Of a stretch of 64,000 bases of DNA, positions 1-64,000 are shown piece after piece (the first letter of the stretch is position 1; each line of letters opens with the position of its first letter). Made by a program: the position numbers and the translations under genes. The notes below the pieces were generated by a model. That model was not told the DNA's origin and did not search any database. It saw only the letters and a list, made by a program, of their open reading frames with translations. The DNA is from Acidipila sp. (GTDB lineage: Bacteria > Acidobacteriota > Terriglobia > Acidiferrales > UBA7541), in contig JAAFGT010000003.1 of NCBI GenBank assembly GCA_010365215.1, positions 1 through 64,000 on the forward strand, given 5' to 3'.

Positions 1-177
1 CGCTCCCAGTCCTTGAAAATGCTTGCGAAGCTTTTCGGCGACGTCTACATCGACGGAGCTGGAATGGGTTTTTTTCTCGGTGACCCCGAAGCCAGGCAAA
101 AGCTCCAGAATGGCGCGGGCTTTGACTTCCAGCTCGCGAGCCAGCTCGTTAATACGAATTTGCGCTACGTCAGACAT
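1..177 (-). CDS. infB: Translation initiation factor IF-2, N-terminal fragment (cut by window edge)
   Basis: Only the first 59 codons are in the window; the gene continues past position 1. The peptide starts MSDVAQIRINELARELEVK, the usual beginning of the IF-2 N-terminal domain, followed by the short helical segment containing GVTEKKTHSS. IF-2 is the GTPase that places initiator tRNA on the 30S subunit. The ATG lies 9 nt downstream of the nusA stop, and the order rimP-nusA-infB is the classical bacterial operon, which supports the call despite the short fragment. The G domain is not visible, so family membership rests on the N-terminus and synteny. Confidence 0.85.
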   Translation of the reverse strand, partial: MSDVAQIRINELARELEVKARAILELLPGFGVTEKKTHSSSVDVDVAEKLRKHFQGLGA

Positions 178-186
178 AGTGCCCGG

Positions 187-1671
187 TTAGGGCTGATCCT
201 CTGGTAACTTGACGGCCGGCACCTGCGCGGGCTGTTCTTCTCCTGCCGGCTCTACTTCGCTTGCCGGCTCTTCCTCATTTTTCTCGACGGCATCAGCGCC
301 GGGAACAGGCTGCATCGATTCCTCGACCAGCGCAGTTTCCGCGCCGGCCTCTTCCTCGGCCACTGGGGGCTCTTCGACGGCACCCTCCGCAGGCGCCACC
401 GCTCCGCTTTCCAGAGCTTCGAAGTAGGCGGTAACCGCGAGACGGATTTTCTCCACCATTTTCTCGCCGATGCCGGGGATTTCCAGCAGCTGTTCCACAG
501 ACATATCCGCCAGGCGTTCGATGGAGCTGATGCCCTGGACTTCCATTTTTTCCAGCGTCTTGGGCCCGATGCCCTTCAATTCCTTGAGCGGCGTCGCGGT
601 GGTGGTCATCGCGGACATCTGCTCTTCAATTTCCTGGCGCTTCTCTTCCTCGCTCTTGATGTCGATGCCCCAGCCTATCAATTTGCTGGCCAGGCGCACG
701 TTCTGGCCCTTTTTTCCGATGGCCAGCGAGAGCTGCGTGTCTTCGACAATAACTTCCAGGCGCTTCTCTTCGGCGTCCACGATCTGCACGCGGGTCACCT
801 TGGCCGGGCTGAGCGCTTTCTGCGCGAAACTTACCGTGTCCTCATTGAAGGGAATAATGTCGATTTTTTCACCGCGCAGCTCGCGGATAATGGACTGCAC
901 GCGCATGCCCTTCATGCCCACGCAGGCGCCAACTGGATCCACGTCTTTATCGCGGCTCTCCACGGCGATCTTGGTGCGCTCGCCGGCTTCGCGGGCCACC
1001 GCGCGGATGCGCACGGTGGCGTCGTAGATTTCGGGAACTTCCATTTCGAAGAGGCGCTGCACCAGCGTCGGATCAGCGCGCGACACGACGACCTGCGGTC
1101 CGCGCGAAGCGCGTTCCACCGCGCGAATCACCACGCGCAGCCGCTCGCCAAGGTTGTAAGTTTCCAGCCGCGACTGTTCGCGCTTGGGAAGTCGTGCTTC
1201 GGTGCGTCCCAGATCCACGATGAAGTCGGGCCCTTCGGCGCGCTTGACGATGCAGTTGATCAACTCGCCCACGCGGCCATTGAATTCGTTGAAAATGGTG
1301 TCGCGCTCGGCCTCGCGCACCTTCTGCATGATCACCTGTTTGGCGGTCTGCGCGGCGATGCGCCCCAGCACTTCGGTGGGTTTCACCAGCAGAATTTCCG
1401 TGCCGATCTCCGCCAGCGGATTAAACTTGCGGGCTTCGGCCAGCGTCAGTTCGTGCTTGGGATCCCCGACTTGCTCAACCACGATGCGCACCGCAAAGAT
1501 GTCAATGTGGCCGGTTTCCGTATTGAATTTCGAGCGAAGATCTTCCTCAGTTTTGTAATACTTCCGCGCCGCCACCACCATCGCGTCCTCAATGGCCGCG
1601 ACAATGATTTCCGGCTCGATGTGCTTCTCCCGGCTGATCTGCTCAATCATCTGTGCCAGCGGATTCGCCAT
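187..1671 (-). CDS. nusA: Transcription termination/antitermination factor NusA
   Basis: 494 residues. An N-terminal RNA-polymerase-binding domain (about 1-130) is followed by an S1 domain (about 130-200, starting near the FNGRVGELINCIV segment), two KH domains (DPVGACVGMKGMRVQSI near 245-262 and LSLAIGKKGQNVRLASKL near 318-335), a paired helix-hairpin-helix region (KGIGPKTLEKM and IPGIGEKMVEKI, about 362-415), and a long acidic Glu/Ala/Pro tail. NusA binds RNA polymerase and nascent RNA to modulate pausing, termination and antitermination. The C-terminal HhH region plus acidic tail replaces the AR repeats of enteric NusA; the tail is lineage-type low complexity. It is the second gene of rimP-nusA-infB; 71 nt separate it from rimP. 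Confidence 0.97.
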   Translation of the reverse strand: MANPLAQMIEQISREKHIEPEIIVAAIEDAMVVAARKYYKTEEDLRSKFNTETGHIDIFAVRIVVEQVGDPKHELTLAEARKFNPLAEIGTEILLVKPTEVLGRIAAQTAKQVIMQKVREAERDTIFNEFNGRVGELINCIVKRAEGPDFIVDLGRTEARLPKREQSRLETYNLGERLRVVIRAVERASRGPQVVVSRADPTLVQRLFEMEVPEIYDATVRIRAVAREAGERTKIAVESRDKDVDPVGACVGMKGMRVQSIIRELRGEKIDIIPFNEDTVSFAQKALSPAKVTRVQIVDAEEKRLEVIVEDTQLSLAIGKKGQNVRLASKLIGWGIDIKSEEEKRQEIEEQMSAMTTTATPLKELKGIGPKTLEKMEVQGISSIERLADMSVEQLLEIPGIGEKMVEKIRLAVTAYFEALESGAVAPAEGAVEEPPVAEEEAGAETALVEESMQPVPGADAVEKNEEEPASEVEPAGEEQPAQVPAVKLPEDQP

Positions 1672-1742
1672 CCGTGGTCTCCCTCAAAATTCCCGGCAAT
1701 CCGGCAGCCCGAGTCGCCTCAACCGGCATCGTCGCCCTGCAA

Positions 1743-2192
1743 CTAAAATTCCACCACCAGCTGCGCCTTGCGGATCCCCGCCAGCGGAAGAGCCAGCTTG
1801 CGCCCCTCCACTTCAATCTGCACCATTCCGTCCAGGTAGCCCGCCAGCCGCCCCTCGAAATACTTCAGATTTTCTACCGGCTCAATCAACGAAATACGAG
1901 CCAGACGGCCGCTAAAGCGCTCAAAGTCGGCAGCTTTGGTCAGTTTCCGGTCCATGCCCGGTGAGCTGACCTCCAGAATGTAGGCTGGTCCCGGCACCAG
2001 ATCCTCGACGTCGAGCAACGTGCCGAGCTGGTGACTCATCGTTTCGCAGTCGTGATGATTCACGCCGCCTGGTTTATCGATGGAGATGCGCAGGAAGCGC
2101 TGCTTCCCGATCTTCCACTCCACATCCACAATCTCAAGACCTTCTGAACGCGCCACGCGCTCAGCGGCTTCACGAATCTTTTCCACGCTCAT
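1743..2192 (-). CDS. rimP: Ribosome maturation factor RimP
   Basis: 149 residues, the normal length for RimP (YhbC). It begins MSVEKIREAAERVARSEGLE, then has the VDVEWKIGKQRFLRISIDKPGGV strand-turn segment and the DCETMSHQLGTLLDVEDLVPG region, with YILEVSSPGMDRKL near the middle, the most conserved stretch of the family. The C-terminal SH3-like domain follows (FSGRLARISL onward). RimP is needed for 30S subunit maturation. It is the first gene of the nusA-infB operon, downstream of a Rho-independent terminator at 2297-2320 that insulates it from the ompH transcript. Confidence 0.95.
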   Translation of the reverse strand: MSVEKIREAAERVARSEGLEIVDVEWKIGKQRFLRISIDKPGGVNHHDCETMSHQLGTLLDVEDLVPGPAYILEVSSPGMDRKLTKAADFERFSGRLARISLIEPVENLKYFEGRLAGYLDGMVQIEVEGRKLALPLAGIRKAQLVVEF

Positions 2193-2296
2193 TGCTGTTC
2201 CGTCAAAGAACCAATTCTGTCAATCAAAAGCTGCCGGGGAAGACTTTACCCTCGGGCTCTCCCGGCCGCATGCTGGCGCCGAGAGGCCTCGCCCAA

Positions 2297-2320
2297 CAAA
2301 AAAGTGGGCTTTCGCCCACT
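2297..2320 (-). terminator. Rho-independent terminator after ompH
   Basis: On the minus strand a 7-bp stem (AGTGGGC / GCCCACT) with a GAAA loop is followed directly by a run of six T. The stem occupies 2303-2309 and 2314-2320. It lies between ompH (ends 2486) and rimP (starts 2192), so it should end the ompH transcript. Confidence 0.8.
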
Positions 2321-2418
2321 GGTTCGCTTGCCCCTCTTCCGGATTGATCAGTATAGCTAGGATTGCCGATGAAAGCAAGCCACCGCCGGAGGAAGGGGCG
2401 ACGCGCGAAACGCCGCGA

Positions 2419-2448
2419 GCAACAGCGCGCCTGATTGCGCGCTGTTGC
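2419..2448 (-). repeat. Perfect 12-bp inverted repeat downstream of ompH
   Basis: GCAACAGCGCGC (2419-2430) and GCGCGCTGTTGC (2437-2448) are exact reverse complements around a 6-nt loop. No T-run follows on either strand, so it is not a canonical terminator. It may be an mRNA 3'-end stabiliser just after ompH and ahead of the true terminator at 2297-2320. Confidence 0.6.
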
Positions 2449-2485
2449 CGGTAAGCGCCTCGCGACGGCCCGGAGAACCGGGCGC

Positions 2486-3166
2486 TTAGCGCGGCGGTTT
2501 GGGTTTGGCCGGCGTGGTGGCTGGCGGTTGTGCCGGCGGGCGGCTTACCGGCGGCCGATTCGCCGCTGGACGCGGTTGCGCCGGATTGGATGTAGAGCCG
2601 GGCTTGACCGGGTTCGCCTGGTCATAGAGACGAATAATTTCCTGCGTCACATCGACCTGATTGGAACAGTAGACGCCGCAGGCGGTCTGCGTATCGAGAA
2701 TTACGCTGTAACTGTTTTCGCGCGCGTATCGCGAAACCACCTCGACCATCTTACGACCGATGCGATCGATAATTTCCTGCTGCGCGGCATTGGCGTCTTC
2801 CTGAAACTCCTCCTGCTTGCGCTTGAGCTGGCTGGCCTGGCGTTCGCCCTGGCGCTGCATGCGCACGCGCTCTTCATCGCTGAGCGTTCGCGCGCCGGCG
2901 GTGAGCCGGCCCTGCAGATCTTCGATGCTTTTCTGCAGGTTCTCCAGTTCGGACTGCCGGGCGCTGAACTGCGACTGCAATTCACCGGAGGCCTGCTTGC
3001 CCTCTCCGGTGCTTTGAATCGCCTGGCGGATATCCACCACGGCAATCTTGTTGGGCGCGGGACCTGCCGGCGCAGCGGCGGGAGTTTGCGCGGCGGCACC
3101 GGCGGCACCGGCGGCAGCAAGCGCGAGAACAGCGGCGGTATGCAATACACGAAATTGGAAACTCAT
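2486..3166 (-). CDS. OmpH/Skp-family periplasmic chaperone
   Basis: 226 residues. A signal peptide (hydrophobic run about 10-25, predicted cleavage after GAAAQ near 27) leads into the OmpH/Skp pattern: NKIAVVDIRQAIQSTGEGKQA, then a long charged coiled coil (about 65-150, rich in Gln/Glu/Lys/Arg) forming the Skp tentacles, then a return strand ending in YSVILDTQTACGVYCSNQVDVTQ. Skp holds unfolded outer-membrane proteins in the periplasm before BamA inserts them. Unusual points are the Cys pair in the return strand and a Pro/Ala-rich tail of about 40 residues beyond the normal end. bamA is upstream on the same strand, separated by the large lipoprotein gene, so the usual bamA-skp neighbourhood is interrupted. 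Confidence 0.9.
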   Translation of the reverse strand: MSFQFRVLHTAAVLALAAAGAAGAAAQTPAAAPAGPAPNKIAVVDIRQAIQSTGEGKQASGELQSQFSARQSELENLQKSIEDLQGRLTAGARTLSDEERVRMQRQGERQASQLKRKQEEFQEDANAAQQEIIDRIGRKMVEVVSRYARENSYSVILDTQTACGVYCSNQVDVTQEIIRLYDQANPVKPGSTSNPAQPRPAANRPPVSRPPAQPPATTPAKPKPPR

Positions 3167-3423
3167 CCTGGCTCCTTCCTTCTTTCTATCTTTAGAATTC
3201 TTTCTATTCGATTTTATCAGTCCGCGACGGAAACAACTGCGCGGTAGAATTTGACGTCCGGCGGACTTCCCCAGTACGCGGTCGCGCGCTTACCCGGATA
3301 ATTGCCGTACCAGCAAACCCCGGATTATACCCATGCCCGCTGGAACCGGTCAATGTTCAATTCCCCGAATCCATGCGCCCCGCTTGGCCCCACCGCAGCG
3401 GTGCGCCGCGCGTGAACAGCACT

Positions 3424-6400
3424 TCAGCGCGGCATGGGAACCAGCAGCAGGCGGTTATTCGCCGTATCCACTATCGCCGCAATGTTGGTGCGCGGGTGTA
3501 TATCCACGGCGAACTGGAATGTGCTGCTTAGATTCAGCGCCAGAACCGAGCGCACACGGCGATTGGGAAAGTCCATCACCGACAGCGTATTGCTTCCCGT
3601 GTTGGCAGTGAGCAGTGTACTGCTCTGAAAATTGTACGCCAGCGACGTGGGATTGATTCCCACGCGCACGGGGGGCGGGATCAGCCGCCCGGCCACCGGG
3701 TCGATAACCTCCAGATTGTTACCTAAGCTGGAGATCGCCATGAAAAGCTGAGAAACCGGATCGTAAGCAACCCCCGTGGGAAAGTTGATGCCGGATACGC
3801 GGCTGCGTATCGCCGGCGTAGCCGGAGCAGTCAGGTCCAGGACCAGCACGTCGTTCGAAGTCTCGTGAGCCAGCGCCAGAGCATTAAGCTCCGGCGCCAC
3901 GGCCATCGCTCCCGGCTTCGCATCCACGGCGATCGCCGAGGAAACAGGCGTCCCCGTACCGGTGATAAGGAATGACGAGAGCGAATTGCTCGCGGCATTG
4001 GAAACGTAAGCGTAGCCGCTGTCGGGATTGATCGCCACGCCGTGCGGCTGGCCGCCGGTCGCCACGGTAACGGTGGCCGCAACCCCGCTGAGGTCGACGA
4101 TGGAAGCGCTGCCGCTGCCTTCGTTCGCAACCACCGCCTGGCCCGTGCGCGAAAGCACGGCGACGGCAGTGGGATTGGTTCCCACGGGAAAGGTGGACAA
4201 GACGTTGCCGGTATTCATATCCACCACGGTGATGTTGTTGCTGCCCTTGTTGGTGACCACGGCCACGTTACGCTCCGGGTCGATGGCCACGCCCTGCGGA
4301 GCCGTGCCCACCGGCACGGGCTGGATGACCAGAAGATTCTCTACGTTGGAAAAGACGTTCGCGGGGTTCTGCACGTCCACCACCAGGCGGTTAGCCTGTG
4401 AAACCAGCGTAGCCGGAATGGTTGCGGTGATCTTGCGGCCGTTGGCACTCACCGTGGCGGCTACGGGCGTCAGCTGGTTAAAGCGCACCTGCGCGCCAGG
4501 AAGAAAACCCTCACCGATCAGGGTCAAGGGAACACTGGCACCCGACGTGAAAATAACCGCCGGATCCATTTGCACGATCTGCGGGTTGGACGTCACGGCG
4601 CCGAGATTGATGATGGAAACGGTGTTGTCGCTCTGATTCGCCACCAGCGCCGTATCGGTGCCGGGGTCAATCGCCACGGCTTGCGGGTTGGCTCCCACGG
4701 TCACCGGCGTGCCCAGCGCGGCGGGGGCTAACATGTCGACGAGGGCGACTGAATTCGTGCTCTGATTCACGACCACTCCCACATTCGTTAGCGGGTTCAC
4801 TGCAACAGCTACGTTGTTGAGCCCGAGATTGACCGTGGACACTGCCTGGTCCTGCAGACTGAATACGGAAACGAAGCTGGAACCGGGATCGGCCAGCAGG
4901 AGCTTCTCGGTCTCCGTGTTGACAGCCACCCCACGCGTGGAAAGATTGACCGTGGAGGTGAACACCACGGATTTATTCACCAAATCCACCACCGATAGCG
5001 ATCCAGCACCGCCGCCGGGAGTAACCATGGCCCAGCCTAGCTGGGGGAGCACGGCTACCTGGGGAGCAGTGCCCGTGCTGATGCCCACCGTGGTGCACAG
5101 CACGTGGCCAGCCACGGGCGGCACATCGCAGACGGCAGTGGCAGGCGATCCTGCGGGCAGCGTACTGAGATCGATGATCGTGGCTGAGTTAGTGCTTTGA
5201 TTCGCCACCAGCGCCAAGCCGTGAATCGAATCCACTCCCACTCCATACGGGTTTGTAAACAAAGTTGTGCCCGGTGCGGAAAGAATTGTGACCGCATGGG
5301 TAACCAGATTAACCACGGCGATATCGGAACTGGCGTTGTCGGTTACCAGCGCCAAATCACGCTCGTTGTCTACCGCCACCGATTTCGGCGCCATGCCCAC
5401 GGGAATTGTGGCGATGATCGTCTTGCTGACCACGTCGATAAGCGATAGCGAATTCGCATTCGCTCCGCTGGTGCCGCCGTTCACTACCGCCGCGATTCCC
5501 AGACTTGTATCCACGGTTATGGCCTGCGGCTGGTTCAGAACACCCGCGCCGATGGTATTTGTCACCGCCGGGGACATCACCGGCTGCAGCGCGATGTTGA
5601 CTGCGGAGATGGACGGCGTCGCCGCTGGATTCTTCACGCCGACTTCAAAGAGTCCCGGAGTCATCAACGCTCCGGCGCCCAGCGTGACCTGTAACTGCTG
5701 CGGTGTGACTGGCGTCGAAGTTTGCGGTGTACCCTGAAATTCTCCAAACACGCCGGATCCGTAGAATCCCCCCTGGAAAGTGTAAGTGACCGTACTGGCA
5801 GTGACCGGCGAACTTTCAGGCAGGGCCGAAACCAGCGCCGGGCGCACCGAATCGACAGCGATGTTAAGCGAAGAGGTCAGTGCGCCGTTCTGCCGCTGGA
5901 CGACAACTGTGCGTGTTCCCGCACTGCTTAGCACGCTGGCTGGCGCGCGAGCACGCAGAAGCGTGGTGCTGAGGAGCGTAGTCGGCACCGGAGTGCTCCC
6001 AATCAGGACTCGAGAGGAACTCAGGAAATTTGTGCCGGTGAGATAGAAATCCTGAAAAACGGAACCGGCTGCGGCGTGGGTCGGACTAATCGATGACAGC
6101 GTAGGATTGGCCGCGGTCACGATGGTCACTGTCGCCGTTGCCATCTGGTTGGTATCCACCGCCGACACAGCTTTTACCGTGACCGAGCCGCCGGTAGGAA
6201 TCGTCGCCGGCGCAGTATAGGTTGCGGGCGCTCCTCCAGTAGTCATTGTGGTGATGGTGCCGGTGGTGGCTGCCCCGCCTGCCGTGCCATTCACGAACCA
6301 GTTCACTCCAGTATTTGTATTCCCGGTTACCGTGGCAGTGAACAGCAGCGTTTCTCCAGTGCCCACCGTGGCCGTTAACGGCGTAAGCGTGAGTACCACG

Positions 6401-6747
6401 CCGGACGTGAGGCCGACCGTGGCTGTCCCGCTGACCGTTGAATCCGCATTGCTGGTGGCTTTAATCGTAACCGTAGCGGGAGTGGGAATAGCTGCGGGAG
6501 CGGTGTAAAGGCCACCCGTTGAAATCGTGCCGGTGGTGGCGTTGCCACCGACCACGTCATTGACCTTCCAAACCACGGTCTGATCAGTGGCCCCGCCTAC
6601 GGTGGCGGTAAACTGGACGGTCTGAAGCAATGGAACATTCACCGCGCTGGGGCCCACGGTGACCGTGACTTTTGCTTTGGACGTAGAGCCGCACGCGCCG
6701 ACGACCAGACAACCAAGAACAATCAAGCTCAACTTCCAATACCTCAT
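3424..6747 (-). CDS. Large lipoprotein with Ig-like, IPT/TIG and YVTN beta-propeller repeats
   Basis: 1107 residues. The N-terminus is a type II signal peptide with lipobox VGAC (Cys19). Then come two bacterial Ig-like modules (about 30-210, each with a TVTVG/TATVG pattern and VVWKVN or GVNWFVN core), an IPT/TIG-like domain (about 215-300, PTLSSISPTHAAAGSVF), a first run of YVTN-type propeller blades (about 395-725; repeated phrases such as GMAPKSVAVDNERDLALVT and GANPQAVAIDPGTDTALVA), a second IPT-like segment (about 728-800), and a second propeller run (about 815-1107). It is probably a surface or periplasmic binding protein; the ligand is unknown. It lies between bamA and ompH. Such proteins are common in Acidobacteriota. 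Confidence 0.85.
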   Translation of the reverse strand: MRYWKLSLIVLGCLVVGACGSTSKAKVTVTVGPSAVNVPLLQTVQFTATVGGATDQTVVWKVNDVVGGNATTGTISTGGLYTAPAAIPTPATVTIKATSNADSTVSGTATVGLTSGVVLTLTPLTATVGTGETLLFTATVTGNTNTGVNWFVNGTAGGAATTGTITTMTTGGAPATYTAPATIPTGGSVTVKAVSAVDTNQMATATVTIVTAANPTLSSISPTHAAAGSVFQDFYLTGTNFLSSSRVLIGSTPVPTTLLSTTLLRARAPASVLSSAGTRTVVVQRQNGALTSSLNIAVDSVRPALVSALPESSPVTASTVTYTFQGGFYGSGVFGEFQGTPQTSTPVTPQQLQVTLGAGALMTPGLFEVGVKNPAATPSISAVNIALQPVMSPAVTNTIGAGVLNQPQAITVDTSLGIAAVVNGGTSGANANSLSLIDVVSKTIIATIPVGMAPKSVAVDNERDLALVTDNASSDIAVVNLVTHAVTILSAPGTTLFTNPYGVGVDSIHGLALVANQSTNSATIIDLSTLPAGSPATAVCDVPPVAGHVLCTTVGISTGTAPQVAVLPQLGWAMVTPGGGAGSLSVVDLVNKSVVFTSTVNLSTRGVAVNTETEKLLLADPGSSFVSVFSLQDQAVSTVNLGLNNVAVAVNPLTNVGVVVNQSTNSVALVDMLAPAALGTPVTVGANPQAVAIDPGTDTALVANQSDNTVSIINLGAVTSNPQIVQMDPAVIFTSGASVPLTLIGEGFLPGAQVRFNQLTPVAATVSANGRKITATIPATLVSQANRLVVDVQNPANVFSNVENLLVIQPVPVGTAPQGVAIDPERNVAVVTNKGSNNITVVDMNTGNVLSTFPVGTNPTAVAVLSRTGQAVVANEGSGSASIVDLSGVAATVTVATGGQPHGVAINPDSGYAYVSNAASNSLSSFLITGTGTPVSSAIAVDAKPGAMAVAPELNALALAHETSNDVLVLDLTAPATPAIRSRVSGINFPTGVAYDPVSQLFMAISSLGNNLEVIDPVAGRLIPPPVRVGINPTSLAYNFQSSTLLTANTGSNTLSVMDFPNRRVRSVLALNLSSTFQFAVDIHPRTNIAAIVDTANNRLLLVPMPR

Positions 6748-6772
6748 TCCGTCCCCCTTCCCCTTATGATCG

Positions 6773-6792
6773 GCCCGCTGCGTTTAGCGGGC
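6773..6792 (-). other. Hairpin between bamA and the lipoprotein gene
   Basis: GCCCGCT (6773-6779) and AGCGGGC (6786-6792) form a 7-bp stem with a 6-nt loop. It falls in the 112-nt gap after the bamA stop and before the lipoprotein start on the minus strand. No T-run follows, so termination is uncertain; it could be an attenuator or an RNA processing site. Confidence 0.35.
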
Positions 6793-6859
6793 ACTGCGCG
6801 GCGCCCCATACGCGTACTTAGTAATCTGGCAGGGCCTAGCGGCGCTTATCGCCCGCGGA

Positions 6860-9721
6860 TTAAAACGTTCTGCTAACGGTAAAGCGGATAACGCGCTGCG
6901 GCTCGGCATAACTGAGAGCCTGCGCCTGCCGTGCGAATAGCTGGTTGAGTTGCGGCAATACCTGCGAGTTATACACTCCCGCAGGGAGCGACTGAATAAC
7001 TTGCGGGCTGAGAAAAAAATCGCCCCGCGGGGTGGAGATGATCTGCTTGTAGCGATAGGCGTTGTAAGCCCAGAAAATCCGGAACGGTGCATTGACCACG
7101 GGCAGCTGGACCACGAACTCGACGCCGGTAGAAACACGCGGCTTAAAATTGGATTGAGGGGCCAGCTGCAGCCGCGAAGAAATCGTCTGATTGGGGAACT
7201 GCATGCGCAAATTGTTGAGGCCGGTCGGGTCGAGTCGCAGCTGATCGCGGCGCAGGATGCCATTCACCCCGGCGTCCATGAACAGGCTCATGCTCACCGG
7301 GCCCACCAGCGGTATGCGGTATTCGAGATTGCCCACGGTCTCCAAGTCGCCGCCGGGATAAGCATAGCTGTAAAGAAGAATCGGAATCGCCGGCAAGGTG
7401 ACCAAAAGCGGATTGCCGTTGGCGTCGACCTTAAATGGGTCCTGAAAGCTGATGGACGTGCTCGACCGTTGCGGAACAAAAGCAACCGGCGTAATGGTGC
7501 GCACGTCGAAACCGCGAATGGTGTCTTCCCCGCCCATGAAAAAACGGCTGTAAGGCGGCACCACCGTCCCGTTAAAACCGGTGGCAAAAGCGGAAAGCAC
7601 GCGGAAACCGATCACGTTGCGCTTCTTGTTTATGGGATGAAAATATTTCATCTCAAAGGTGGGCGTGAACGCATTGACGTTGCCCTGCAGCGGTCCACCC
7701 TCCACCGCCAGTGAAACGAAAAACGTTTTGCCGTGCGTAGGATTGAGCACGCTGTCCGTGCTGTTGTAGCTCAGCGTAGGACTCACTTTACTGGAGCGGA
7801 TTCCGCTCAGCGCCGAAGGCCCGGCAATGCTGCGGAACTGCACGTTCTCGAAAAGCAGCCGCGAGGCGTCGCTAAAGGCGGAAATGCTGGTGATGGTGTA
7901 CGCGTAGTTCAGGCCGATGCGCGTGAAAGCCAGGCGCTTCAGGGGATAACTGGCAAATAGAGTAAAGCCTTTGCTGTCCTGATTGTAGTTCTGAATGGCG
8001 TTGGGATCGCCCAGGTTTACCTGGCGGCCGAGGATCAGCGAAGCTTCGCGGCTTTGGTTGAAATTGTAACGGCTGGAGAAAACGGTGAATCCGGTGGAGA
8101 TGGGACGGTCGCGGAAGTAGGGCTCGGTGAAGCCGAACAGAAAATTGCGCTGGCGCGTGCCGAATTCGGCGGAGAAATTCAACGTCTCGCCCAGGCCCAG
8201 GAAATTGTTGGTCTGATAACTGAAACCGACGAACGTACCGGCGATGCCGCTGATCCCGCCGGTCAGGCCGATGGACTGTTTACCTTTCTCCTTCAGCTTG
8301 AGCGCGATATCCACGCTGCTGTCCTTCAGGTTGCGTTTGAGTTCGGCGTGTTCCGGCTTGACGGGCTCAAAATAGTCTAACTGGTTCAGCCGCAGGATGC
8401 TGACCTCCCACAGGCGGTTGCTGAAGATATCGCCTTCATCCAGCAGGATCTCGCGGCGAATGACTTTGTCGCGCGTGGTGGTGTTGCCCACGAACTCGAT
8501 GCGCCCCACGTGAAACTGTTTCTGCTCGTCAAACTCCAGAGTCAGGTTGATCAGCTTGTGCGCGGCATCCACGTCGGTGGCCGGCTGCGGCGTAAAATCG
8601 ATGTATCCGTAATCGCCGTATAGCTTGTGGTAGTCCTCCAAAGCCTTGCGAACTTTCGCCGTGGAGAATATGTCGCCGGTCTTGAGCGGAAAAATCTGCT
8701 GCAGGAACTCGGGCTTGAAAAACAGCGGCTTGTCGGGGTCGATGCTGCGCACCAGCACGCGTCCCATGTGATACAGATCGCCCTGGTCGATGTTTATGGT
8801 GATGTTCGTGGCCTTGCCGTTCTTGCTGCCCAGGAACGGCAGCGGCAAGCCCCCGGCTTTGTCTACCGTCTCGAGGGTAGGCTCCTGCACCAGAACTTGA
8901 AAATATCCGTTGTCCTGGTACATCCCGCGTACTCCGATCTCCAGATCCTCATCCAGCTTGCGGCGATCGTAAGTCTTGCTCATCACGTCCAGGTAGGTGA
9001 TTCCCAGGGGAATCGCGTAAGGCCGCGAATGACGCATGGAGCGCACCAGCTTGCGCTCGGAGAACGCGGTGTTGCCCACGAAGGTAATCTTCCCGACTTT
9101 GACCTTGGGACCCTCTTCCACGAAGAAGGTGAGTTTTACCGCGTTTGTGCCGGGAAGCCGTTCGTAGGTTGGTTTGATGACCGCGAACTGCCGGCCGTGC
9201 TCGCCCAGCAACTCCTTGAGGGCCACCTCGGCGCGCTTTATACGCGTGGGGTCAAACTGGCTCTCCACCGTCAGCCCGACCTTGCGCTCCTTGAATCGGT
9301 CGAGAATATCGGACTCGGTGAGCGAGCTGGCCCCCTTGTATTCAATTCGACGAATTGTGGGCCGCTCCTTGACGTAGAAAACGATAATTCTTGCGTCCGG
9401 ACGATCCGGACTATCCTCAACCTCCAGCCGCACGTCCTCGAAATACTGGGTATTCCACAGAGCCTGGAAATCGCGGCGCAGGGTCTCTTCATTATAGGCA
9501 TCGCCTTCACGCGTGAAAATACGCGAGCGCAGAGTGTCGCGCGGGATTCTTCGATTGCCTACGATATCGATGCGCTGGATGACCGGGTTCTGTGCCTGGA
9601 CGTGCGGAATGGCAAAGCTCGCCAGGACCAGACAGGCCACGGCGGCCAGAGAAAGAAGGTAACGGGAAACTTTTACGAAAGCGGACTGCCCCCCGGGCAA
9701 GGCCGCGATCCCCCAGAACAA
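6860..9721 (-). CDS. bamA: Outer membrane protein assembly factor BamA (Omp85)
   Basis: 953 residues. A TTG start at 9721 is preferred because AAGGAG lies 8 nt upstream on the minus strand and no ATG is available before the signal peptide (hydrophobic run about 22-40, cleavage near HVQAQ). Five POTRA domains follow (about 45-460), recognisable by repeated IxFxGN phrases (ITFVGNTAFSERKL, IEFVGNTTTRDKVI). A 16-strand barrel (about 490-953) contains RFFMGGEDTIRGFDVR, the lid-type VRGF/Y motif, and the protein ends in VSRTF with a terminal Phe. BamA folds and inserts beta-barrel proteins into the outer membrane. It is slightly longer than enterobacterial BamA (about 800) because of barrel loops. 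Confidence 0.97.
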   Translation of the reverse strand: MFWGIAALPGGQSAFVKVSRYLLSLAAVACLVLASFAIPHVQAQNPVIQRIDIVGNRRIPRDTLRSRIFTREGDAYNEETLRRDFQALWNTQYFEDVRLEVEDSPDRPDARIIVFYVKERPTIRRIEYKGASSLTESDILDRFKERKVGLTVESQFDPTRIKRAEVALKELLGEHGRQFAVIKPTYERLPGTNAVKLTFFVEEGPKVKVGKITFVGNTAFSERKLVRSMRHSRPYAIPLGITYLDVMSKTYDRRKLDEDLEIGVRGMYQDNGYFQVLVQEPTLETVDKAGGLPLPFLGSKNGKATNITINIDQGDLYHMGRVLVRSIDPDKPLFFKPEFLQQIFPLKTGDIFSTAKVRKALEDYHKLYGDYGYIDFTPQPATDVDAAHKLINLTLEFDEQKQFHVGRIEFVGNTTTRDKVIRREILLDEGDIFSNRLWEVSILRLNQLDYFEPVKPEHAELKRNLKDSSVDIALKLKEKGKQSIGLTGGISGIAGTFVGFSYQTNNFLGLGETLNFSAEFGTRQRNFLFGFTEPYFRDRPISTGFTVFSSRYNFNQSREASLILGRQVNLGDPNAIQNYNQDSKGFTLFASYPLKRLAFTRIGLNYAYTITSISAFSDASRLLFENVQFRSIAGPSALSGIRSSKVSPTLSYNSTDSVLNPTHGKTFFVSLAVEGGPLQGNVNAFTPTFEMKYFHPINKKRNVIGFRVLSAFATGFNGTVVPPYSRFFMGGEDTIRGFDVRTITPVAFVPQRSSTSISFQDPFKVDANGNPLLVTLPAIPILLYSYAYPGGDLETVGNLEYRIPLVGPVSMSLFMDAGVNGILRRDQLRLDPTGLNNLRMQFPNQTISSRLQLAPQSNFKPRVSTGVEFVVQLPVVNAPFRIFWAYNAYRYKQIISTPRGDFFLSPQVIQSLPAGVYNSQVLPQLNQLFARQAQALSYAEPQRVIRFTVSRTF

Positions 9722-9809
9722 AATAGTGGCTCCTTACCTGTTAGCCCAGGCACCGCGCCTGCGAAGGGTATTTCCCCTTCACAGCTTCAGTCTGAGCCGA
9801 TGAGATTCG

Positions 9810-12236
9810 CTAGTGTACCACCGGGGTTGCTTCGACGGCAGGCCGGAAACCGAGAGCTTCGCCCGAGACAATGACTTCAAGAGTGGCGGGACGCGTAAGA
9901 TTGCCCTGGATCAATGTCTCGGACAGCGGATCTTCCACATATCGCTGCAGCGCGCGCCGCAGCGGCCGGGCGCCGTAATTGCGGTCCGCACAGGTCTTCT
10001 CCAGAATCCACTGGCGCGCCTCGGGCGAGAGCACGATCTGCACCTGGCGATGAATCAACGTGTCGTTGATCTGGCTGGCCAGGATGTCGATGATGCGCAA
10101 CAGATCCTCGTCGGCCAGTGGATTGAAAATAATGATTTCATCGAGGCGGTTCAGGAATTCGGGATTGAACTGGCGCCGCACTTCCACCATGACCATGTCT
10201 TCCATCTTCTGTGTGTGGGATCCGTCAGCGCTCGACTGAAAGCCCATGGTGGAGCGTTTCTCGAGGAATCGCGCGCCCAGGTTGGAGGTCATGATCAGAA
10301 TGGTGTTGCGGAAATCCACCGTATTGCCCAGGCCATCGGAGAGCTGTCCATCTTCAAAAACCTGCAAAAGAATATTGTAGAGATCCGGATGGGCCTTCTC
10401 GATTTCGTCGAGAAGAATAATGGAGTAAGGCGTGCGACGCACCCGTTCGGTAAGCTGCCCGCCCTCTTCATAACCCACGTACCCTGGAGGCGCGCCGATC
10501 AGCTTTGAAACCGAGTGCTTTTCCATGTACTCGGACATGTCGAAACGGATAAGCGCTTTTTCACTGCCGAAAAGGAACTCAGCAAGACGCCGCGCGACTT
10601 CGGTTTTGCCTACTCCCGTGGGTCCCAGGAACAGGAAGCAGCCCACCGGGCGGCCGGGAGCCTTGAGCCCGGCGCGGCTGCGCCGGATCGCGCGCGCCAG
10701 CGCGGTGATCGCTTGATCCTGGCTGATTACCCGGCGATGCAGCTCCACCTCGATGCGCATCAGCTTCTGCTGCTCGTCTTCCTTGATGGCGGTGACCTCG
10801 ACTCCGGTCCAGCGCGCTACCACCTCTTCGATGTCTTCGCGGGTGACTACCCCTGAAACCGAATCGTCGATTTTCAGCTTCTCGCGCAACGCCTGCAGGT
10901 GCTCGCGCTCCTTGCGCTCCTCTTCCGAGTAGAACCGCGCTTTCTCGAATTCATGATTGGCGATGGCCGTTTCCATGCGGTGAGTGATGAACTTGATGCG
11001 CTTCTGCACTTCGGTGATTTCTTCCGGGAGCATGGACTGCCGCAACTTGACGCGCGCGCCCGCTTCATCGATCAGGTCGATAGCCTTATCCGGAAGGTAA
11101 CGATCCGGAATGTAGCGGTTCGAGAGATAGACGGCGTACTGGATAGCCTCTTCCGTGTAGCTGACCGCGTGGAATTTTTCGTAGCGCTCGCGCACACCCT
11201 GCAGCACGCGAATGGCTTCCTCTTCATTGGGCGCGGAAACTTTTATCGCCTGGAAACGGCGTTCCAGCGAGCGGTCGCGTTCCACCGATTTGCGGTACTC
11301 CCCCGGGGTGGTCGCTCCGATGCATTGAATTTCGCCGCGGCTCAGCGCGGGCTTCAAAATGTTGGCGGCGTCCAGCGAGCCCTCGGCCGAGCCTGCGCCC
11401 ACCAGCGTGTGCAGCTCGTCGATGAAGACGATGGCGTTCTGGCTCTCCATCAGTTCCTTCATGATCGTCTTCAGGCGCTCTTCAAACTGGCCGCGATACT
11501 TGGTGCCCGCTACGATCAGCGAGAGATCCAAAGAGAGGATGCGCTTATCGGCCAGAAATGGCGGAACATCGCCGTCGGCGATGCGCTGCGCCAGACCCTC
11601 GACGATGGCCGTCTTGCCCACGCCCGGCTCGCCGATCAGAACAGGATTATTTTTAGTGCGGCGGCACAGGATCTGAATGGCGCGCTCCAGTTCCCGCTCG
11701 CGGCCCACCAGCGGATCGAGCTGGCCTTCCATGGCCGCCTGCGTCAGGTCGCGGCTGAATTCGGTAAGCAGCGAAGTTTCCTTGGGGCGGTTGACGGCCA
11801 CTTTTTCTCCTGCTGCGCGCGCCAGTTCCTCGCGCAGAGTCGATAGGCGCAGACCACGCTCCTGCAACAACTCCGAGCCGAAACATTTTTCCTCGCGCAG
11901 AATTCCCAGCAGCAGATGTTCCGTGCCTACGTGCTTGTGGCCCAGGCGATCGGCTTCTTCGGCGGCATATTTCAGAATGCGATGGCATTCCTGGCTGAGC
12001 GGGACTTCCACGGAAGTGGAGATACGATCGCGGATGGTGATGCGCGTTTCGATTTCCTTGCGAATCGATTCGATGGAGCCGTGCGCGCGGAGAAAACGAT
12101 TGGCCAAAGCCTTATCTTCGCGCAGCAGACCCAGCAGCAGATGCTCCGTCTCGATGTACGGGCTGCCATACTGGGTCGCCTCGTATCGGGCGAAAAAGAT
12201 TACCCGGCGCGCTTTTTCTGTGTATCGCTCAAACAT
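9810..12236 (-). CDS. clpC: ATP-dependent Clp protease ATP-binding subunit ClpC
   Basis: 808 residues. The N-terminal double Clp_N repeat (about 1-145; [20 protein letters not shown] opening) is followed by AAA module 1 (Walker A GEPGVGKT at 202-209; Walker B FIDELH at about 271-276), a UVR-type middle domain (about 420-455), and AAA module 2 (Walker A GPTGVGKT in the second half; [23 protein letters not shown]). This is ClpC rather than ClpA or ClpB: the middle domain is short and the Clp_N opening is ClpC-like. ClpC unfolds substrates for ClpP. The start ATG overlaps the end of the upstream lolD-like gene by 8 nt, suggesting translational coupling. Confidence 0.95.
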
Positions 12237-13002
12237 TCGTCACCCGCTCGGTAATTAGGCCGTGCTCGAGATTGAGAATGCGGTCGCAACGACGCGCCAA
12301 GGAAAGATTATGCGTTGCCACTAACGACGTCAACTGCCGGGTGCGGTGCAAGCTCTGCATCAGTTGGAAAACCGACTCCGCGGTCTGCTCATCCAGGTCG
12401 CCGGTAGGTTCATCCGCCAGCAGCAGCGCCGGATCCCCGGCCAGTGCCCGCGCCAGCGCTACACGTTGCTGCTCCCCGCCGGAAAGCGAGGCAGCGCTCG
12501 ATTCCGCGCGGCTGCCAAGTCCCACCTGGTCGAGCCGCTCATGCGCCGTGGCCTGTGCCGTGGAGGTAGAGACCCCCCGCAAAAACAGTGGAAAGGCGAC
12601 GTTCTCGGCGGCAGTGAAATCCGCCAATAGATGATGACGCTGCCAGACAAATCCTATCTGGCGGTTTCGAAACTCGGCCAGCTCCGAGTTTGAAAAGGAA
12701 CTCACCACTTTCCCTGCAAAGTATACTGTACCGCTTGTTGGAGTGTCCAGCGCAGCCAGAATGTGCAGCAGTGTGCTTTTTCCGCATCCCGACGGCCCTA
12801 CCACTGCCACCATCTCTCCGCGCTGCAGGCTCAGTGTAACTCCACTCAAAATTTCTCCCGCCGCTCGATAATGCTTATGCAAGCCTTCGGCGCGGAGAAC
12901 TTCTCCGCCCGAATCCGGCCGCTCCCTGGTCATGTTCTCAGTCACTGTCATGTTCCCAGTCGCTATTGTCCTTGCTTCAGGATTGTTACTGCTTTCTGCC
13001 AT
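12229..13002 (-). CDS. lolD: ABC transporter ATPase, LolD-like
   Basis: 257 residues as the longest frame. Walker A GPSGCGKST is at 69-77, then the Q-loop region (FVWQRHHLLADFTAAENVAFPL), signature SLSGGEQQRVALARAL, Walker B ALLLADEPTGDLDE and the H-loop (VATHNLSLARR). The GEQ signature and ENVAFPL are typical of the MacB/LolD/FtsE class that powers mechanotransmission permeases. The permease gene upstream (13309-14535) is the likely partner in releasing lipoproteins from the inner membrane. The true start is uncertain: residues 1-35 are not part of the fold, and two candidate ATGs (12951, 12933) lie inside an 18-bp tandem repeat; Shine-Dalgarno sequences are weak at all three. Confidence 0.88.
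   Translation of the reverse strand: MAESSNNPEARTIATGNMTVTENMTRERPDSGGEVLRAEGLHKHYRAAGEILSGVTLSLQRGEMVAVVGPSGCGKSTLLHILAALDTPTSGTVYFAGKVVSSFSNSELAEFRNRQIGFVWQRHHLLADFTAAENVAFPLFLRGVSTSTAQATAHERLDQVGLGSRAESSAASLSGGEQQRVALARALAGDPALLLADEPTGDLDEQTAESVFQLMQSLHRTRQLTSLVATHNLSLARRCDRILNLEHGLITERVTNV
12929..12964 (-). repeat. 18-bp tandem repeat over the lolD-like start region
   Basis: Two adjacent 18-bp units (12929-12946 and 12947-12964) match at 16 of 18 positions; each carries one ATG on the minus strand with GGGAAC or GAGAAC in front. In the long reading frame they encode the repeated residues ENM/GNM. Confidence 0.65.
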
Positions 13003-13308
13003 TCTCGATGGTTAGATGCCCGCGAAGGCAAAGACTATGCCCGGTGGACCCGCCGATCGCGTCGTGCGCAATTGTTTTCCCTTTTTAGCAATTCGATAGT
13101 GTGCAGCCCGCTGAATTCCCACCTACTCCCATTTCTGGCACCCAACGATTCCTGCAAAGTACCGCGAATCATAGCATTGGCGAAAAATCGTAACTGGCCT
13201 CGAACCAAGCTTACGTCGGTGGTGGATTTTTCAAATGATAAGCGAAAGTATAAGGAGCACGCAGGCGGCCAATCCGGTCGCGGCTGCAAGATTCCCGGTT
13301 TCAGGATC
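13003..13308 (-). other. 306-bp gap between lolC/E-like and lolD-like genes
   Basis: No convincing gene. A 93-codon minus-strand frame (13316-13035) begins with an ATGAGTAA overlap on the permease stop, but its predicted product has no fold-like pattern and no family resemblance. No terminator or strong promoter was recognised. Lol operon genes are normally tightly packed, so a gap here is unusual. Confidence 0.5.
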
Positions 13309-14535
13309 TTACTCATAACGCAGGGTTTCAGCAGGTACGATACGCGCGGCCATTTGCGCCGGGTAGACCGTCGCCCCGCCGCATATTGCGATCACCGCCA
13401 GAGCAATCCAAAAAGCGTCGAGCGCGCTCGGATGGAATGGCACGTAGGAAATGGCGTACACCTCCGGGTCAAGAGCTACCAGCCTCCAATGGTTCGCGGC
13501 TAGAGCTATGGAATACCCGGTCACTGCGCCTGCCAGAGTTCCTATCGCGCCGGCCACCAATCCTTGGAGGACAAAAATGGCGCGTATCTGCTCACGGCGC
13601 GCGCCCAGGGCCATCAGCACGGCGATGTCTCGCGCCTTGTCGGCCACGGTCATGGCCAGAACCACGAGGATATTAAGCCCGGCGACGAAGGTGATCAGCC
13701 CGATGAAAATCGCGGTCACCAGTTTTTCCAGGCGCAGCGCGCGAAAAAGCGCGCGATTTTCTTCCGCCCAGGTGCGCGCAACAAATCCGTTGCCGGCTTT
13801 TCCCGCCAATTCCGGCGCGGCGGCAGCGGCCCGGTCGGCCTGGTTCAGACGCACTTCTATAACGTTGGCGACGTCACCCGCGCCAGCCAGTGCTTGCGCC
13901 GAGCCCAGCGTAACGAATCCCCAGTTGGCATCGTAATCATAGAAGCCGGATTCAAAAACCCCACTCACCAGAAAGCGCCGCGTCCGTGGCACCACGCCGA
14001 AAGGCGTGAGGCGGCCCTGCGGGCTGGTCAGCGTGACGTAATCGCCTGCGGCAATTTTCAGGTCCTGCGCCAGCACGCGCCCCAGCAGCAGCGCGGCAAT
14101 TCCGTCCTTATCCGCAGCAAACGCCGCGGGCACTCCAGACATGTGCGCGAAGACCTGATTGGTTTGTCCCTCGACGTTGGGATCCACTCCCTTGAGCACA
14201 AGTCCGCGCGCCTGATTGCCGGTGGAGAGCAGCACGGTCTGATAGAGGGCAGGCGAGGCGCCCGCCACCCCGGGCACGGAGCGAAGTCGATCAGCTACGG
14301 AAAGGTAATCAGCGATTCCGGCCGAGCCGGGGCGTGACAAATGAACGTGGGCGGAGACGGCCAGGAGGCGCTCCTGCAGCGCGCTGCGGAAGCCCGTGTT
14401 CATCGCCAAGGCGACAATGAGCGTGGCCACGCCGGCGGCAACTCCCAATACGGAAAGCCAGGAGACCAGCCGCAAAACGGCAGGCTTGTTGCGCGAGCGC
14501 AGGTAGCGAAGCGCCACCAGCCACTCAACGCGCAT
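13309..14535 (-). CDS. Lipoprotein-releasing ABC transporter permease, LolC/LolE-like
   Basis: 408 residues with the FtsX/MacB topology: an opening cytoplasmic helix (RVEWLVALRYLRSRNKPAVLR), a first membrane segment (about 25-47), a large periplasmic domain (about 50-275), and three C-terminal membrane segments (about 277-300, 322-350, 370-392). The N-terminal ALRYLR phrase and the ALGARREQIRAIFVLQG coupling helix are hallmarks of LolC/E. It should work with the downstream LolD-like ATPase. The start overlaps the lysS stop by one base (TGATG), so the two are translationally coupled. Only one permease is present here; in many non-proteobacteria a single LolF-type homodimer serves both roles. 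Confidence 0.9.
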   Translation of the reverse strand: MRVEWLVALRYLRSRNKPAVLRLVSWLSVLGVAAGVATLIVALAMNTGFRSALQERLLAVSAHVHLSRPGSAGIADYLSVADRLRSVPGVAGASPALYQTVLLSTGNQARGLVLKGVDPNVEGQTNQVFAHMSGVPAAFAADKDGIAALLLGRVLAQDLKIAAGDYVTLTSPQGRLTPFGVVPRTRRFLVSGVFESGFYDYDANWGFVTLGSAQALAGAGDVANVIEVRLNQADRAAAAAPELAGKAGNGFVARTWAEENRALFRALRLEKLVTAIFIGLITFVAGLNILVVLAMTVADKARDIAVLMALGARREQIRAIFVLQGLVAGAIGTLAGAVTGYSIALAANHWRLVALDPEVYAISYVPFHPSALDAFWIALAVIAICGGATVYPAQMAARIVPAETLRYE

Positions 14536-16112
14536 CAGTTTCCGCCGGGCTTTTCCGCTTCGTTGCGCGTGTTTGCCTCGGGACGCAGCAGCGGAAAGAG
14601 AATCACCTCGCGGATGGAGTGCGCGTCGGTGAGCAGCATGGTCAGCCGGTCGACGCCCAAGCCCATGCCCGCGGCCGGCGGCATTCCGTGGGAAAGAGCG
14701 CGAATGTAATCAAGGTCCACTTGCTTGGGCACTTCCATCCCGCCCTGCGCGACTTGCGCCGCGAAACGGCGTTCCTGCTCCACCGGGTCGTTCAGCTCGG
14801 AGAATCCGTTGCCGATCTCCATGCCCGCCACGTAGATTTCAAACCGCTCGGCGAGCGTGGGGTCGTCCTTGCGCACTTTCGAAAGCGGGGAAATGTCCGT
14901 GGGAAAATCGTAGATTGTGGTCGGCTGTATTAAGTGTTGTTCCGCTACCTTTTCAAACAGTTGGCCGGTCAACTCGCCGTCGGTGAATTTGATTTCTAAC
15001 CCTGCCGGACTCGCTGCGGGATTAGCTTCCTTGGAACGTGAAGCTGCGGAGCCGTTATAGCGCTCCGTCACACTGCGCGGCCCGCCCGGTGCGGAGAGCT
15101 CAGCCACCGTGGGCGTAGCACCGGCGTTTGCCGGCCAGTAATGGCAGATCGCTTCGCGCATGGAGAGGCGCTGGAACCGGCTGAAATCCAGATCCACCTC
15201 GCCGTAATGCACGGTCAAGCCCCCGGCAATGGTCTGCACCACGCCGCGCACCATCTCCTCGTTCAAATCCATGAAGTCGCGATAGTCGGCGTAAGCCTGG
15301 TAAAACTCCAGCATGGTGAATTCCGGGTTGTGATTCCGGGACAGACCCTCATTACGAAAGTTGCGATTAATCTCGTACACGCGGTCCAGGCCCCCGACTA
15401 CCAGGCGCTTCAGATACAGTTCCGGGGCGATGCGCAAATAGAGATCGATATCCAGTGTGTTGTGGTGAGTGATGAAGGGCCGCGCCGTGGCGCCGCCGGC
15501 GATGGGGTGCATCATCGGCGTTTCTACTTCAATGAAGCCGCGCGCATCGAGAAACCGGCGCAACTCCTGCACGATTCGCGCCCGCACGGTGAAAATTTCG
15601 CGCACTTTCTCGTTGGCAATGAGGTCCACGTACCGCTGGCGGTAGCGCAGCTCGATGTCGGTCAAGCCGTGCCACTTCTCCGGCAGCGGCAGCAACGCCT
15701 TGGCCAGAAGTTGCAGCTCGGTGGCCCACACGGAGAGTTCGCCCGTCCGGGTGCGAAATAAATGCCCGGTGATTCCAATAATGTCGCCAATATCCAAAAG
15801 GCGGTAGAGCTCGAAACCGCGTTCTCCGACAACGTCCAGCTTTGCGTAGATCTGCAAACGCACGCCCTGACCGAGAATGTGCGCGAACCCGGCTTTGCCA
15901 TGGCCTCGCAGGCTCACCAAACGGCCGCTTACCTTGACGGAGACTTTTTGGGCGTCAAGCTCCTGCGCCGTGCGCGGGCCGAACGTGGACAAAATTTCCG
16001 CTGGCGTGTGCGTGAAATCAAAGCGGCGAGGGTAGGCCTCTACCCCCAGCTTTTCAATCTCCTGGAGATTTTTCTGCCGTTGCTGGTACTGCTCGAGCGG
16101 TTCGAAAGGCAA
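14535..16112 (-). CDS. lysS: Lysyl-tRNA synthetase, class II
   Basis: About 525 residues from TTG 16112, chosen because AGAGGA sits 7 nt upstream; a longer frame from TTG 16169 adds 19 unconserved residues. The N-terminal OB-fold anticodon-binding domain ([18 protein letters not shown]) precedes the class II core: the dimer-interface motif 1 region, motif 2 [28 protein letters not shown]-type segment (here [14 protein letters not shown]), and motif 3 [15 protein letters not shown]. It charges tRNA-Lys. Between the YWPAN segment and [14 protein letters not shown] there is an extra low-complexity stretch of about 25 residues compared with E. coli LysS, encoded by DNA rich in small hairpins (14997-15066). 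It is followed by the permease gene (1-nt overlap). Confidence 0.95.
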
Positions 16113-16211
16113 GCTGTGTTCCTCTGGATCTTTCGGGCGGAGTATATCGGCGGCTGCGTCCCAGCGCAAGACAACCAGCGGGGTCCCGCGCTCGAAACCA
16201 TGCTGGCTGTC

Positions 16212-16829
16212 TTAATGATGATGCGGGGACTTGGCCGGCGCCTTGGCCGGAGAAGTCTCGCCGTCGAGAAAATCTTCTTCCTGCTTTTCCTCTTCGCGCT
16301 CCGCCTCGCTCTTTGGGTTAAAGCGCCCCATTTCCTTCATCTCTTCAGGACCCATCTTGACCAGATGGCGAATAAAGAGGACGAGCTTCCAGCTATCTTC
16401 ATCGTCGGTGGCCTCGCCCCAAGCCGGCATCCCGGTCAGGCGGATTCCGTTATGGATTATGGAATAGAGTTCGCCATCCGTTAGCGCTTGCGTTGACGGC
16501 AGACGCATGTCGGGAGCCTTTGGGTAGAGATTCCGGCCGATTTCCGTCTGTCCGGCACCGTCGTTGCCATGGCAGGTGGCGCAGTGATCGGCGAAATGAT
16601 TTCGCGCCTCCACCAGAATCTCCGGCGTGGGAATGAATGGATTCTTCTGATCCCTGGCGGCGCGCGGTGTCGCCATACGCCGGGCGGCGCGGGCCACGTA
16701 ACTCTCCAGAAAAGAGGGCTCCTCGCGCGCACTGACTCCTTTGCGCATCATGATCCATGCCTCTGCCGCGATCCCGGCTACAGCGGCCAGTAGCGCCAGA
16801 ACGAAAGTAATGGCAATTTTTCTTCGCAT
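16212..16829 (-). CDS. Membrane-anchored mono-haem cytochrome c
   Basis: 205 residues. An N-terminal hydrophobic segment (about 6-27, MRRKIAITFVLALLAAVAG) serves as signal or anchor. A single haem-binding CATCH motif is at 83-87, within HFADHCATCHGNDGAG, and a candidate distal Met ligand lies in IRLTGMPAWG about 50 residues later: the class I cytochrome c (cbb3-type / PF13442) arrangement. The C-terminal tail is Glu/Lys-rich and ends KSPHHH. It probably carries electrons in the periplasm. It is the most upstream gene of the minus-strand block here; the partner oxidoreductase is not in the window. Confidence 0.88.
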   Translation of the reverse strand: MRRKIAITFVLALLAAVAGIAAEAWIMMRKGVSAREEPSFLESYVARAARRMATPRAARDQKNPFIPTPEILVEARNHFADHCATCHGNDGAGQTEIGRNLYPKAPDMRLPSTQALTDGELYSIIHNGIRLTGMPAWGEATDDEDSWKLVLFIRHLVKMGPEEMKEMGRFNPKSEAEREEEKQEEDFLDGETSPAKAPAKSPHHH

Positions 16830-17005
16830 CGCTACGCGGTCCAGTCTACGCTCACGCCTATCGCCTCATCCGGCATCCGTTAGTATCCGGCATTTGTAGC
16901 GCGGAGAGAATCCCCTAAATCAGCAGGGGGGTACCTCCCCGCGGCGGTCTGGCTCTGCTATAGTTTACCCGCGGGCCCGGCCCGGGCACTTGGGAGCCAA
17001 TAAAA

Positions 17006-17689
17006 TTGAGAACCCCCTCCGATCGCACGGTGCGCGATGAATGGTCGGCTTGTCTCACCACGGATAAAGAACAGGCATTTCGCGCGGCGGAAGCGCGCCT
17101 CGAAGTCAGTTACCTGATGCTCAGCGTGACCCTGGACGAAGCTCTGGGCCTGCGACGCCAGCAAGAGCTTGCCCGCGCGCGTGCGGGAACGCCCATGTGC
17201 GGCGCGCTGATCGAGAAGCTGGCGGTGCGGCTTCTAGAGGCCAGCAGGGCACTGGAATTGCACGCCAGGCATTACGGAACCCATCCCGTTGTGGCCCCGC
17301 TCGACCCGGACACTTTCCGCCGGCTGGAGTCCAAGCGGGCGGCGGCATGGAACGCGCTGTTGCACGGCGTGCTGTTCGCAGGGCGTGCGCGCTGGTTCCA
17401 TAAACTGGAAACCGTGCAGGGAATCGTTCAGGACTCGTGCGACGAGTTCTGCGCTGCAGCCACGGAATTGAACGCGGGAACCACCGTTGACCCCGCCGGG
17501 GAATGGGCGGCGCTCGAAGCGATACACGACGATATGAATACCTGCCTGCGCGAGATGGTGGTCATGATCAGGTGTTTTCTGCGGGCCCTGCCCGCAGAAG
17601 AGCTGCCCCGCTTCCGGCAGCTTCTCGAGGCGGTCGGCGAAACCGAGTCCCCGGCAAAGCCTGTGATACTCGCACGCGCCACGGGTTGA
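17006..17689 (+). CDS. Conserved-looking protein of unknown function
   Basis: 227 residues from a TTG start, chosen because TGGGAG lies about 9 nt upstream; GTG 17030 is an alternative. No family was recognised. The protein is predicted to be mostly helical, soluble and without a signal peptide. It has scattered Cys residues (near 16, 65, 154, 158, 187 and 194) that do not form a zinc-binding pattern. It stands alone between a divergent cytochrome c gene and the sigma-factor operon 121 nt downstream. Codon use is like the neighbours and the frame is open throughout. Confidence 0.65.
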   Translation: MRTPSDRTVRDEWSACLTTDKEQAFRAAEARLEVSYLMLSVTLDEALGLRRQQELARARAGTPMCGALIEKLAVRLLEASRALELHARHYGTHPVVAPLDPDTFRRLESKRAAAWNALLHGVLFAGRARWFHKLETVQGIVQDSCDEFCAAATELNAGTTVDPAGEWAALEAIHDDMNTCLREMVVMIRCFLRALPAEELPRFRQLLEAVGETESPAKPVILARATG

Positions 17690-17810
17690 GTGCTTCATTG
17701 GAACCGGTAGCGCTCGAAATTCATCGAAAACCTGGGAGTTCCGGCAAACCCGGAACAAGTTTCCATCCCGGAAACACTAGGACAACTTAGAGGAGAGGGG
17801 ACGCATCCCA

Positions 17811-18593
17811 TTGCCTGGATGCGTTTTGACTGTCGCTGTGGCCCGACCAAAACGATCCGACGAAACGGAGATGCCGGAAGCGGAAGCTCTCCGGCGCGCT
17901 CAACAGGGTGACGCCGAGGCTTTCGAGCGGCTCTACCGCTTGCACAGCCGGCGGGTTTATTCGGTTGTGCTGCGAATGGTGGGAAATACAGCGGAAGCAG
18001 AAGACCTCACCCAGGAAGCCTTCTTGCAGTTATTCCGCAAAATTCACACCTTCCGTGGCGACTCGGCATTTTCGACTTGGTTGCACCGGCTCGCGGTAAA
18101 CGTCGTTCTAATGAAGCTGCGAAAGAAAGTTCTGCCCATGACCTCGCTCGACGAGACCATGGAGCCGGACGACGAGAACAGCGCACCGAAAACGGAGATT
18201 GGCGCGGTGGATAAAACCCTGGCGGGCTCCATCGATCGCGTGAACCTGGAGCGCGCCGTGGATCAGTTGCCGCCGGGTTATCGCTCGGTGTTTCTGCTGC
18301 ACGACGTGCAGGGGTTCGAGCACAACGAAATTGCCAATTTGATGGAATGTTCGATTGGCAATTCCAAGTCTCAGCTGCACAAGGCGCGGACCCGTTTGCG
18401 GGAGATCCTCCACGATATTGTGCGGGAACAGGCGCGGCAGACGCGTATGGACGAACGCGACGCGCCCGTGGATCATGGACTGGCGAATCACGAGTCAGGG
18501 AATCATCAACAGGTGGACGATATAGGTTCACAAAAATTTGCTCAGAAAGTTATTCAGAAAGCTGACCGGAAGGCCGATCAGGAGCGGGAGTAG
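17811..18593 (+). CDS. ECF RNA polymerase sigma factor (RpoE-like), left unit
   Basis: 260 residues from TTG 17811, with AGGAGAGGGG ending 10 nt upstream; ATG 17871 (MPEAEALRR) is the alternative and fits the usual sigma start better. Region 2 covers about 27-95 (DAEAFERLYRLHSRRVYSVV, NTAEAEDLTQEAFLQLFRKI, FSTWLHRLAVNVVLMKLRKK) and region 4 about 140-195 (QLPPGYRSVFLLHDVQGFEH, IANLMECSIGNSKSQLHKAR). The last 60 residues are charged and unconserved. It directs RNA polymerase to a stress regulon, probably including this operon. The downstream gene, 6 nt away, encodes its zinc-type anti-sigma factor. Residue numbers are approximate. Confidence 0.93.
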   Translation: MPGCVLTVAVARPKRSDETEMPEAEALRRAQQGDAEAFERLYRLHSRRVYSVVLRMVGNTAEAEDLTQEAFLQLFRKIHTFRGDSAFSTWLHRLAVNVVLMKLRKKVLPMTSLDETMEPDDENSAPKTEIGAVDKTLAGSIDRVNLERAVDQLPPGYRSVFLLHDVQGFEHNEIANLMECSIGNSKSQLHKARTRLREILHDIVREQARQTRMDERDAPVDHGLANHESGNHQQVDDIGSQKFAQKVIQKADRKADQERE

Positions 18594-18599
18594 AGAATC

Positions 18600-19283
18600 A
18601 TGCAATGCCAACAATTCATGGAGGGTGCTGCCGACTGGATGGAGGGACACTGGTCCTCCGAGGCGCAAGCGCACCGCTCCGCCTGCGCGCAGTGCGGCGC
18701 GCTGCTAGCCGACCTGGAAGCCATTCAGCATGCCGCGCCGCTGCTGGCCGAGCCGTTCGCCGAGCCCCCGGAGCGGGTGTGGCTGTCGGTGCGCGCACAA
18801 CTTCAGGCGGAAGGTATTTTGCGCACGCAGCGCAGCTGGCTCGATAGGCTGAAGGATTCGTTTACGCTGGCTCCGCGACCCGTAATGGCGGGGGCCTATG
18901 CGGCGCTGTTCGCGGCCGGAGTAGCGCTGTTTTTCGCTACCTCCCATCACCCTTCCAATAACCCGCTTGCGCAACTCGCGACGCGCAATTCCGCATCACC
19001 GCTGGCCTCCACGCCAACCGCCGCGCCGCCCGACAGCGTCTATTCCGCGCAATTGGCTAACGTGGAGCTGAACACCATGGGCTCGGTGCGCGCCCAGGAT
19101 CCGGCGATTGCCGATTCGTACCGCCAGAATCTGGCTATCGTTGACAATTTTATTGCCGTATGTGAAAAAAGGGTTCAACAAGATCCACAAAATAGCGTGG
19201 CGCGCGAGTACCTGCTTAACGCCTACCAGCAGAAAGCGGACTTGCTTGCGGCTATGGTGGATCGGGGCACCCTGGGAGATTGA
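18600..19283 (+). CDS. Membrane anti-sigma factor with zinc-binding motif
   Basis: 227 residues. The N-terminus carries the zinc anti-sigma (ZAS) pattern H25-x3-C29-x2-C32 with an early Cys3, in HRSACAQCGALLADL. A single membrane segment follows at about 93-115 (AGAYAALFAAGVALFFA), and about 110 residues lie outside, ending in a helical region (NVELNTMGSVRAQDPAIADSYRQ...). The cytoplasmic part should hold the sigma factor from the preceding gene inactive until an envelope signal arrives. It is placed 6 nt after the sigma gene and 4 nt before the DUF4097 gene, so all three are probably one transcript. Confidence 0.88.
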   Translation: MQCQQFMEGAADWMEGHWSSEAQAHRSACAQCGALLADLEAIQHAAPLLAEPFAEPPERVWLSVRAQLQAEGILRTQRSWLDRLKDSFTLAPRPVMAGAYAALFAAGVALFFATSHHPSNNPLAQLATRNSASPLASTPTAAPPDSVYSAQLANVELNTMGSVRAQDPAIADSYRQNLAIVDNFIAVCEKRVQQDPQNSVAREYLLNAYQQKADLLAAMVDRGTLGD

Positions 19284-19287
19284 TGTA

Positions 19288-20232
19288 ATGAAGCAGCCCG
19301 TGCCAGAAAGATCAGAAAATACGCTCCCCGTCGCTGCCGAGTTTCGCGTGCGCCCGTTTCGCGTACGCTCGACCCGCGCGCGCTCGAGGTCCGTGCGCCT
19401 CGCCTCCCTGCTCACCATGAGCATCGTGGCGGCGGCTCCGGCGTTCGCGCATCGTCTGGAAAAAACGTTTACCGTGACCGGCCGGCCGATGGTCACCGTG
19501 CGCAATGCCCAGGGCAAGATCCATGTGAGCTCCTGGAAGCGCAACGAAGTCTCCATCGTCGCGGAGCACACCAGCAATCGTGTAGAAGTGGACGCCGTAC
19601 AGCGCGGCAGCCAGATTGAATTGCTTACCCACGTGCTGGAAGAGAATGTAAGCCCCGCCGAGCTTACCGCCGACTACCAGATTTCCGTGCCGGAAGAAAG
19701 CGAGCTGCAGATTAAAAATGACGGCGGCAACGTCTACGTCGAGCGCGTTTACGGCGACATCACCATCGATACCGTGGCCGCCACGGTCGAAGTGCAGGAA
19801 ATCTCCGGGTATCTGGCGGTGCGTACGGTCGGCGGATCATTCCTGTGCCGGCATTGCGCCGGTCACATCGATTTCAACTCCATTAGCGGCAGCGCACAGC
19901 TGCTGCAACCGATGAGCTCAAATGTCCGCGCGCAGACCAACTCCGGCGACTTGCTGTTTGACGGTGAATTCATGCGCGGCGGAATGTACTCCTTGAAGAA
20001 CATGAGCGGAGTGATCGAAGTGCGCTTCTCCGATAACGACTCGCTGAACCTGACCGCCACCTCGGTAAACGGCAAAGTAGAAAATCAGGCCAACCTGAAA
20101 CCGGAAACACATCGCGCGCTGCGCCTTCCCGGGAAGTTTGCCAACAGCCTCACCGGCACGCTCAATGAAGGGCTGGCGCGCATAGAACTGACTTCCTTCA
20201 ATGGTACAATCCGCATTCGCAAGCGGGAGTAA
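19288..20232 (+). CDS. Exported DUF4097-type beta-repeat protein (left unit)
   Basis: 314 residues from ATG 19288, 4 nt after the anti-sigma stop with GGGAG upstream. A basic N-terminal stretch and hydrophobic run (about 32-50, ending AAAPAFAHR) form a long signal peptide. The mature part is a ladder of short beta repeats with NxxG/SG turns (VRNAQGKIHVSSW, KNDGGNVYVERVYGDITID, TVGGSFLCRHCAGHIDFNSISG, TNSGDLLFDG, SVNGKVENQ, SFNGTIRI), the pattern of DUF4097 adhesin-like or LiaF-like domains. A CRHC pair in one rung could form a disulfide or bind metal. Its genetic coupling to a sigma/anti-sigma pair suggests it is either sensor or output of that circuit; which one cannot be told from sequence. 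Confidence 0.85.
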   Translation: MKQPVPERSENTLPVAAEFRVRPFRVRSTRARSRSVRLASLLTMSIVAAAPAFAHRLEKTFTVTGRPMVTVRNAQGKIHVSSWKRNEVSIVAEHTSNRVEVDAVQRGSQIELLTHVLEENVSPAELTADYQISVPEESELQIKNDGGNVYVERVYGDITIDTVAATVEVQEISGYLAVRTVGGSFLCRHCAGHIDFNSISGSAQLLQPMSSNVRAQTNSGDLLFDGEFMRGGMYSLKNMSGVIEVRFSDNDSLNLTATSVNGKVENQANLKPETHRALRLPGKFANSLTGTLNEGLARIELTSFNGTIRIRKRE

Positions 20233-20270
20233 TCCTTTAATCCCCCGCTCCGTCTGGGTGTCTCCGGATC

Positions 20271-20822
20271 ATGCCAAGTACAAGTGACTCGCGCCGCACG
20301 CGACTGGTCTGCCTGGCCGGCTTTATGGGCAGCGGCAAGAGCACCATCGGCCAGTTGCTGGCCCGCCAGGCCGGGCACCGCTTCATCGATCTGGACACGC
20401 GCATTGAGGAGCGTTCCGGCCTCAGCATTCGCGAATTTTTCGAGCGCCAGGGCGAAGCGCGCTTTCGCGAGCTCGAGCATGAAACACTGCTGCTCATCCT
20501 GGGAGAGATTGCCGAGAAAGGCCAGCCGGCGGTGCTGGCGCTGGGCGGCGGCACCTACGCCCGGCCCGGCAACCAAGCCGCCCTGCGCGAACAGGGCGCC
20601 GCGGTGGTCTGGCTGGATTGTCCCGTCGATGAACTTTTCGCACGCTGCGCCACCATCACCAACCGTCCGCTGTTCCGAGACGAAGCCAGCTTTCGAGAGC
20701 TTTTTCTTCAGCGCCTTCCTTCTTACCAGATGGCCGAACATCGCGTGGAAAGCACCGGCGATCCGCGCAACGTAGTGTCCCAGATCCTGAGTTTGCAGCT
20801 ATTCGAAAGGGTGAGTGCATGA
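20271..20822 (+). CDS. aroK: Shikimate kinase
   Basis: 183 residues, usual length. P-loop GFMGSGKST near 17-25, then FIDLDTRIEERSGLSIREFF (the shikimate-binding Asp and the DxD), GEARFRELE (substrate Arg), the LALGGGTYARPGN loop, and the lid Arg in NRPLFRD. It phosphorylates shikimate at O3 in the chorismate pathway in the cytoplasm. It follows the DUF4097 gene by 38 nt on the same strand and overlaps the next gene by 4 nt (ATGA), so it may be cotranscribed with the sigma operon even though its role is metabolic. Confidence 0.96.
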   Translation: MPSTSDSRRTRLVCLAGFMGSGKSTIGQLLARQAGHRFIDLDTRIEERSGLSIREFFERQGEARFRELEHETLLLILGEIAEKGQPAVLALGGGTYARPGNQAALREQGAAVVWLDCPVDELFARCATITNRPLFRDEASFRELFLQRLPSYQMAEHRVESTGDPRNVVSQILSLQLFERVSA

Positions 20823-21565
20823 AGCGAATAGGAATTTTTGCGGTCCTGGCTGGATTTTTCTTTATCACCGGGCCAGTGCCCGGCCATGCCCAGGACAAAC
20901 CCGCTAAAGAAAAAACAAAGAAATCCGCAAAACCGTCGGCAAGCTCCGCGCCCGTGTTCGTTGATGAAAAGGGCCGCTTCAAGGTGATGGCCGACGGGCA
21001 GCTCGTGGCTACCGAAGAATTTCAGATCTCCGGGAACGGCGGGGAGTGGCACGCCCGCGGAAATTCCGAGGTTCCTGCATCGGCGGCGGGTAGCACATCA
21101 AAAGTGAGTGGAAAGCTCGACCTCACCGGCGACGGCAGGCCGGTGCGTTACGAGTGGAGCGCGTCTTCACCGAAGAAGGCCTCGGCGGTAATCGAATTCA
21201 GCGGCGGCACGGCCAAGATGGAGCTGCGCATGGACAACGCCGCGCCGTTCAATCAGGATTTTACATTCGACTCCGCGCGCGTGGTGATCCTGGATAACAA
21301 TCTTTATCACCACTACGCCATCCTGGCTCGCCTGTACGACTGGAAAGCCAAAGGGCCGCAATCGTTTACAGTTTTCATTCCTCAAGATACGACTCCGGGC
21401 ATCGTGTTGGTTGAATATGGCGGTGCCAAGGTGGTCGAAGGGGTACAGCTGGAGATGCTGCGGGTGCGCAGCGCGGACAACGAAATCGAGCTCTACTGTG
21501 ACAGCTCCGCGAAACTGCTGAGAATTTCCGTGCCTTCCTCGAAAGTAGAGATTATCCGCGAGTAG
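20819..21565 (+). CDS. Exported protein of unknown function after aroK
   Basis: 248 residues. The signal peptide is clear (MKRIGIFAVLAGFFFITG, cleavage near GHAQ), followed by a Lys/Ser-rich linker. The mature part is mainly beta: VFVDEKGRFKVMADGQLVATEEFQI, a middle region (GKLDLTGDGRPVRYEWS), then NNLYHHYAILARLYDW and a C-terminal EIELYCDSSAKLLRISVPSS. No family was recognised with confidence; the repeated long strands suggest a periplasmic beta-sandwich or lipid-binding type fold. The start overlaps the aroK stop (ATGA). It is the last gene of the rightward unit and meets the PDZ gene of the leftward unit 51 nt away. Confidence 0.8.
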   Translation: MKRIGIFAVLAGFFFITGPVPGHAQDKPAKEKTKKSAKPSASSAPVFVDEKGRFKVMADGQLVATEEFQISGNGGEWHARGNSEVPASAAGSTSKVSGKLDLTGDGRPVRYEWSASSPKKASAVIEFSGGTAKMELRMDNAAPFNQDFTFDSARVVILDNNLYHHYAILARLYDWKAKGPQSFTVFIPQDTTPGIVLVEYGGAKVVEGVQLEMLRVRSADNEIELYCDSSAKLLRISVPSSKVEIIRE

Positions 21566-21616
21566 TGGTTTCCCCCGGGGGAGCGCCGGGGCATTAATTG
21601 TCTCGAGTCTATTGCC

Positions 21617-22738
21617 CTAGACCGCCACGCGACGCGCCGTGCGGGGATCTGCGGGCGGAACGACCGGCTCAATCGTAACCGGCAGCGTCATTTGGGTTCC
21701 CTTCCGAAGAATAACCACGTCTACCGTTTTGCTTTCACGCTTGCCACGCAGCCCGGTGCGCAGACCGGTGCGCAGGTCGCTCGAATTTCCCACCCGTTCG
21801 CCGGACAGCTTGATGATTACGTCGCCCGCCTTGAGTCCGGCTTTCTCCGCTGCCGAACCACTGCGCACCTCGCGGATCAGCACGCCTTCCCCTTCCGGCG
21901 CGCCAAAATATTTGCCCAACTCGCCGCTAAGATCTTGGGCGTCTATCCCCAGGCGAGGAGTGCCTGGAGCGAAAATCTCGCCCATCGAAGGAAACGACGG
22001 CATGATGGGCATCGATGGCATATCCGGCATCGCCGGCATCACCATGTGCATCTCGCCATCGGGCCACGCAAAATGCCCGCCCGAATGGCTGTTTACGTGT
22101 CGCGAGGTCAGCGCGGCAGAAATTGTCTGCGCACGGCCGTCGCGCCAGATGGTGAATGCAACAGTACGGCCTGGCGGCGTCTCATGCACCAGCCTGCGAA
22201 ACTGCGCGGCCCCTTCAATGCGCAGACCGGCCAGCTCGGTAATCACGTCCCCCGATTTCAGGCCAGCCTTGGCCGCCGGTGAATCCGCTTCGACGTTACT
22301 GATCAGCACGCCCCGCTCGGCGGGCAGCTTTAGCTCTTTCACTTTTTCCGGGGTCACCTCAGCGACGCTTACGCCCAACCAGCCATGGTCTTCGCTCACG
22401 GAAAACGAATAGACGTTATCGGAGGTCAGCTCTTGCGTATCCTGCGCCAGCAGTACAGGGCACACATCTTCCACGGCACTAACTGTCTCTTCCAGGTTCG
22501 CTTCGAGATTTTCGATGTCGACGACAGCGTTTTCGATGTCGATTACAGACTGGTTCTGCTCGACTTTCTGGCATTCGCTGAAGCCGCCGTGAGGGTGCGA
22601 ACGCTTTGCCGGACGCGAACGTTGCTGATTCCCCACCGCCGAGCGCCCTGCGGCGATTCGTTCTCTGCTGTCCCCGGGCAAGACCACCAGCGTAAGCAAG
22701 AGCGCGCCAGTCAGGTAATTCAGTGCATGCGTTCTCAT
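21617..22738 (-). CDS. Exported protein with two PDZ domains and Met-rich linker
   Basis: 373 residues. An N-terminal hydrophobic segment (8-21) is a signal peptide. Residues 64-92 contain two DIEN repeats and acidic helices. PDZ1 spans about 120-212 (GWLGVSV, SPAAKAGLKSGDVITELAG) and PDZ2 about 262-356 (LGIDAQDL, GSAAEKAGLKAGDVIIKLSG). No trypsin-like protease domain is present, so it is not DegP/HtrA but an adaptor-type PDZ protein. The linker at 230-252 has eight Met and several Pro, a composition seen in some copper-handling proteins. It is the last gene of the leftward sigma/anti-sigma/DUF4097 unit, 24 nt after the preceding gene. Peptide-binding grooves look intact; the partner is unknown. 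Confidence 0.9.
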   Translation of the reverse strand: MRTHALNYLTGALLLTLVVLPGDSRERIAAGRSAVGNQQRSRPAKRSHPHGGFSECQKVEQNQSVIDIENAVVDIENLEANLEETVSAVEDVCPVLLAQDTQELTSDNVYSFSVSEDHGWLGVSVAEVTPEKVKELKLPAERGVLISNVEADSPAAKAGLKSGDVITELAGLRIEGAAQFRRLVHETPPGRTVAFTIWRDGRAQTISAALTSRHVNSHSGGHFAWPDGEMHMVMPAMPDMPSMPIMPSFPSMGEIFAPGTPRLGIDAQDLSGELGKYFGAPEGEGVLIREVRSGSAAEKAGLKAGDVIIKLSGERVGNSSDLRTGLRTGLRGKRESKTVDVVILRKGTQMTLPVTIEPVVPPADPRTARRVAV

Positions 22739-22762
22739 GTCTTTCTCCTTGCAGTCATCCGG

Positions 22763-23602
22763 TTAGACGATGGGGCCAGCCATCCGTAAGCGCACCGCTC
22801 CGTTCATAGTTTGAATACGCAGCCGGCGCCCACCCGTGCCCAGGCGGCAGCGCAACTGCCGCCCTCCGGCGGAGGCGCTGCGCTCCACGGGCAGCTCAGA
22901 TGAAAAATCCCCATTCAGGCTGCGGATGTCGAGATCGGAATTGGTCTGCGCAGGGAGGGCCAGCACCACCGTGCCGTTAATCGTTTCGATGGTGGCCGGC
23001 GCATCGCCTTCCGCGAGCGTATCGCCGAGATGGCCAAGCTCCATATAGATGTTGCCGTTGGTGGAGCGCGCGTCGAAGTGGCCGGCGCCGTCGTAAAACT
23101 CGATATTCCCGTTGACCGTACGAAGCGCTCCCGCGCCTTCCACGGCGCGAACGCGCACCGTGCCGTTCACCGTGGCCACGCTTTCCAAACGCACGCGGTG
23201 CGGAACGCGCACATGGTATTCGACGCCCACGTCGACGCCTTCCCCTTCCGGGTAAATCGTGCGCACCGCAATTCCGTCCGCGCGGGCAAGCACCTCGATT
23301 TTCACGCCGGACCCTTCTGCCAGGTCGGCTGCCCTGGTCTGCAGGGCGGTGATCTGCACCTCTTCGCGTGACCAGCCTTCCACCTCGATCGATCCGTTCA
23401 CATTGGCCAGCGAGAATGTGCCGCCCCAGGCCAGCGGCAGAGTGCGCTGAAATTTCTCGGTGATTACCGCGCGGGGCGCGGGCTTCTTCTGTCCTGCGGG
23501 ACCAGGCTGGGCCAATGCGCCCAGGCCGGCAAGGCAGACCACCGCGAGAGCGCTGGCCCGCGTGAAATAGCGGACCTTCGAGCCGCTGTGCGTACAATTC
23601 AT
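22763..23602 (-). CDS. Exported DUF4097-type beta-repeat protein (right unit)
   Basis: 279 residues from ATG 23602; upstream in-frame sequence is not coding-like. The signal peptide is about 1-32 (YFTRASALAVVCLAGLGALAQ). The body is a series of short repeats with NG turns: VNGSIEVEGW, TVNGTVRVRAV, TVNGNIEFYDG, STNGNIYMELG, TINGTVVLAL, SLNGDFSSELP and TMNGAVRLRM. This is the DUF4097/adhesin-like ladder fold. It resembles the left-unit protein (19288-20232) in architecture but is clearly diverged. 56 nt separate it from the larger DUF4097-TonB fusion upstream. The role is unknown, probably at the cell envelope. Confidence 0.87.
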   Translation of the reverse strand: MNCTHSGSKVRYFTRASALAVVCLAGLGALAQPGPAGQKKPAPRAVITEKFQRTLPLAWGGTFSLANVNGSIEVEGWSREEVQITALQTRAADLAEGSGVKIEVLARADGIAVRTIYPEGEGVDVGVEYHVRVPHRVRLESVATVNGTVRVRAVEGAGALRTVNGNIEFYDGAGHFDARSTNGNIYMELGHLGDTLAEGDAPATIETINGTVVLALPAQTNSDLDIRSLNGDFSSELPVERSASAGGRQLRCRLGTGGRRLRIQTMNGAVRLRMAGPIV

Positions 23603-23658
23603 TTTGTCCTCACAGGTCGCTGCTACAGTGAGCCGGGATACGTAGCGCACGCGGATTT

Positions 23659-25566
23659 TCACGGCAAGCGGAACGTTACTGCTACCTCGCTGACCACCGG
23701 CACGCACTTGCCCTCGAGCATCGTCGGCTCGAAACGCCACTGGCGAACCGCCTCGGCAGCGGCCTGCGTGAATAATGGAGATCCAGAGAGCACTTTGACG
23801 TCCTCCACCTGGCCGCTGGCGTCGACGGCTACGCGGAGCCGGACGGTACCTTCCAGCTGCTGCCGCTTCGCCCTCTCCGGATAGACCGGCTCGACGCGGT
23901 GCGAGATTTTCTGGCGAAGTTCGTCGGCCGGCACCACGACGCGATCGCCCCATACGCCCGCTCTGTTTTCGTGGGCGTGGCGCATCTGCTCCGCCATCTC
24001 TTTGCCATGCTCCGCCATTTCGTGGGCGTGGCGTTTCAGGTCCTCGACGCTGTGCTGCATATCCATTTCCAATTCGCATTTCCGCTGCTGCATTTCAAAT
24101 TCCTGATCGATCATAACGCCCAGGTTGTCCAGCAAGTGATCGAGTCCGGAAGTTGATTTTTCAAGGTCGGCCTCGAATTTGGATTCATCGAACGAAAACG
24201 CCGGTCCGGTCGCGGTGGCCAGCCGCAGATGAATGTTGCCGTCCTCCGCTTTCAGTCGTACGCGCCGGCCGCCGCCGTTGAGTGAGGCTTCCGCGCGCAG
24301 TGCCCCGCCCCGCCCAGGCTGTCCCGAGGTCACTTTGAGGGCCAGCGCAGGATCGGCATCGATGTGGTAAGCCTCGGAATTCTCGAGTGTGGCCTCAATG
24401 ACCACCCCCAAGTCCCGGGGCATGTACACCACGATGTCGCCGTTGCCGCTCTCCAGTTCCGACCCCGCATCCACCGGCCGCGCTGGAATTTTCGCCCCGC
24501 CCGCTGTTTTCCCCTGCGCCGGAAGTGCCGGCGCAACCAGCCACGCGGTGATGGCTCCAGAAGCGGTAGAAGCTTTCACGCTACCCTGCACCTGGCTCAG
24601 AAAAATCGCTCCGGCGCCGGTCTGCAGCTCGGTGGGCCCCACCACCCGCAGAATACGGATTCCGCCGCCTCCGGTGGAGGCCTGCAGACCGCCCGAAGCT
24701 TCGCCCACGACGATGCGGCCACCGCCGGTGGAAACGTTCAAACGCGAGCCTGCTTGTTGGAGGAAAATATTTCCGCCGCCGGTCTCTAAACGCGCGGTCC
24801 CGTCGACCTCTGCTACGCGGATGTGGCCGCCACCGGTGCGCAGAACGGCGTCACCACGAATTCTTCCGGCTGAGATATGGCCGCCGCCGGTCTCCGCGGT
24901 GAGCTCGCCGGAAACGTCCTGCACGGTGATGTGGCCGCCGCCACTTTCGAGTCGCGCATCACCGCCAACCTTGCCGACGGTGATGTTTCCGCCGCCGGTT
25001 TCCAGACGCAATCGCGCATCAATACTCGCCACATCAATGGTGCCGCCCTGGGTGTTGACTTCGAGTGGAGAATTACGCGGCAAGGTCAATTCCAGGCTCA
25101 CCCACAGGCGCCCGCCATGGCGTTCGGAAATCTTGCGGCCAGACACATTGACGCCATCTCCTGCGGCCTGCGCGCTGACGGTAAAGACATTTTTTCTATC
25201 GGCCGCGCTGGAATCTCCCGCGGGACCTTCCACGCGCAAATGGTAACTGACCGCGCCGGCCGCGCCGGTGAGGATGCGCACGTCCCCCATCTCCATCTCC
25301 ACGCGCACTCTTCCAGCGTCGCGAATAGGGATTGTGCCGTTCTGCTCGCTCAGCAACTGGCGCTTCCCGACGCTGCGATCGCTCGCTTCGCCGGCGGGCC
25401 CAGACCGCGGCCCGCGACCCGCGGCGGCGGCCAGAGGAAAAAGGAAAAGCACGACAACTGCGAGAGCGCCAAAATAGTTGGCGCTCCTCACCGTTGAACT
25501 GCCGCGCAAACGCTGGCGCGAACTCGAGCGCACAGTCGAGCGCACATCGGTGTTAGTCATTTTCAT
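23659..25566 (-). CDS. DUF4097-type beta-solenoid fused to TonB C-terminal domain
   Basis: 635 residues. A hydrophobic segment (about 32-49) is a signal peptide or anchor. Residues 170-345 hold about nine near-regular rungs of roughly 17-20 residues built on xLxTGGGxIxVxxVxG, a textbook beta-solenoid signature. After further beta strands (375-450), a charged helix (480-533) is rich in His and Met (KRHAHEMAEHGKEMAEQM, then RHAHEN). The last 83 residues (553-635) are a TonB C-terminal domain: SHRVEPVYPERAKRQQLEG, VRLRVAVDASGQVEDVKVLSG, and the AVRQWRFEP signature. The architecture suggests a periplasm-spanning energy or signal coupler. It is the third gene of the right unit, 35 nt after the HEAT anti-sigma factor. 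Confidence 0.88.
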   Translation of the reverse strand: MKMTNTDVRSTVRSSSRQRLRGSSTVRSANYFGALAVVVLFLFPLAAAAGRGPRSGPAGEASDRSVGKRQLLSEQNGTIPIRDAGRVRVEMEMGDVRILTGAAGAVSYHLRVEGPAGDSSAADRKNVFTVSAQAAGDGVNVSGRKISERHGGRLWVSLELTLPRNSPLEVNTQGGTIDVASIDARLRLETGGGNITVGKVGGDARLESGGGHITVQDVSGELTAETGGGHISAGRIRGDAVLRTGGGHIRVAEVDGTARLETGGGNIFLQQAGSRLNVSTGGGRIVVGEASGGLQASTGGGGIRILRVVGPTELQTGAGAIFLSQVQGSVKASTASGAITAWLVAPALPAQGKTAGGAKIPARPVDAGSELESGNGDIVVYMPRDLGVVIEATLENSEAYHIDADPALALKVTSGQPGRGGALRAEASLNGGGRRVRLKAEDGNIHLRLATATGPAFSFDESKFEADLEKSTSGLDHLLDNLGVMIDQEFEMQQRKCELEMDMQHSVEDLKRHAHEMAEHGKEMAEQMRHAHENRAGVWGDRVVVPADELRQKISHRVEPVYPERAKRQQLEGTVRLRVAVDASGQVEDVKVLSGSPLFTQAAAEAVRQWRFEPTMLEGKCVPVVSEVAVTFRLP

Positions 25567-25601
25567 GATGGACCAAATCTTACGCGCCGCCTGGCACCGG
25601 C

Positions 25602-26609
25602 CTAGTCCTCTTTGCGGGCGGCGATCTGCTGCATTGCGGCGGCGCTCTGCATGCGCACGAATTCGTTGGGATCTTTCGCGGTACGCTCGGCCAGAACGCG
25701 CGCGATGCGATCGTCGCGCAGCGGTGACTGGTCGCTCTGATTCTCCAGGAAAGCGCGCAAGGCGCCTACCGCCTCTACACGCACACCGGGATTCTTGTCG
25801 TGTTGCAAAGCGTCGAGTAACGTCTGGCGCACCAGGTCGTCGTGCTCAAATCCGTGCAAGGCCTCCACCGCTTTCAGGCGCACGCTGGAATTCAGATCGC
25901 TGCGCGCCGCTTGGCAAAGCGCCTGGCGCACATCGGTGTCTTCGAGCAGCGGCTTTAACAGCTCCACGGAATCGAGCCGCACATCAGGGTCGAAATTATC
26001 TCCGGCGCGAAGCGCGCGTACCAACGCCAGGCGAACATCGCGGTCGGACGCCGAACCCTGCACCACTAACGGGCGCTCCGAGGTCATCAGCACTTCCACG
26101 CCATTGCCGGAAAGCCGGCGAATTCCGGTAATTTCCGCGCGAGCGGCTTCGCCGGAGGTATACACCTGAGAGGCCGGTGTCACCGTCGCAGGCTTCAGCG
26201 CTCCGCTGAAAGAGATCTGCGGCGCTACTCGGCCCAGCGCCATGCCCATCACCACCAACAGCGCAGCGCTCCACGCCGGATGCTCGGTGACCCAACCGGA
26301 TAAGCGCACACGGCCAAGCGCTCGGCGCGCGCGGGCCAGCCAACCGATTTCCACCTCGGTGTGGTCGAGAGCCCCGGAAAGCGATTGGCGGCAGCTAGCC
26401 AGGAACAGCTCGGAAGGTTCATCGCTTTCAGCCGCGGCGATAACCTCCATCAGCTGATTTTCCCGGCGGAGAGCGGCCGCGCAGCCCGGGCACGCGGCTA
26501 CATGCTGCTCAACGCCGGCCCGGCGCGACGGCTCCAGTTCGTCCCAGGCGCATAACGCGAGCAAACGTTCAAATTCCGCGCACGCCCCGCCGCTGGCAGG
26601 AGTATTCAT
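25602..26609 (-). CDS. Membrane anti-sigma factor with C-terminal HEAT repeats
   Basis: 335 residues. The zinc-type anti-sigma motif is at the N-terminus (H36-x3-C40-x2-C43, VEQHVAACPGCAAALRRE). A membrane segment lies at about 111-127 (AWSAALLVVMGMALG). The outer part begins with about 60 beta-rich residues and ends in HEAT-like helical repeats (about 188-332: DVRLALVRALR, SVRLKAVEALHGF, GVRVEAVGALRAFLE, FVRMQSAAAMQQIA). HEAT repeats usually bind proteins, so they are the probable sensing surface. The start overlaps the stop of the upstream sigma gene by 4 nt (ATGA), the usual translational coupling of a sigma/anti-sigma pair. Confidence 0.88.
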   Translation of the reverse strand: MNTPASGGACAEFERLLALCAWDELEPSRRAGVEQHVAACPGCAAALRRENQLMEVIAAAESDEPSELFLASCRQSLSGALDHTEVEIGWLARARRALGRVRLSGWVTEHPAWSAALLVVMGMALGRVAPQISFSGALKPATVTPASQVYTSGEAARAEITGIRRLSGNGVEVLMTSERPLVVQGSASDRDVRLALVRALRAGDNFDPDVRLDSVELLKPLLEDTDVRQALCQAARSDLNSSVRLKAVEALHGFEHDDLVRQTLLDALQHDKNPGVRVEAVGALRAFLENQSDQSPLRDDRIARVLAERTAKDPNEFVRMQSAAAMQQIAARKED

Positions 26610-27262
26610 CGGACTCCCTCCAACTGGCTGCGCAGTTTGCGTGTGGCGCGGAACAGCGAATTCTTTACCGTCTCCTCGGTGGTGCCCAGCAGATCGCCAA
26701 TCGCGCGCAGACGCAGGCCCTGGTAATGCTTCATCTCGAAAACCATGCGCTCTCGCGCGGAGAGACTCTGCATGGCCACGGCAATGTGCCGGCCGATTTC
26801 TTTGCCCAGCATGGTTTTTTCGGGATTCGCGCCGGGATGAACCTCCGCCTGGCGGTCAAAAAAATCCGCCTGTGCTCCGTCGTGGTCCTCATGGCCTGAC
26901 TCCGGCGCCTGACTCTCCGGGCGGCTGGAGCGGCGGCGAAGGTGATCCAGGCAGACGTTTGTGACCACGCGATAGAGCCAGGTGTAGAAGCTGCACTCGA
27001 AACGAAAAAGATGGATGTTTTTGTAGACCTTGAGGAATGCCTCCTGATAGAGGTCGCGGGCATCTTCGGGGCGCCGCATCAGGTTCAACGCCAAGCGCAG
27101 CACTTCCTGGTCGTACCGGTGGATGAGCTCGTCGAACGCCGGGCGGTCGCCCCCCTGCGCGGCGCGGATGAGCGACTGCTCGTCCAGCGACTTCGTAGCG
27201 GAGGCCCCCGCACTGCCGTCAAAGGCCAGGGTCATTTCAGTTCGCAGCATATCCTTGGGCAT
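26606..27262 (-). CDS. ECF RNA polymerase sigma factor, right unit
   Basis: 218 residues. Region 2 is at about 32-105 (AFDELIHRYDQEVLRLALN, RPEDARDLYQEAFLKVYKNI, FYTWLYRVVTNVCLDHLRRR) and region 4 at about 155-210 (SLSARERMVFEMKHYQGLRL, IGDLLGTTEETVKNSLFRAT). An acidic linker of about 45 residues joins them (GHEDHDGAQADFFDRQAE). Probable function: directs transcription of an envelope-stress regulon, held off by the HEAT anti-sigma factor encoded immediately downstream with a 4-nt overlap. It is the first gene of a leftward unit of five genes (26606 down to 21617). A degenerate 26-bp direct repeat lies upstream at 27351-27402. Confidence 0.95.
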   Translation of the reverse strand: MPKDMLRTEMTLAFDGSAGASATKSLDEQSLIRAAQGGDRPAFDELIHRYDQEVLRLALNLMRRPEDARDLYQEAFLKVYKNIHLFRFECSFYTWLYRVVTNVCLDHLRRRSSRPESQAPESGHEDHDGAQADFFDRQAEVHPGANPEKTMLGKEIGRHIAVAMQSLSARERMVFEMKHYQGLRLRAIGDLLGTTEETVKNSLFRATRKLRSQLEGVR

Positions 27263-27350
27263 CGCGGCCGCCCGGGCACAAATCCATAACCGGCCGGCTC
27301 GCCGCCTACCCCCTTAGACGGGACTCCGGTCCCGAGGTAAGCTGAGCTGG

Positions 27351-27402
27351 TAAGCTCAATAGGCACGCTCAATAAGTAAGCCCAGTAGGTACGCCCTATA
27401 TA
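27351..27402. repeat. 26-bp degenerate direct repeat upstream of the right sigma gene
   Basis: Two adjacent 26-bp copies, each starting GTAAGC (27351-27376, 27377-27402), match at 20 of 26 positions; a partial third GTAAGCTGAGCTG precedes them at 27338. A 5-bp GGGAC/GTCCC hairpin is at 27321-27334. No gene lies in 27263-27477. Confidence 0.5.
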
Positions 27403-27477
27403 GATACGCGCGCCGGTGCTCTGGCGTTCCCTGGCGTGCGAGCAGGCACTCTTGCCTGTGCCCTAGTGCGCAGTCTT

Positions 27478-27699
27478 CTAGGATTCCCTCAGCCGCCGCA
27501 CCATTCGAATAACCACCAGAGCCACACCACAAAAGACAAAATCGATAAACAGCCCCAGATCAAAACGAAACAGTTCGTGTTGCAGTGATGGAGGCAACAA
27601 TGGCCTGGTGAGGAAGTACACCACGTTCCCCGCCACCACCGCGGCAAGTGACTCGCCCCAACCGCTGAATAAGGATGCTTCGTTTTGTGCAGGCGTCAT
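27478..27699 (-). CDS. Small two-helix membrane protein of unknown function
   Basis: 73 residues from ATG 27699. Two hydrophobic segments are visible: about 17-36 (LAAVVAGNVVYFLTRPLL) and about 47-64 (LGLFIDFVFCGVALVVI), followed by a basic tail RMVRRLRES that should face the cytoplasm. The frame extends far upstream on the minus strand through the antisense of recG, but only this part has protein-like character. It is divergent from recG (starts 27883) and points toward the right sigma unit, ending 215 nt before its start. The Shine-Dalgarno is weak (GGGGAC about 8 nt upstream). No family was recognised; confidence is moderate because of the length. Confidence 0.55.
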   Translation of the reverse strand: MTPAQNEASLFSGWGESLAAVVAGNVVYFLTRPLLPPSLQHELFRFDLGLFIDFVFCGVALVVIRMVRRLRES

Positions 27700-27882
27700 G
27701 CGATTCGTGTCCCCGGCGCGTGTCAGGCGGCTTCTCACAATAGAGCAGCACGCAACATCCCGCAAAAGATTTCCGCACAGCGCGGAGATGATATAAACAT
27801 CGCTTCGCGGTGAGATGCCAGACCACGGGTTGATCGTCCACGGGGAGTAGCAGCGCCGACCTTCTCCACCACAAGTACGGCC

Positions 27883-29985
27883 ATGACCATTTCTCTCACC
27901 ACCGAGGTTACCTATCTGAAGGGCGTAGGGCCGCAGCGCGCGGCGAAACTTCAGGAGCGCGGCCTCCGAACCGTCGAGGACCTGCTTCTCTACCTGCCGT
28001 TCCGTTATGAAGACCGCGTGCATTTCACCCCCATCGCCGAGATCGTGCCGGGAAGCCTGTGCACGGTGAAAGCGGAAGTGCTGGACGGCAACTTGGTGCG
28101 CTTCCGCCGCGGCGGGCAGCAGGTCTATCACCTCACCGTAAAAGACGGCTCGGGAAAGCTGCATTGCCGGTTTTTCCACGGCGGTTATCTGGAAGGGCGG
28201 CTGCGGCCCGGCCAGCGAATGGTGCTCTACGGCAAGGCGGACGCGGATCCCAACCGGCCCGGCCGCACGGAAATGGTCAACCCGGAGTTTGAAATGCTCG
28301 GGGAGAACGACGCGGATTCTTCCGAGGTTGGGCGCATCGTTCCCATCTATGAAGCCATCGGCAATATCAGCTCGCGAATGGTGCGTCGCGCCATCTTTCA
28401 GGCGGTCACCAACCTCGAAACGCAAATTCCCGACCCGCTGCCGCCCGCCCTGCGCGAGCGTTATCACTTCCCTTCCCGGCGCGAGGCTCTGCTGGCCATT
28501 CATTTTCCTGCTGCCACCGATAACGTCGAGACGCTCAACTCGTTTCGCTCGCCGGCCCACCAGCGCCTGATCTTCGAGGAGTTTTTCTACTACCAGATCG
28601 CCGTGGCGCTGCGGCGTCGCACCGCGAGTCGCCAAACCGGCATCGCTTTTTCCATCCGCCAGGATCGCATCCGCCAGGCGCTCAAGCGCATCCTCCCGTT
28701 CAAGCCTACCGGTGCCCAGAAGCGCGTGCTCGGCGAAATCGCCGAAGACCTGGAGCGGGCCGCGCCGATGAACCGCTTGCTCGTCGGCGATGTAGGCAGC
28801 GGAAAAACAATTGTCGCCTTCGAAGCCGCCACCATCGTCATCGAGAACGGCTATCAGACCGCCCTTATGGCGCCCACGGAAATTCTTGCCTCCCAGCACG
28901 CTCTCTCGGCGCGCAGAATTCTCCAGCCGGCCGGTTACCGCATCGATCTGCTCATCAGCGACTTGAAATTCGCCGAAAAAAAAGCTGTGATCGAGCGAAT
29001 CCGCACCGGTGAGGCGCAACTGGTGGTGGGAACGCACGCTCTGCTCGAAGGGGACGTCGAGTTTGCGCGCCTGGGGCTGGTGATCGTAGACGAACAGCAC
29101 CGCTTCGGCGTATTGCAGCGAAAGCGCCTGATGGAAAAAGGCCAGCAGCCGGACGTGCTGGTCATGACTGCTACTCCAATTCCGCGCACGCTTTCCATGA
29201 CCATCTACGGCGAGTTGGACCAGTCCGTGATTGACGAAATGCCTCCGGGCCGGCAAGCCATCGAAACGCGGGTGACCTCTGAAGAAAACCTGGCTCGCGT
29301 GTGGCTTTTCGTTCGCGAGCAGGTGGCTCGCGGCCGGCAGGCCTACGTGGTGTACCCGGTGATCGAGGAGTCCAAGCTGGAACTGAAAGCGGCCATCGCC
29401 GAATATGAAAGACTCTCCAAAGTAGAGTTCCCCGAACTGACCGTGGGCTTGCTGCACGGCCGTCTGAAAAGCAAAGAAAAGGAGGAGGTCATCGAAAAGT
29501 TCCGGCAAGGTAAGACCGCCGTGCTGGTCTCCACCACGGTGATCGAAGTGGGCGTCGACGTTCCCAATGCATCGGTGATGGTGATCGAACACGCCGCGCG
29601 TTTCGGTCTCTCCCAACTCCACCAGCTCCGCGGGCGCGTGGGGCGCGGCGCGGACCGCTCCTTCTGTTTTCTGGTGGCGCCCAGGAAAATGGGAAACACC
29701 GCGCGCGAGCGCCTCGAAACGCTGGTCCGCACCAATAACGGCGCCGAGATCGCCGAGGTCGATCTGCGCTTGCGCGGTCCGGGAGATTTTTTTGGCACAC
29801 GCCAGCACGGCGAGCTGGGTCTGCACGTGGCCAATCCTCTGCGCGATTTTCAATTCCTGGAGATGGCGCGCCGCGAGGCCTTCGCCCTGGTGGACCATGG
29901 ACCGGACGGAGAAGATCTACAGCGCCTGATTAAATCACTGGGCAGCGAATGGCAGCGCCGCTACCAGCTCGCTACCGTCGGATAA
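27883..29985 (+). CDS. recG: ATP-dependent DNA helicase RecG
   Basis: 700 residues, the family length. The N-terminal wedge/OB domain opens with the HhH-like VTYLKGVGPQRAAKLQERG and LLLYLPFRYEDR. The helicase core has Walker A GDVGSGKT at about 301-308, motif Ia LMAPTEILASQH, motif II DEQHRFGVLQR at about 401 (the DEQH form specific to RecG), motif III VMTATPIPRTL, and motifs IV-VI (GLLHGRLKSKEKEEV, VSTTVIEVGVDVPNA, QLRGRVGRG). The C-terminal TRG-type end is DLRLRGPGDFFGTRQHG. RecG regresses stalled replication forks and processes Holliday junctions. It is followed 7 nt later by rsmD, likely cotranscribed. Confidence 0.98.
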   Translation: MTISLTTEVTYLKGVGPQRAAKLQERGLRTVEDLLLYLPFRYEDRVHFTPIAEIVPGSLCTVKAEVLDGNLVRFRRGGQQVYHLTVKDGSGKLHCRFFHGGYLEGRLRPGQRMVLYGKADADPNRPGRTEMVNPEFEMLGENDADSSEVGRIVPIYEAIGNISSRMVRRAIFQAVTNLETQIPDPLPPALRERYHFPSRREALLAIHFPAATDNVETLNSFRSPAHQRLIFEEFFYYQIAVALRRRTASRQTGIAFSIRQDRIRQALKRILPFKPTGAQKRVLGEIAEDLERAAPMNRLLVGDVGSGKTIVAFEAATIVIENGYQTALMAPTEILASQHALSARRILQPAGYRIDLLISDLKFAEKKAVIERIRTGEAQLVVGTHALLEGDVEFARLGLVIVDEQHRFGVLQRKRLMEKGQQPDVLVMTATPIPRTLSMTIYGELDQSVIDEMPPGRQAIETRVTSEENLARVWLFVREQVARGRQAYVVYPVIEESKLELKAAIAEYERLSKVEFPELTVGLLHGRLKSKEKEEVIEKFRQGKTAVLVSTTVIEVGVDVPNASVMVIEHAARFGLSQLHQLRGRVGRGADRSFCFLVAPRKMGNTARERLETLVRTNNGAEIAEVDLRLRGPGDFFGTRQHGELGLHVANPLRDFQFLEMARREAFALVDHGPDGEDLQRLIKSLGSEWQRRYQLATVG

Positions 29986-29992
29986 TCACTGC

Positions 29993-30565
29993 ATGCGTGT
30001 TGTGGCTGGAAAATTCGGCAGCCGTCGCCTGGCGGGACCCCGCGGCCATGGTCTGCGCCCCACCAGCGACCGCCTGCGGGAGACGCTCTTCGACATTTTG
30101 CAGACGGAAGTGGCCGGCTCGTTCTTCGTAGACGTGTATGCCGGCACGGGCGCCGTAGGCATTGAGGCGCTGAGCCGCGGCGCGCGGCGGGTGGTCTTCC
30201 TCGAAAACCATCGCCAGGCGCTTGCGTTGATAAGGGCAAATCTTGGCGCGCTCGATATTTCCGAGGCCGCCGAGGTGTTACCGCTCGACGCGGTGCGCGG
30301 GATTGCTTTGCTCGGCGCGCGCGGCGTGACCGCGGATTTCATTTTTCTCGACCCGCCCTACGACGACCGCGCCGAGTACGGTCGCGCCTTCGAGGCGCTC
30401 GACGCATCGCCACTGGTGTCGCCGCTGACTCGCGTGATCATGGAGCGAAGCAGCAAGCTCGTCCTGCCGGAACGCTCGGGAAGGCTGTTCCGGCGACGCA
30501 TCAAAGAACAAGGCGACGCCGCGCTGGATTTTTACGCGGTCGATGCAGCGGCCCCTGCGGCGTAA
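29993..30565 (+). CDS. rsmD: 16S rRNA (guanine966-N2)-methyltransferase RsmD
   Basis: 190 residues, close to E. coli RsmD (198). The opening MRVVAGKFGSRRLAGPRG and the RPTSDRLRETLFDIL segment are family-specific. The SAM-binding motif I is FVDVYAGTGAVGIEALSRGA, followed by VVFLENHRQAL, and the catalytic DPPYDD motif is present (FIFLDPPYDDR). It methylates G966 of 16S rRNA in the 30S subunit. The start is 7 nt after recG, so it is likely in one transcript with it. Confidence 0.96.
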   Translation: MRVVAGKFGSRRLAGPRGHGLRPTSDRLRETLFDILQTEVAGSFFVDVYAGTGAVGIEALSRGARRVVFLENHRQALALIRANLGALDISEAAEVLPLDAVRGIALLGARGVTADFIFLDPPYDDRAEYGRAFEALDASPLVSPLTRVIMERSSKLVLPERSGRLFRRRIKEQGDAALDFYAVDAAAPAA

Positions 30566-30710
30566 TGAATTTCTCAGGTGTACGGCCCGCATGGCTTCGC
30601 CCTCCGCACCGTTAGCTCCCGCATCCCAATAGAGACCGCGTCCCGCCTCATTGGCGCAATTAAGTAAGCAATTCGTCCCTCGCCGGGCTTGAAATGCCCG
30701 CGCCGAGTGC

Positions 30711-30767
30711 CTATGCTTCTGCTCAGAAACTATGTTTCTGCTCAGAACCTATGCTTCCGCTCAGATC
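30711..30767 (+). repeat. Three 19-bp tandem repeats before an exported-protein gene
   Basis: Three adjacent 19-bp units (30711-30729, 30730-30748, 30749-30767) share the core CTATGYTTCYGCTCAGA; neighbours differ at a few positions only. The array ends 3 nt before the ATG at 30771, so it covers the ribosome-binding region. Each unit contains an ATG. Confidence 0.85.
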
Positions 30768-30770
30768 GTG

Positions 30771-31289
30771 ATGCGCTCTTCTCGCCTATTCCGCCTGGCG
30801 CTCTTGCTCGTGGCGGCGGTAGCCGCCGCGCTACCTCTAGCCTCACAAGGACCAGAGCCATCCGCACGGACCTTCGTAAACGTAAGCGCCATTCCGAGTC
30901 TCGTAGCATTTCGTCTTGCGCCTAGCGGCGTCTCCACAGGCAGCAATCCAGTGAGCGTTACTACTCTCTGGCGGCTCCGCCGCGGCAATGTATTGACGCT
31001 TTACGCTTACTTCACCAACCCGCCCAAGGCGCTTACCTCCGGCGGCGCGGGAAGCATTCCTTCCTCCAACGTCTCCGGCACGGATTCCTCGGGCAGGTTT
31101 CTTCCCTTTACCGGTTCGGGCCCTTTTTCTACTGGGGGAAGCCTGACCATCTACCAGTTACGAATCCAAGGGGGAAACCGCCAGGGGACGCGCACGGACG
31201 CCGTAGCTCTGAAGATTGACACCACAGGCTTGCAGTTGGGCCCGGGAGTCTACGGCGGAACGCTGGTCATCCACGCCGACGCATTCTAA
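30771..31289 (+). CDS. Exported protein of unknown function
   Basis: 172 residues from ATG 30771; a longer frame from ATG 30732 would start inside the tandem repeat array and is less likely. The signal peptide is clear (MRSSRLFRLALLLVAAVAAA, cleavage near PLASQ). The mature part is about 150 residues of beta-rich, Ser/Gly/Thr-rich sequence with VSVTTLWRLRRGNVLTLYAYF and the closing GPGVYGGTLVIHADAF, resembling an Ig-like or pilin-like beta sandwich. No Shine-Dalgarno is evident; the 19-bp repeats occupy that position. It converges with the AsmA-like gene. Function unknown. Confidence 0.7.
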   Translation: MRSSRLFRLALLLVAAVAAALPLASQGPEPSARTFVNVSAIPSLVAFRLAPSGVSTGSNPVSVTTLWRLRRGNVLTLYAYFTNPPKALTSGGAGSIPSSNVSGTDSSGRFLPFTGSGPFSTGGSLTIYQLRIQGGNRQGTRTDAVALKIDTTGLQLGPGVYGGTLVIHADAF

Positions 31290-31333
31290 AAAGTATTCTA
31301 AAACATACCTTCCAAGTTCTGCGTGGCACCTGC

Positions 31334-33115
31334 TTACGGTTTAAAAAGATCCAGAAGGCTTTTCTTTGGCGGCTGCTGCGGCGTAGTCCCCGCCGGCGCG
31401 GCGCCGCGCAGCGCAGGAATGCCGCCTCCGGCATTCATCTTGGGATCTTTCAGCGTGCCGCGCACCGTAAACGGTACGCTCAACGAGCCGCCCTTGGTGT
31501 GCGTCACCTGCCCGAGGATACTATTCACTAGATCTCCGGCGCCGGCCGCGCCGCCGGCGCCAGCCGTTCCGGCTGCTCCGGAGGCCAGCGTCCACTGCCC
31601 GCTCAGCGCGAGCGTGCTGTCGAAGCCGATGCTGCCGCGGATATCGCCTGAACCCATATTCGTGTCCGCGTGAGTGCGATTCGTGTAGATGCGGCCGTCG
31701 CGCAGGGAAATGTCTCCGCCGATCAGGCTGTAAGTCGTCTCTCCGCTTTTCGAGCTGCCCGGCTGACCGAAATTGAGCACCTCCTGGAAACGCGAGAGCG
31801 TCTGCATGGCCTGCCCAAGATTGACGCCCGGAAGTTTGCCGTTATGAAGAGAGTAAGTCCCCTCGCCGCTGAGCGAATTTTTCGGATTATTGTTTAGCGT
31901 TCCCAGCAGCTGCATCTTTACGTCACCGCGTCCGGTCATCTTCCCCTTGGTGCCAGGATCGACCGAGAGCAGCTTTTCCAGGTCCACTTGCGAAACCTGA
32001 AGATTCGCGGAGAAGCGCGCAGGCACCTGCGCGGTATCAAGATGCACCGAGAGGCCCAGCGACCCGCCGTAAAACGCCATGGTCAGCGGTCCTTCCGTGC
32101 GATTGTCGTAAATTTTTATTTCCGCTTGCGCGCCCGTGCCCTCATAGGGGGAGTAGCGCACGCGATCGGCTTTCGCCTTGATCACCGCGACCAGCGTTGT
32201 ATCTTTGGAGATCGCAGCGCGCGCCTTCCCCGCACCCACCGCCGGTTCGCTAGCGCCCTGCGCAGCCAGTTGGTCCAGGTCCAGCAGCGGCGTAGTCAAG
32301 CTCACGTCCGCCACCGGTTTTTCGATGTCGGGTATGTGCAATTCGCCTTTCGCCTTTAACGCCGCGCCCATCGCCCCGTCAAAGGTGCCATCCAGATGGC
32401 CGCCCTGCAGCGCGAGTTCGCCGGATCGGAAGGTGAGCGGCCCCTTCATCCCCGTGACTTCTACCTTCACGCCAGATAGCGGAATGCGCGCGGCCCACAG
32501 CCGCAACGCGCCGGGCTGCGTGGTGACCCCGGCGAGATGCACATCGATCCCGGTGATTTTCATCGACGGAACCAGCGTCCGCTGGGCCCCCACTACGTGG
32601 CCGGAAACGAATTCTGCATTCGTGAGGTCGATCGCGGAAAGCTCCACCGGCTGGTCGGTGCTGGCAAGATTTTTCCTGGCTCCGGGCTTCACCTCGTCCG
32701 CGGAAAAATTGTAGTTGGAGCGTTCATGCTCGTCTTCCGCCATGACCACCACGGGATGAATTAGCTCGAGTGAATCAAGCTTATATTCCCCGTGCAGAAA
32801 CGGGCCCCAGGCCAGCGCCCCTTTCAGTGTGTCTGCCTTAAGTAGGCTCACATCGCCGAAGCCTGCCGGCGACCCCAAGGTAACGTCGCTCGCCGTAAAA
32901 CCCAGGCGCGGAATAAATCGCGCGCGAAGATTTCCAATGGTCACCTTGCGCCCGGTCTTCGCCTCGATCATCGAGGTAATTCTTGGCCGAAAGCTATCCA
33001 CGCTGACCAGGTACGGCAGCAGTAATCCAAGCAAAACGATGCAGCCAATGGCAATTCCGAGAATTTTCAGCGGCCGCGGGACCTGGTTGAGCTTGGGAGG
33101 CTTCACATCTGCCAT
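31334..33115 (-). CDS. AsmA-family protein
   Basis: 593 residues from ATG 33115; GGGAGG directly abuts this ATG, which is closer than normal, so the frame from ATG 33175 (20 residues longer) cannot be excluded. A cytoplasmic N-terminus is followed by a membrane anchor (about 16-37, LKILGIAIGCIVLLGLLLPYL), then the AsmA/TamB-like opening (SFRPRITSMIEAKTGRKVTIGNLRARFIPRLGF). The rest is long beta strands that form the groove-shaped lipid-transfer fold; AsmA-like C-terminal domain features include YSLHNGKLPGVNLGQAMQTL and ISLRDGRIYTNRTHADTNMG. It probably moves phospholipid toward the outer membrane. An Ala/Gly-rich loop is near the C-terminus. It is divergent from the TonB-like gene. Confidence 0.87.
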   Translation of the reverse strand: MADVKPPKLNQVPRPLKILGIAIGCIVLLGLLLPYLVSVDSFRPRITSMIEAKTGRKVTIGNLRARFIPRLGFTASDVTLGSPAGFGDVSLLKADTLKGALAWGPFLHGEYKLDSLELIHPVVVMAEDEHERSNYNFSADEVKPGARKNLASTDQPVELSAIDLTNAEFVSGHVVGAQRTLVPSMKITGIDVHLAGVTTQPGALRLWAARIPLSGVKVEVTGMKGPLTFRSGELALQGGHLDGTFDGAMGAALKAKGELHIPDIEKPVADVSLTTPLLDLDQLAAQGASEPAVGAGKARAAISKDTTLVAVIKAKADRVRYSPYEGTGAQAEIKIYDNRTEGPLTMAFYGGSLGLSVHLDTAQVPARFSANLQVSQVDLEKLLSVDPGTKGKMTGRGDVKMQLLGTLNNNPKNSLSGEGTYSLHNGKLPGVNLGQAMQTLSRFQEVLNFGQPGSSKSGETTYSLIGGDISLRDGRIYTNRTHADTNMGSGDIRGSIGFDSTLALSGQWTLASGAAGTAGAGGAAGAGDLVNSILGQVTHTKGGSLSVPFTVRGTLKDPKMNAGGGIPALRGAAPAGTTPQQPPKKSLLDLFKP

Positions 33116-33248
33116 CCTCCCAAATTCAGCACCTCGCGGCAAGCGATATGCGCGACACAATAAACTTCCATCCAAGTCGCCCGCGAGCAGAACGCGCCAA
33201 CCCTACACTCCCTGAATCGAGAACAGAACAAGGTTATACTGGAGTTTC

Positions 33249-34913
33249 ATGCCGGGACGAAACCTACTGGGGGCCGCTTTGCCGCGGCGCGCGATTCGAC
33301 TGGCTACCGTCTGGGACGACCGGCGCGAAAACTTTCGCTCCTGCCTGTTGACTTTACTGCACGGCCCGGCGCCGCCGCAAGGCTGGCCAGTGGGTGAATT
33401 CTTCCGCGACACCTGGCTGCGCGGCCGCCCGCCTTGGAAATCGCTGTCCGCTTCGGTGTTGTGGCATCTGTTTGTGGTTCTTATTCCCGTCTGGCTATGG
33501 ACTGCTCCAGGAGGCGTCGACCCGGCGTCCCGCCATTACACAATCACGTGGTCGGGTCCCATCCGCGATCTGCTGCCCTATGCGCCATCGCGCACGCGCT
33601 CCAAACCGCGAATGCCTGGGGAGCGCGCAAATCAGCAGCCGCGCCTTGGCGCCGATGCGTTCCATCCCAGGCAGACGATCATTTCCGCTCCTCCGAAAAT
33701 CACCCATCCGCGCCAAACCTTGATCCAGCCGGATGCGCCGCTCGAGCCTCCAAAAATTCTTCCCGCACTGCCCAACGTTGCGCAGTGGATACCCACGCCC
33801 TCGCGGCCGTCGCTGCACGTAAACACTTCCGCGCGCATTCGCACGCCAACGCGCGCTTCCGCTGCGGCCGTCTCCGCGCCAGAAATTAAAAAAGACGACG
33901 CCAACCTCGCGGCCGTCACGCTGGCGAATGCCGAGGCCAGCTTGGTGCGGCCAAAACTTGAAGTCACGCGCACCGCCCAACCGCAGTTCCGCGAACCACA
34001 GCCCAATCAGCAATCAGCGGTGGCGCCGGAAGCTGCGGCTTCCAGCCCCGTGGCTGAGCCAGGAACCCAACGAATCCTCGCGCTCTCCGCTTTTCCCGCC
34101 CCCGCTCCGCCGAAGCTGGAAGTGCCGCCAGGAAATCTGGCCGCTCGCTTCGCGATTTCTCCGGACGGTAACCAGCCTGGCACTCCAGGCGGCGTACCCG
34201 AGGGAGCCAATGCAGGCGGCGGCACTGCGGACGGCGCGGGGGCAGGAAATGGAACCGGCACTCTAGGTGGAACTGGCGGAAAGGGCGGGGCCATCCCTGA
34301 TATCAGCATCACCGGCGGCGCGCCGGAAAAATCCGCAACCGTTTCCGGGACCGGAAGCGGCATCACCACTTCGCCCAGCAACAAACTGCAGTTGACTCCA
34401 TTTAAAGCGGAGACGAACATTCCCGCGGCGGATTCAACGCGCACACGGCCAGAGTCGCTGCTCGATCGCGCCAAGGCCGGCTTGCCGCCCGAAGATATTC
34501 TCGACCCTGGGCGCATCTACACGCTGCACGTCAACATGCCCAACCTCGCCAGCGTTACAGGAAGCTGGGTATTGAAGTTCAGTGAACTTCAGGACGAAGA
34601 GCGCAAAGCGACGAATCAGGCAGCCGCGCTGGATTTAGCAGGGCCCGTGCCGCTGCGCAAGGTGGATCCCAAGTATCCACCTTCGTTGGTGAGCGCAAGA
34701 ATTCAGGGAGAAGTAGTTCTCTATGCCATCATCCGGCGCGACGGTTCGGTGGACAGCATTCAGCTTCTTCAGGGACTCAATCCACAACTCGATCAAAATG
34801 CCATGGAAGCGCTGGCGCGGTGGAAGTTTCGGGCCGCGGAGCGAAAAGGCAAACCAGTGGAGCTCGAAACCATTGTGCGCATCCCTTTCCACACCGTGTC
34901 GTCGGCTTACTGA
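33249..34913 (+). CDS. TonB-family protein with C-terminal TonB domain
   Basis: 554 residues. A cytoplasmic N-terminus of about 63 residues (longer than classical TonB) leads to one membrane segment (about 66-86, SLSASVLWHLFVVLIPVWLW). A long Pro/Ala-rich and then Gly-rich spacer (about 87-390) crosses the periplasm. The C-terminal domain (about 460-551) has the TonB pattern LRKVDPKYPPSLVSARIQGE, VVLYAIIRRDGSVDSIQLLQG and MEALARWKFRAAERKGKPVE. It transmits energy or force to outer-membrane partners, or acts as a TonB-like adaptor. exbB/exbD are not in the window. It converges with zwf 30 nt downstream. Confidence 0.88.
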   Translation: MPGRNLLGAALPRRAIRLATVWDDRRENFRSCLLTLLHGPAPPQGWPVGEFFRDTWLRGRPPWKSLSASVLWHLFVVLIPVWLWTAPGGVDPASRHYTITWSGPIRDLLPYAPSRTRSKPRMPGERANQQPRLGADAFHPRQTIISAPPKITHPRQTLIQPDAPLEPPKILPALPNVAQWIPTPSRPSLHVNTSARIRTPTRASAAAVSAPEIKKDDANLAAVTLANAEASLVRPKLEVTRTAQPQFREPQPNQQSAVAPEAAASSPVAEPGTQRILALSAFPAPAPPKLEVPPGNLAARFAISPDGNQPGTPGGVPEGANAGGGTADGAGAGNGTGTLGGTGGKGGAIPDISITGGAPEKSATVSGTGSGITTSPSNKLQLTPFKAETNIPAADSTRTRPESLLDRAKAGLPPEDILDPGRIYTLHVNMPNLASVTGSWVLKFSELQDEERKATNQAAALDLAGPVPLRKVDPKYPPSLVSARIQGEVVLYAIIRRDGSVDSIQLLQGLNPQLDQNAMEALARWKFRAAERKGKPVELETIVRIPFHTVSSAY

Positions 34914-34943
34914 GGTTCGCCACTTCCCTCGCGCACATAATTC

Positions 34944-36350
34944 TTAAGATGCTGCTCGCGGATTGTCCCAACCACCGATGTCTTGCGCCAGGCGTTCCGC
35001 TTCCGGCGGCCCCCAACTCCCCGGCGAGTAAATGTGCAGCGGCGTCGCCTGGCCAACCACAGGATCGACCATCTTCCATGCTTCTTCCACGGCGTCCTCG
35101 CGGACAAAAAGCATGGCGTCACCGCGCATCGCATCGGTCAGCAGCCGCTCGTAGGCGGCCATGCCCTCCGTGCGATCTCTGCGCACCGCGGAGAGTTCCA
35201 CGGGCATGGAAACCAATTCCGGGCCGGGAAGTTTCACCTGCGCTCCCAGGCTGAGCGCCAGCTCCGGACCGAGACGAAACCGGAAATAATTGCCTTCGGG
35301 AATTAGCTTCCCCACCGGTGGCTTTTTTAATCGGACCAGCACTTCCGTGGCGTCCACCGGCAGGCACTTGCCCGCTCGAATGAGGAACGGCACGCCCTGC
35401 CACCGCCAGGAATCAATCTGCAGTCGCACCGCCGCGAATGTTTCCACCGTGGAATCGGCGGCCACGCCGGGCTCGTCGTGATAGCCCAGGAATTGCCCGC
35501 GCACCGTATTCGCCGCCTCGATTGGCGGAATCATCTCAAAAACCTTGGCCTGCTCGTCGTGCAAGGCTTCGGCATGCAAACCCGTGGGCGGCTCCATCGC
35601 TAGCAGTGCCACCACCTGCAGCAGATGATTCTGCACCACGTCGCGGATGGCCCCGGTTTCCTCATACACATGGCCGCGTCCCTTGATCCCGAAGGTCTCG
35701 GCCATGGTGATCTGCACACTTTCCACGTAGTTGCGGTTCCAGATGGGTTCCAGGAAAGTATTATAAAAACGGAAAAAATACAGATTTTCCACGGCTTCTT
35801 TGCCCAGAAAATGATCGATGCGGAAGATCGCGGATTCCGGAAAAACCGTGTGCAGAGTTTCGTTCAGCTTCCGCGCCGAATCGAGATCTCGGCCGAAAGG
35901 CTTTTCGACGATCACCCGCGCATTCCGCGCGCAGCGCGACTTGCCCAGAGATTCCACCACCGCGCCGAAAAGGCTCGGTGGAATGGCCAGGTAGTGCGTG
36001 GGCAGTTGCGCGTCCCCGAGCGCCTGGCGCAAACTCTCAAATGTCGCGGGATCTTCGTAGGCGCCATCAATGTACTGCAGCTGCGCAATCAGTTTGGAAA
36101 ACGCCTCCTCGTTTAAGCCGCCGTGCTGCGTGAGGCTCTCGCGAGCGCGCGCGCGAAGCTGCTCCAGCGTCCAGCCCGATTTGGCCACACCGATCACCGG
36201 AACATTCAGGTTTCCGCGAAGGATCATCTGTTGCAGGGCAGGAAAAATCTGCTGGTAGGCCAGGTCGCCGCTGGCCCCGAACAAAACTAATGCATCCGAT
36301 CGGGCCGCTCCAGGCGCTGGATTTTTTGTAACCGGGGCTGGTTCGCTCAC
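34944..36350 (-). CDS. zwf: Glucose-6-phosphate 1-dehydrogenase
   Basis: 468 residues. The Rossmann opening contains [19 protein letters not shown] (GASGDL is the NADP fingerprint); the substrate signature is RIDHFLGKE, with [14 protein letters not shown] and EKPFG (VEKPFGRD) just before it. The C-terminal beta-sheet domain includes [17 protein letters not shown]. It oxidises glucose-6-phosphate to 6-phosphogluconolactone in the oxidative pentose phosphate route. Its start overlaps the stop of the upstream kinase-like gene by 4 nt, so substrate (G6P) production and consumption are encoded in one unit. The reported order fits glucose kinase then G6PDH. Confidence 0.97.
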
Positions 36351-37048
36351 GCGCCGAACTCACGGACTGCATTTTTTCCGGCTCGCGCGTTCCACAAAGC
36401 AAAACCGCCGGCAAATGCGTTTTTGTTGCTGCCCAGGCGCGTGTGCGGCGGCAGTTTCTTCAATTTTTTCGCGTTTCCGCCACCCAGGACAACATCATCC
36501 GGCTCCAGTGCAGTCCTCAGCGTCTCCACCGCGCGGGCAACTTCGCGCCGCCATTTTTTCTTCCCCAGGCGCTGCAAGCCTCGCAGCCCGACATAGTCCT
36601 CATACGTTTTTCCCTTTTTATAATATAGGTGCGCCAGCTCCATCGGCTCGAGCACGCCGTCAACAACCATGGCGGATCCGAGTCCCGTGCCGAAACCGAG
36701 GTAAAGCATCCGGCCGCCCTGGTAAGACCCCACCGCTTGCATGGCCGCGTCATTGATTAATCTCACCGGGCAGCCGAACGCCTTTACGAAATCGAATCCG
36801 ACCCATCCACCACCCAGGTTATGAGGTTCCTGCAAAGGACGGCCATGGACCACAGGTCCCGGATATCCGATGGCCACGGCATGGTAGCTCCAATCCTGCG
36901 CCGCTTTTTTTACTTCTCGCACCATCTCTTTGGCAGTCATGTGCGGCCCGGAGACAATTTTACGCGGCTCCGTTTGACCGCTGGCCAGAAATTTAATGTG
37001 CGTACCGCCCACATCGATAACTAGAACCTTGGGGCTTTCTCTTCTCAA
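36347..37048 (-). CDS. ROK-type / polyphosphate glucokinase-like kinase
   Basis: 233 residues. The N-terminal phosphate motif [12 protein letters not shown] and the sugar-binding/central motifs [23 protein letters not shown] and [15 protein letters not shown] follow the PpgK order (compare FGTGIGSAVIHNG in mycobacterial PpgK). The adenosine end is [13 protein letters not shown]. PpgK-type enzymes phosphorylate glucose with polyphosphate and/or ATP; the donor preference cannot be read from sequence. The 4-nt overlap with zwf supports a glucose-phosphorylating role. A strong intrinsic terminator (37108-37139) isolates the pair from the upstream BON gene. Confidence 0.85.
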
Positions 37049-37102
37049 AGCAGTTCACCTGTTTGGCCGCCAAAACTGGAAGGAACGAGGACGATACCGT
37101 AA

Positions 37103-37139
37103 GCAAAAAGGGTGGGGACCTGAATGCTTCCCCACCCTT
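37103..37139 (-). terminator. Strong intrinsic terminator after the BON lipoprotein gene
   Basis: An 11-bp perfect stem, AAGGGTGGGGA / TCCCCACCCTT (37108-37118 and 37129-37139), with a 10-nt loop. On the minus strand it runs into a T-run (five T). It lies between the BON gene end (37173) and the kinase start (37048). Confidence 0.88.
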
Positions 37140-37172
37140 CTTACCTTTTCGACCAGCTCTCCGCAAGCTCGG

Positions 37173-37724
37173 CTAATTTGACGAAGTGGCCTTCTGATCT
37201 TTAATCTGTAATTCGTTCACCACCTGCTGCACGTTGGGAACTCCCGCGGCGACTTTGGCCACCTGTGCTCGCCTCGCTTGAGAGTTCACGTTTCCGGTCA
37301 GCGTGACCACTCCGCTCTTCACGCTGTATTTTATCCCTTTGTTCATCTGGTTCTGGATAAGCGCGGCATCCAGATTCTTCTCAATTCCCTTATCCACATC
37401 CGAGATCACTGCCTTGGCATCACTCTCCGCGCCGGGAGGAATCACCGAGACCTCATTGGCCACCACTTGTCCGCCGGACATCGACTTGGCTATGGACTCG
37501 GCTTGCGCTTTGTCGGCGTCGGCGGGAACATGCCCGCTCAACGTGACCACGCCCTTATCGCGATCCTGACTGACCGAGACGTCCTTAAATCCCGCCTGAT
37601 CCAGCGATTTGCGGATGCTGTCGGACACTTCGGGCGACTTTGTGTCCGGCCTCGAGCAGCTAGCCAGAACGGCAGCCAGCACCATGGAGCACACAATTCC
37701 GGAAATCTTAACGGCTGCTTTCAT
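37173..37724 (-). CDS. Lipoprotein with two BON domains
   Basis: 183 residues from ATG 37724, preceded by a strong AAGGAGG. The signal has a lipobox (VLASC, Cys23: MKAAVKISGIVCSMVLAAVL then ASC). Two BON modules follow: about 33-100 (SIRKSLDQAGFKDVSVSQDRDKG, TLSGHVPADADKAQAESIAK) and about 112-178 (AALIQNQMNKGIKYSVKSGVVTL, GNVNSQARRAQVAKVAAGV). BON domains bind membranes or phospholipid and occur in OsmY-type stress proteins. The metallothionein gene lies 46 nt upstream on the same strand, with a hairpin between them. The strong terminator downstream supports this as a transcript end. Confidence 0.9.
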   Translation of the reverse strand: MKAAVKISGIVCSMVLAAVLASCSRPDTKSPEVSDSIRKSLDQAGFKDVSVSQDRDKGVVTLSGHVPADADKAQAESIAKSMSGGQVVANEVSVIPPGAESDAKAVISDVDKGIEKNLDAALIQNQMNKGIKYSVKSGVVTLTGNVNSQARRAQVAKVAAGVPNVQQVVNELQIKDQKATSSN

Positions 37725-37750
37725 ATTCCTCCTTGTGCCTGCCTGATTCT

Positions 37751-37770
37751 CCTGCAACAAAAATTGCAGG
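37751..37770 (-). other. Hairpin between metallothionein and BON genes
   Basis: CCTGCAA (37751-37757) and TTGCAGG (37764-37770) pair exactly around a 6-nt loop, starting right after the metallothionein stop codon. There is no T-run, so it may stabilise or process the bicistronic mRNA rather than terminate it. Confidence 0.4.
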
Positions 37771-37926
37771 TTAGCGAATTTTTGATTTACAGCCAGGATG
37801 TTCGCAGCGGCAATCCAAGTCGGGAGTTTTTTCCATTGCCGCGCAAGCGGTACTGCAATATTTCTCTCCCGTCGTCGTGCACGAGCAGATGGGGTGCGCG
37901 CACTTCTTTCCTTTTTCAGCCGACAT
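37771..37926 (-). CDS. Bacterial metallothionein (SmtA/BmtA-type)
   Basis: 51 residues from ATG 37926, with AAGGAGGGG upstream. Eight Cys (9, 14, 16, 24, 28, 39, 41, 46) and two His (11, 43) follow the bacterial metallothionein order: CAHPICSC, then KYCSTAC, then DCRCEHPGC. The family (PF02069) binds Zn, Cd or Cu as a cluster in the cytoplasm. The length is slightly shorter than cyanobacterial SmtA (about 56). It sits upstream of the BON lipoprotein gene; a small hairpin separates them. An extended upstream frame in the same phase is not coding-like. No SmtB-type regulator is adjacent. Confidence 0.88.
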   Translation of the reverse strand: MSAEKGKKCAHPICSCTTTGEKYCSTACAAMEKTPDLDCRCEHPGCKSKIR

Positions 37927-38069
37927 GGTTGCCCCTCCTTGAACTCGCTTCCGGCATGTCCATGAACATTTCGTATGGTAGAAAACACGCCGCACCACTT
38001 CTGTTCTTTTCGACACACCACCGCTTTTGCGTTAGGGGTTTGCTGAGACGGGTATCCACCGCTTCGTTT

Positions 38070-39044
38070 CTAGGTCTGCGCTTTCTGGCGCGCAGCATTA
38101 CTGGCATCGAGCAGTTTCACCAGCGCCCACAGCGTGCGGTTGATGGGCGTGGGAACGCCCAAGGCGGCGCCGCTACGCACTACCACGCCGTTCAGCGAAT
38201 CGATTTCCGTGCGCCGGCCGCGTTCTACATCCTGCGACGTCGAAGACGTCGCCTCGCCGAAGCTGACAACCACTTTTTCCCCCATAGCCACAGGATCCAA
38301 CTCCGGCAACTTAATCCCGGCGGCCGCCGCGACAGCGATCACTTCGCGCGCGGCTGCGATCATTAATTCCCGGGATGGCTGCTCCCCTCCACAAAGTCCG
38401 TAAGAGGCGCGCCCCAGCGCCGACACGGCATTGCCCGCGCAGTTCCACACCAGCTTGAACCACAGATCGCCTTCGATATTCTCCGAGATTTTGCACGGGA
38501 CGCCGGCGGCCCGGAACATCCTGGCCACGCGCTCGAGCGTGCCTTCCGGCGGCGGCTGATGACCCGCGCCAATCACCAGGTCGCCACGCGCGGAATGTTT
38601 CAAATGTCCTGGCCCGGCCATGGCCGCAGCCACGTAGACCACCGCCGGTACCACCGTGGCCGCCGGTGGAAGTGCCGCGCGGATCTGTTGTTCATTTTCA
38701 ACGCCGTTCTGCAGGCTCAGTACAACGGCACCGGGACGCAGATAACTGGCGATGCCACGCGCAGCGGATTCAGTATCAATGGTCTTAACTGTGAATAGCA
38801 CGATCTCCGCGTCGTGGACCGCAGCCGCATCTGCGGAAACTGCCACCGCCACGCGCTCGTCGAAGTTGACGCTCTCGAAGCGCAGCCCATCACGCGCCAT
38901 CGCTTCGAGGCCCGGATTGCGCGAGCCGGGCCGCCCCACCAACGTAACGGGAACACCCGCGCGGGCCAGCATCCCCCCGAAATAACATCCCACCGCGCCC
39001 GCTCCGATAACCGCTACGCGCAGCGAATCTGATTCCGGTTTCAT
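38070..39044 (-). CDS. 2-dehydropantoate 2-reductase (ketopantoate reductase) family
   Basis: 324 residues from ATG 39044 (AAGGGA upstream; the longer frame is not conserved). The N-terminal Rossmann fold has RVAVIGAGAVGCYFGGMLAR with the GxGxxG motif, then VGRPGSR, and the family motif LSLQNGVENEQQI. The C-terminal helical domain contains the catalytic Lys-containing segment GDLWFKLVWNCAGNAVSAL and DVERGRRTEIDSLNG. It reduces ketopantoate to pantoate with NADPH for coenzyme A synthesis, or acts on a related 2-oxoacid, since PanE-like paralogues are common. It is followed downstream by the metallothionein gene on the same strand (143 nt). Confidence 0.9.
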   Translation of the reverse strand: MKPESDSLRVAVIGAGAVGCYFGGMLARAGVPVTLVGRPGSRNPGLEAMARDGLRFESVNFDERVAVAVSADAAAVHDAEIVLFTVKTIDTESAARGIASYLRPGAVVLSLQNGVENEQQIRAALPPAATVVPAVVYVAAAMAGPGHLKHSARGDLVIGAGHQPPPEGTLERVARMFRAAGVPCKISENIEGDLWFKLVWNCAGNAVSALGRASYGLCGGEQPSRELMIAAAREVIAVAAAAGIKLPELDPVAMGEKVVVSFGEATSSTSQDVERGRRTEIDSLNGVVVRSGAALGVPTPINRTLWALVKLLDASNAARQKAQT

Positions 39045-39085
39045 AATTCCCTTTCCTGCGGCTTTTTGCGCCCGGTCAGCGGATC

Positions 39086-39772
39086 TCAAAAATGTTCGCG
39101 CAACTGTGTGAATCTGGGGAGCACCAGCAGCGCCCCGGGACCGCTGGAAAGTTCCGCATGCTCGAAGTGCCAGGTACGCGCGTGCGGAATGAAGACGGCG
39201 TTGAGTCCGGCGGCCAGCGCAGGATTGATATCGCTGCGTGGGCTGTTGCCGATCATCCACCCGTGCGACTTCACCACGCGATGCTGCCGGACCAGCCGGA
39301 GATAAGTGATCACATCTTTCTCTTGCACAATCTCTATGGCTTCGAAGCGCGGCTGCAGGCCGGACCGCGCAACCTTGGCAGCTTGCTCGGCGGGCTGGCC
39401 CTTGGTGCACAAAATTAACCGGTGGCGCCCGGCCAGATAGGCCAGCGTCTCGGGCACGCCTTCCAGGATTCGCGGCGGGGTGTGCTCCAGCACGTCGGCG
39501 CACATGCTGATCTCCAGCAAGACCTCTTTTCGCGCCATGTTGCCGGCTAGCTTGAGGTAGGTCTCTTCCAACGAGCGGCGAAAACAGTGAACTCCGTAAC
39601 CGTGCTGGCGGATATTACGCTTCTCCGTCTCGTTGAGGATGCGCCGGATGTATTCGGAAGTGAAGCCCACCGGCTCCAGCATTTCCACGTAGGTGTCGAT
39701 GGTCTGCTCGAAGAATACGTTATTTTCCCAGAGCGTATCGTCGGCGTCGATCAGGAGAGTTTCGCGGCGCAT
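39086..39772 (-). CDS. HAD-superfamily hydrolase
   Basis: 228 residues. Motif I LLIDADDTLWENN carries the nucleophile Asp and the second Asp of DxDxT; motif II is in LILCTKGQPAEQ; motif III Lys appears in the segment EIVQEKDVITYL; motif IV acidic residues are in WMIGNSPRSDINPALAAG. A helical cap is inserted after motif I (about 20-100). These enzymes hydrolyse small phosphate esters, but the substrate is not readable. It is followed 41 nt later by the PanE-like gene on the same strand. Confidence 0.88.
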   Translation of the reverse strand: MRRETLLIDADDTLWENNVFFEQTIDTYVEMLEPVGFTSEYIRRILNETEKRNIRQHGYGVHCFRRSLEETYLKLAGNMARKEVLLEISMCADVLEHTPPRILEGVPETLAYLAGRHRLILCTKGQPAEQAAKVARSGLQPRFEAIEIVQEKDVITYLRLVRQHRVVKSHGWMIGNSPRSDINPALAAGLNAVFIPHARTWHFEHAELSSGPGALLVLPRFTQLREHF

Positions 39773-39842
39773 AGTAGTGTAAGTGAGCGGACCACACTGC
39801 GCAGGTCTGGCGCAGCCGGAAACCGCTTGTCAGCCTGCTCCG

Positions 39843-40070
39843 CTAGGATTTCTTGGGACGCGAGGCGGCGAGCTTTTCAAGAATTTCGCGCCCGGCCTTC
39901 TGCGCCTCGCCGAAGCGCGCCAGGTAGTCCTGAAACTCCCGGTTCACTTCCAGCGCGGAGGGAGGGTCAAGCTCGGTACGCAGAATCATGTCGCGCAGCC
40001 GCACCGGATGAGGTAGCAGCGCGTCCTCGTTCAGCTCCTCAAGAGCCGCCCGGATATCGTATTTGCCCAT
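39843..40070 (-). CDS. Small acidic/charged protein of unknown function
   Basis: 75 residues from ATG 40070. The sequence is charged and helical: MGKYDIRAALEELNEDALLP, then HPVRLRDMILRTELDP, EVNREFQDYLARFGEAQKAG and a basic tail. No domain is recognised. It lies 52 nt downstream of the single-PilZ gene and 70 nt before the HAD gene, all on the minus strand. Codon use is ordinary. A coding role is supported by the lack of stop codons and the amphipathic repeat pattern, but the evidence is limited. Confidence 0.55.
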   Translation of the reverse strand: MGKYDIRAALEELNEDALLPHPVRLRDMILRTELDPPSALEVNREFQDYLARFGEAQKAGREILEKLAASRPKKS

Positions 40071-40122
40071 AAAGCCTCTGGATGATTGTAACGGAGAATG
40101 CCTTCCGCCGCAGCACAACAGC

Positions 40123-40470
40123 TCAGGCGGCCGTGGGAAGAAATTCATAGCGGTCGATGCGCGCGGCAATTCCTTTGTGATCGCTGGCCTGGTCCACGCG
40201 GACTACGGTGCCGTAACATTGGATGTGCACGTCCCCCGCCATGGTCACTTCCTTGGGAAGCGTGAGCACGAACTCCACCGGCATCCCCGGCTCGAAATTT
40301 GTTTCCATCACGAAATACAGGCCGCGGAAGCTGACATCGCGGGTGCGCGCTTGCTGTTCCATCCGGTCGGCGCCTTTCGCGAATCGAATCATCAAGGGCA
40401 GGGTCATGTTGAACCTGCGGGAGGCGCGACGTTCCGAATCCTTCAAGCTGGGATGGATCGAGTCTGCCAT
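40123..40470 (-). CDS. PilZ-domain protein
   Basis: 115 residues from ATG 40470; a longer start (ATG 40503 or TTG 40512) is possible and none has a clear ribosome-binding site. The PilZ c-di-GMP motifs are both visible: RRASRRFN (RxxxR) near 14-21 and DVSFRG (DxSxxG) near 45-50, followed by the strand GMPVEFVLTLPKEVTMAGDV. It is a single-domain PilZ protein expected to bind c-di-GMP and act by binding a partner. A tandem PilZ gene faces the opposite way 183 nt away, so both are probably controlled from the intervening region. Confidence 0.87.
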   Translation of the reverse strand: MADSIHPSLKDSERRASRRFNMTLPLMIRFAKGADRMEQQARTRDVSFRGLYFVMETNFEPGMPVEFVLTLPKEVTMAGDVHIQCYGTVVRVDQASDHKGIAARIDRYEFLPTAA

Positions 40471-40653
40471 AGGAGATTTCGTGAACCTAACATCGAACCT
40501 CATGCAGCGCAACCGGGAAACGGCGGCAATCTGGTTGAGTTATCCACTACTGAAGGGTTGGGTCTCCCCGAACAGCCAGCAGCAAAGCGCAGTTAGTTCG
40601 CGCCGCTTCTTGACAGGCGGGGGCGCTACAGATAACTTTCAAACCAGCTATCT

Positions 40654-41301
40654 ATGACCAACGGAGCAGATAACCGTACACGAACCCGCGTCCGTTTTGA
40701 CATGGCCGTACGAGTGCGCCAGATCGGCCCGCCGAGGCACTCCATCGAAATCGCGCGGACCCTGGATGTGTCGCGCAACGGTGTGATGTTCAGGTCGCGC
40801 CAAACCTATGAAATGCACAGCACCGTCTGGCTCATTCTGCCCTTTAATCCTAAGCTGCCCATCCAGGAGCCCGAATTCCCCGGCACCATTGTCCGCATCG
40901 AGAAACAGGAAGATGGGAGCGCGGAAATAGGAATTCGTTTTCACAATGCGCGCTCCGACCGGATTTCCGGGAATTACGAAACCAAAGCCGCGCCGCAGGA
41001 AATCGCCGAGCGTCGCGTTAAGGATCGCGCCAAGCTTTCGCTGGCCATTCGCGTGCGCGATACCGCAGGCGTCGAAATCAGCAGCACGGTAGACGTGTCC
41101 CGCACCGGTGTCCTGTTTCGCTCGGAAAAGGAATACCTCATCGGCCAGTTGCTCTGGGTGACCGTGCCTTACGCCCCCGAAACGCCGCCGGAAGAAGTGG
41201 AAGCGCGAGTGGTCCGCATTCTGGAGCGGCTGACCATGCGTTGTATTGCCGTGCAGTACACCCGCATTACGGGTATGAAGCCAATCCCCCACTCGGCGTG
41301 A
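40654..41301 (+). CDS. Tandem PilZ-domain protein
   Basis: 215 residues with two PilZ domains. Domain 1 (about 7-105): RTRVR at the start (RxxxR) and DVSRNG (DxSxxG). Domain 2 (about 115-210): RRVKDR and DVSRTG. Both nucleotide-binding motif pairs look intact, so it may bind two or four c-di-GMP molecules. No catalytic or membrane domain is attached. It is followed 31 nt later by an alpha/beta-hydrolase gene on the same strand. The downstream partner of the signal is unknown. Confidence 0.87.
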   Translation: MTNGADNRTRTRVRFDMAVRVRQIGPPRHSIEIARTLDVSRNGVMFRSRQTYEMHSTVWLILPFNPKLPIQEPEFPGTIVRIEKQEDGSAEIGIRFHNARSDRISGNYETKAAPQEIAERRVKDRAKLSLAIRVRDTAGVEISSTVDVSRTGVLFRSEKEYLIGQLLWVTVPYAPETPPEEVEARVVRILERLTMRCIAVQYTRITGMKPIPHSA

Positions 41302-41332
41302 GGCGCGCTCCCCGCAAGCGCGCCGCAATTCC

Positions 41333-42007
41333 ATGACCGAGGAAAAAATTTTCCATCGCCCATTGCTCCTTCCCGGACCCGCCGGACGCTTGGAAGCAAT
41401 GCTATGGACATCGCCCGGCGCGCGGCCGCGGTTAACCTCACTCGTCTGCCATCCCCACCCGCTGTTCGGCGGCACCATGCACAATAAAGTTGTATTTCGC
41501 GTGGCGCGCACACTGCACCAACTCGGCTTGCCCGTGCTGCGCTTTAACTTTCGGGGCGCGGGGACCAGCGAAGGCCATCACGATGCCGGCGAGGGTGAGA
41601 GGGATGACGTACGGGCAGCGCTGGACTTTATGCGGCAGGAATTTCCTGAAGCATCGGTGCTTCTCGCCGGCTTCAGCTTTGGGGCCTGGGTGGGTATGCG
41701 CGTAGGCTGCGAAGATGCGCGCGTCTCTGCTCTGATCGGCCTGGGTTTGCCGGTCAAAAATTTGGACCTCTCCTATCTGGCCGCTTGCACACAACCCAAG
41801 TTGATCGTGCAGGGCACGCAGGATCAGTACGGTGACATCGCGCGCGTGAAAGAGCTTGTCGAGAGCATGCCCGAGCCGAAACAACTGGTCTCCGTGGAGG
41901 GCGCGGACCATTTTTTCACTGGAAAGCTGGATGAGGTGGCGCGCGCCGTCCAGGCATGGACCAAACTTCAATTTCCCAGCCTCGCCGTAACTCCGCCTCA
42001 GCTCTAG
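41333..42007 (+). CDS. Alpha/beta-fold hydrolase
   Basis: 224 residues. The nucleophile elbow is GFSFGAW (Ser about 119), with the oxyanion-side HPHPLFGGTMHNKVV and FNFRGAGTSEG upstream. The acid is in QGTQDQYGD and the catalytic His in VEGADHFFTG. This matches the CHP family of small dienelactone-hydrolase-like or YpfH/Pcryo-type esterases annotated as alpha/beta hydrolases in Acidobacteriota. The substrate is unknown. It converges with the aldo/keto reductase gene (4-nt overlap of the two 3' ends). Confidence 0.87.
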   Translation: MTEEKIFHRPLLLPGPAGRLEAMLWTSPGARPRLTSLVCHPHPLFGGTMHNKVVFRVARTLHQLGLPVLRFNFRGAGTSEGHHDAGEGERDDVRAALDFMRQEFPEASVLLAGFSFGAWVGMRVGCEDARVSALIGLGLPVKNLDLSYLAACTQPKLIVQGTQDQYGDIARVKELVESMPEPKQLVSVEGADHFFTGKLDEVARAVQAWTKLQFPSLAVTPPQL

Positions 42008-43113
42008 GCGGATCCCTGGCGGTGAAACAGTTCTCGGAATTTCGTTTCCGGCATGGGCTCAATTTCGAGTAGCTTCAGGTTTTCGTGCACGTGAGCCACG
42101 CTGCTCATTCCCACCAGCGCCGTGGTGATGCCCGGGGCGGAGCGCGCAAACTGCAGCGCGCGAAGCAGATCGCTTTCCAGTCCCACCACCTCTTTCAGGA
42201 ACGGGGGAAGGCTTCTGGCCAGGCGTCCCTGGAGCAAAGCGGCGCTGCCCACCACGGTGATGCCCAGTCGATGCGCCGCGGAAACCAGCGGCACCATCCG
42301 CCCCTCGATCGCCTGGTTGGGCTGCAATAAAGCTTCCGCCATCACCAGATTGAACGGAACCTGCACGAACTGAAAATGATGATTCTCCCCGGCCACCTCG
42401 CGCGCTAACCCGGCCATCTCCTCGATGGAAATAAAGTCAGCGGCCTCCGGTGCCTGCCGGAAAGCGCTCCAGGTAGCCAGGCCATAAGCGCCGATTTTGC
42501 CGGTAGTCACAGCGGTCTCCAGAAGAGCGAACGCGCCGCGCAATCGCGCGCGGAAATCTTCGCGGGAAACCGCCGGGAGCTGCGTCTCGGGATTGTGCAG
42601 GTAAAAAATGTCGACGGAATCCACGCCCAGATTACGCAAACTGCGTTCCAGCTGGTCTTCGAGAAACTGGGGAGCCAGGCAATGGCAGCCCGCGGCAATC
42701 TCTTCGGCGCGGAGGATTCCCGGCTCCAGATACTCATTGGCAAAGTACTCTCCCGGATCGGGCGGCATTTCGCCGTCGGGGGTCAGGTAACCGGCTTTCG
42801 TGCAAAGCACCAGTTCGCGCCGCTCGACGCCCTGTTCCTGGAGCCGGCGTAGCGCCTCGCCGATGGAGCGTTCGCTGCGCTGGAAGCGGTAGTTGATAGC
42901 GGAGTCGATGACGTTAATGCCGGCGAGGACCGCGGCGACCACGGCATCGGTGTAGGCATTATCCGTGGCCACGTCGGGAGTGCCCAGATAGCTGCCTAAC
43001 CCAAGCGAAGAAAACTGCAGCCCGCGGCGCTCACGAAAATATCCCGTCGCGGCGCGCCCGGAAAAGCGCGATGCGAATCGCCTGGTGCCCTCTGCTGTTG
43101 CCAGCTCCGGCAT
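42004..43113 (-). CDS. Aldo/keto reductase
   Basis: 369 residues. Family motifs in order: VIDSAINYRFQRSERSIGEA (catalytic Asp/Tyr region), LVLCTKAGYL (catalytic Lys), VDIFYLHNPE (catalytic His), and a C-terminal region binding NADP (NQAIEGRMVPLVSAAHRLGI, VVGSAALLQGRL, ALVGMSSVAHVHENL). It uses NADPH to reduce aldehydes or ketones; the substrate is unknown. The UvrC-like gene is upstream on the same strand (106 nt). The N-terminus is about 40 residues longer than typical and its start may be later. Confidence 0.9.
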   Translation of the reverse strand: MPELATAEGTRRFASRFSGRAATGYFRERRGLQFSSLGLGSYLGTPDVATDNAYTDAVVAAVLAGINVIDSAINYRFQRSERSIGEALRRLQEQGVERRELVLCTKAGYLTPDGEMPPDPGEYFANEYLEPGILRAEEIAAGCHCLAPQFLEDQLERSLRNLGVDSVDIFYLHNPETQLPAVSREDFRARLRGAFALLETAVTTGKIGAYGLATWSAFRQAPEAADFISIEEMAGLAREVAGENHHFQFVQVPFNLVMAEALLQPNQAIEGRMVPLVSAAHRLGITVVGSAALLQGRLARSLPPFLKEVVGLESDLLRALQFARSAPGITTALVGMSSVAHVHENLKLLEIEPMPETKFRELFHRQGSA

Positions 43114-43219
43114 GCACTCTCCCGCAAGGAAACGGCGGTGTTACTCAGCCTTATCGGCCGCAAATGGCATTTCGCGCAGCCGCCGCCTGTACGGCGAGTA
43201 TAACAGAGGGGGTGCAGGA

Positions 43220-44386
43220 CTATGGATTTGGCGCAGATGCCGCAGTGAGAATTCGCGAGCACGCGCGCACGATGCGCCGGTAGGGCCAGCCGCGCTCGAA
43301 GAATAGAATCTCCCCGATACGCGGCTTGGAGTAATACCACCCCGCCAGCAGCGCCAGGTGATCCGCCAGGCGGTCCGCCGCACTCGCGCTCCGGTCCTCC
43401 GCTGCATGGTCCGGCAAAGCAATTTCAGGCTCGAGATGCTCGCGCACAATCGCCTCCACCGAGCGCGGTTCGGAAGCCAGCTCGCCAAAAGGAAGAAAGA
43501 AGGGGTTGTCGAGCATGCCCGAGCGCACCGCAAATACCGCTATGGTTCGTTCCGCCGCGGCGGGAGCGAGCACCACGGCGCTGAGTTCCTCGACGTTGCG
43601 CGCCAGATCGGGCAGGCTGCGAAGAACGCCCGAAACCTTTTCAATCTTCTTATGCAGCCCCGCGCTGCGCTCGAAATCGAGCGCAGCAGAAGCGGCGTCG
43701 CGCTCTTTTGCCAGTTCCGTTGCCAGTGAAGCGCCGCAACTCCCCAGAAACGCCGCCACGCGGCTCACCTCAACCGTGTACTCCTCGTCCGAACAACCGG
43801 CAAAGCAAGGCGCCAGGCACATCTTCATTTCCGAATAAATGCAGCCCGGAAAAGTGGGATCCCGGCGGATGCGAATTTGGCAGCGGCGGATTTTGTAGAA
43901 ATTCAGAAACTGATTCAGGAAACTGTCCGCAGCCCGACCGGAAGGGAAAGGTCCAAAGTAGGTTGCGCCGTCAAAGCGCAGGCGCCGCGTAACGTAGCAC
44001 CGCGGATACGCACTGGCCAGCTTAAGCTTTAGCATGGCCGGTGGCCGCAGGCGCATCCATTCGCGATAGCGATGGGGAAATGCCGCGACGGCGAGTTGAT
44101 AAATCGTCAGCGACTGCTCGAAGGGAGAGCCGGTGAGACGGTAGCGAACGCGCGCCGCGATTTCGCGCAGATTCAGCCGCTTGCTCGGCGCTTCCGGCGT
44201 GGCTAGCAGAGTCTTGAGGCGGCGGCGCAGGTCCGCGGTGCGGCCCAGGTAGGGGCGCGCCTCGGGGGAGTGCATCTCCAGGCGAAACACCGCCGGGCGC
44301 GGCGGAAGCGCCGCAAAAAAATCGGCGTCGCGCGCGGGATCGAAATCCTGGCCACACTCCAGTTCCAGCACCAGGCCAGAATACAA
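43220..44386 (-). CDS. Truncated UvrC-like protein with Fe-S-type cysteines
   Basis: 388 residues. The N-terminus keeps a GIY-YIG-like pattern but altered: PAVFRLE (the GIY Tyr position is Phe) then YLGRTADLRRRL (YIG-type) at about 31-57. A UvrC-like central region follows: YFGPFPSGRAADSFLNQFL (143-161), then Cys169, Cys182, Cys190 and Cys194 spaced 13, 8 and 4, matching the E. coli UvrC 4Fe-4S ligands (154, 166, 174, 178). A UVR-like helix pair is at about 220-250. The RNase H-like endonuclease and HhH domains of UvrC are absent. So it is a UvrC/Cho relative, probably not a full excinuclease. It is downstream of the hpnH operon genes (42 nt). Confidence 0.8.
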   Translation of the reverse strand: MYSGLVLELECGQDFDPARDADFFAALPPRPAVFRLEMHSPEARPYLGRTADLRRRLKTLLATPEAPSKRLNLREIAARVRYRLTGSPFEQSLTIYQLAVAAFPHRYREWMRLRPPAMLKLKLASAYPRCYVTRRLRFDGATYFGPFPSGRAADSFLNQFLNFYKIRRCQIRIRRDPTFPGCIYSEMKMCLAPCFAGCSDEEYTVEVSRVAAFLGSCGASLATELAKERDAASAALDFERSAGLHKKIEKVSGVLRSLPDLARNVEELSAVVLAPAAAERTIAVFAVRSGMLDNPFFLPFGELASEPRSVEAIVREHLEPEIALPDHAAEDRSASAADRLADHLALLAGWYYSKPRIGEILFFERGWPYRRIVRACSRILTAASAPNP

Positions 44387-44428
44387 CGAAGCGGCGAGCT
44401 TAGACAGGCAGCGCCACGCCGTGCAGTT

Positions 44429-44848
44429 CTATTCCAGAGGTTCGGGGTCGATCCCGATATTTTTTTCGCCGGCCGCTTTTCGCTCGTTGTACTTTTTCAC
44501 CCAGGCCGCGAAGCTTTTCCCCGCCGCGGTATCGCGCCCGGAGAACGACAGAGCTGCTATCTCCGAATAGCGGATGGAAATTTTGTCAGCACGGTCCTTG
44601 GGCATTACGCGCACAAAGCAGTCTTCCAGGCGGGGCCCTTCGATTTTGCGGTCGAACAGGTACCCTTCAATCGTATCGCCGTTCTTGAGCGTGAGCGTCA
44701 GATCTCCGCGGTAGTCAAACGCCTTTTCCAGCGCAGCGCGAACCTCTTCGGCGCTAGCCAGCTTCGGTACCCAGCCCTCAAGTTTTTCATGCACCGTGCC
44801 AAGCGATTCTTCCACTGGCTCTGCCTCAGGCGTATTTGGGTCGAACAT
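44429..44848 (-). CDS. Unknown protein in the hpnH operon
   Basis: 139 residues, acidic N-terminus (MFDPNTPEAEPVEESLG), then a helical stretch and a beta core (DYRGDLTLTLKNGDTIEGYLF, DCFVRVMPKDRADKISIRYSEIAALSFSG) of SH3/Sm-like appearance, then a lysine-rich tail. No family was recognised with certainty. It starts 9 nt after the hpnH stop and ends 42 nt before the UvrC-like gene, so it belongs to the same transcript. It is soluble with no signal peptide. Confidence 0.75.
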   Translation of the reverse strand: MFDPNTPEAEPVEESLGTVHEKLEGWVPKLASAEEVRAALEKAFDYRGDLTLTLKNGDTIEGYLFDRKIEGPRLEDCFVRVMPKDRADKISIRYSEIAALSFSGRDTAAGKSFAAWVKKYNERKAAGEKNIGIDPEPLE

Positions 44849-44857
44849 TGAAATTGA

Positions 44858-45952
44858 CTAGGAGTTTGGCGACGTGGAAATCTGGATCAGCGGAGCGCTC
44901 GGCCTGCTGGCAGCGCCGCCCATGGAATCCGGATCCTTATACTTATTGAAGATCGTTGCCCGCACGGTGCTGAGAAATCCGCCCAGCGAACCAAAAGTAT
45001 CGCTCACCGCGCTGGCTTCATATCCGCTATGCACCATGCAGTTGGCGCACTTCGGATTTCCGCTTTCGGTGCCATATTCAGCCCAGTTGGTCTCGCGGAT
45101 CAACTCCTGGAAGCTGTCCGTGTAACCGTCCTGAAGCAGGTAGCAGGGCTTCTGCCACCCGAAGATGTTGTAGGTAGGCATGCCCCACGGGGTGCACTTG
45201 TAGTGCCGCTTGCCCATTAGAAATTCCAGAAACAGCGGGCTCATATTAAAACGCCACTTTTCGCTGCGGTTGCTGAGGATCTCGCGGAATAGCCGGCGCG
45301 TTTTCGTTCTGCTCAGGAAATGCTCCTGGTCGGGAGCCTTATCGTAGGTGTAGCCGGGAGAGAGCATCATGCCCTCAACTCCCAGGTCCATCATTTCGTC
45401 GAAAAACTGGCGGACGCTTTGCGGCTCGGCGCCATCGAACAGGGTGGTATTCGTAGTCACGCGGAAACCGCGGTGCAACGCTTCGCGGATTCCCTCCACG
45501 GCCTTGTCGTAAGTACCTTCGCGGCAGACCGCGAAGTCGTGGTGCTCGCGCTGGCCATCCATGTGGACGACAATGGAAAAATACTTGCTGGGCGTGAACT
45601 CGTCGAGCTTCTCGCGCAGCAGCAGCCCGTTGGTGCACAGGTACACATACTTCTTGCGCGCCACCAGGCCCTCGACGATCTCCGCGATGCGCGGATGCAT
45701 CAGCGGCTCACCCCCGGGAATGCTGACCATGGGCGCGCCACACTCCTCCGCCGCGCGGAAACACTCCTCGGGCGTCAGGTCCCTCTTCAGCACGTGCGCT
45801 GGATACTGGATCTTCCCGCAGCCGGCGCAAGCCAGGTTGCAGCGCAGCAATGGCTCCAGCATCATCACCACGGGATAATGCTTGGTTCCCCGCAGCTTCT
45901 GCCCCACCACGTAGGACGCAACCGTCCACATTTGAGATAACGGTACAGCCAT
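44858..45952 (-). CDS. hpnH: Adenosyl-hopene transferase HpnH (radical SAM)
   Basis: 364 residues, opening MAVPLSQMWTVASYVVGQKL, a family-specific sequence. The radical-SAM CxxxCxxC motif is C38-x3-C42-x2-C45 (RCNLACAGCGK), then the GGEPL motif (SIPGGEPLMHPRI). The SPASM-like C-terminus contains KCTPWGMPTYN, PCYLLQDGY and KCANCMVHSGYEAS. HpnH attaches the 5'-deoxyadenosyl group of SAM to diploptene to make adenosylhopane, the first step toward C35 hopanoids. It is the first gene of an operon with the unknown and UvrC-like genes. The N-terminal start and length agree with HpnH elsewhere. Confidence 0.96.
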   Translation of the reverse strand: MAVPLSQMWTVASYVVGQKLRGTKHYPVVMMLEPLLRCNLACAGCGKIQYPAHVLKRDLTPEECFRAAEECGAPMVSIPGGEPLMHPRIAEIVEGLVARKKYVYLCTNGLLLREKLDEFTPSKYFSIVVHMDGQREHHDFAVCREGTYDKAVEGIREALHRGFRVTTNTTLFDGAEPQSVRQFFDEMMDLGVEGMMLSPGYTYDKAPDQEHFLSRTKTRRLFREILSNRSEKWRFNMSPLFLEFLMGKRHYKCTPWGMPTYNIFGWQKPCYLLQDGYTDSFQELIRETNWAEYGTESGNPKCANCMVHSGYEASAVSDTFGSLGGFLSTVRATIFNKYKDPDSMGGAASRPSAPLIQISTSPNS

Positions 45953-46149
45953 TCGAAGCCGACTCCCGGAATGCCCTTACCTAGAGTGAATAGACGTGAA
46001 AGTACTATATTACAGGAATCCCGCCACCCTGTGAACCACGCACATTCCCGACACGTTCCACCAAAGCAGCCCTGCGGAAGCTCAACGACAACAGCGGTTT
46101 ACGCACACTTTTACCCAAACATTGGTACGCACCAGCGCCGCGCCATCCA

Positions 46150-47295
46150 TCAGTAAGATTTCAGCACCCACGCAGCGATCACCAGGCGCTGAATCTCACT
46201 GGTGCCTTCGTAAATCTCCGTGATGCGCGCGTCGCGATACATCCGCTCCACCGGATATTCCCGGCTGTAACCGTAACCGCCGTGAATTTGGATGGCTTTG
46301 TGGGTCACCCGCGTTGCCATTTCGCTGGCAAACAGCTTGGCCATGGCCGCTTCCATCGAAAACCGCGCGCCGGAATCCTGTTTCCAGGCGGCCCGGCGTA
46401 GCAGCAGCCGCGCTGCTTCGATTTCCGTGGACATGTCCGCGAGCATGAATTGAATGGCCTGAAATTGAGAGATGGGCGCGCCGAACGCCAGCCGCTCTTG
46501 CGAGTACTTCAAGGCCGTTTCAAACGCGCCCTGGGCGATGCCCGTGGCTTGCGCGGCAATGCCGATGCGGCCCCCGTCCAGGGTCGACAGCGCCACCTTG
46601 TAGCCTTCCCCTTCCGCGCCGATGCGATTCTCTACGGGCACTTCGCAATCGCTGAAAGAGAGTTCGGTGCACGCGGTGGCGTTTATTCCCAGTTTTTTCT
46701 CTTCTTTTCCTACCTTAAATCCCGGGGTACCGCGCTCGATGACCAGCGCGGTAATCCCCTTCTCGCCTTTCGCCGGTTCGGTATTCACGTACACGATGGC
46801 CGCATCGGCCGCGCCGCCATTCGTAATCCAGGACTTCGTGCCGTTGACCACGTAGCGATCGCCCCGGCGCACCGCCTTGGTGGTAAGCGCCGCCGCGTTC
46901 GAGCCTGCTTGCGGTTCGGTCAGCGCGTAGCACCCGATTTTCTCGCCGTGCGCAAACGGAGCGAGAAATTTACTTTTCTGCGCCTCCGTGCCCAGGCGGT
47001 GAATGGGATCGCAATAGAGCGAGTTCTGCACCGACAGAATCACGCCCGTGGAAGCGCATACGCGCGAAATTTCTTCAATCACGATCGCGTAGCTGATGTG
47101 ATCGAAACCGGCTCCGCCTTCCGCTTCAGGAATGGCCACGCCGGTCAGACCCAGTTCCGCGGCTTTGCGAAACGTTTCGCGGGGAAACTCGCCGGTTTCG
47201 TCGCAGTGACGCGCCAGCGGTTTCACTTCCGCTTCGGCGAATTCCCGAACCGTGCGCTGCAGAATTTTCTGTTCGTCGGTCAGGTCAAGATGCAA
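46150..47295 (-). CDS. Acyl-CoA dehydrogenase
   Basis: 381 residues, the full length. Family motifs: YALTEPQAGSNAAALTTKAV (FAD/substrate loop), TKSWITNGGAADAAIVY, then GRIGIAAQATGIAQGAFE, and QIHGGYGYSREYPVERMYRDARITEIYEGTSEIQR (C-terminal signature, catalytic Glu in YEGTSE). It oxidises short-chain acyl-CoA to the 2-enoyl-CoA and passes electrons to ETF. It is followed 62 nt later on the other side by the HIT gene upstream on the same strand. ETF genes are not in the window. Confidence 0.96.
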   Translation of the reverse strand: MHLDLTDEQKILQRTVREFAEAEVKPLARHCDETGEFPRETFRKAAELGLTGVAIPEAEGGAGFDHISYAIVIEEISRVCASTGVILSVQNSLYCDPIHRLGTEAQKSKFLAPFAHGEKIGCYALTEPQAGSNAAALTTKAVRRGDRYVVNGTKSWITNGGAADAAIVYVNTEPAKGEKGITALVIERGTPGFKVGKEEKKLGINATACTELSFSDCEVPVENRIGAEGEGYKVALSTLDGGRIGIAAQATGIAQGAFETALKYSQERLAFGAPISQFQAIQFMLADMSTEIEAARLLLRRAAWKQDSGARFSMEAAMAKLFASEMATRVTHKAIQIHGGYGYSREYPVERMYRDARITEIYEGTSEIQRLVIAAWVLKSY

Positions 47296-47357
47296 AGTGA
47301 GTCACCCGCTTTTCAGATGTTTCCCGGTGGAAATGTCCACCTGCAGCTCCCGCGCAA

Positions 47358-47855
47358 CTACGTCTCAGGACCCGCCAGCGCCTTGCTTAACTTCTCGTAA
47401 GTTAGCGCCAACTCCTCCGGATGGAGCCGGGTCTCCGCCACCGTAGTCATAAAGCTGGCATCGCCTAACCACCGCGGGAGCACATGAAGATGGAGATGAT
47501 CGGCCACCCCCGCGCCGGCGCAACGGCCAAGATTCATACCCAGATTGTAACCCGGCGGAGAATACGTCGCGGCCAGTGCGCGCTGCAGGCGCTGCGCGAG
47601 CTGCATCATTTCGGTCAGCGTCTCCCCCTCAAGCGCTCCCAGGTCGGCCTCATGCGCGTAAGGCACCACCAGGCAGTGGCCCGTGGTATAGGGATACTGA
47701 TTCAAAATAACAAAATTTTTCTTGCCGCGAAGGACAATCAGCGTGCGCGCGTCATCCTGCGCCGCTGCCGCGTCGCAGAACACGCATCGCTCTTCTTTTT
47801 TTTGGTCGAGGCTGGCCACGTACTTGTAGCGCCAAGGTGTCCAAAGATAGTCCAT
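47358..47855 (-). CDS. HIT-family nucleotide phosphorylase/hydrolase
   Basis: 165 residues. Opens MDYLWTPWRYKYVASLDQKK; Cys pair CVFCDAAAAQDDA (zinc-ligand-like CxxC of Ap4A phosphorylase-type HIT proteins), then VILNQYPYTTGHCLVVPYAHEADL, and the HIT motif DHLHLHVLPRW (HxHxH). These hydrolyse or phosphorolyse dinucleoside polyphosphates such as Ap4A. It ends 62 nt before the acyl-CoA dehydrogenase and begins 16 nt downstream of the HU/IHF-like gene on the same strand. Confidence 0.93.
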   Translation of the reverse strand: MDYLWTPWRYKYVASLDQKKEERCVFCDAAAAQDDARTLIVLRGKKNFVILNQYPYTTGHCLVVPYAHEADLGALEGETLTEMMQLAQRLQRALAATYSPPGYNLGMNLGRCAGAGVADHLHLHVLPRWLGDASFMTTVAETRLHPEELALTYEKLSKALAGPET

Positions 47856-47871
47856 GCAGGCCGTCAGCAGA

Positions 47872-48219
47872 CTAGCGCGGAGCCTCGGAGGGAGCAGTAG
47901 TAGGAACCGCAGCGGGTTCCGCTGCGTCCGTGGTGTTCACGAATTCTTTGAGTTCCTTGCTGGGCTTGAAGAAAGGAATCTTCTTCGGCGGGACATCCAC
48001 TTTTTCCCCGGTCTTGGGATTGCGGCCCACGCGGCCGCGCCGCTGGCGTGTGCGGAAGCTCCCAAACCCGCGAATTTCAATCTTGTCGTTCTCGCGCAGC
48101 GCGCTGATGATGCTCTCGAAAATTGTTTCGACCACCGTCTCGGATTCCTTGCGGGGCAGTTCCGTGATGCGGATGACTTCTTCGACCAGGTCCGCTTTGG
48201 TCATCGTGGGTGATTTCAT
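47872..48219 (-). CDS. HU/IHF-type DNA-binding protein
   Basis: 115 residues; start M1 or M6 (MTKADLV, the conventional beginning). The family pattern is present: TKADLVEEVIRITELPRKES, IFESIISALRENDKIEIRGFG, then the DNA-binding beta arm GSFRTRQRRGRVGRNPKTGE and FFKPSKELKEFV. It resembles integration host factor beta more than HU (longer, with GRNPKTGE). A Thr/Pro/Ala tail of about 20 residues is added. It bends DNA in nucleoid organisation and regulation. The gene lies 223 nt downstream of rpsA, the order seen in E. coli (rpsA-ihfB). Confidence 0.94.
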   Translation of the reverse strand: MKSPTMTKADLVEEVIRITELPRKESETVVETIFESIISALRENDKIEIRGFGSFRTRQRRGRVGRNPKTGEKVDVPPKKIPFFKPSKELKEFVNTTDAAEPAAVPTTAPSEAPR

Positions 48220-48442
48220 CGCACTCTCCCCAACCTCGCAAGTTCTCGTGGGCGGGAATCAGGAGAACCTTGTTGCACTAACCCAAACAGTATCATCAAT
48301 TTCCGGATTCCGCTAGAACGCCTAGCCAACTCTCGTGGCGAGAAACCACCGGGCCTTTATGCGGGAAATCGTACCGATCATCTCGAACCCACCTCGCACC
48401 TTCGGTGGTTTTCGCGCTGATTTTTCGCAAGGCCTCTCGCCC

Positions 48443-50518
48443 TCAGGAGAAATCGCGTTTCGAGAGCATGATGTCGCCGATCGTGGCCTTCGACGACGTT
48501 TTCGTCGAGCGGTACTCTTTCAGCGTCTGTTTTTCCTCATGATGCTTCGCGCCGCGGAAGCTCAGTGCAATTTTGTGCTGGCCGGCATCGATGCGCAGGA
48601 TCTTGAAATCATATTCGGTCCCGGGCTCGAGCGTATGTCCTTCCGTGGGAGCGGCTGGCCGCTGCGGCGCTTTGTCGCGGTCGCCCTTGGGCCGGCGTTC
48701 CTCAATCTCGCTGATGTGGCACAAGCCCTCGATGCCCGTGGCCAATTCCACAAACGCGCCGAAGTTGGTTACGCGCATCACTTTGCCCTTCACGATGTCA
48801 TTGACGTGATGCCTGCCGAACCAGTCTGCCCAGATGTCATTCACCTGCTTGATGCCCAGCGACAGGCGGCGATTCTCCGTGTCAATCTTCAGCACCTTGG
48901 CTTCGATCGTTTCGCCTTTCTTGAGAGCTTCGCTGGGGTGCTTGATGCGCTGCGTCCAGGTGATATCGCTGACGTGCACCAGCCCATCGATGCCCTCTTC
49001 CACCTCGATAAAAGCGCCGAAATCGGTGAGGCTGCGAACGCGTCCCGTGACCGTGGTCCCGATGGGATATTTATCGCCGAGCGTAAGCCAGGGATCCGGC
49101 ATGGTCTGCTTCAGTCCGAGGGAGATGCGGCGCTGCTCCTCGCTGACGCCCAGGACCAGCACTTCCAGTTCATCCCCTATCGTCACGATCTTTGAAGGGT
49201 GCTTCATACGCTTGGACCAGGTCATTTCGCTTACGTGCACAAGTCCCTCGACGCCGGGCTCCAGCTCCACAAAAGCGCCGTAATCGGTGACCCCTACTAC
49301 CTTGCCGTAAACGCGCAGGCCGGCCGAATAGCGCTGCGGCACGGTAGCCCACGGATCGGGAACCAGCTGCTTGCGGCCCAGCGAGATGCGCATCTTCTCG
49401 CGATCGAACTTCAAAATTTTCAATTCCAGCTCGTCGCCTACCTTGAGCACCTCGGCTGGATTCTGCACGCGGCCCCAGGAAATGTCGGTGACGTGGAGCA
49501 GCCCATCCACCCCGCCGATATCCACGAATACACCGTACTCCGCGATATTCTTTACTGTGCCTTTGACCGTGGCTCCCTCGCTCAGGGTGTCGAAAAGACT
49601 ATCGCGCTTGGTCTTTAGTTCCTCTTCAAGAAGGATGCGGTGGCTGACCACCACATTGCCGCGTTTGCGGTTCATCTTCAGGATGCGGCAGGTGATGTCT
49701 TTGCCGATCCATTCGTCGAAGTCCTTCACCGGCCGCAGGTCGATCTGCGAAGCAGGCAGAAATGCGGGAACGCCGATGTCCACGATCAGGCCGCCGCGAA
49801 TACGCTCGGTAATCTTTCCGGTGATGCTTTCGTGCCCGCGATGCGCCTTCTCGATGTTTTCCCAGGCTTTCTTGCGATAGGCGCGCAGGTAGGAGACCAG
49901 CGCATAACCATCCTTGTGCTCGTGCAAAAGCTGCACAGGCACGGACTGTCCGGGCATCAGCGGGAAACCTTCTTTCAGATCGGCGAGCTCGGTGGCGGGC
50001 ACCAGAGCCTCGAATTTTCCACCGATGTCGACGACCACGCCGGCATCTACGATCGCCACCACCCGGCCTTCCACGTAATCGCCCTCGGCGCCTGTTTCCT
50101 GCGGCACCGCATACTGCTCCAGCAGCGCGTCCATCGCGTCCGCGCTCAAGTCACCTTTATCATCATCGGAGTCGTCTTGATCCCGCGAATCGGCGGGGCG
50201 ATGTTTGCGCCCACGTCCTCTGGATTTCTCGCCGCGCGGTTTTGCCGCGCCTGTAGCAGCCGGCCCGGCCGCAGCGGTCTCGGAAGATTTCTCACCGGGC
50301 TGCGCATTCGCCGAATCGCTCGCTTCGGCAGGCTCGGGGTGAGTCTGCTCCTGGAGAGCGTTCTCCTGCTTAGGAGCCTGCTCTTTGTGTGCCTGCTGGG
50401 GGTCCGGTTGGCTTTCCAGCGCACTGCCCACGGCAGCCGCGGAATGGTCGGAGGAAGTAGTAGTATTCGTCGAATGTTCGGTTGGCGGTGTGTTGTTGTC
50501 GTTTGTCATGGCCGTCAT
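48443..50518 (-). CDS. rpsA: 30S ribosomal protein S1
   Basis: 691 residues, longer than E. coli S1 (557) because of a low-complexity N-terminal extension (about 1-140; Gln/Glu/Ala/Pro and RGRGRKHR) and a final charged tail. Six S1 domains follow: the first two (about 150-290; GDYVEGRVVAIVDAGVVVDI and ESITGKITERIRGGLIVDIG) and four canonical RNA-binding repeats (GATVKGTVKNIAEYGVFVDI, GLRVYGKVVGVTDYGAFVEL, GTTVTGRVRSLTDFGAFIEV, NDIVKGKVMRVTNFGAFVEL). S1 binds mRNA on the 30S subunit to aid initiation. A consensus-like promoter is at 50638-50666. M1 could be M4 (MTNDNNTP). Confidence 0.95.
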   Translation of the reverse strand: MTAMTNDNNTPPTEHSTNTTTSSDHSAAAVGSALESQPDPQQAHKEQAPKQENALQEQTHPEPAEASDSANAQPGEKSSETAAAGPAATGAAKPRGEKSRGRGRKHRPADSRDQDDSDDDKGDLSADAMDALLEQYAVPQETGAEGDYVEGRVVAIVDAGVVVDIGGKFEALVPATELADLKEGFPLMPGQSVPVQLLHEHKDGYALVSYLRAYRKKAWENIEKAHRGHESITGKITERIRGGLIVDIGVPAFLPASQIDLRPVKDFDEWIGKDITCRILKMNRKRGNVVVSHRILLEEELKTKRDSLFDTLSEGATVKGTVKNIAEYGVFVDIGGVDGLLHVTDISWGRVQNPAEVLKVGDELELKILKFDREKMRISLGRKQLVPDPWATVPQRYSAGLRVYGKVVGVTDYGAFVELEPGVEGLVHVSEMTWSKRMKHPSKIVTIGDELEVLVLGVSEEQRRISLGLKQTMPDPWLTLGDKYPIGTTVTGRVRSLTDFGAFIEVEEGIDGLVHVSDITWTQRIKHPSEALKKGETIEAKVLKIDTENRRLSLGIKQVNDIWADWFGRHHVNDIVKGKVMRVTNFGAFVELATGIEGLCHISEIEERRPKGDRDKAPQRPAAPTEGHTLEPGTEYDFKILRIDAGQHKIALSFRGAKHHEEKQTLKEYRSTKTSSKATIGDIMLSKRDFS

Positions 50519-50637
50519 GCGCGGCCTCCCTGGAGATAGATTGCCCTGCCTACCGGGAGAACCCGGAAACTCCCTACATCGGGAAGTTAGAGCAAGGAAG
50601 GAAATGCACTGCGCGAGGCGAGCAATGCAACCTGAAA

Positions 50638-50666
50638 ATGGTACCTGCGCTATCGGGCCTTGTCAA
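50638..50666 (-). promoter_or_regulatory. Sigma-70-type promoter of rpsA
   Basis: On the minus strand TTGACA (50661-50666) is separated by 17 nt from TACCAT (50638-50643). It sits about 120 nt upstream of the rpsA start, allowing a long leader. An autogenous S1 control leader is common, but no specific structure was identified. Confidence 0.6.
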
Positions 50667-50723
50667 CCCAGCGCGATTGGCACGAAACCGTGATTCCTGT
50701 ACTCAAAATCAGGCAAAAAATAC

Positions 50724-50752
50724 TTGACCCAATCTTGCCGTTAACGTAGTTT
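50724..50752 (+). promoter_or_regulatory. Candidate promoter for the exported Lys/Ala-rich gene
   Basis: TTGACC (50724-50729) and TAGTTT (50747-50752) are 17 nt apart. The -10 is a poor match, so this is a weak candidate; it lies about 180 nt before the gene start. Confidence 0.3.
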
Positions 50753-50932
50753 CGGCTCACCTACCCCCAGCCCTTATACTCGACGGTTATTTACTTAAGG
50801 TCATGCGTCCGTCAGGAGGAATTCTCGAAACGATGGCGGCGGTGGCGCCCTGAGGGCGAATCGTGAGTACCAAGCGTTGATTCTGACGGTGACGCAATCT
50901 CCGGAATGTAGAATCGAATGGGGGGTAAATAC

Positions 50933-51526
50933 ATGATGAAGTTCTGGTTCAGAGCACTGCTCTCGATGGGGACCGTGGGGTTGGCACTGACGCTGGCCGG
51001 AGCACCAAATCTTTTCGCACAGCAGAAGTCCGAAGACACGCCCACCACCACCACAAAGGCCAAAAAATCAAAGAAGCGTAAGGCCGCTGGCGCCGCCGAA
51101 ACCAAGGCGATGGAGAAAAACGACAGCGCAGCGGAAAAATCAGCGGACAAAGCGGTAGCCAAAGCCACTAAATCCGCCAAGTCCCGCAAGGCGGCAGCTG
51201 CAGCACCATCGCAGCCAGTGGCAACGCCGGCGCCTGCTCCGCCAAGTTCCGCCAATGCCAGTTCGCGCAAAGCTGGAGCACCCACAACACCCACCGCCGC
51301 GACCCCGCCAGTCAAGGCGAAAGCCCAGGCCAGCACTGACGTCCCGGTCGCCGCTGCGCCGGGAGGCGGAAAAGGCATGGTCTGGGTCAACGTGAAAACC
51401 GGCGTATTTCACCGCCAAGGCGATCGCTGGTACGGTAAGACGCAGGACGGTAAGTACATGACTGAATCCGAAGCGCTGAAAGCGGGATATCGCGCCGAAA
51501 GAAAACGGACCAAGTCGAAAAAATAG
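50933..51526 (+). CDS. Exported Lys/Ala-rich protein with conserved C-terminal motif
   Basis: 197 residues from ATG 50933, with GGGGG about 7 nt upstream; ATG 50918 is an alternative. Signal peptide: MMKFWFRALLSMGTVGLALT, then cleavage near LFAQQ. A Lys/Ala/Thr/Pro-rich low-complexity linker (about 30-145) is followed by a compact C-terminal module: MVWVNVKTGVFHRQGDRWYG then KTQDGKYMTESEALKAGYRA. That module is a recurrent pattern in Acidobacteriota exported proteins and resembles a small beta-hairpin/helix unit, but its role is unknown. It is followed by the ComEA-like gene on the same strand (75 nt). Confidence 0.75.
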   Translation: MMKFWFRALLSMGTVGLALTLAGAPNLFAQQKSEDTPTTTTKAKKSKKRKAAGAAETKAMEKNDSAAEKSADKAVAKATKSAKSRKAAAAAPSQPVATPAPAPPSSANASSRKAGAPTTPTAATPPVKAKAQASTDVPVAAAPGGGKGMVWVNVKTGVFHRQGDRWYGKTQDGKYMTESEALKAGYRAERKRTKSKK

Positions 51527-51601
51527 CCGCAAAGCGCCGCAGTGAATCAGTCGCTGGAGAAATGTTTGCTGGAAAACCAATATTATTTCAAAGGAGGTTA
51601 C

Positions 51602-51979
51602 ATGAATCGCAAAAACAGTTTGCTGGGCTTGTTGTCCGCAATTTTGTTCACAGCTTTGCTGTTCACCGCCGGCACTCCGGCCGGCGCCCAGGCAAAGCCC
51701 GCCAAATCCGCAGCGCCGGCCCACGCGAAAGACACTGCGCCGGCTAAAGACCTGGTGGATCTGAACACCGCAACCAAAGAACAGCTGGATGCATTGCCGG
51801 GGATCGGCGCCGTCTACTCGCAAAAGATTATTGACGGGCGTCCTTACCGGGCCAAGACCGACTTGTTGCGGAAGAAGATCGTTCCCAAGGCCACCTACGA
51901 CAACATTTCACCGCTGGTCATCGCCAAGCAACCGGAAAAGCCCGCCGGAAAAGCTGCCGGAAAAAAGAAGCCAAGCTAG
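51602..51979 (+). CDS. Exported helix-hairpin-helix protein, ComEA-like
   Basis: 125 residues from ATG 51602, with AAAGGAGG upstream. The signal peptide is [20 protein letters not shown], then cleavage near AGAQA. A Pro/Ala/Lys linker precedes the ComEA-type HhH unit: [40 protein letters not shown]. ComEA binds DNA in the periplasm or at the surface during transformation, but single-HhH exported proteins of this size also occur outside competence. A Lys-rich tail is at the C-terminus. It is on the same strand as the Lys/Ala-rich gene and may share its transcript. Confidence 0.87.
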
Positions 51980-52053
51980 CGGGTTTGCTTCCAACGGCTG
52001 CGGGAGTTTCACGTGTCTGGCCGGCGGGGTGGCCTAACAAGTTTATTGCTTGC

Positions 52054-52857
52054 TCATGCCCGCCGGCCGGCCTCGCGCTCCCGGGCGCGAAAATCCCGCG
52101 AAATCATGTCCACGCTGGCGCACATCTCGTAGAGCCGGGACCTTACGCGTTGTCCCATCCGGTCAGTCAGGGAGTCATCTTGCCGCGGAGTAGCCTGTTC
52201 GCGCCATGCGCGTGGGGTCACTCGCGTCGCGGCATCGATGTCCAGAAAATTTGTAGTAAGAATCGTGGCGCGCTTCTCGTTGTAACGCACATTTAAGATG
52301 TGCCCCACCGTCTCCAGAACCCATGCCGATGGCTTGCTCGCGCCCAGGTCATCGAGCAGCAGCACCTCAGCCTTCAACACCGGTTCCAGCACCTCCATCT
52401 CCGAGGTCTGGCTGACCGGGTTGTAACTGGCCTGAATTTCCTTCAGCAATTCGCGATAGTCGTAAAACAGCCCTTCATGGCCGCGCGCAATCAGCTCGCG
52501 AAGCGCAGCCACGGCCAGGTGCGTCTTGCCTACGCCGCACGGGCCCATCAGCAGCAAGCCGCGGTCGCGCCCGTTTGGATATTCCCGCGCGAATCCTTGC
52601 ACTACCACTTTCGCCTTCTGTAAGCTCAAATTCCATGTGGCCACATCGGGCTCGTCATAAGGCAAATCCGCTTCAAAATTCTCGAAATCACAAGCCAGGT
52701 AGCGCTTGGGGATGCGCGTGCGGTCAAGCAACGTCTCCGCTCGGCTCGCCGCCGAGCATTCGCAGGGCGTCGCTTTGCGCGTCAGGCCGCGTTCGCCGCG
52801 CGTCTCCACGGTGCGCCAACCTGTGCCGTGACATTTCGGGCATTCCGGTTTCGGCAT
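52054..52857 (-). CDS. DnaC/IstB-like AAA+ ATPase
   Basis: 267 residues. The N-terminus has a four-Cys zinc-ribbon pattern (CPKCHGTGW, then CECSAASRAE). The ATPase core has Walker A GPCGVGKTH at about 104-112, Walker B VLLLDDLGA, sensor TILTTNF, and the arginine-finger region RLYEMCASVDM, matching DnaC/DnaI loaders and IstB. No transposase gene (IstA) is nearby and it is a single gene, so a helicase-loader (DnaC-like) role is favoured over transposition. It is divergent from the SDR gene; 146 nt separate their starts. Confidence 0.85.
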   Translation of the reverse strand: MPKPECPKCHGTGWRTVETRGERGLTRKATPCECSAASRAETLLDRTRIPKRYLACDFENFEADLPYDEPDVATWNLSLQKAKVVVQGFAREYPNGRDRGLLLMGPCGVGKTHLAVAALRELIARGHEGLFYDYRELLKEIQASYNPVSQTSEMEVLEPVLKAEVLLLDDLGASKPSAWVLETVGHILNVRYNEKRATILTTNFLDIDAATRVTPRAWREQATPRQDDSLTDRMGQRVRSRLYEMCASVDMISRDFRAREREAGRRA

Positions 52858-52892
52858 GGCGGAAGAATAGGCTGTAGCGAACCGTATAGCAA

Positions 52893-52920
52893 GTTACGAT
52901 GCAGGCGTGACGATGCAGCG
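52893..52920 (+). repeat. 14-bp tandem repeat in the DnaC/SDR divergent region
   Basis: Two adjacent 14-bp copies (52893-52906, 52907-52920) match at 11 of 14 positions and share ACGATGCAG. It lies in the divergent promoter region between the DnaC-like and SDR genes; the function is unknown and it could be chance. Confidence 0.35.
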
Positions 52921-53003
52921 TTCGCGAACATAAGCAATAATCATAAATGACTCTTCGCTGCGATCGCCGCAACCGGGCGTCGCTCGAACTAGAGAGGTCG
53001 ACC

Positions 53004-53765
53004 ATGCGGCTTGCAAACAAAGTGGCGCTGATTACCGGAGGAACCTCCGGCATCGGCGAAGCCACTGCGCTGCTATTCGCGCGCGAAGGCGCAGCCGTGG
53101 CTGTAGCCGGACGCAGCGAGGAGCGTGGTCGCAACGTTGTCGCAGGTATCGAGAAAAGCGGCGGCAAAGCCACTTTCATTCTGGTTGATGTGCGCCGCGC
53201 CGACGATTGCCGACGCGCGGTGGACTCGACCGTGCGCGCTTTCGGCCGCCTCGATGTCTTACTCAACAACGCCGGCGTTTACTATCCTCACGACACCCTG
53301 GAATGCTCGGAAGAGGAATGGGATCTGCAGCTCGACATCAATCTGAAAGGCGCATTCCTGATGTCCAAATTCGCGTTGCCCGGCATGATTGCGCAGGGCG
53401 GCGGCGTGATCGTCAACAACAGCTCCGGTTGGGGACTGGTAGGCGGCGACAAGGCGGTGGCCTATTGCGCCTCAAAAGGTGGAATGGTGTTAATGACCAA
53501 AGCGATGGCCATCGACCATGGCCGGCAAGGCATCCGCGTGAATTGCATCTGCCCCGGGGATGTGGAGACGCCCATGCTCCCAGGGGACGCGAAAATGCGC
53601 GGCTTGGATTGGAGCACCTATCTGGCAGGATGTGCCAATCGCCCGCTGGGCCGCATCGGCACGTCCGAAGAGATTGCCAAAGTGGCCCTCTTCCTGGCCT
53701 CCGACGATGCTTCGTTTATAACTGGCGCCACGCTGGCCGTGGATGGCGGCGGAACGGCGGACTGA
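53004..53765 (+). CDS. Short-chain dehydrogenase/reductase
   Basis: 253 residues from ATG 53004; the 19-residue longer frame is not conserved. Classical SDR motifs: TGGTSGIG (11-18), NNAGVYYP, NNSSGWGLVG with the catalytic Ser, and YCASKGG (YxxxK). The C-terminus has the usual GTSEEIAKVALFLASDDASF then TGATLAVDGGG. It is an NAD(P)-dependent oxidoreductase with an unknown substrate, likely of the FabG-like group. The Shine-Dalgarno is AGAGAGG. It converges with the FKBP gene 7 nt away. Confidence 0.92.
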   Translation: MRLANKVALITGGTSGIGEATALLFAREGAAVAVAGRSEERGRNVVAGIEKSGGKATFILVDVRRADDCRRAVDSTVRAFGRLDVLLNNAGVYYPHDTLECSEEEWDLQLDINLKGAFLMSKFALPGMIAQGGGVIVNNSSGWGLVGGDKAVAYCASKGGMVLMTKAMAIDHGRQGIRVNCICPGDVETPMLPGDAKMRGLDWSTYLAGCANRPLGRIGTSEEIAKVALFLASDDASFITGATLAVDGGGTAD

Positions 53766-53772
53766 ATATTCT

Positions 53773-54621
53773 TTACTTGCCCTGAATCGAAATCAGCTCA
53801 ACTTCGAAAATGAGCGTGGAATTAGGACCTATCCCGCCCCCCGGGCCGCGCTCCCCGTACGCCAGTCCACTGGGAATAAAAAGTTGCCACTTCGATCCCA
53901 CCGGCATGAGTTGCAGCGCTTCCGTCCACCCGGGGATAACCTTGTTAACCCCGAAGCTCGCCGGCTGTCCGCGCTTATACGAGCTGTCGAATTCCGTGTT
54001 GTCGAGCAGCGTGCCTTTGTAGTTGCATACCACCGTGTCCGTGGCGGCGGGCTTTGGTCCTCTGCCTTGCTTTAAAATTTTGTATTGCAGGCCGCTGGGT
54101 AGCGTCACCACACCTTCCTTCGCTTTATTCGCCGCCAGAAATGCTTCGCCCTGTTTCTTGTTCGCGTCTCCGGCTGCCTGCATCTGTCCCTCCTGCTTTT
54201 TACGCATGTCGTTCTGCAGCGCGGTTAACACCGCTCTGGCTTCCTCGTCTGTCAAAAGTGTCTTGCCACCGGCCAGCCCGTCTTTTAATCCGCGCAAAAG
54301 GATTGCCGTGTCCACGTCGAGAACTTCGGGGTGCAGGCCCTTGCCGATATTCAGTCCCACGGCATAGCTGCGCTTGTCTCTCGCCGTTTTGAGCGTAAAG
54401 GCACTGGAGCTTTTCGCACCGGGTAGCGTGCGGCTCTTTGCCGCCCCGGCCTTGCCAGTTGTCGCAGGGGGCGTCTTGGCAGCGGGCGTCTTGGCAGCCG
54501 GCGCCTTGGAAGCGTCCGCCGGCGGAGTCTGCTGCGCCGCGGCATTACCAGACACGGCATTACTAAGCACCGAGATACCGCACGTCAGAATAACCGTTGC
54601 CATCACAAATGTTTTTCGCAT
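53773..54621 (-). CDS. FKBP-type peptidyl-prolyl cis-trans isomerase, exported
   Basis: 282 residues from ATG 54621; the frame upstream is not coding-like. Signal peptide MRKTFVMATVILTCGISVLS, then an Ala/Pro/Lys linker (about 30-72, with APAAKTPAAKTPPATTGKAG). The FKBP N-terminal dimerisation domain is at about 80-165 (DKRSYAVGLNIGKGLHPEVL, LTDEEARAVLTALQNDM). The catalytic FKBP domain is at about 170-282 (SGLQYKILKQGRGPKPAATD, FDSSYKRGQPASFGVNKVIP, LFIPSGLAYGERG, IGPNSTLIFEVELI). It helps fold periplasmic or outer-membrane proteins. It converges with the SDR gene. Confidence 0.95.
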   Translation of the reverse strand: MRKTFVMATVILTCGISVLSNAVSGNAAAQQTPPADASKAPAAKTPAAKTPPATTGKAGAAKSRTLPGAKSSSAFTLKTARDKRSYAVGLNIGKGLHPEVLDVDTAILLRGLKDGLAGGKTLLTDEEARAVLTALQNDMRKKQEGQMQAAGDANKKQGEAFLAANKAKEGVVTLPSGLQYKILKQGRGPKPAATDTVVCNYKGTLLDNTEFDSSYKRGQPASFGVNKVIPGWTEALQLMPVGSKWQLFIPSGLAYGERGPGGGIGPNSTLIFEVELISIQGK

Positions 54622-54692
54622 GTGGCTATTTTCGCATCGGCTGCGTGGAATGGCAAATCGGGGAAATCCCCCGCTCGCGAGGCTGGGATAAT

Positions 54693-55238
54693 TTATTTCA
54701 ACGGCGGATACTTGGCCGCCAGTCGGTGAATCGTTTTCATTCCTCTGAAGGTCGCGCGGAAGCCCAATCTTCTTTCCAATGCGGCATTGGAGAACCTCGA
54801 CTCGCCCTGCCCCTTCCTGCATAACCAGTAAATCTCGCGGCCGTCCACGTGAAAATCATCAATGGCTGTTTTGAATCCCATCACCGCGCGCTCCGACTCG
54901 CGTCCCAGCGGCGCGGCTACGAATCCAACCCAGAACGCGCGCGCCGTTTTCACCGCGGAGTCTGGGAATGGCTTCGACTGCGCGATGGCGGCAATTTCCG
55001 AATCGCTTCTGACAAACACCGACACTGGGTAACCCAGGGCCTTGCTAAGACAAGTCTCCACCTTCCCTTCCAGCCTGGCCATCGCTGTGGACTTGGTTTC
55101 AAAAATTACGTTCCCGCTGGCGATAAAAGTTTCCACTCCCGAGAAACCCAGACCCTCAAAAAGCCTGTGCAGCTCAGCCATTTTAGTGTTATGGCCGCCT
55201 ACGTTGATGGCTCGCAAAAAGGCCACGTATCTGGGCAT
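54693..55238 (-). CDS. DUF1697 family protein
   Basis: 181 residues. The family opening MPRYVAFLRAINVGGHNTKM is present, then ETFIASGNVIFETKS and a C-terminal CRKGQGESRFSNAALERRLG with RFRGMKT-like ending (here FRATFRGMKTIHRL). DUF1697 proteins are cytoplasmic and of unknown biochemical function. It stands between the FKBP and PAP2 genes on the minus strand, with 71 and 33 nt of spacing. Start M1 is conserved in the family. Confidence 0.92.
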   Translation of the reverse strand: MPRYVAFLRAINVGGHNTKMAELHRLFEGLGFSGVETFIASGNVIFETKSTAMARLEGKVETCLSKALGYPVSVFVRSDSEIAAIAQSKPFPDSAVKTARAFWVGFVAAPLGRESERAVMGFKTAIDDFHVDGREIYWLCRKGQGESRFSNAALERRLGFRATFRGMKTIHRLAAKYPPLK

Positions 55239-55271
55239 TCGCTAACCTCGCAAGCCCGCCGCGGCGGGATT

Positions 55272-55949
55272 CTAATTCACATCGTCAGGGCGCGATTCCG
55301 GCGAATCCTGGCTTGTGGCTGGGGTAACCCTGAATAGCCCGGCCGCAGCTACCCCGCTAACCCAGCAGGCTCCCGCCAGATAGCCTCCGATAACATCGCT
55401 CGGGTAATGCATGCCTAAATAAATACGCGAAAGTCCCACCAGCGCGATCAGGCCGGCGGCAGAAATCCACACCAACGCGCGAATCCACGCGCTGCTGACA
55501 CGCTGCACCGCGATGCCCGCCAGCGCCACGTAGAAACAGAATGAAAAAAGCGCGTGTCCGCTGGGAAAACTGTAGGAATTCGGGACTACGCCGAAATACG
55601 GGATCGGGCGCGCCCGCTCGAAGCCGTATTTCAGCGCATTATCCAGAACCACCGAGCCGCCCATCACCCAGGCCATGGCCCAGGCCGATTCGCTCCACTC
55701 TCTCCACCAGAAAAGCGCGACGCATATGCCAAAGGTCACGAAAACGAATAGCACAGAGCCAAACAAAGTTACTCCCTGCATCGCGGCAGCCATGTGCGGG
55801 GACGCGTAATGGTGAACAAAATCCCGAACGGACTGGTCGAAACCGCCAATCGCTCCGTTCTTGATCTCCACCGCCAGCCAGGCAAATAGCAGCAGGGAGC
55901 TAAGTGCACAGGCCAGATACGCCGGCATTACCTTTCTCTGCGGCATCAT
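55272..55949 (-). CDS. PAP2-superfamily membrane phosphatase
   Basis: 225 residues from ATG 55949, which overlaps the stop of the upstream metallophosphoesterase (ATGA) and so is the most likely start. Five or six membrane segments are visible. The three acid-phosphatase motifs are KYGFERARP, SFPSGHA and SRIYLGMHYPSD. Such enzymes dephosphorylate phosphatidate, undecaprenyl pyrophosphate or similar lipids at the outer face of the inner membrane. Its operon partners (metallophosphoesterase and diacylglycerol-kinase-like) strengthen a lipid-phosphate role. Confidence 0.92.
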   Translation of the reverse strand: MMPQRKVMPAYLACALSSLLLFAWLAVEIKNGAIGGFDQSVRDFVHHYASPHMAAAMQGVTLFGSVLFVFVTFGICVALFWWREWSESAWAMAWVMGGSVVLDNALKYGFERARPIPYFGVVPNSYSFPSGHALFSFCFYVALAGIAVQRVSSAWIRALVWISAAGLIALVGLSRIYLGMHYPSDVIGGYLAGACWVSGVAAAGLFRVTPATSQDSPESRPDDVN

Positions 55950-56785
55950 TTTACCCTGGCCGCGGGCTTGGCATCGGGTACCTTCGACCACCCTTGCTGC
56001 GTTTGTTGGAAATCACTTGTGGCCGCGGCCAGAAAACTTCCCTGCTCGCGATTCCATCGCATGCAGCGCACCGAAATACGCGGCTGGTCGATTTGAATAA
56101 TATTGAAAGAGTTCGGCTCTCCACGGCCTCGCGTGGATGTGGCCGTGCCCGCCTGGATCAGCAGCGCGCAGTGCCCCTGAATTTTGTAGCGCGTTTCGCT
56201 CGCCGCCATGTGGCTGACGTGCAGATGCCCGGAGAGGATCAGGTCCACCCCGCTGCGCGCGAATCCGGCCATGGCCAGGCGCGCCCGCCCCACCAGCCCG
56301 GTGGCCCCGATTTTTTGCGGCGAGTCGAACGGATGATGGGTGACCACCACTTTAGTGACCTTCACCCCGCATTCTTGAAGACGCGCGCAGCTGCGCGTGA
56401 CCTGTTCCCGGTTGATCCGCCCGTTCTTCAGGGTGAAGGAGCGCGCCGTGTTGATGCCCAGCACGGCGATCTCTTCGTCGCAGTAAAACGGTTCCAGGTC
56501 GTCGCCGATGTAATGCCGGTATTTTGTGAACGGCTGCCGCGCCCGCGCATAGACGTTATACAAAGGCACATCGTGGTTTCCGGGAACAACGATTTGCGGG
56601 GTAGGTAGCGCATCCAGAAACTGCCGCGCTTCTTCGAATTCGCGCTTGCGGGCGCGCTGCGTCAGGTCGCCGGAAACCACCACGATGCTGGGCTTCGTTG
56701 CCGCCACCGCGGAGATCAGCGCCTGCACGGTGTCGTTCTCCAGGCGCCCGAAGTGCGGATCGGAAAGATGAACAATGGTGCGCAT
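55946..56785 (-). CDS. Calcineurin-like metallophosphoesterase
   Basis: 279 residues. Metal-ligand motifs in order: HLSDPHFG (DxH), VVSGDLTQRA (GDxxQ type), IVVPGNHDVP (GNHD), VVVTHHPF and LSGHLHVS (GHxH). This class III phosphodiesterase fold needs two metals; the substrate could be a cyclic nucleotide, a phospholipid or UDP-diacylglucosamine (LpxH-like), which the sequence does not resolve. It overlaps the DAG-kinase-like gene (TAATG) and the PAP2 gene (ATGA), so the three form a coupled operon. Confidence 0.92.
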   Translation of the reverse strand: MRTIVHLSDPHFGRLENDTVQALISAVAATKPSIVVVSGDLTQRARKREFEEARQFLDALPTPQIVVPGNHDVPLYNVYARARQPFTKYRHYIGDDLEPFYCDEEIAVLGINTARSFTLKNGRINREQVTRSCARLQECGVKVTKVVVTHHPFDSPQKIGATGLVGRARLAMAGFARSGVDLILSGHLHVSHMAASETRYKIQGHCALLIQAGTATSTRGRGEPNSFNIIQIDQPRISVRCMRWNREQGSFLAAATSDFQQTQQGWSKVPDAKPAARVK

Positions 56786-57711
56786 TACGGCCTGACCGCG
56801 CCAGCCGCCGCGTCGCCGCCGTCCGTGGCCGGAACCATCACGCGCAGCGCCCCCGGCCGGATGCGGTAGTGCAGCGGCGTCTCCGCCACATTTACTTCTC
56901 CGTCCCTCGACACCTGAATGCGCCGCTTTCGCGTCTTGATCCAGATTTCTTTGGAATGCAGCACATCCAGTTCCCCGGCTTCGGCCAGGCGCCCCGTCAG
57001 CGCCAGGAACGCCAGGCGCAGCAGGCCCGCGCGCCCCACGCGCTGCGCCGTGTACACGCAGAGGTGGCCGCCATTCAATGCTTTTCGCTCGCCAATCTTC
57101 AACCCCTCCATCTGATACTCATTGTTGCCCACGAACACGAAAGGCGTATCGCGCACCAGTTCCTTTTCATCCGCTTCCAGCCGCACATGCAGAAGCGAAT
57201 GTCGCCACAACACCCACACCACCGCCTGCGCAAACGCGATCCACTTGGTGTGGCCCAGATGCTGTTTTTGCACGCGCTCGCGCACGATTCGCGGATAAAT
57301 TCCCAGGCTGGAATTATTTACGAATACGCGTCCATTGACTTCCGCCACGTCCACGGTTGCGACGCTGCCGGTAACAATCGCTTTCGCCGCTTCGCCGAGG
57401 TCCGCGGGGATATGCAGATCGTGTGCAAAGTGATTCAGCGTGCCCAGGGGCATCACCCCCAGTTTGATTTGCGTTCCCAGCAGCGCGGCCGCCACCGTAT
57501 TTACCGTGCCATCGCCGCCGCCCGCCACCACCATCTGGCTCTTTTGCTGCACGGCGAGGCGTGCTTGCTGATCAATTTCAGACCCGGAGGCCACCAGGAT
57601 GTTGGCCACCACTTTATTTTCCGCAAACACGCGGGCCAGATGCTCGCGTGCTTCGGCCACCCGGCCGGCGCCAGCGGAGCTGTTGAGGATGCACGTTACC
57701 GTGGCTGGCAT
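56785..57711 (-). CDS. Diacylglycerol kinase / lipid kinase family protein
   Basis: 308 residues from ATG 57711; a TTG start at 57756 would add 15 residues. The DAGK catalytic domain has the NSSAGAGRV phosphate loop, the VVAGGGDGTVNTVAAAL loop, and the LGVMPLGTLNHFAHDLHIP motif that are diagnostic of the YegS/DgkB/sphingosine kinase family. The C-terminal domain has the usual beta-rich lipid pocket (VFVGNNEYQMEGLKIGERK). It phosphorylates diacylglycerol or a related lipid. The next gene starts with a TAATG overlap, so it leads the three-gene lipid operon. Confidence 0.9.
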   Translation of the reverse strand: MPATVTCILNSSAGAGRVAEAREHLARVFAENKVVANILVASGSEIDQQARLAVQQKSQMVVAGGGDGTVNTVAAALLGTQIKLGVMPLGTLNHFAHDLHIPADLGEAAKAIVTGSVATVDVAEVNGRVFVNNSSLGIYPRIVRERVQKQHLGHTKWIAFAQAVVWVLWRHSLLHVRLEADEKELVRDTPFVFVGNNEYQMEGLKIGERKALNGGHLCVYTAQRVGRAGLLRLAFLALTGRLAEAGELDVLHSKEIWIKTRKRRIQVSRDGEVNVAETPLHYRIRPGALRVMVPATDGGDAAAGAVRP

Positions 57712-57831
57712 CGTGAGCTGCGCCGCTTCACGCCGGGCCGCCAGCGAGCCGCGCAATGGAAAAGCCTAGCACAGAATCTAGGATGCCCGGGTTACCGCTG
57801 GGGTGCTCAAGTCGGAATCTGGTTTGGGGAA

Positions 57832-58230
57832 TTATTTTTGAAGATGGGAGGGCCGCGGCTGGCGAACCCGCACGATGGCGTTGCGCGGCGCGCCGTCCTG
57901 CAAGCTGGTCATGCCCCGCGCCATCTCTTCCTGCATCATGCGCACGAAAGTTTCCATCTGCGTTTCCATCTGCAACATTTTCTCACGCATGTTGAGGATC
58001 ACTTCGATACCCGCAAGATTTACGCCCATCTCCCGCGTCAGCGTCAGGATAACTTCCAGGCGCTCGAGATCTTCCGGCGTGTACAGGCGCGTGTTGCCTT
58101 CCGAGCGCGACGGCTTCAGCAAGCCCTGGCGCTCGTACAGGCGCAGCGTTTGCGGGTGCAGCTGGTAAAGCTCGGCCACCGCGCTGATCATGTAGCCCAC
58201 CGGGCTCTTTTTCTTTGTTCGTGCCGCCAT
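57832..58230 (-). CDS. hspR: HspR-like MerR-family heat-shock repressor
   Basis: 132 residues. The N-terminus carries the MerR helix-turn-helix: MISAVAELYQLHPQTLRLYE then RQGLLKPSRSEGNTRLYTPE; the phrase REMGVNLAGIEVILNMREKM is the HspR signature (compare the GVNLAGI of Streptomyces HspR). A coiled coil with many Met follows (about 75-105). HspR binds HAIR operators and uses DnaK as a co-repressor. It overlaps dnaJ by 1 nt and is the last gene of dnaK-dnaJ-hspR. A HAIR-like site is found in front of dnaK (61607-61627). Confidence 0.9.
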   Translation of the reverse strand: MAARTKKKSPVGYMISAVAELYQLHPQTLRLYERQGLLKPSRSEGNTRLYTPEDLERLEVILTLTREMGVNLAGIEVILNMREKMLQMETQMETFVRMMQEEMARGMTSLQDGAPRNAIVRVRQPRPSHLQK

Positions 58231-59417
58231 TACATTGCCGCCTTGGCGAAAATTCCCTCGCGAAGGTCCTTGTCGTAAAACGGAGTGAGTTCGCGCAACA
58301 GCGTTCTGGCGCGCTCTTCCACCGTGGGGGGCACCACCACCTGAACTTCCACGTAATGATCGCCGCGCCGCTCGGGACTGCGCACCGAAAGCACGCCCTT
58401 CTCGCGCAACCGGAATTTTTGTCCGCTGTTGGTTCCCGGAGGAATGCGCAACAGCGCGCGGCCATCTATCGTGGGGACTTCTACTTTGGCTCCCAGCGCC
58501 GCTTCCACCACGGTGATCGGCACGGCCGTATAAATGTCGTCGCCACGGCGCTCAAAATAGGGATGGGCCTCCACCCGCGTGATGATGTACAGGTCACCCG
58601 GCGGATGGCCGGGCTGTCCGGCGTTGCCGCGGCCGGGAATGCGCACGCGCGATCCTGTTTGCACCCCCGCCGGAATCCGAATCTCGATGGTTTCCTGGCG
58701 CTGCACGCGCCCTTCGCCGCGGCACTCGCGGCAGACCTCGCGCAGCTTGCCGCTGCCCCCGCAGCGTGTGCAGTTCACCTGAAATCTCATGCCGCTGGCG
58801 GATTGCGCGCGCTTTCCCGTGCCTCCGCAAGCTGGGCAGACCTGTGGCGTTCCACCGCCCGATCCCGATCCCTTGCAGGTCGAACAGGTATCCAGGCGCG
58901 GAAAGGTGATTTTTTCTACCGTGCCGCGGACCGCTTTTGTGAAGCTGATGTCGATCTGGTATTCCAGATCCGACGGTGCCGCGGACTCCGCCGGAGCCTG
59001 CGCGCCGCCACCCTGGTTACGGAAAAACTGGCTGAACAGGTCACGGAAACCGCCGCCGGTGCCGGAGTCAAAGCCGTCAAAATCCACGGAATATTCCGGT
59101 CCGCCCGGCCCGCCCGCACCTCGGCCCGTTGCGCCTGCGCCATACGCGCCGGGCGGAGGCCCGCCGGTGAAATTATCGGCGTAGAAGCCGTGCTCGTCGA
59201 ACATCTGTCGTTTTTTTGTGTCGGAAAGAACGTCGTAGGCTTCCTGGATCTGCTTGAATTTCTCTTCCGCGGACTTGTCTCCAGGATTTAAATCAGGATG
59301 GTACTTGCGTGCCAGCTTCCGGTAGGCTTGGCGAATCTCTTTTGCCGTAGCCTTGCGGCGCACGCCTAAGCGTTCGTAATAATCCTGTTTAACGGTAGGG
59401 GGCATGGCTTGGGACAA
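58230..59417 (-). CDS. dnaJ: Chaperone protein DnaJ
   Basis: 395 residues. The J domain (about 11-75) has [20 protein letters not shown] and the HPD at 40-42 ([17 protein letters not shown]). A Gly/Pro/Phe-rich linker follows (about 80-150). The zinc region (about 170-235) has four CxxCxGxG-type repeats: [24 protein letters not shown] and CRECRGEG. The C-terminal substrate domains are FRLREKGV and [18 protein letters not shown]. It delivers clients to DnaK and stimulates its ATPase. grpE is not next to it, and hspR follows with a 1-nt overlap. 153 nt of repeat-bearing DNA separates it from dnaK. Confidence 0.96.
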
Positions 59418-59426
59418 TTCCCTGAA

Positions 59427-59458
59427 TGCTCAGATACTGGACTGCTCAGAACCTGGCC
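59427..59458 (-). repeat. 16-bp tandem repeat upstream of dnaJ
   Basis: Two adjacent 16-bp units (59427-59442, 59443-59458) match at 13 of 16 positions, with the shared core TGCTCAGA. They lie 10-41 nt before the dnaJ start, in the dnaK-dnaJ spacer. Confidence 0.5.
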
Positions 59459-59493
59459 GAACGTGTGCCGTTGGAGCGTACCGTCCGGCCAGG

Positions 59494-59521
59494 ACCTGTC
59501 GTAGCTAACCTGTCGTACCGA
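59494..59521 (-). repeat. 14-bp tandem repeat in the dnaK-dnaJ spacer
   Basis: Two adjacent 14-bp units (59494-59507, 59508-59521), each beginning ACCTGTCGTA on the plus strand, match at 12 of 14. A palindromic TTGTCGACAA follows at 59527-59536. Confidence 0.5.
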
Positions 59522-59570
59522 ACATCTTGTCGACAACATATTGTCCGCGCTGTCGAGTTCACGCCTTGGA

Positions 59571-61526
59571 TTAATTCGGGCGCTTGGACTCGTCGACGTC
59601 CACATACTCGGCGTCAATCACGTCGTCCTTCTTTTCTGCTGCGCCACTGGCCCCATCAGCCCCCGCAGCGTGTGCCCCGGGACCGCCGGCAGCAGCCCCC
59701 GCAGCTTCACCCTGCGCCGCGGTCGCGCGGTACATCGCCTCGGCCAGGCGGTGCGAGGCTTTGGTCAGCGCCTCGGCAGCCGCATTCATCTTCTCTGTAC
59801 CGCCGTCCACCAGCGTCTTCTTGGTCTGCTCGATGGCCTCTTCCGCCACGCGCAGTTCTTCCTCGGAAAATTTCTCGCGATTCTCGCGAATCATTTTCTC
59901 CGTGCTGTAGACCAGATGATCCGCGCGGTTGCGTGACTCGATCTCCGCCAGGCGCTGCTTGTCCTCCCCGGCATGAGACTCCGCTTCCGTGCGCATGCGC
60001 TCGGCTTCTTCCTTGCTCAAGCCGGTGGTCGCGGTGATGGTGATTTTCTGTTCTTTATTGGTGGCCTTGTCCTTCGCGGTCACGTTGAGGATGCCGTTGG
60101 CATCGATGTCGTAAACAATTTCAATCTGCGGCACGCCGCGCGGAGCCGGGGGAATCCCCACCAGGTTGAATTTGCCCAGCGTGCGGTTGTCGCGCGCCAG
60201 CGGCCGCTCGCCCTGCAACACGTGAATTTCCGCCGAAGGCTGGTTGTCCGAAGCCGTCGAGAACGTGTCGGACTTCCGCGTGGGGATGGTGGTGTTGCGC
60301 GGAATCAGGACCGTGGTCACCCCGCCCTGGGTCTCCACCCCCAGCGAAAGCGGTGTGACGTCCAGCAGCAGGATGTCTTTCACTTCCCCGCCCAACACGC
60401 CGCCTTGAATGGCCGCGCCCACGGCCACCACCTCATCCGGGTTGACTCCCTTGTGCGGCTCTTTGCCCCCAAAAAGTTCACGGACAATCTGTTGCACGCG
60501 CGGGATGCGCGTCGAGCCTCCCACCAGCACCACTTCGTCGATCTTATCGGGCGTAATTTCCGCGTCGGTCATGGCCTTTTTCACCGGGCCGATGGTGCGC
60601 TGAAGAATGTCTTCCATCAGCTGCTCCAGCTTGGCGCGCGTCAGCTTCTTCACGAAGTGCTTCGGGCCGGTGGCATCCGCGGTGATAAACGGCAGATTAA
60701 TTTCCGTTTCGCTCACCTGCGAAAGCTCCACTTTGGCTTTCTCCGCGGCTTCCTTCAGGCGCTGCAGGGCCATGCGGTCTTTGCTGAGATCGATCTGCGT
60801 GCTCTGATCTTTCTTGAACTCTTCGGCCATCCACTCCACGATGCGGTCGTCGATATCGTCGCCGCCCAGGTGGGTGTCGCCGTTCGTGGCTTTGACCTCC
60901 ACTACCCCTTCCCCGACTTCGAGAATGGAGATATCGAAAGTTCCGCCGCCCAGGTCGTAGACGGCAATGGTTTCGTCTTTCTTTTTGTCCAGGCCATAGG
61001 CCAGTGCGGCAGCCGTCGGCTCGTTGATGATCCGCAACACTTCCAGCCCGGCGATTTCTCCCGCCTGCTTGGTGGCCTGGCGTTGGCTGTCGTTGAAGTA
61101 TGCGGGAACGGTGATCACCGCTTTATCCACCTTCTCGCTGAGGAAGTCTTCGGCGGCTTTCTTCAGTTTTGTCAGGATCATGGCCGAGATCTCTTCCGGC
61201 GTGTACGGCTTGCCATTGATCTCCACGCGCACGTGATCGTCGCTGCCACTGACAATCTTGTAGGGCACGCGCTTCAATTCGTCGCGCACCTCATTTTGGC
61301 GCTTCCCCATGAAGCGCTTGATCGAGAAGACCGTATTTTCGGGGTTGGTTACCGCTTGGCGTTTGGCCACCTGCCCCACCAGCCGTTCGCCCGACTTGGT
61401 AATCGCCACCACCGACGGCGTGGTGCGAGCGCCCTCCTGGTTAGGAATTACCACGGGCTCGCCGCCCTGCATCACCGAAACCACAGAATTCGTTGTCCCC
61501 AAATCGATGCCAATAATTTTGCTCAT
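59571..61526 (-). CDS. dnaK: Chaperone protein DnaK (Hsp70)
   Basis: 651 residues. The ATPase domain opens with [19 protein letters not shown], then [37 protein letters not shown] and [16 protein letters not shown] (the three Hsp70 signatures). The substrate domain starts after [14 protein letters not shown], and the lid ends in a Gly/Ala-rich linker with [12 protein letters not shown]. It folds proteins with DnaJ and GrpE; it also acts as HspR co-repressor in organisms with HspR. The upstream region has a strong promoter and a HAIR-like operator. dnaJ and hspR follow. Confidence 0.98.
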
Positions 61527-61941
61527 AACGAAAAAACCTCCAAAAGGCGGATGGGCAGCCTAGCCCGGCCAAGATATCTAACAAGAAACGCAAGGGCAGT
61601 ATAAATGTTGAGTGTATGATTGTCAAGGATAAATTTTTATGTCACCATCTTTAAGACTAACCTTCTTGTTTATAATTATATAGCGAAGCTCAGCCACATA
61701 ATCCTTGCCTCAAGGAATGCGGAAAATTTCGGACTTCCAATGGGGGCGAATCAGCGGCATGCCTAACCAGATGTCGCTAGGAAGAACTCCAACCCTTCCA
61801 AGCGCATCTGTAACTACACGTAGACAATTTGGCGGTTTAAGGTTACTACTGCGCGGCATGGGAAGTCCTTAAACCTGCCTTTACGCGATCGGCTCTAAAA
61901 AGGTTTAGAATAGCTCGGATAATTTCCAAAGAGAGGCAACG
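61527..61941. other. 415-bp divergent region between dnaK and the DsbA-like gene
   Basis: It contains the dnaK leader, promoter and HAIR-like site (61598-61627) on the minus strand. The part from about 61628 to 61680 is AT-rich; a TATAAT at 61671-61676 reads toward the DsbA-like gene but has no good -35. The rest (61690-61930) shows no gene or clear structure. Confidence 0.5.
61598..61627 (-). promoter_or_regulatory. dnaK promoter overlapped by a HAIR-like operator
   Basis: On the minus strand TTGACA (61621-61626) and TATACT (61598-61603) are separated by exactly 17 nt, a near-consensus housekeeping promoter. The inverted repeat CTTGACA-N7-ACTCAAC (61607-61627) overlaps the -35 and spacer; it matches 11 of 14 fixed positions of the HAIR consensus CTTGAGT-N7-ACTCAAG. 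HspR encoded in the same operon is the expected repressor. Confidence 0.75.
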
Positions 61942-62676
61942 GTGATTTGCCGGAAAACCGATAGTAAAACTTTTCTGCTTTTTCTGTTCGCGATTTTGCT
62001 TGTGTCCGGCCCGGGCCGCGCCGCCGTTGCGGCCACACGGCAAACCGCGGCCAAAGCCGGTGAGAGAAAGGCCGGAAGCAGGTCCACCACAGCGAAAGCA
62101 TCCGCGAGCAAGACCAACAAGGCACTCGCTACCGAGCAGGCCGGCCCTCCGAACAAAACCATGGGTTCCCGCAGCGCTCCCATCACCATTGAAGTATTCA
62201 GCGATTACCAGTGCCCGGCATGCCGCGTGTTCTACCAAGAAACTTTGCGGCCACTGATGGACGACTACGTCGCTACGGGAAAGGTCTTGCTGATCCATCG
62301 CGATTTTCCGTTGCCCATCCACCAGTACTCGCGCCAGGCTGCGCGGCTGGTGAATGCTGCCGCCAAAATAGGCAAGTTCGAGAAAGCGGAACAAGCCCTC
62401 TACGCCAGGCAGGACTCTTGGGAAAAAGATGGCAACCTCTCCGGCGCGCTGGCTGCGGTGTTAACTCCCGCCGAGCTTGCGCACGTCACTCAGGTGGCGG
62501 AAAGCGGCAAGATGGATACCTTCATCGAGAGCGACGTTAGCCTGGGAAATTCGAAACAGGTCCATCAGACACCCTCGCTGTTCCTGACCCATGCCGGGCA
62601 AACCGACGCGCTGCCGCCCGGGGGCGTGAGCTATTCGCTGCTGAAACGCTACCTGGACCAGTTGCTGGCACAATAG
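61942..62676 (+). CDS. DsbA-like thiol oxidoreductase (thioredoxin-4 type), exported
   Basis: 244 residues from GTG 61942, with GAGAGG 5-10 nt upstream. The N-terminus has a hydrophobic segment (about 10-25) for export, then a low-complexity Ala/Lys/Thr linker to about 70. The thioredoxin fold begins PITIEVFSDYQCPACRVFY with the active CPAC at 91-94; the cis-Pro loop is QTPSLFL near the C-terminus. The middle helical insert is typical of DsbA or DsbG-like proteins. It probably forms or isomerises disulfides in exported proteins. The MauE-like gene follows directly (2 nt), which suggests a redox pair. Confidence 0.9.
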   Translation: MICRKTDSKTFLLFLFAILLVSGPGRAAVAATRQTAAKAGERKAGSRSTTAKASASKTNKALATEQAGPPNKTMGSRSAPITIEVFSDYQCPACRVFYQETLRPLMDDYVATGKVLLIHRDFPLPIHQYSRQAARLVNAAAKIGKFEKAEQALYARQDSWEKDGNLSGALAAVLTPAELAHVTQVAESGKMDTFIESDVSLGNSKQVHQTPSLFLTHAGQTDALPPGGVSYSLLKRYLDQLLAQ

Positions 62677-62678
62677 CC

Positions 62679-63197
62679 ATGCTGCGCAGGTACATCCCCA
62701 TTGGCGGTCAAGCCCTGAAGGTTTCGCATGTTCTGCTGGTCCTCGGGCGCATGCTATTGGGCGCGGTTTTCCTCTACGCCGCGTACTCCAAACTCCGCCA
62801 GCCGTCCTACATTCTGTTTGCCATGGCCATTCATTCCTACCAACTGGCTCCAGAATGGGCGGAGCTCGGATTAGCGCGCGCACTGCCCTGGCTGGAGCTG
62901 GCGCTGGGCCTTGCCCTGCTGAGCGGCATATTTCTGCGCTACACGGCGGCCACCGCGAGCGTGCTGCTGGCTATATTTTTCGGCGTTATGACGCGCTCCT
63001 ATCTCGCCGGGCAGCAGATTAATTGCGGCTGTTTCGGTATCGGTGAAGCGCTGAGCCCGCGCACACTCGCGCGAGACGGAGCGCTGCTGGCCGTTTCATT
63101 CGCGGTGACCGTGGGGGCGTTTCTGGTCGAGCGCCAGCATGGAAACTCCTCGACCGCTATCTCGCAGGCGCGTTCCGCACACACGGCCCTCGAGTAA
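62679..63197 (+). CDS. MauE/DoxX-like membrane protein
   Basis: 172 residues with four membrane segments (about 14-36, 45-60, 70-88, 92-110, the count being approximate). The family mark is INCGCFG (C116 and C118), followed by an Arg/Asp pair (TLARDGALL). MauE-type proteins support disulfide formation or electron transfer in periplasmic cofactor proteins, for example with MauD. Here it is directly after a DsbA-like gene (2 nt), so a quinone-linked reoxidation partner is a reasonable inference. A tail of about 25 residues after the last segment has low complexity. Confidence 0.85.
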   Translation: MLRRYIPIGGQALKVSHVLLVLGRMLLGAVFLYAAYSKLRQPSYILFAMAIHSYQLAPEWAELGLARALPWLELALGLALLSGIFLRYTAATASVLLAIFFGVMTRSYLAGQQINCGCFGIGEALSPRTLARDGALLAVSFAVTVGAFLVERQHGNSSTAISQARSAHTALE

Positions 63198-63205
63198 CAA
63201 GCCTT

Positions 63206-63305
63206 GAAAATGCCTGGCACGCTGGGAAAATGTCTAGCACGCTGGGAAAATGTCTAGCACGCTGGGAAAATGACTGGCACTTATTGAAAATGAGTGGCAC
63301 CTGGT
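63206..63305 (+). repeat. Five 20-bp tandem repeats upstream of the FmdE-like gene
   Basis: Five adjacent 20-bp units begin at 63206, 63226, 63246, 63266 and 63286, each starting GAAAATG and containing a CTGGCAC/CTAGCAC core. Units 2 and 3 are identical; units 4 and 5 have a variant second half. The array ends at the GTG start of the FmdE-like gene (63304) and a partial sixth unit GAAAA is inside the gene start. Confidence 0.92.
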
Positions 63306-63882
63306 GAAAACCTTACAAGAATATCTGACTCTGGCCGCCGCCGCGCACGGACACCTCTGCGCCGGGCAGGTTCTCGGAGTTCGCCTCGCCATGCTCGGGC
63401 TGCGGGAGCTGGGCATCGAGGACGCCGAGCGCGAGCGCAAGCGTCTGGTCACCTATGTGGAGATTGATCGCTGCGTCACCGACGCGATTGCCTTGGTCAC
63501 GAATTGCCGCTTGGGCAAGCGCAGCCTTAAATTTTACGATTGGGGAAAAGTGGCCGCGACCTTCGTGGATCTTCCCACCGGCCGCGCCATCCGCGTAGCC
63601 GCGAAAGAAAGCTCCAAGCAGCGCGCGCTGGGAATGTTTCCGGAGATGGAGAAGGATCCCGGCCAGCAGAAAGCCTATGCCCTGCTCCCCGACGCGGACC
63701 TTTTCGATACCGCTTGGGTGCGCGTGGAAGTTTTGCCGCAGGATTTGCCCGGATACCGCGGCGCGCGCGTGCTCTGCGCGCAATGTGGCGAAGGCATTAA
63801 TTTTCATCGCGAAGTCCAGGCCGCAGGCCGCACGCTTTGCCGCGCTTGTGCCGGCAATGCTTACTACCAGAGTTTCCCGTAG
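63304..63882 (+). CDS. FmdE-family protein with C-terminal zinc ribbon
   Basis: 192 residues from GTG 63304 (no ATG in the region; the tandem array precedes it). The FmdE opening is AAAAHGHLCAGQVLGVRLAM (His15, His17, Cys19), followed by YVEIDRCVTDAIALVTNCRLG with further Cys. A C-terminal four-Cys zinc ribbon is VLCAQCGEGI and LCRACAGNAY. FmdE (PF02663) was named for formylmethanofuran dehydrogenase but many bacteria without methanogenesis carry it, with unclear role, often in molybdenum or metal handling. It is 106 nt downstream of the MauE-like gene, across the repeat array. Confidence 0.87.
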   Translation: MKTLQEYLTLAAAAHGHLCAGQVLGVRLAMLGLRELGIEDAERERKRLVTYVEIDRCVTDAIALVTNCRLGKRSLKFYDWGKVAATFVDLPTGRAIRVAAKESSKQRALGMFPEMEKDPGQQKAYALLPDADLFDTAWVRVEVLPQDLPGYRGARVLCAQCGEGINFHREVQAAGRTLCRACAGNAYYQSFP

Positions 63883-64000
63883 CCTTCCTCTAGCCCGCTC
63901 TTCGCACGGTCACGCTTCGCAGCGCAATGCCAATTTGATTTTCCACAGAAGTTTGGACAACTCTTCCTCGATAATCTGTGATAATTACTCCTCTAGTTCA
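63883..64000. other. Window edge, no gene seen
   Basis: No coding frame of convincing quality in the last 118 bases. A DnaA-box-like TTTTCCACA (8 of 9 to TTATCCACA) is at 63939-63947, but it is a single weak match. Confidence 0.3.

Follow-up and report, generated by a model that had tools for sequence, protein, structure and literature searches.

The window analysed here, a 64,000-nucleotide stretch of an Acidobacteriota genome (Acidipila sp.), carries an operon that encodes, in order, an ECF sigma factor, an anti-sigma factor, a protein joining a Toastrack solenoid to a TonB C-terminal domain (TonB_C; P0001), a second Toastrack protein and a protein with two PDZ domains (Table 1). The coordinates that a preliminary description of this DNA gave for the P0001 reading frame are correct; the strand is the minus one, and the gene runs from 25566 to 23659. 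As that description had stated, the anti-sigma gene is directly upstream of it, and this gene in turn overlaps the sigma gene by 4 bases. Against the RpoE equivalog model TIGR02939 (NCBIfam), the sigma factor scored 108.4 bits, short of the cut-off of 236.15 bits. The second Toastrack protein matched DUF4097 below the gathering threshold (E 4.5e-4) and the LiaG model at E 6.8e-8 (Pfam, NCBIfam), and scans against the same two collections detected no protease domain in the double-PDZ protein. The gene order was kept in nearly all family loci examined, and largely also in the other families of the class, some of which lack the second Toastrack gene. The HEAT repeats of the anti-sigma factor are predicted to lie on the periplasmic side of its transmembrane segment, an unusual-looking architecture that is conserved across the class; no description of HEAT-repeat anti-sigma factors of this type was found in the (largely open-licence) literature searched. 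A second, convergent module at 18600-21565 of the window encodes an anti-sigma-like protein, a Toastrack protein, shikimate kinase and a 248-aa secreted protein. It is conserved beside the first module in many relatives, and a second sigma-like gene adjoins it in relatives.

Table 1. Features of the operon and of P0001, with positions in the 64,000-nucleotide window.
Feature	Coordinates	Strand	Basis
ECF-type promoter GCTTAC-N16-CGTCTA upstream of sigma gene	27313..27342	-	Conserved motif
ECF sigma factor	26606..27262	-	Pfam Sigma70_r2, r4_2; TIGR02937 sigma70-ECF
Anti-sigma factor: zf-HC2-like N-terminus, one likely TM at ~114-134, C-terminal HEAT repeats	25602..26609	-	
Toastrack (DUF4097)-helix-TonB_C protein P0001, 635 aa	23659..25566	-	ORF, Pfam matches, full-length homologues conserved
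P0001 export signal region, residues 1-50, hydrophobic core ~33-49	25417..25566	-	Sequence; cleavage sites of homologues
P0001 Toastrack beta-solenoid, residues 69-450, 18-residue rungs	24217..25362	-	Model, PDB matches, motif count
P0001 helix linker, residues 461-534, His/Met-rich in P0001	23965..24186	-	Model pLDDT ~42-70
P0001 TonB C-terminal domain, residues 541-635	23662..23946	-	Pfam PF03544, model, structure matches
Second Toastrack/LiaG-like protein, signal peptide, 279 aa	22763..23602	-	DUF4097, LiaG model; conserved position
Second copy of promoter motif, ~25 bases upstream of PDZ gene	22762..22791	-	
Protein with two DegP-like PDZ domains	21617..22738	-	Pfam, NCBIfam

The solenoid of P0001, which the preliminary description had recognised without identifying it by name, is a DUF4097 'Toastrack' domain in Pfam (PF13349, residues 91-344, E 1.2e-6, 28.5 bits against a cut-off of 22.9). 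About nine TGGGxI-type rungs had been counted there. Between residues 172 and 339 the strict motif [TS]x[GS]GxI occurs nine times, with eight copies in succession exactly 18 residues apart, whereas 2000 shuffles of P0001 averaged 0.07 such motifs and reached 3 at most. An AlphaFold2 model based on 35 aligned sequences (mean pLDDT 81, pTM 0.64) comprised about ten rungs, with further strands up to residue 450. Its pLDDT was mostly above 90 in the solenoid (69-450) and in TonB_C (541-635), and low at the N-terminus, in a loop at about residues 350-365 and in the helix at 461-534; with a pTM of 0.64 and linker pLDDT below 70, the relative placement of the domains is unreliable. Solved Toastrack-type structures (4qrk, 3ljy, 4opw, 3lyc and 3pet) were matched by the solenoid in Foldseek and VIA-align comparisons, with a Foldseek E of 2.2e-6 and Z 11.1 for 4qrk, and Z 15.5 for 4opw_B.

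The C-terminal end had been read as a full TonB_C domain, and it is complete by Pfam (PF03544, residues 559-634, E 2.4e-21, 76.4 bits against 24.6, model positions 2-79 of 79). It also folds like TonB C-terminal domains in the model, matching them at Z 9-11 (including 6i97_D, 2gsk_B and 1u07; Foldseek, VIA-align) and sharing the YP and WRxxP-type motifs of the TonB proteins of E. coli and P. aeruginosa and of FusB. Structure prediction, named in the preliminary description as the check on its domain reading, thus returned both the solenoid and the TonB_C fold. Together they are a new domain combination within a known kind of system, and in the open-licence literature we found no paper treating Toastrack and TonB together. 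TonB_C is used freely in this genome, as seen from its 15 matches, one of them a PilZ fusion. That fusion (L133:609-2879, at C2) is an unusual one, in which PilZ, a c-di-GMP binding family, and TonB_C share one 757-aa ORF. Elsewhere in the window, on the plus strand at 33249-34913, a 554-aa protein combines a hydrophobic segment at its N-terminus with a long central stretch of low complexity and a TonB_C end.

We assessed how widely this architecture is distributed. A search of genome contigs with the single protein found nothing, and 40 loci were recovered with an alignment of 8 rows; one of 27 rows was too divergent to serve as a query. By record name, the homologues belong to Acidobacteriota (gp2, Ca. 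Acidiferrales, Ca. Acidiferrum and Terriglobia MAGs); two records titled Bacillota and Betaproteobacteria (L095, L108) carry the Acidobacteriota-type operon and are probably mislabelled MAGs. In the class sample, 168 of 299 genomes had a P0001 match at E 1e-30 or better. Among the matches listed, those reaching the TonB_C end came from about 38 genomes, all in P0001's own family, and those in other families of the class stopped before TonB_C; likewise, no match spanning both domains fell outside the family among those listed for the phylum sample. The search for the same domain order in other genomes, which the preliminary description had suggested, therefore recovered full-length homologues, among the matches listed, only within one Acidobacteriota family. 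On a quick tree of the Toastrack part, the TonB_C label needs two changes, for example a single gain and a single loss within the family, although long branches in that tree make any such history tentative. Since orthologues in sister lineages lack TonB_C yet keep the operon, the tail is accessory to the system. Most homologues of P0001 have A-x-A type cleavage sites, and we infer that P0001 is a secreted, periplasmic protein.

A de novo dyad count over 53 homologous upstream regions of the sigma gene revealed the motif GCTYAC-N16/17-CGTC. It was found in 49 of these (0.08 expected from shuffles), although some of the 53 are the same contig present in two collections, so that independent loci are somewhat fewer. 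No conserved site emerged with a generic GGAAC/CGTA pattern for ECF promoters, and no informative one from a generic sigma-70 scan. A second possible promoter, GAAACAA-N15/17-CGTT, lies further upstream of the sigma gene at about 20 of the 53 loci (e.g., L100, L104 and L118). Like the sigma gene, the PDZ gene has GCTYAC-N16/17-CGTC in front of it, both here and in several relatives (e.g., L089, L116 and L091). A stricter form ending in CGTCYA occurs at four places in the genome itself: before the sigma gene, before the PDZ gene, 68 bases upstream of a Do-family HtrA/DegP gene unlinked to the operon (L143; TIGR02037 E 3.6e-123, marginally under the cut-off of that model, with the protein truncated at the end of the locus), and in the trigger-factor region, where no ORF follows and the match is probably due to chance.

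Among loci examined from 14 relatives, those of four genomes (L151, L164, L169 and L170) likewise had the motif in front of an htrA-type gene. The total count of the pattern in the 14 relatives was near that of a reversed-pattern control, so most isolated matches are background; outside the operon and htrA, matches were about as frequent as in the control. With about four background matches per genome, however, we estimate the chance of a match at such a position and orientation before htrA to be of the order of 1e-4 per genome, and the occurrence in five genomes is therefore not attributable to chance. The sigma factor of the operon presumably uses this motif and, judging from the copy before its own gene, is apparently autoregulated.

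With a motif shared by the sigma, PDZ and DegP/HtrA genes, the operon looks like a sigma-E-like envelope-stress system of Acidobacteriota (Ca. Acidiferrales/gp2 relatives), and the promoter evidence raises the likelihood of an envelope-stress role well beyond what the preliminary description could have known. It resembles the RpoE-RseA-RseB-DegS/DegP system in its apparently autoregulated ECF sigma factor, membrane anti-sigma factor, periplasmic accessory proteins, PDZ domains and motif before htrA. Unlike in the RpoE system, the anti-sigma factor combines zf-HC2 with HEAT repeats, and neither DegS nor RseB was recognised in the operon in Pfam and NCBIfam scans. Toastracks have been proposed to form an assembly surface in envelope-stress signalling (PMC11237479). 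P0001 shares with Toastrack/LiaG-type proteins a DUF4097 match above the cut-off, the beta-helix fold (4qrk, 4opw) and linkage to a putative envelope-stress operon. However, Toastracks are argued to be generally intracellular (PMC11237479), whereas P0001 bears an export signal, 18-residue TGGGxI rungs and a C-terminal TonB_C, and it is encoded with an ECF sigma factor and a HEAT anti-sigma factor rather than with PspC or LiaRS.

The 'sensor or coupler' reading of the preliminary description is thus upheld in its two folds and its association with an anti-sigma/ECF operon, while its coupler part is weakened and its metal-binding part finds no support, as set out below. P0001 may still be a sensor. 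On the sequence evidence, we give roughly even chances to P0001 being a secreted periplasmic member of the sigma-E-like system that tethers or reports the state of outer-membrane proteins, and the molecular function that we infer is as follows. The Toastrack would act as a docking surface for a pathway partner, for which the anti-sigma factor with its HEAT domain, the other Toastrack of the operon and the PDZ protein are candidates. In TonB-receptor complexes such as 2gsk, the TonB C-terminal domain binds a peptide as an added strand, and the tail of P0001 would capture a beta-strand peptide in the same manner, extending its sheet. Outer-membrane receptors, for which the genome has 17 Plug-domain candidates, could offer their TonB box as such a peptide, and outer-membrane proteins that have misassembled could offer a strand. 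P0001 would then tether outer-membrane proteins to the stress system or inform it of their state, and would not itself pass on proton-motive energy.

The nearest functional precedent we found, compared by description rather than by sequence, is VreA of the P. aeruginosa PUMA3 system (VreA-VreI-VreR). VreA is periplasmic and mostly soluble, and it acts together with an ECF sigma factor and an anti-sigma factor; its TolA/TonB-like end has been proposed as the site of contact with a partner in the outer membrane (PMC2729926). Both proteins have a signal peptide, a TolA/TonB-like C-terminal domain and genes for an ECF sigma and an anti-sigma factor alongside, and P0001 may be similar to VreA in its working. 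It is not a member of the VreA family, however, since its N-terminal part is a Toastrack and not the STN domain of VreA (no STN match in a Pfam scan of P0001), and the VreA regulon consists of secretion and virulence genes and is not known to include htrA. By analogy, P0001 could be a soluble adaptor whose TonB-type domain reads TonB boxes or misfolded outer-membrane strands and signals via the Toastrack to the sigma-E-like system, with the HEAT anti-sigma factor as receiver, a VreA-like route evolved separately in Acidobacteriota; we put this forward as a possibility, and a rather doubtful one.

Several other roles were weighed. P0001 might instead be a negative-feedback regulator in the manner of RseB, one that binds the anti-sigma factor at its periplasmic HEAT domain and is freed when peptides occupy TonB_C. 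That its gene comes directly behind that of the anti-sigma factor, an arrangement conserved in the class, and the VreA precedent both favour this, but Pfam and NCBIfam scans returned no RseB-type match, and we regard it as a minority prospect of perhaps one in several. An adhesin-like structural protein of the envelope or surface that is merely stress-induced is improbable: its solved structural relatives are annotated as putative adhesins, but these names are labels given to uncharacterised structural-genomics targets, and the tight linkage to the sigma and anti-sigma genes favours a role in the response.

We consider it very unlikely that P0001 is a canonical TonB-like energy coupler, anchored in the inner membrane and passing ExbBD force across the periplasm to receptors, even though its TonB_C is complete and the genome encodes Plug-domain receptors (17 candidates). 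Its N-terminus resembles a signal peptide. The SxxxH motif is absent from its first 60 residues (and matched in only 2 of 34 aligned homologues), there is no Pro-rich periplasmic spacer (no 40 residues of the linker region contain more than 3 Pro), and ExbB/ExbD are not near its gene, the genome's copies being found only at C59 and C1, where each adjoins another TonB_C match. Linkage of ExbB/ExbD to the TonB gene is not essential in all bacteria. Taken together, the evidence from the ExbBD-interacting transmembrane motif, the spacer and the ExbBD locus leads us to reject a canonical TonB identity, and energy transmission by P0001 is unlikely. The proposal of a periplasm-spanning coupler is further weakened by the compact solenoid of about ten rungs, the low-confidence helix and the cleavable-looking signal peptide in most homologues.

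A copper or zinc sensor or buffer acting through the His/Met-rich helix is the least credible role, since even the closest homologues of the same architecture do not share the His/Met residues, and Pfam and NCBIfam scans of the operon pointed to no gene for metal handling. The helix at residues 505-533 does contain several Met, as had been described, but six His (505, 513, 515, 520, 530 and 532) rather than seven. Six His per 29 residues was reached in only 6 of 2000 shuffles of P0001 and is unusual for its composition. The linkers of homologues are mostly Q/E/R-rich or Pro-containing, and among the aligned TonB_C-bearing homologues nearly all have 0-3 linker His (L091 alone has six) and no Cys, His or Met position of the linker is conserved. 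The cluster is, on this comparison, a peculiarity of the P0001 sequence; metal binding as a function of the family is not supported, and the metal-binding helix was rejected on these conservation grounds.

Acidobacteriota are abundant soil bacteria that are hard to culture, and we found no worked-out sigma-E equivalent for them in the literature searched. The operon, its conserved promoter motif and the link to htrA make a directly testable candidate for such an equivalent, and the promoter/htrA link is the most useful by-product of the analysis. If P0001 does serve as a periplasmic member of the sigma-E-like system, the TonB_C tail on a soluble periplasmic protein, together with VreA, would support the view that TonB-type domains can act as signalling peptide readers.
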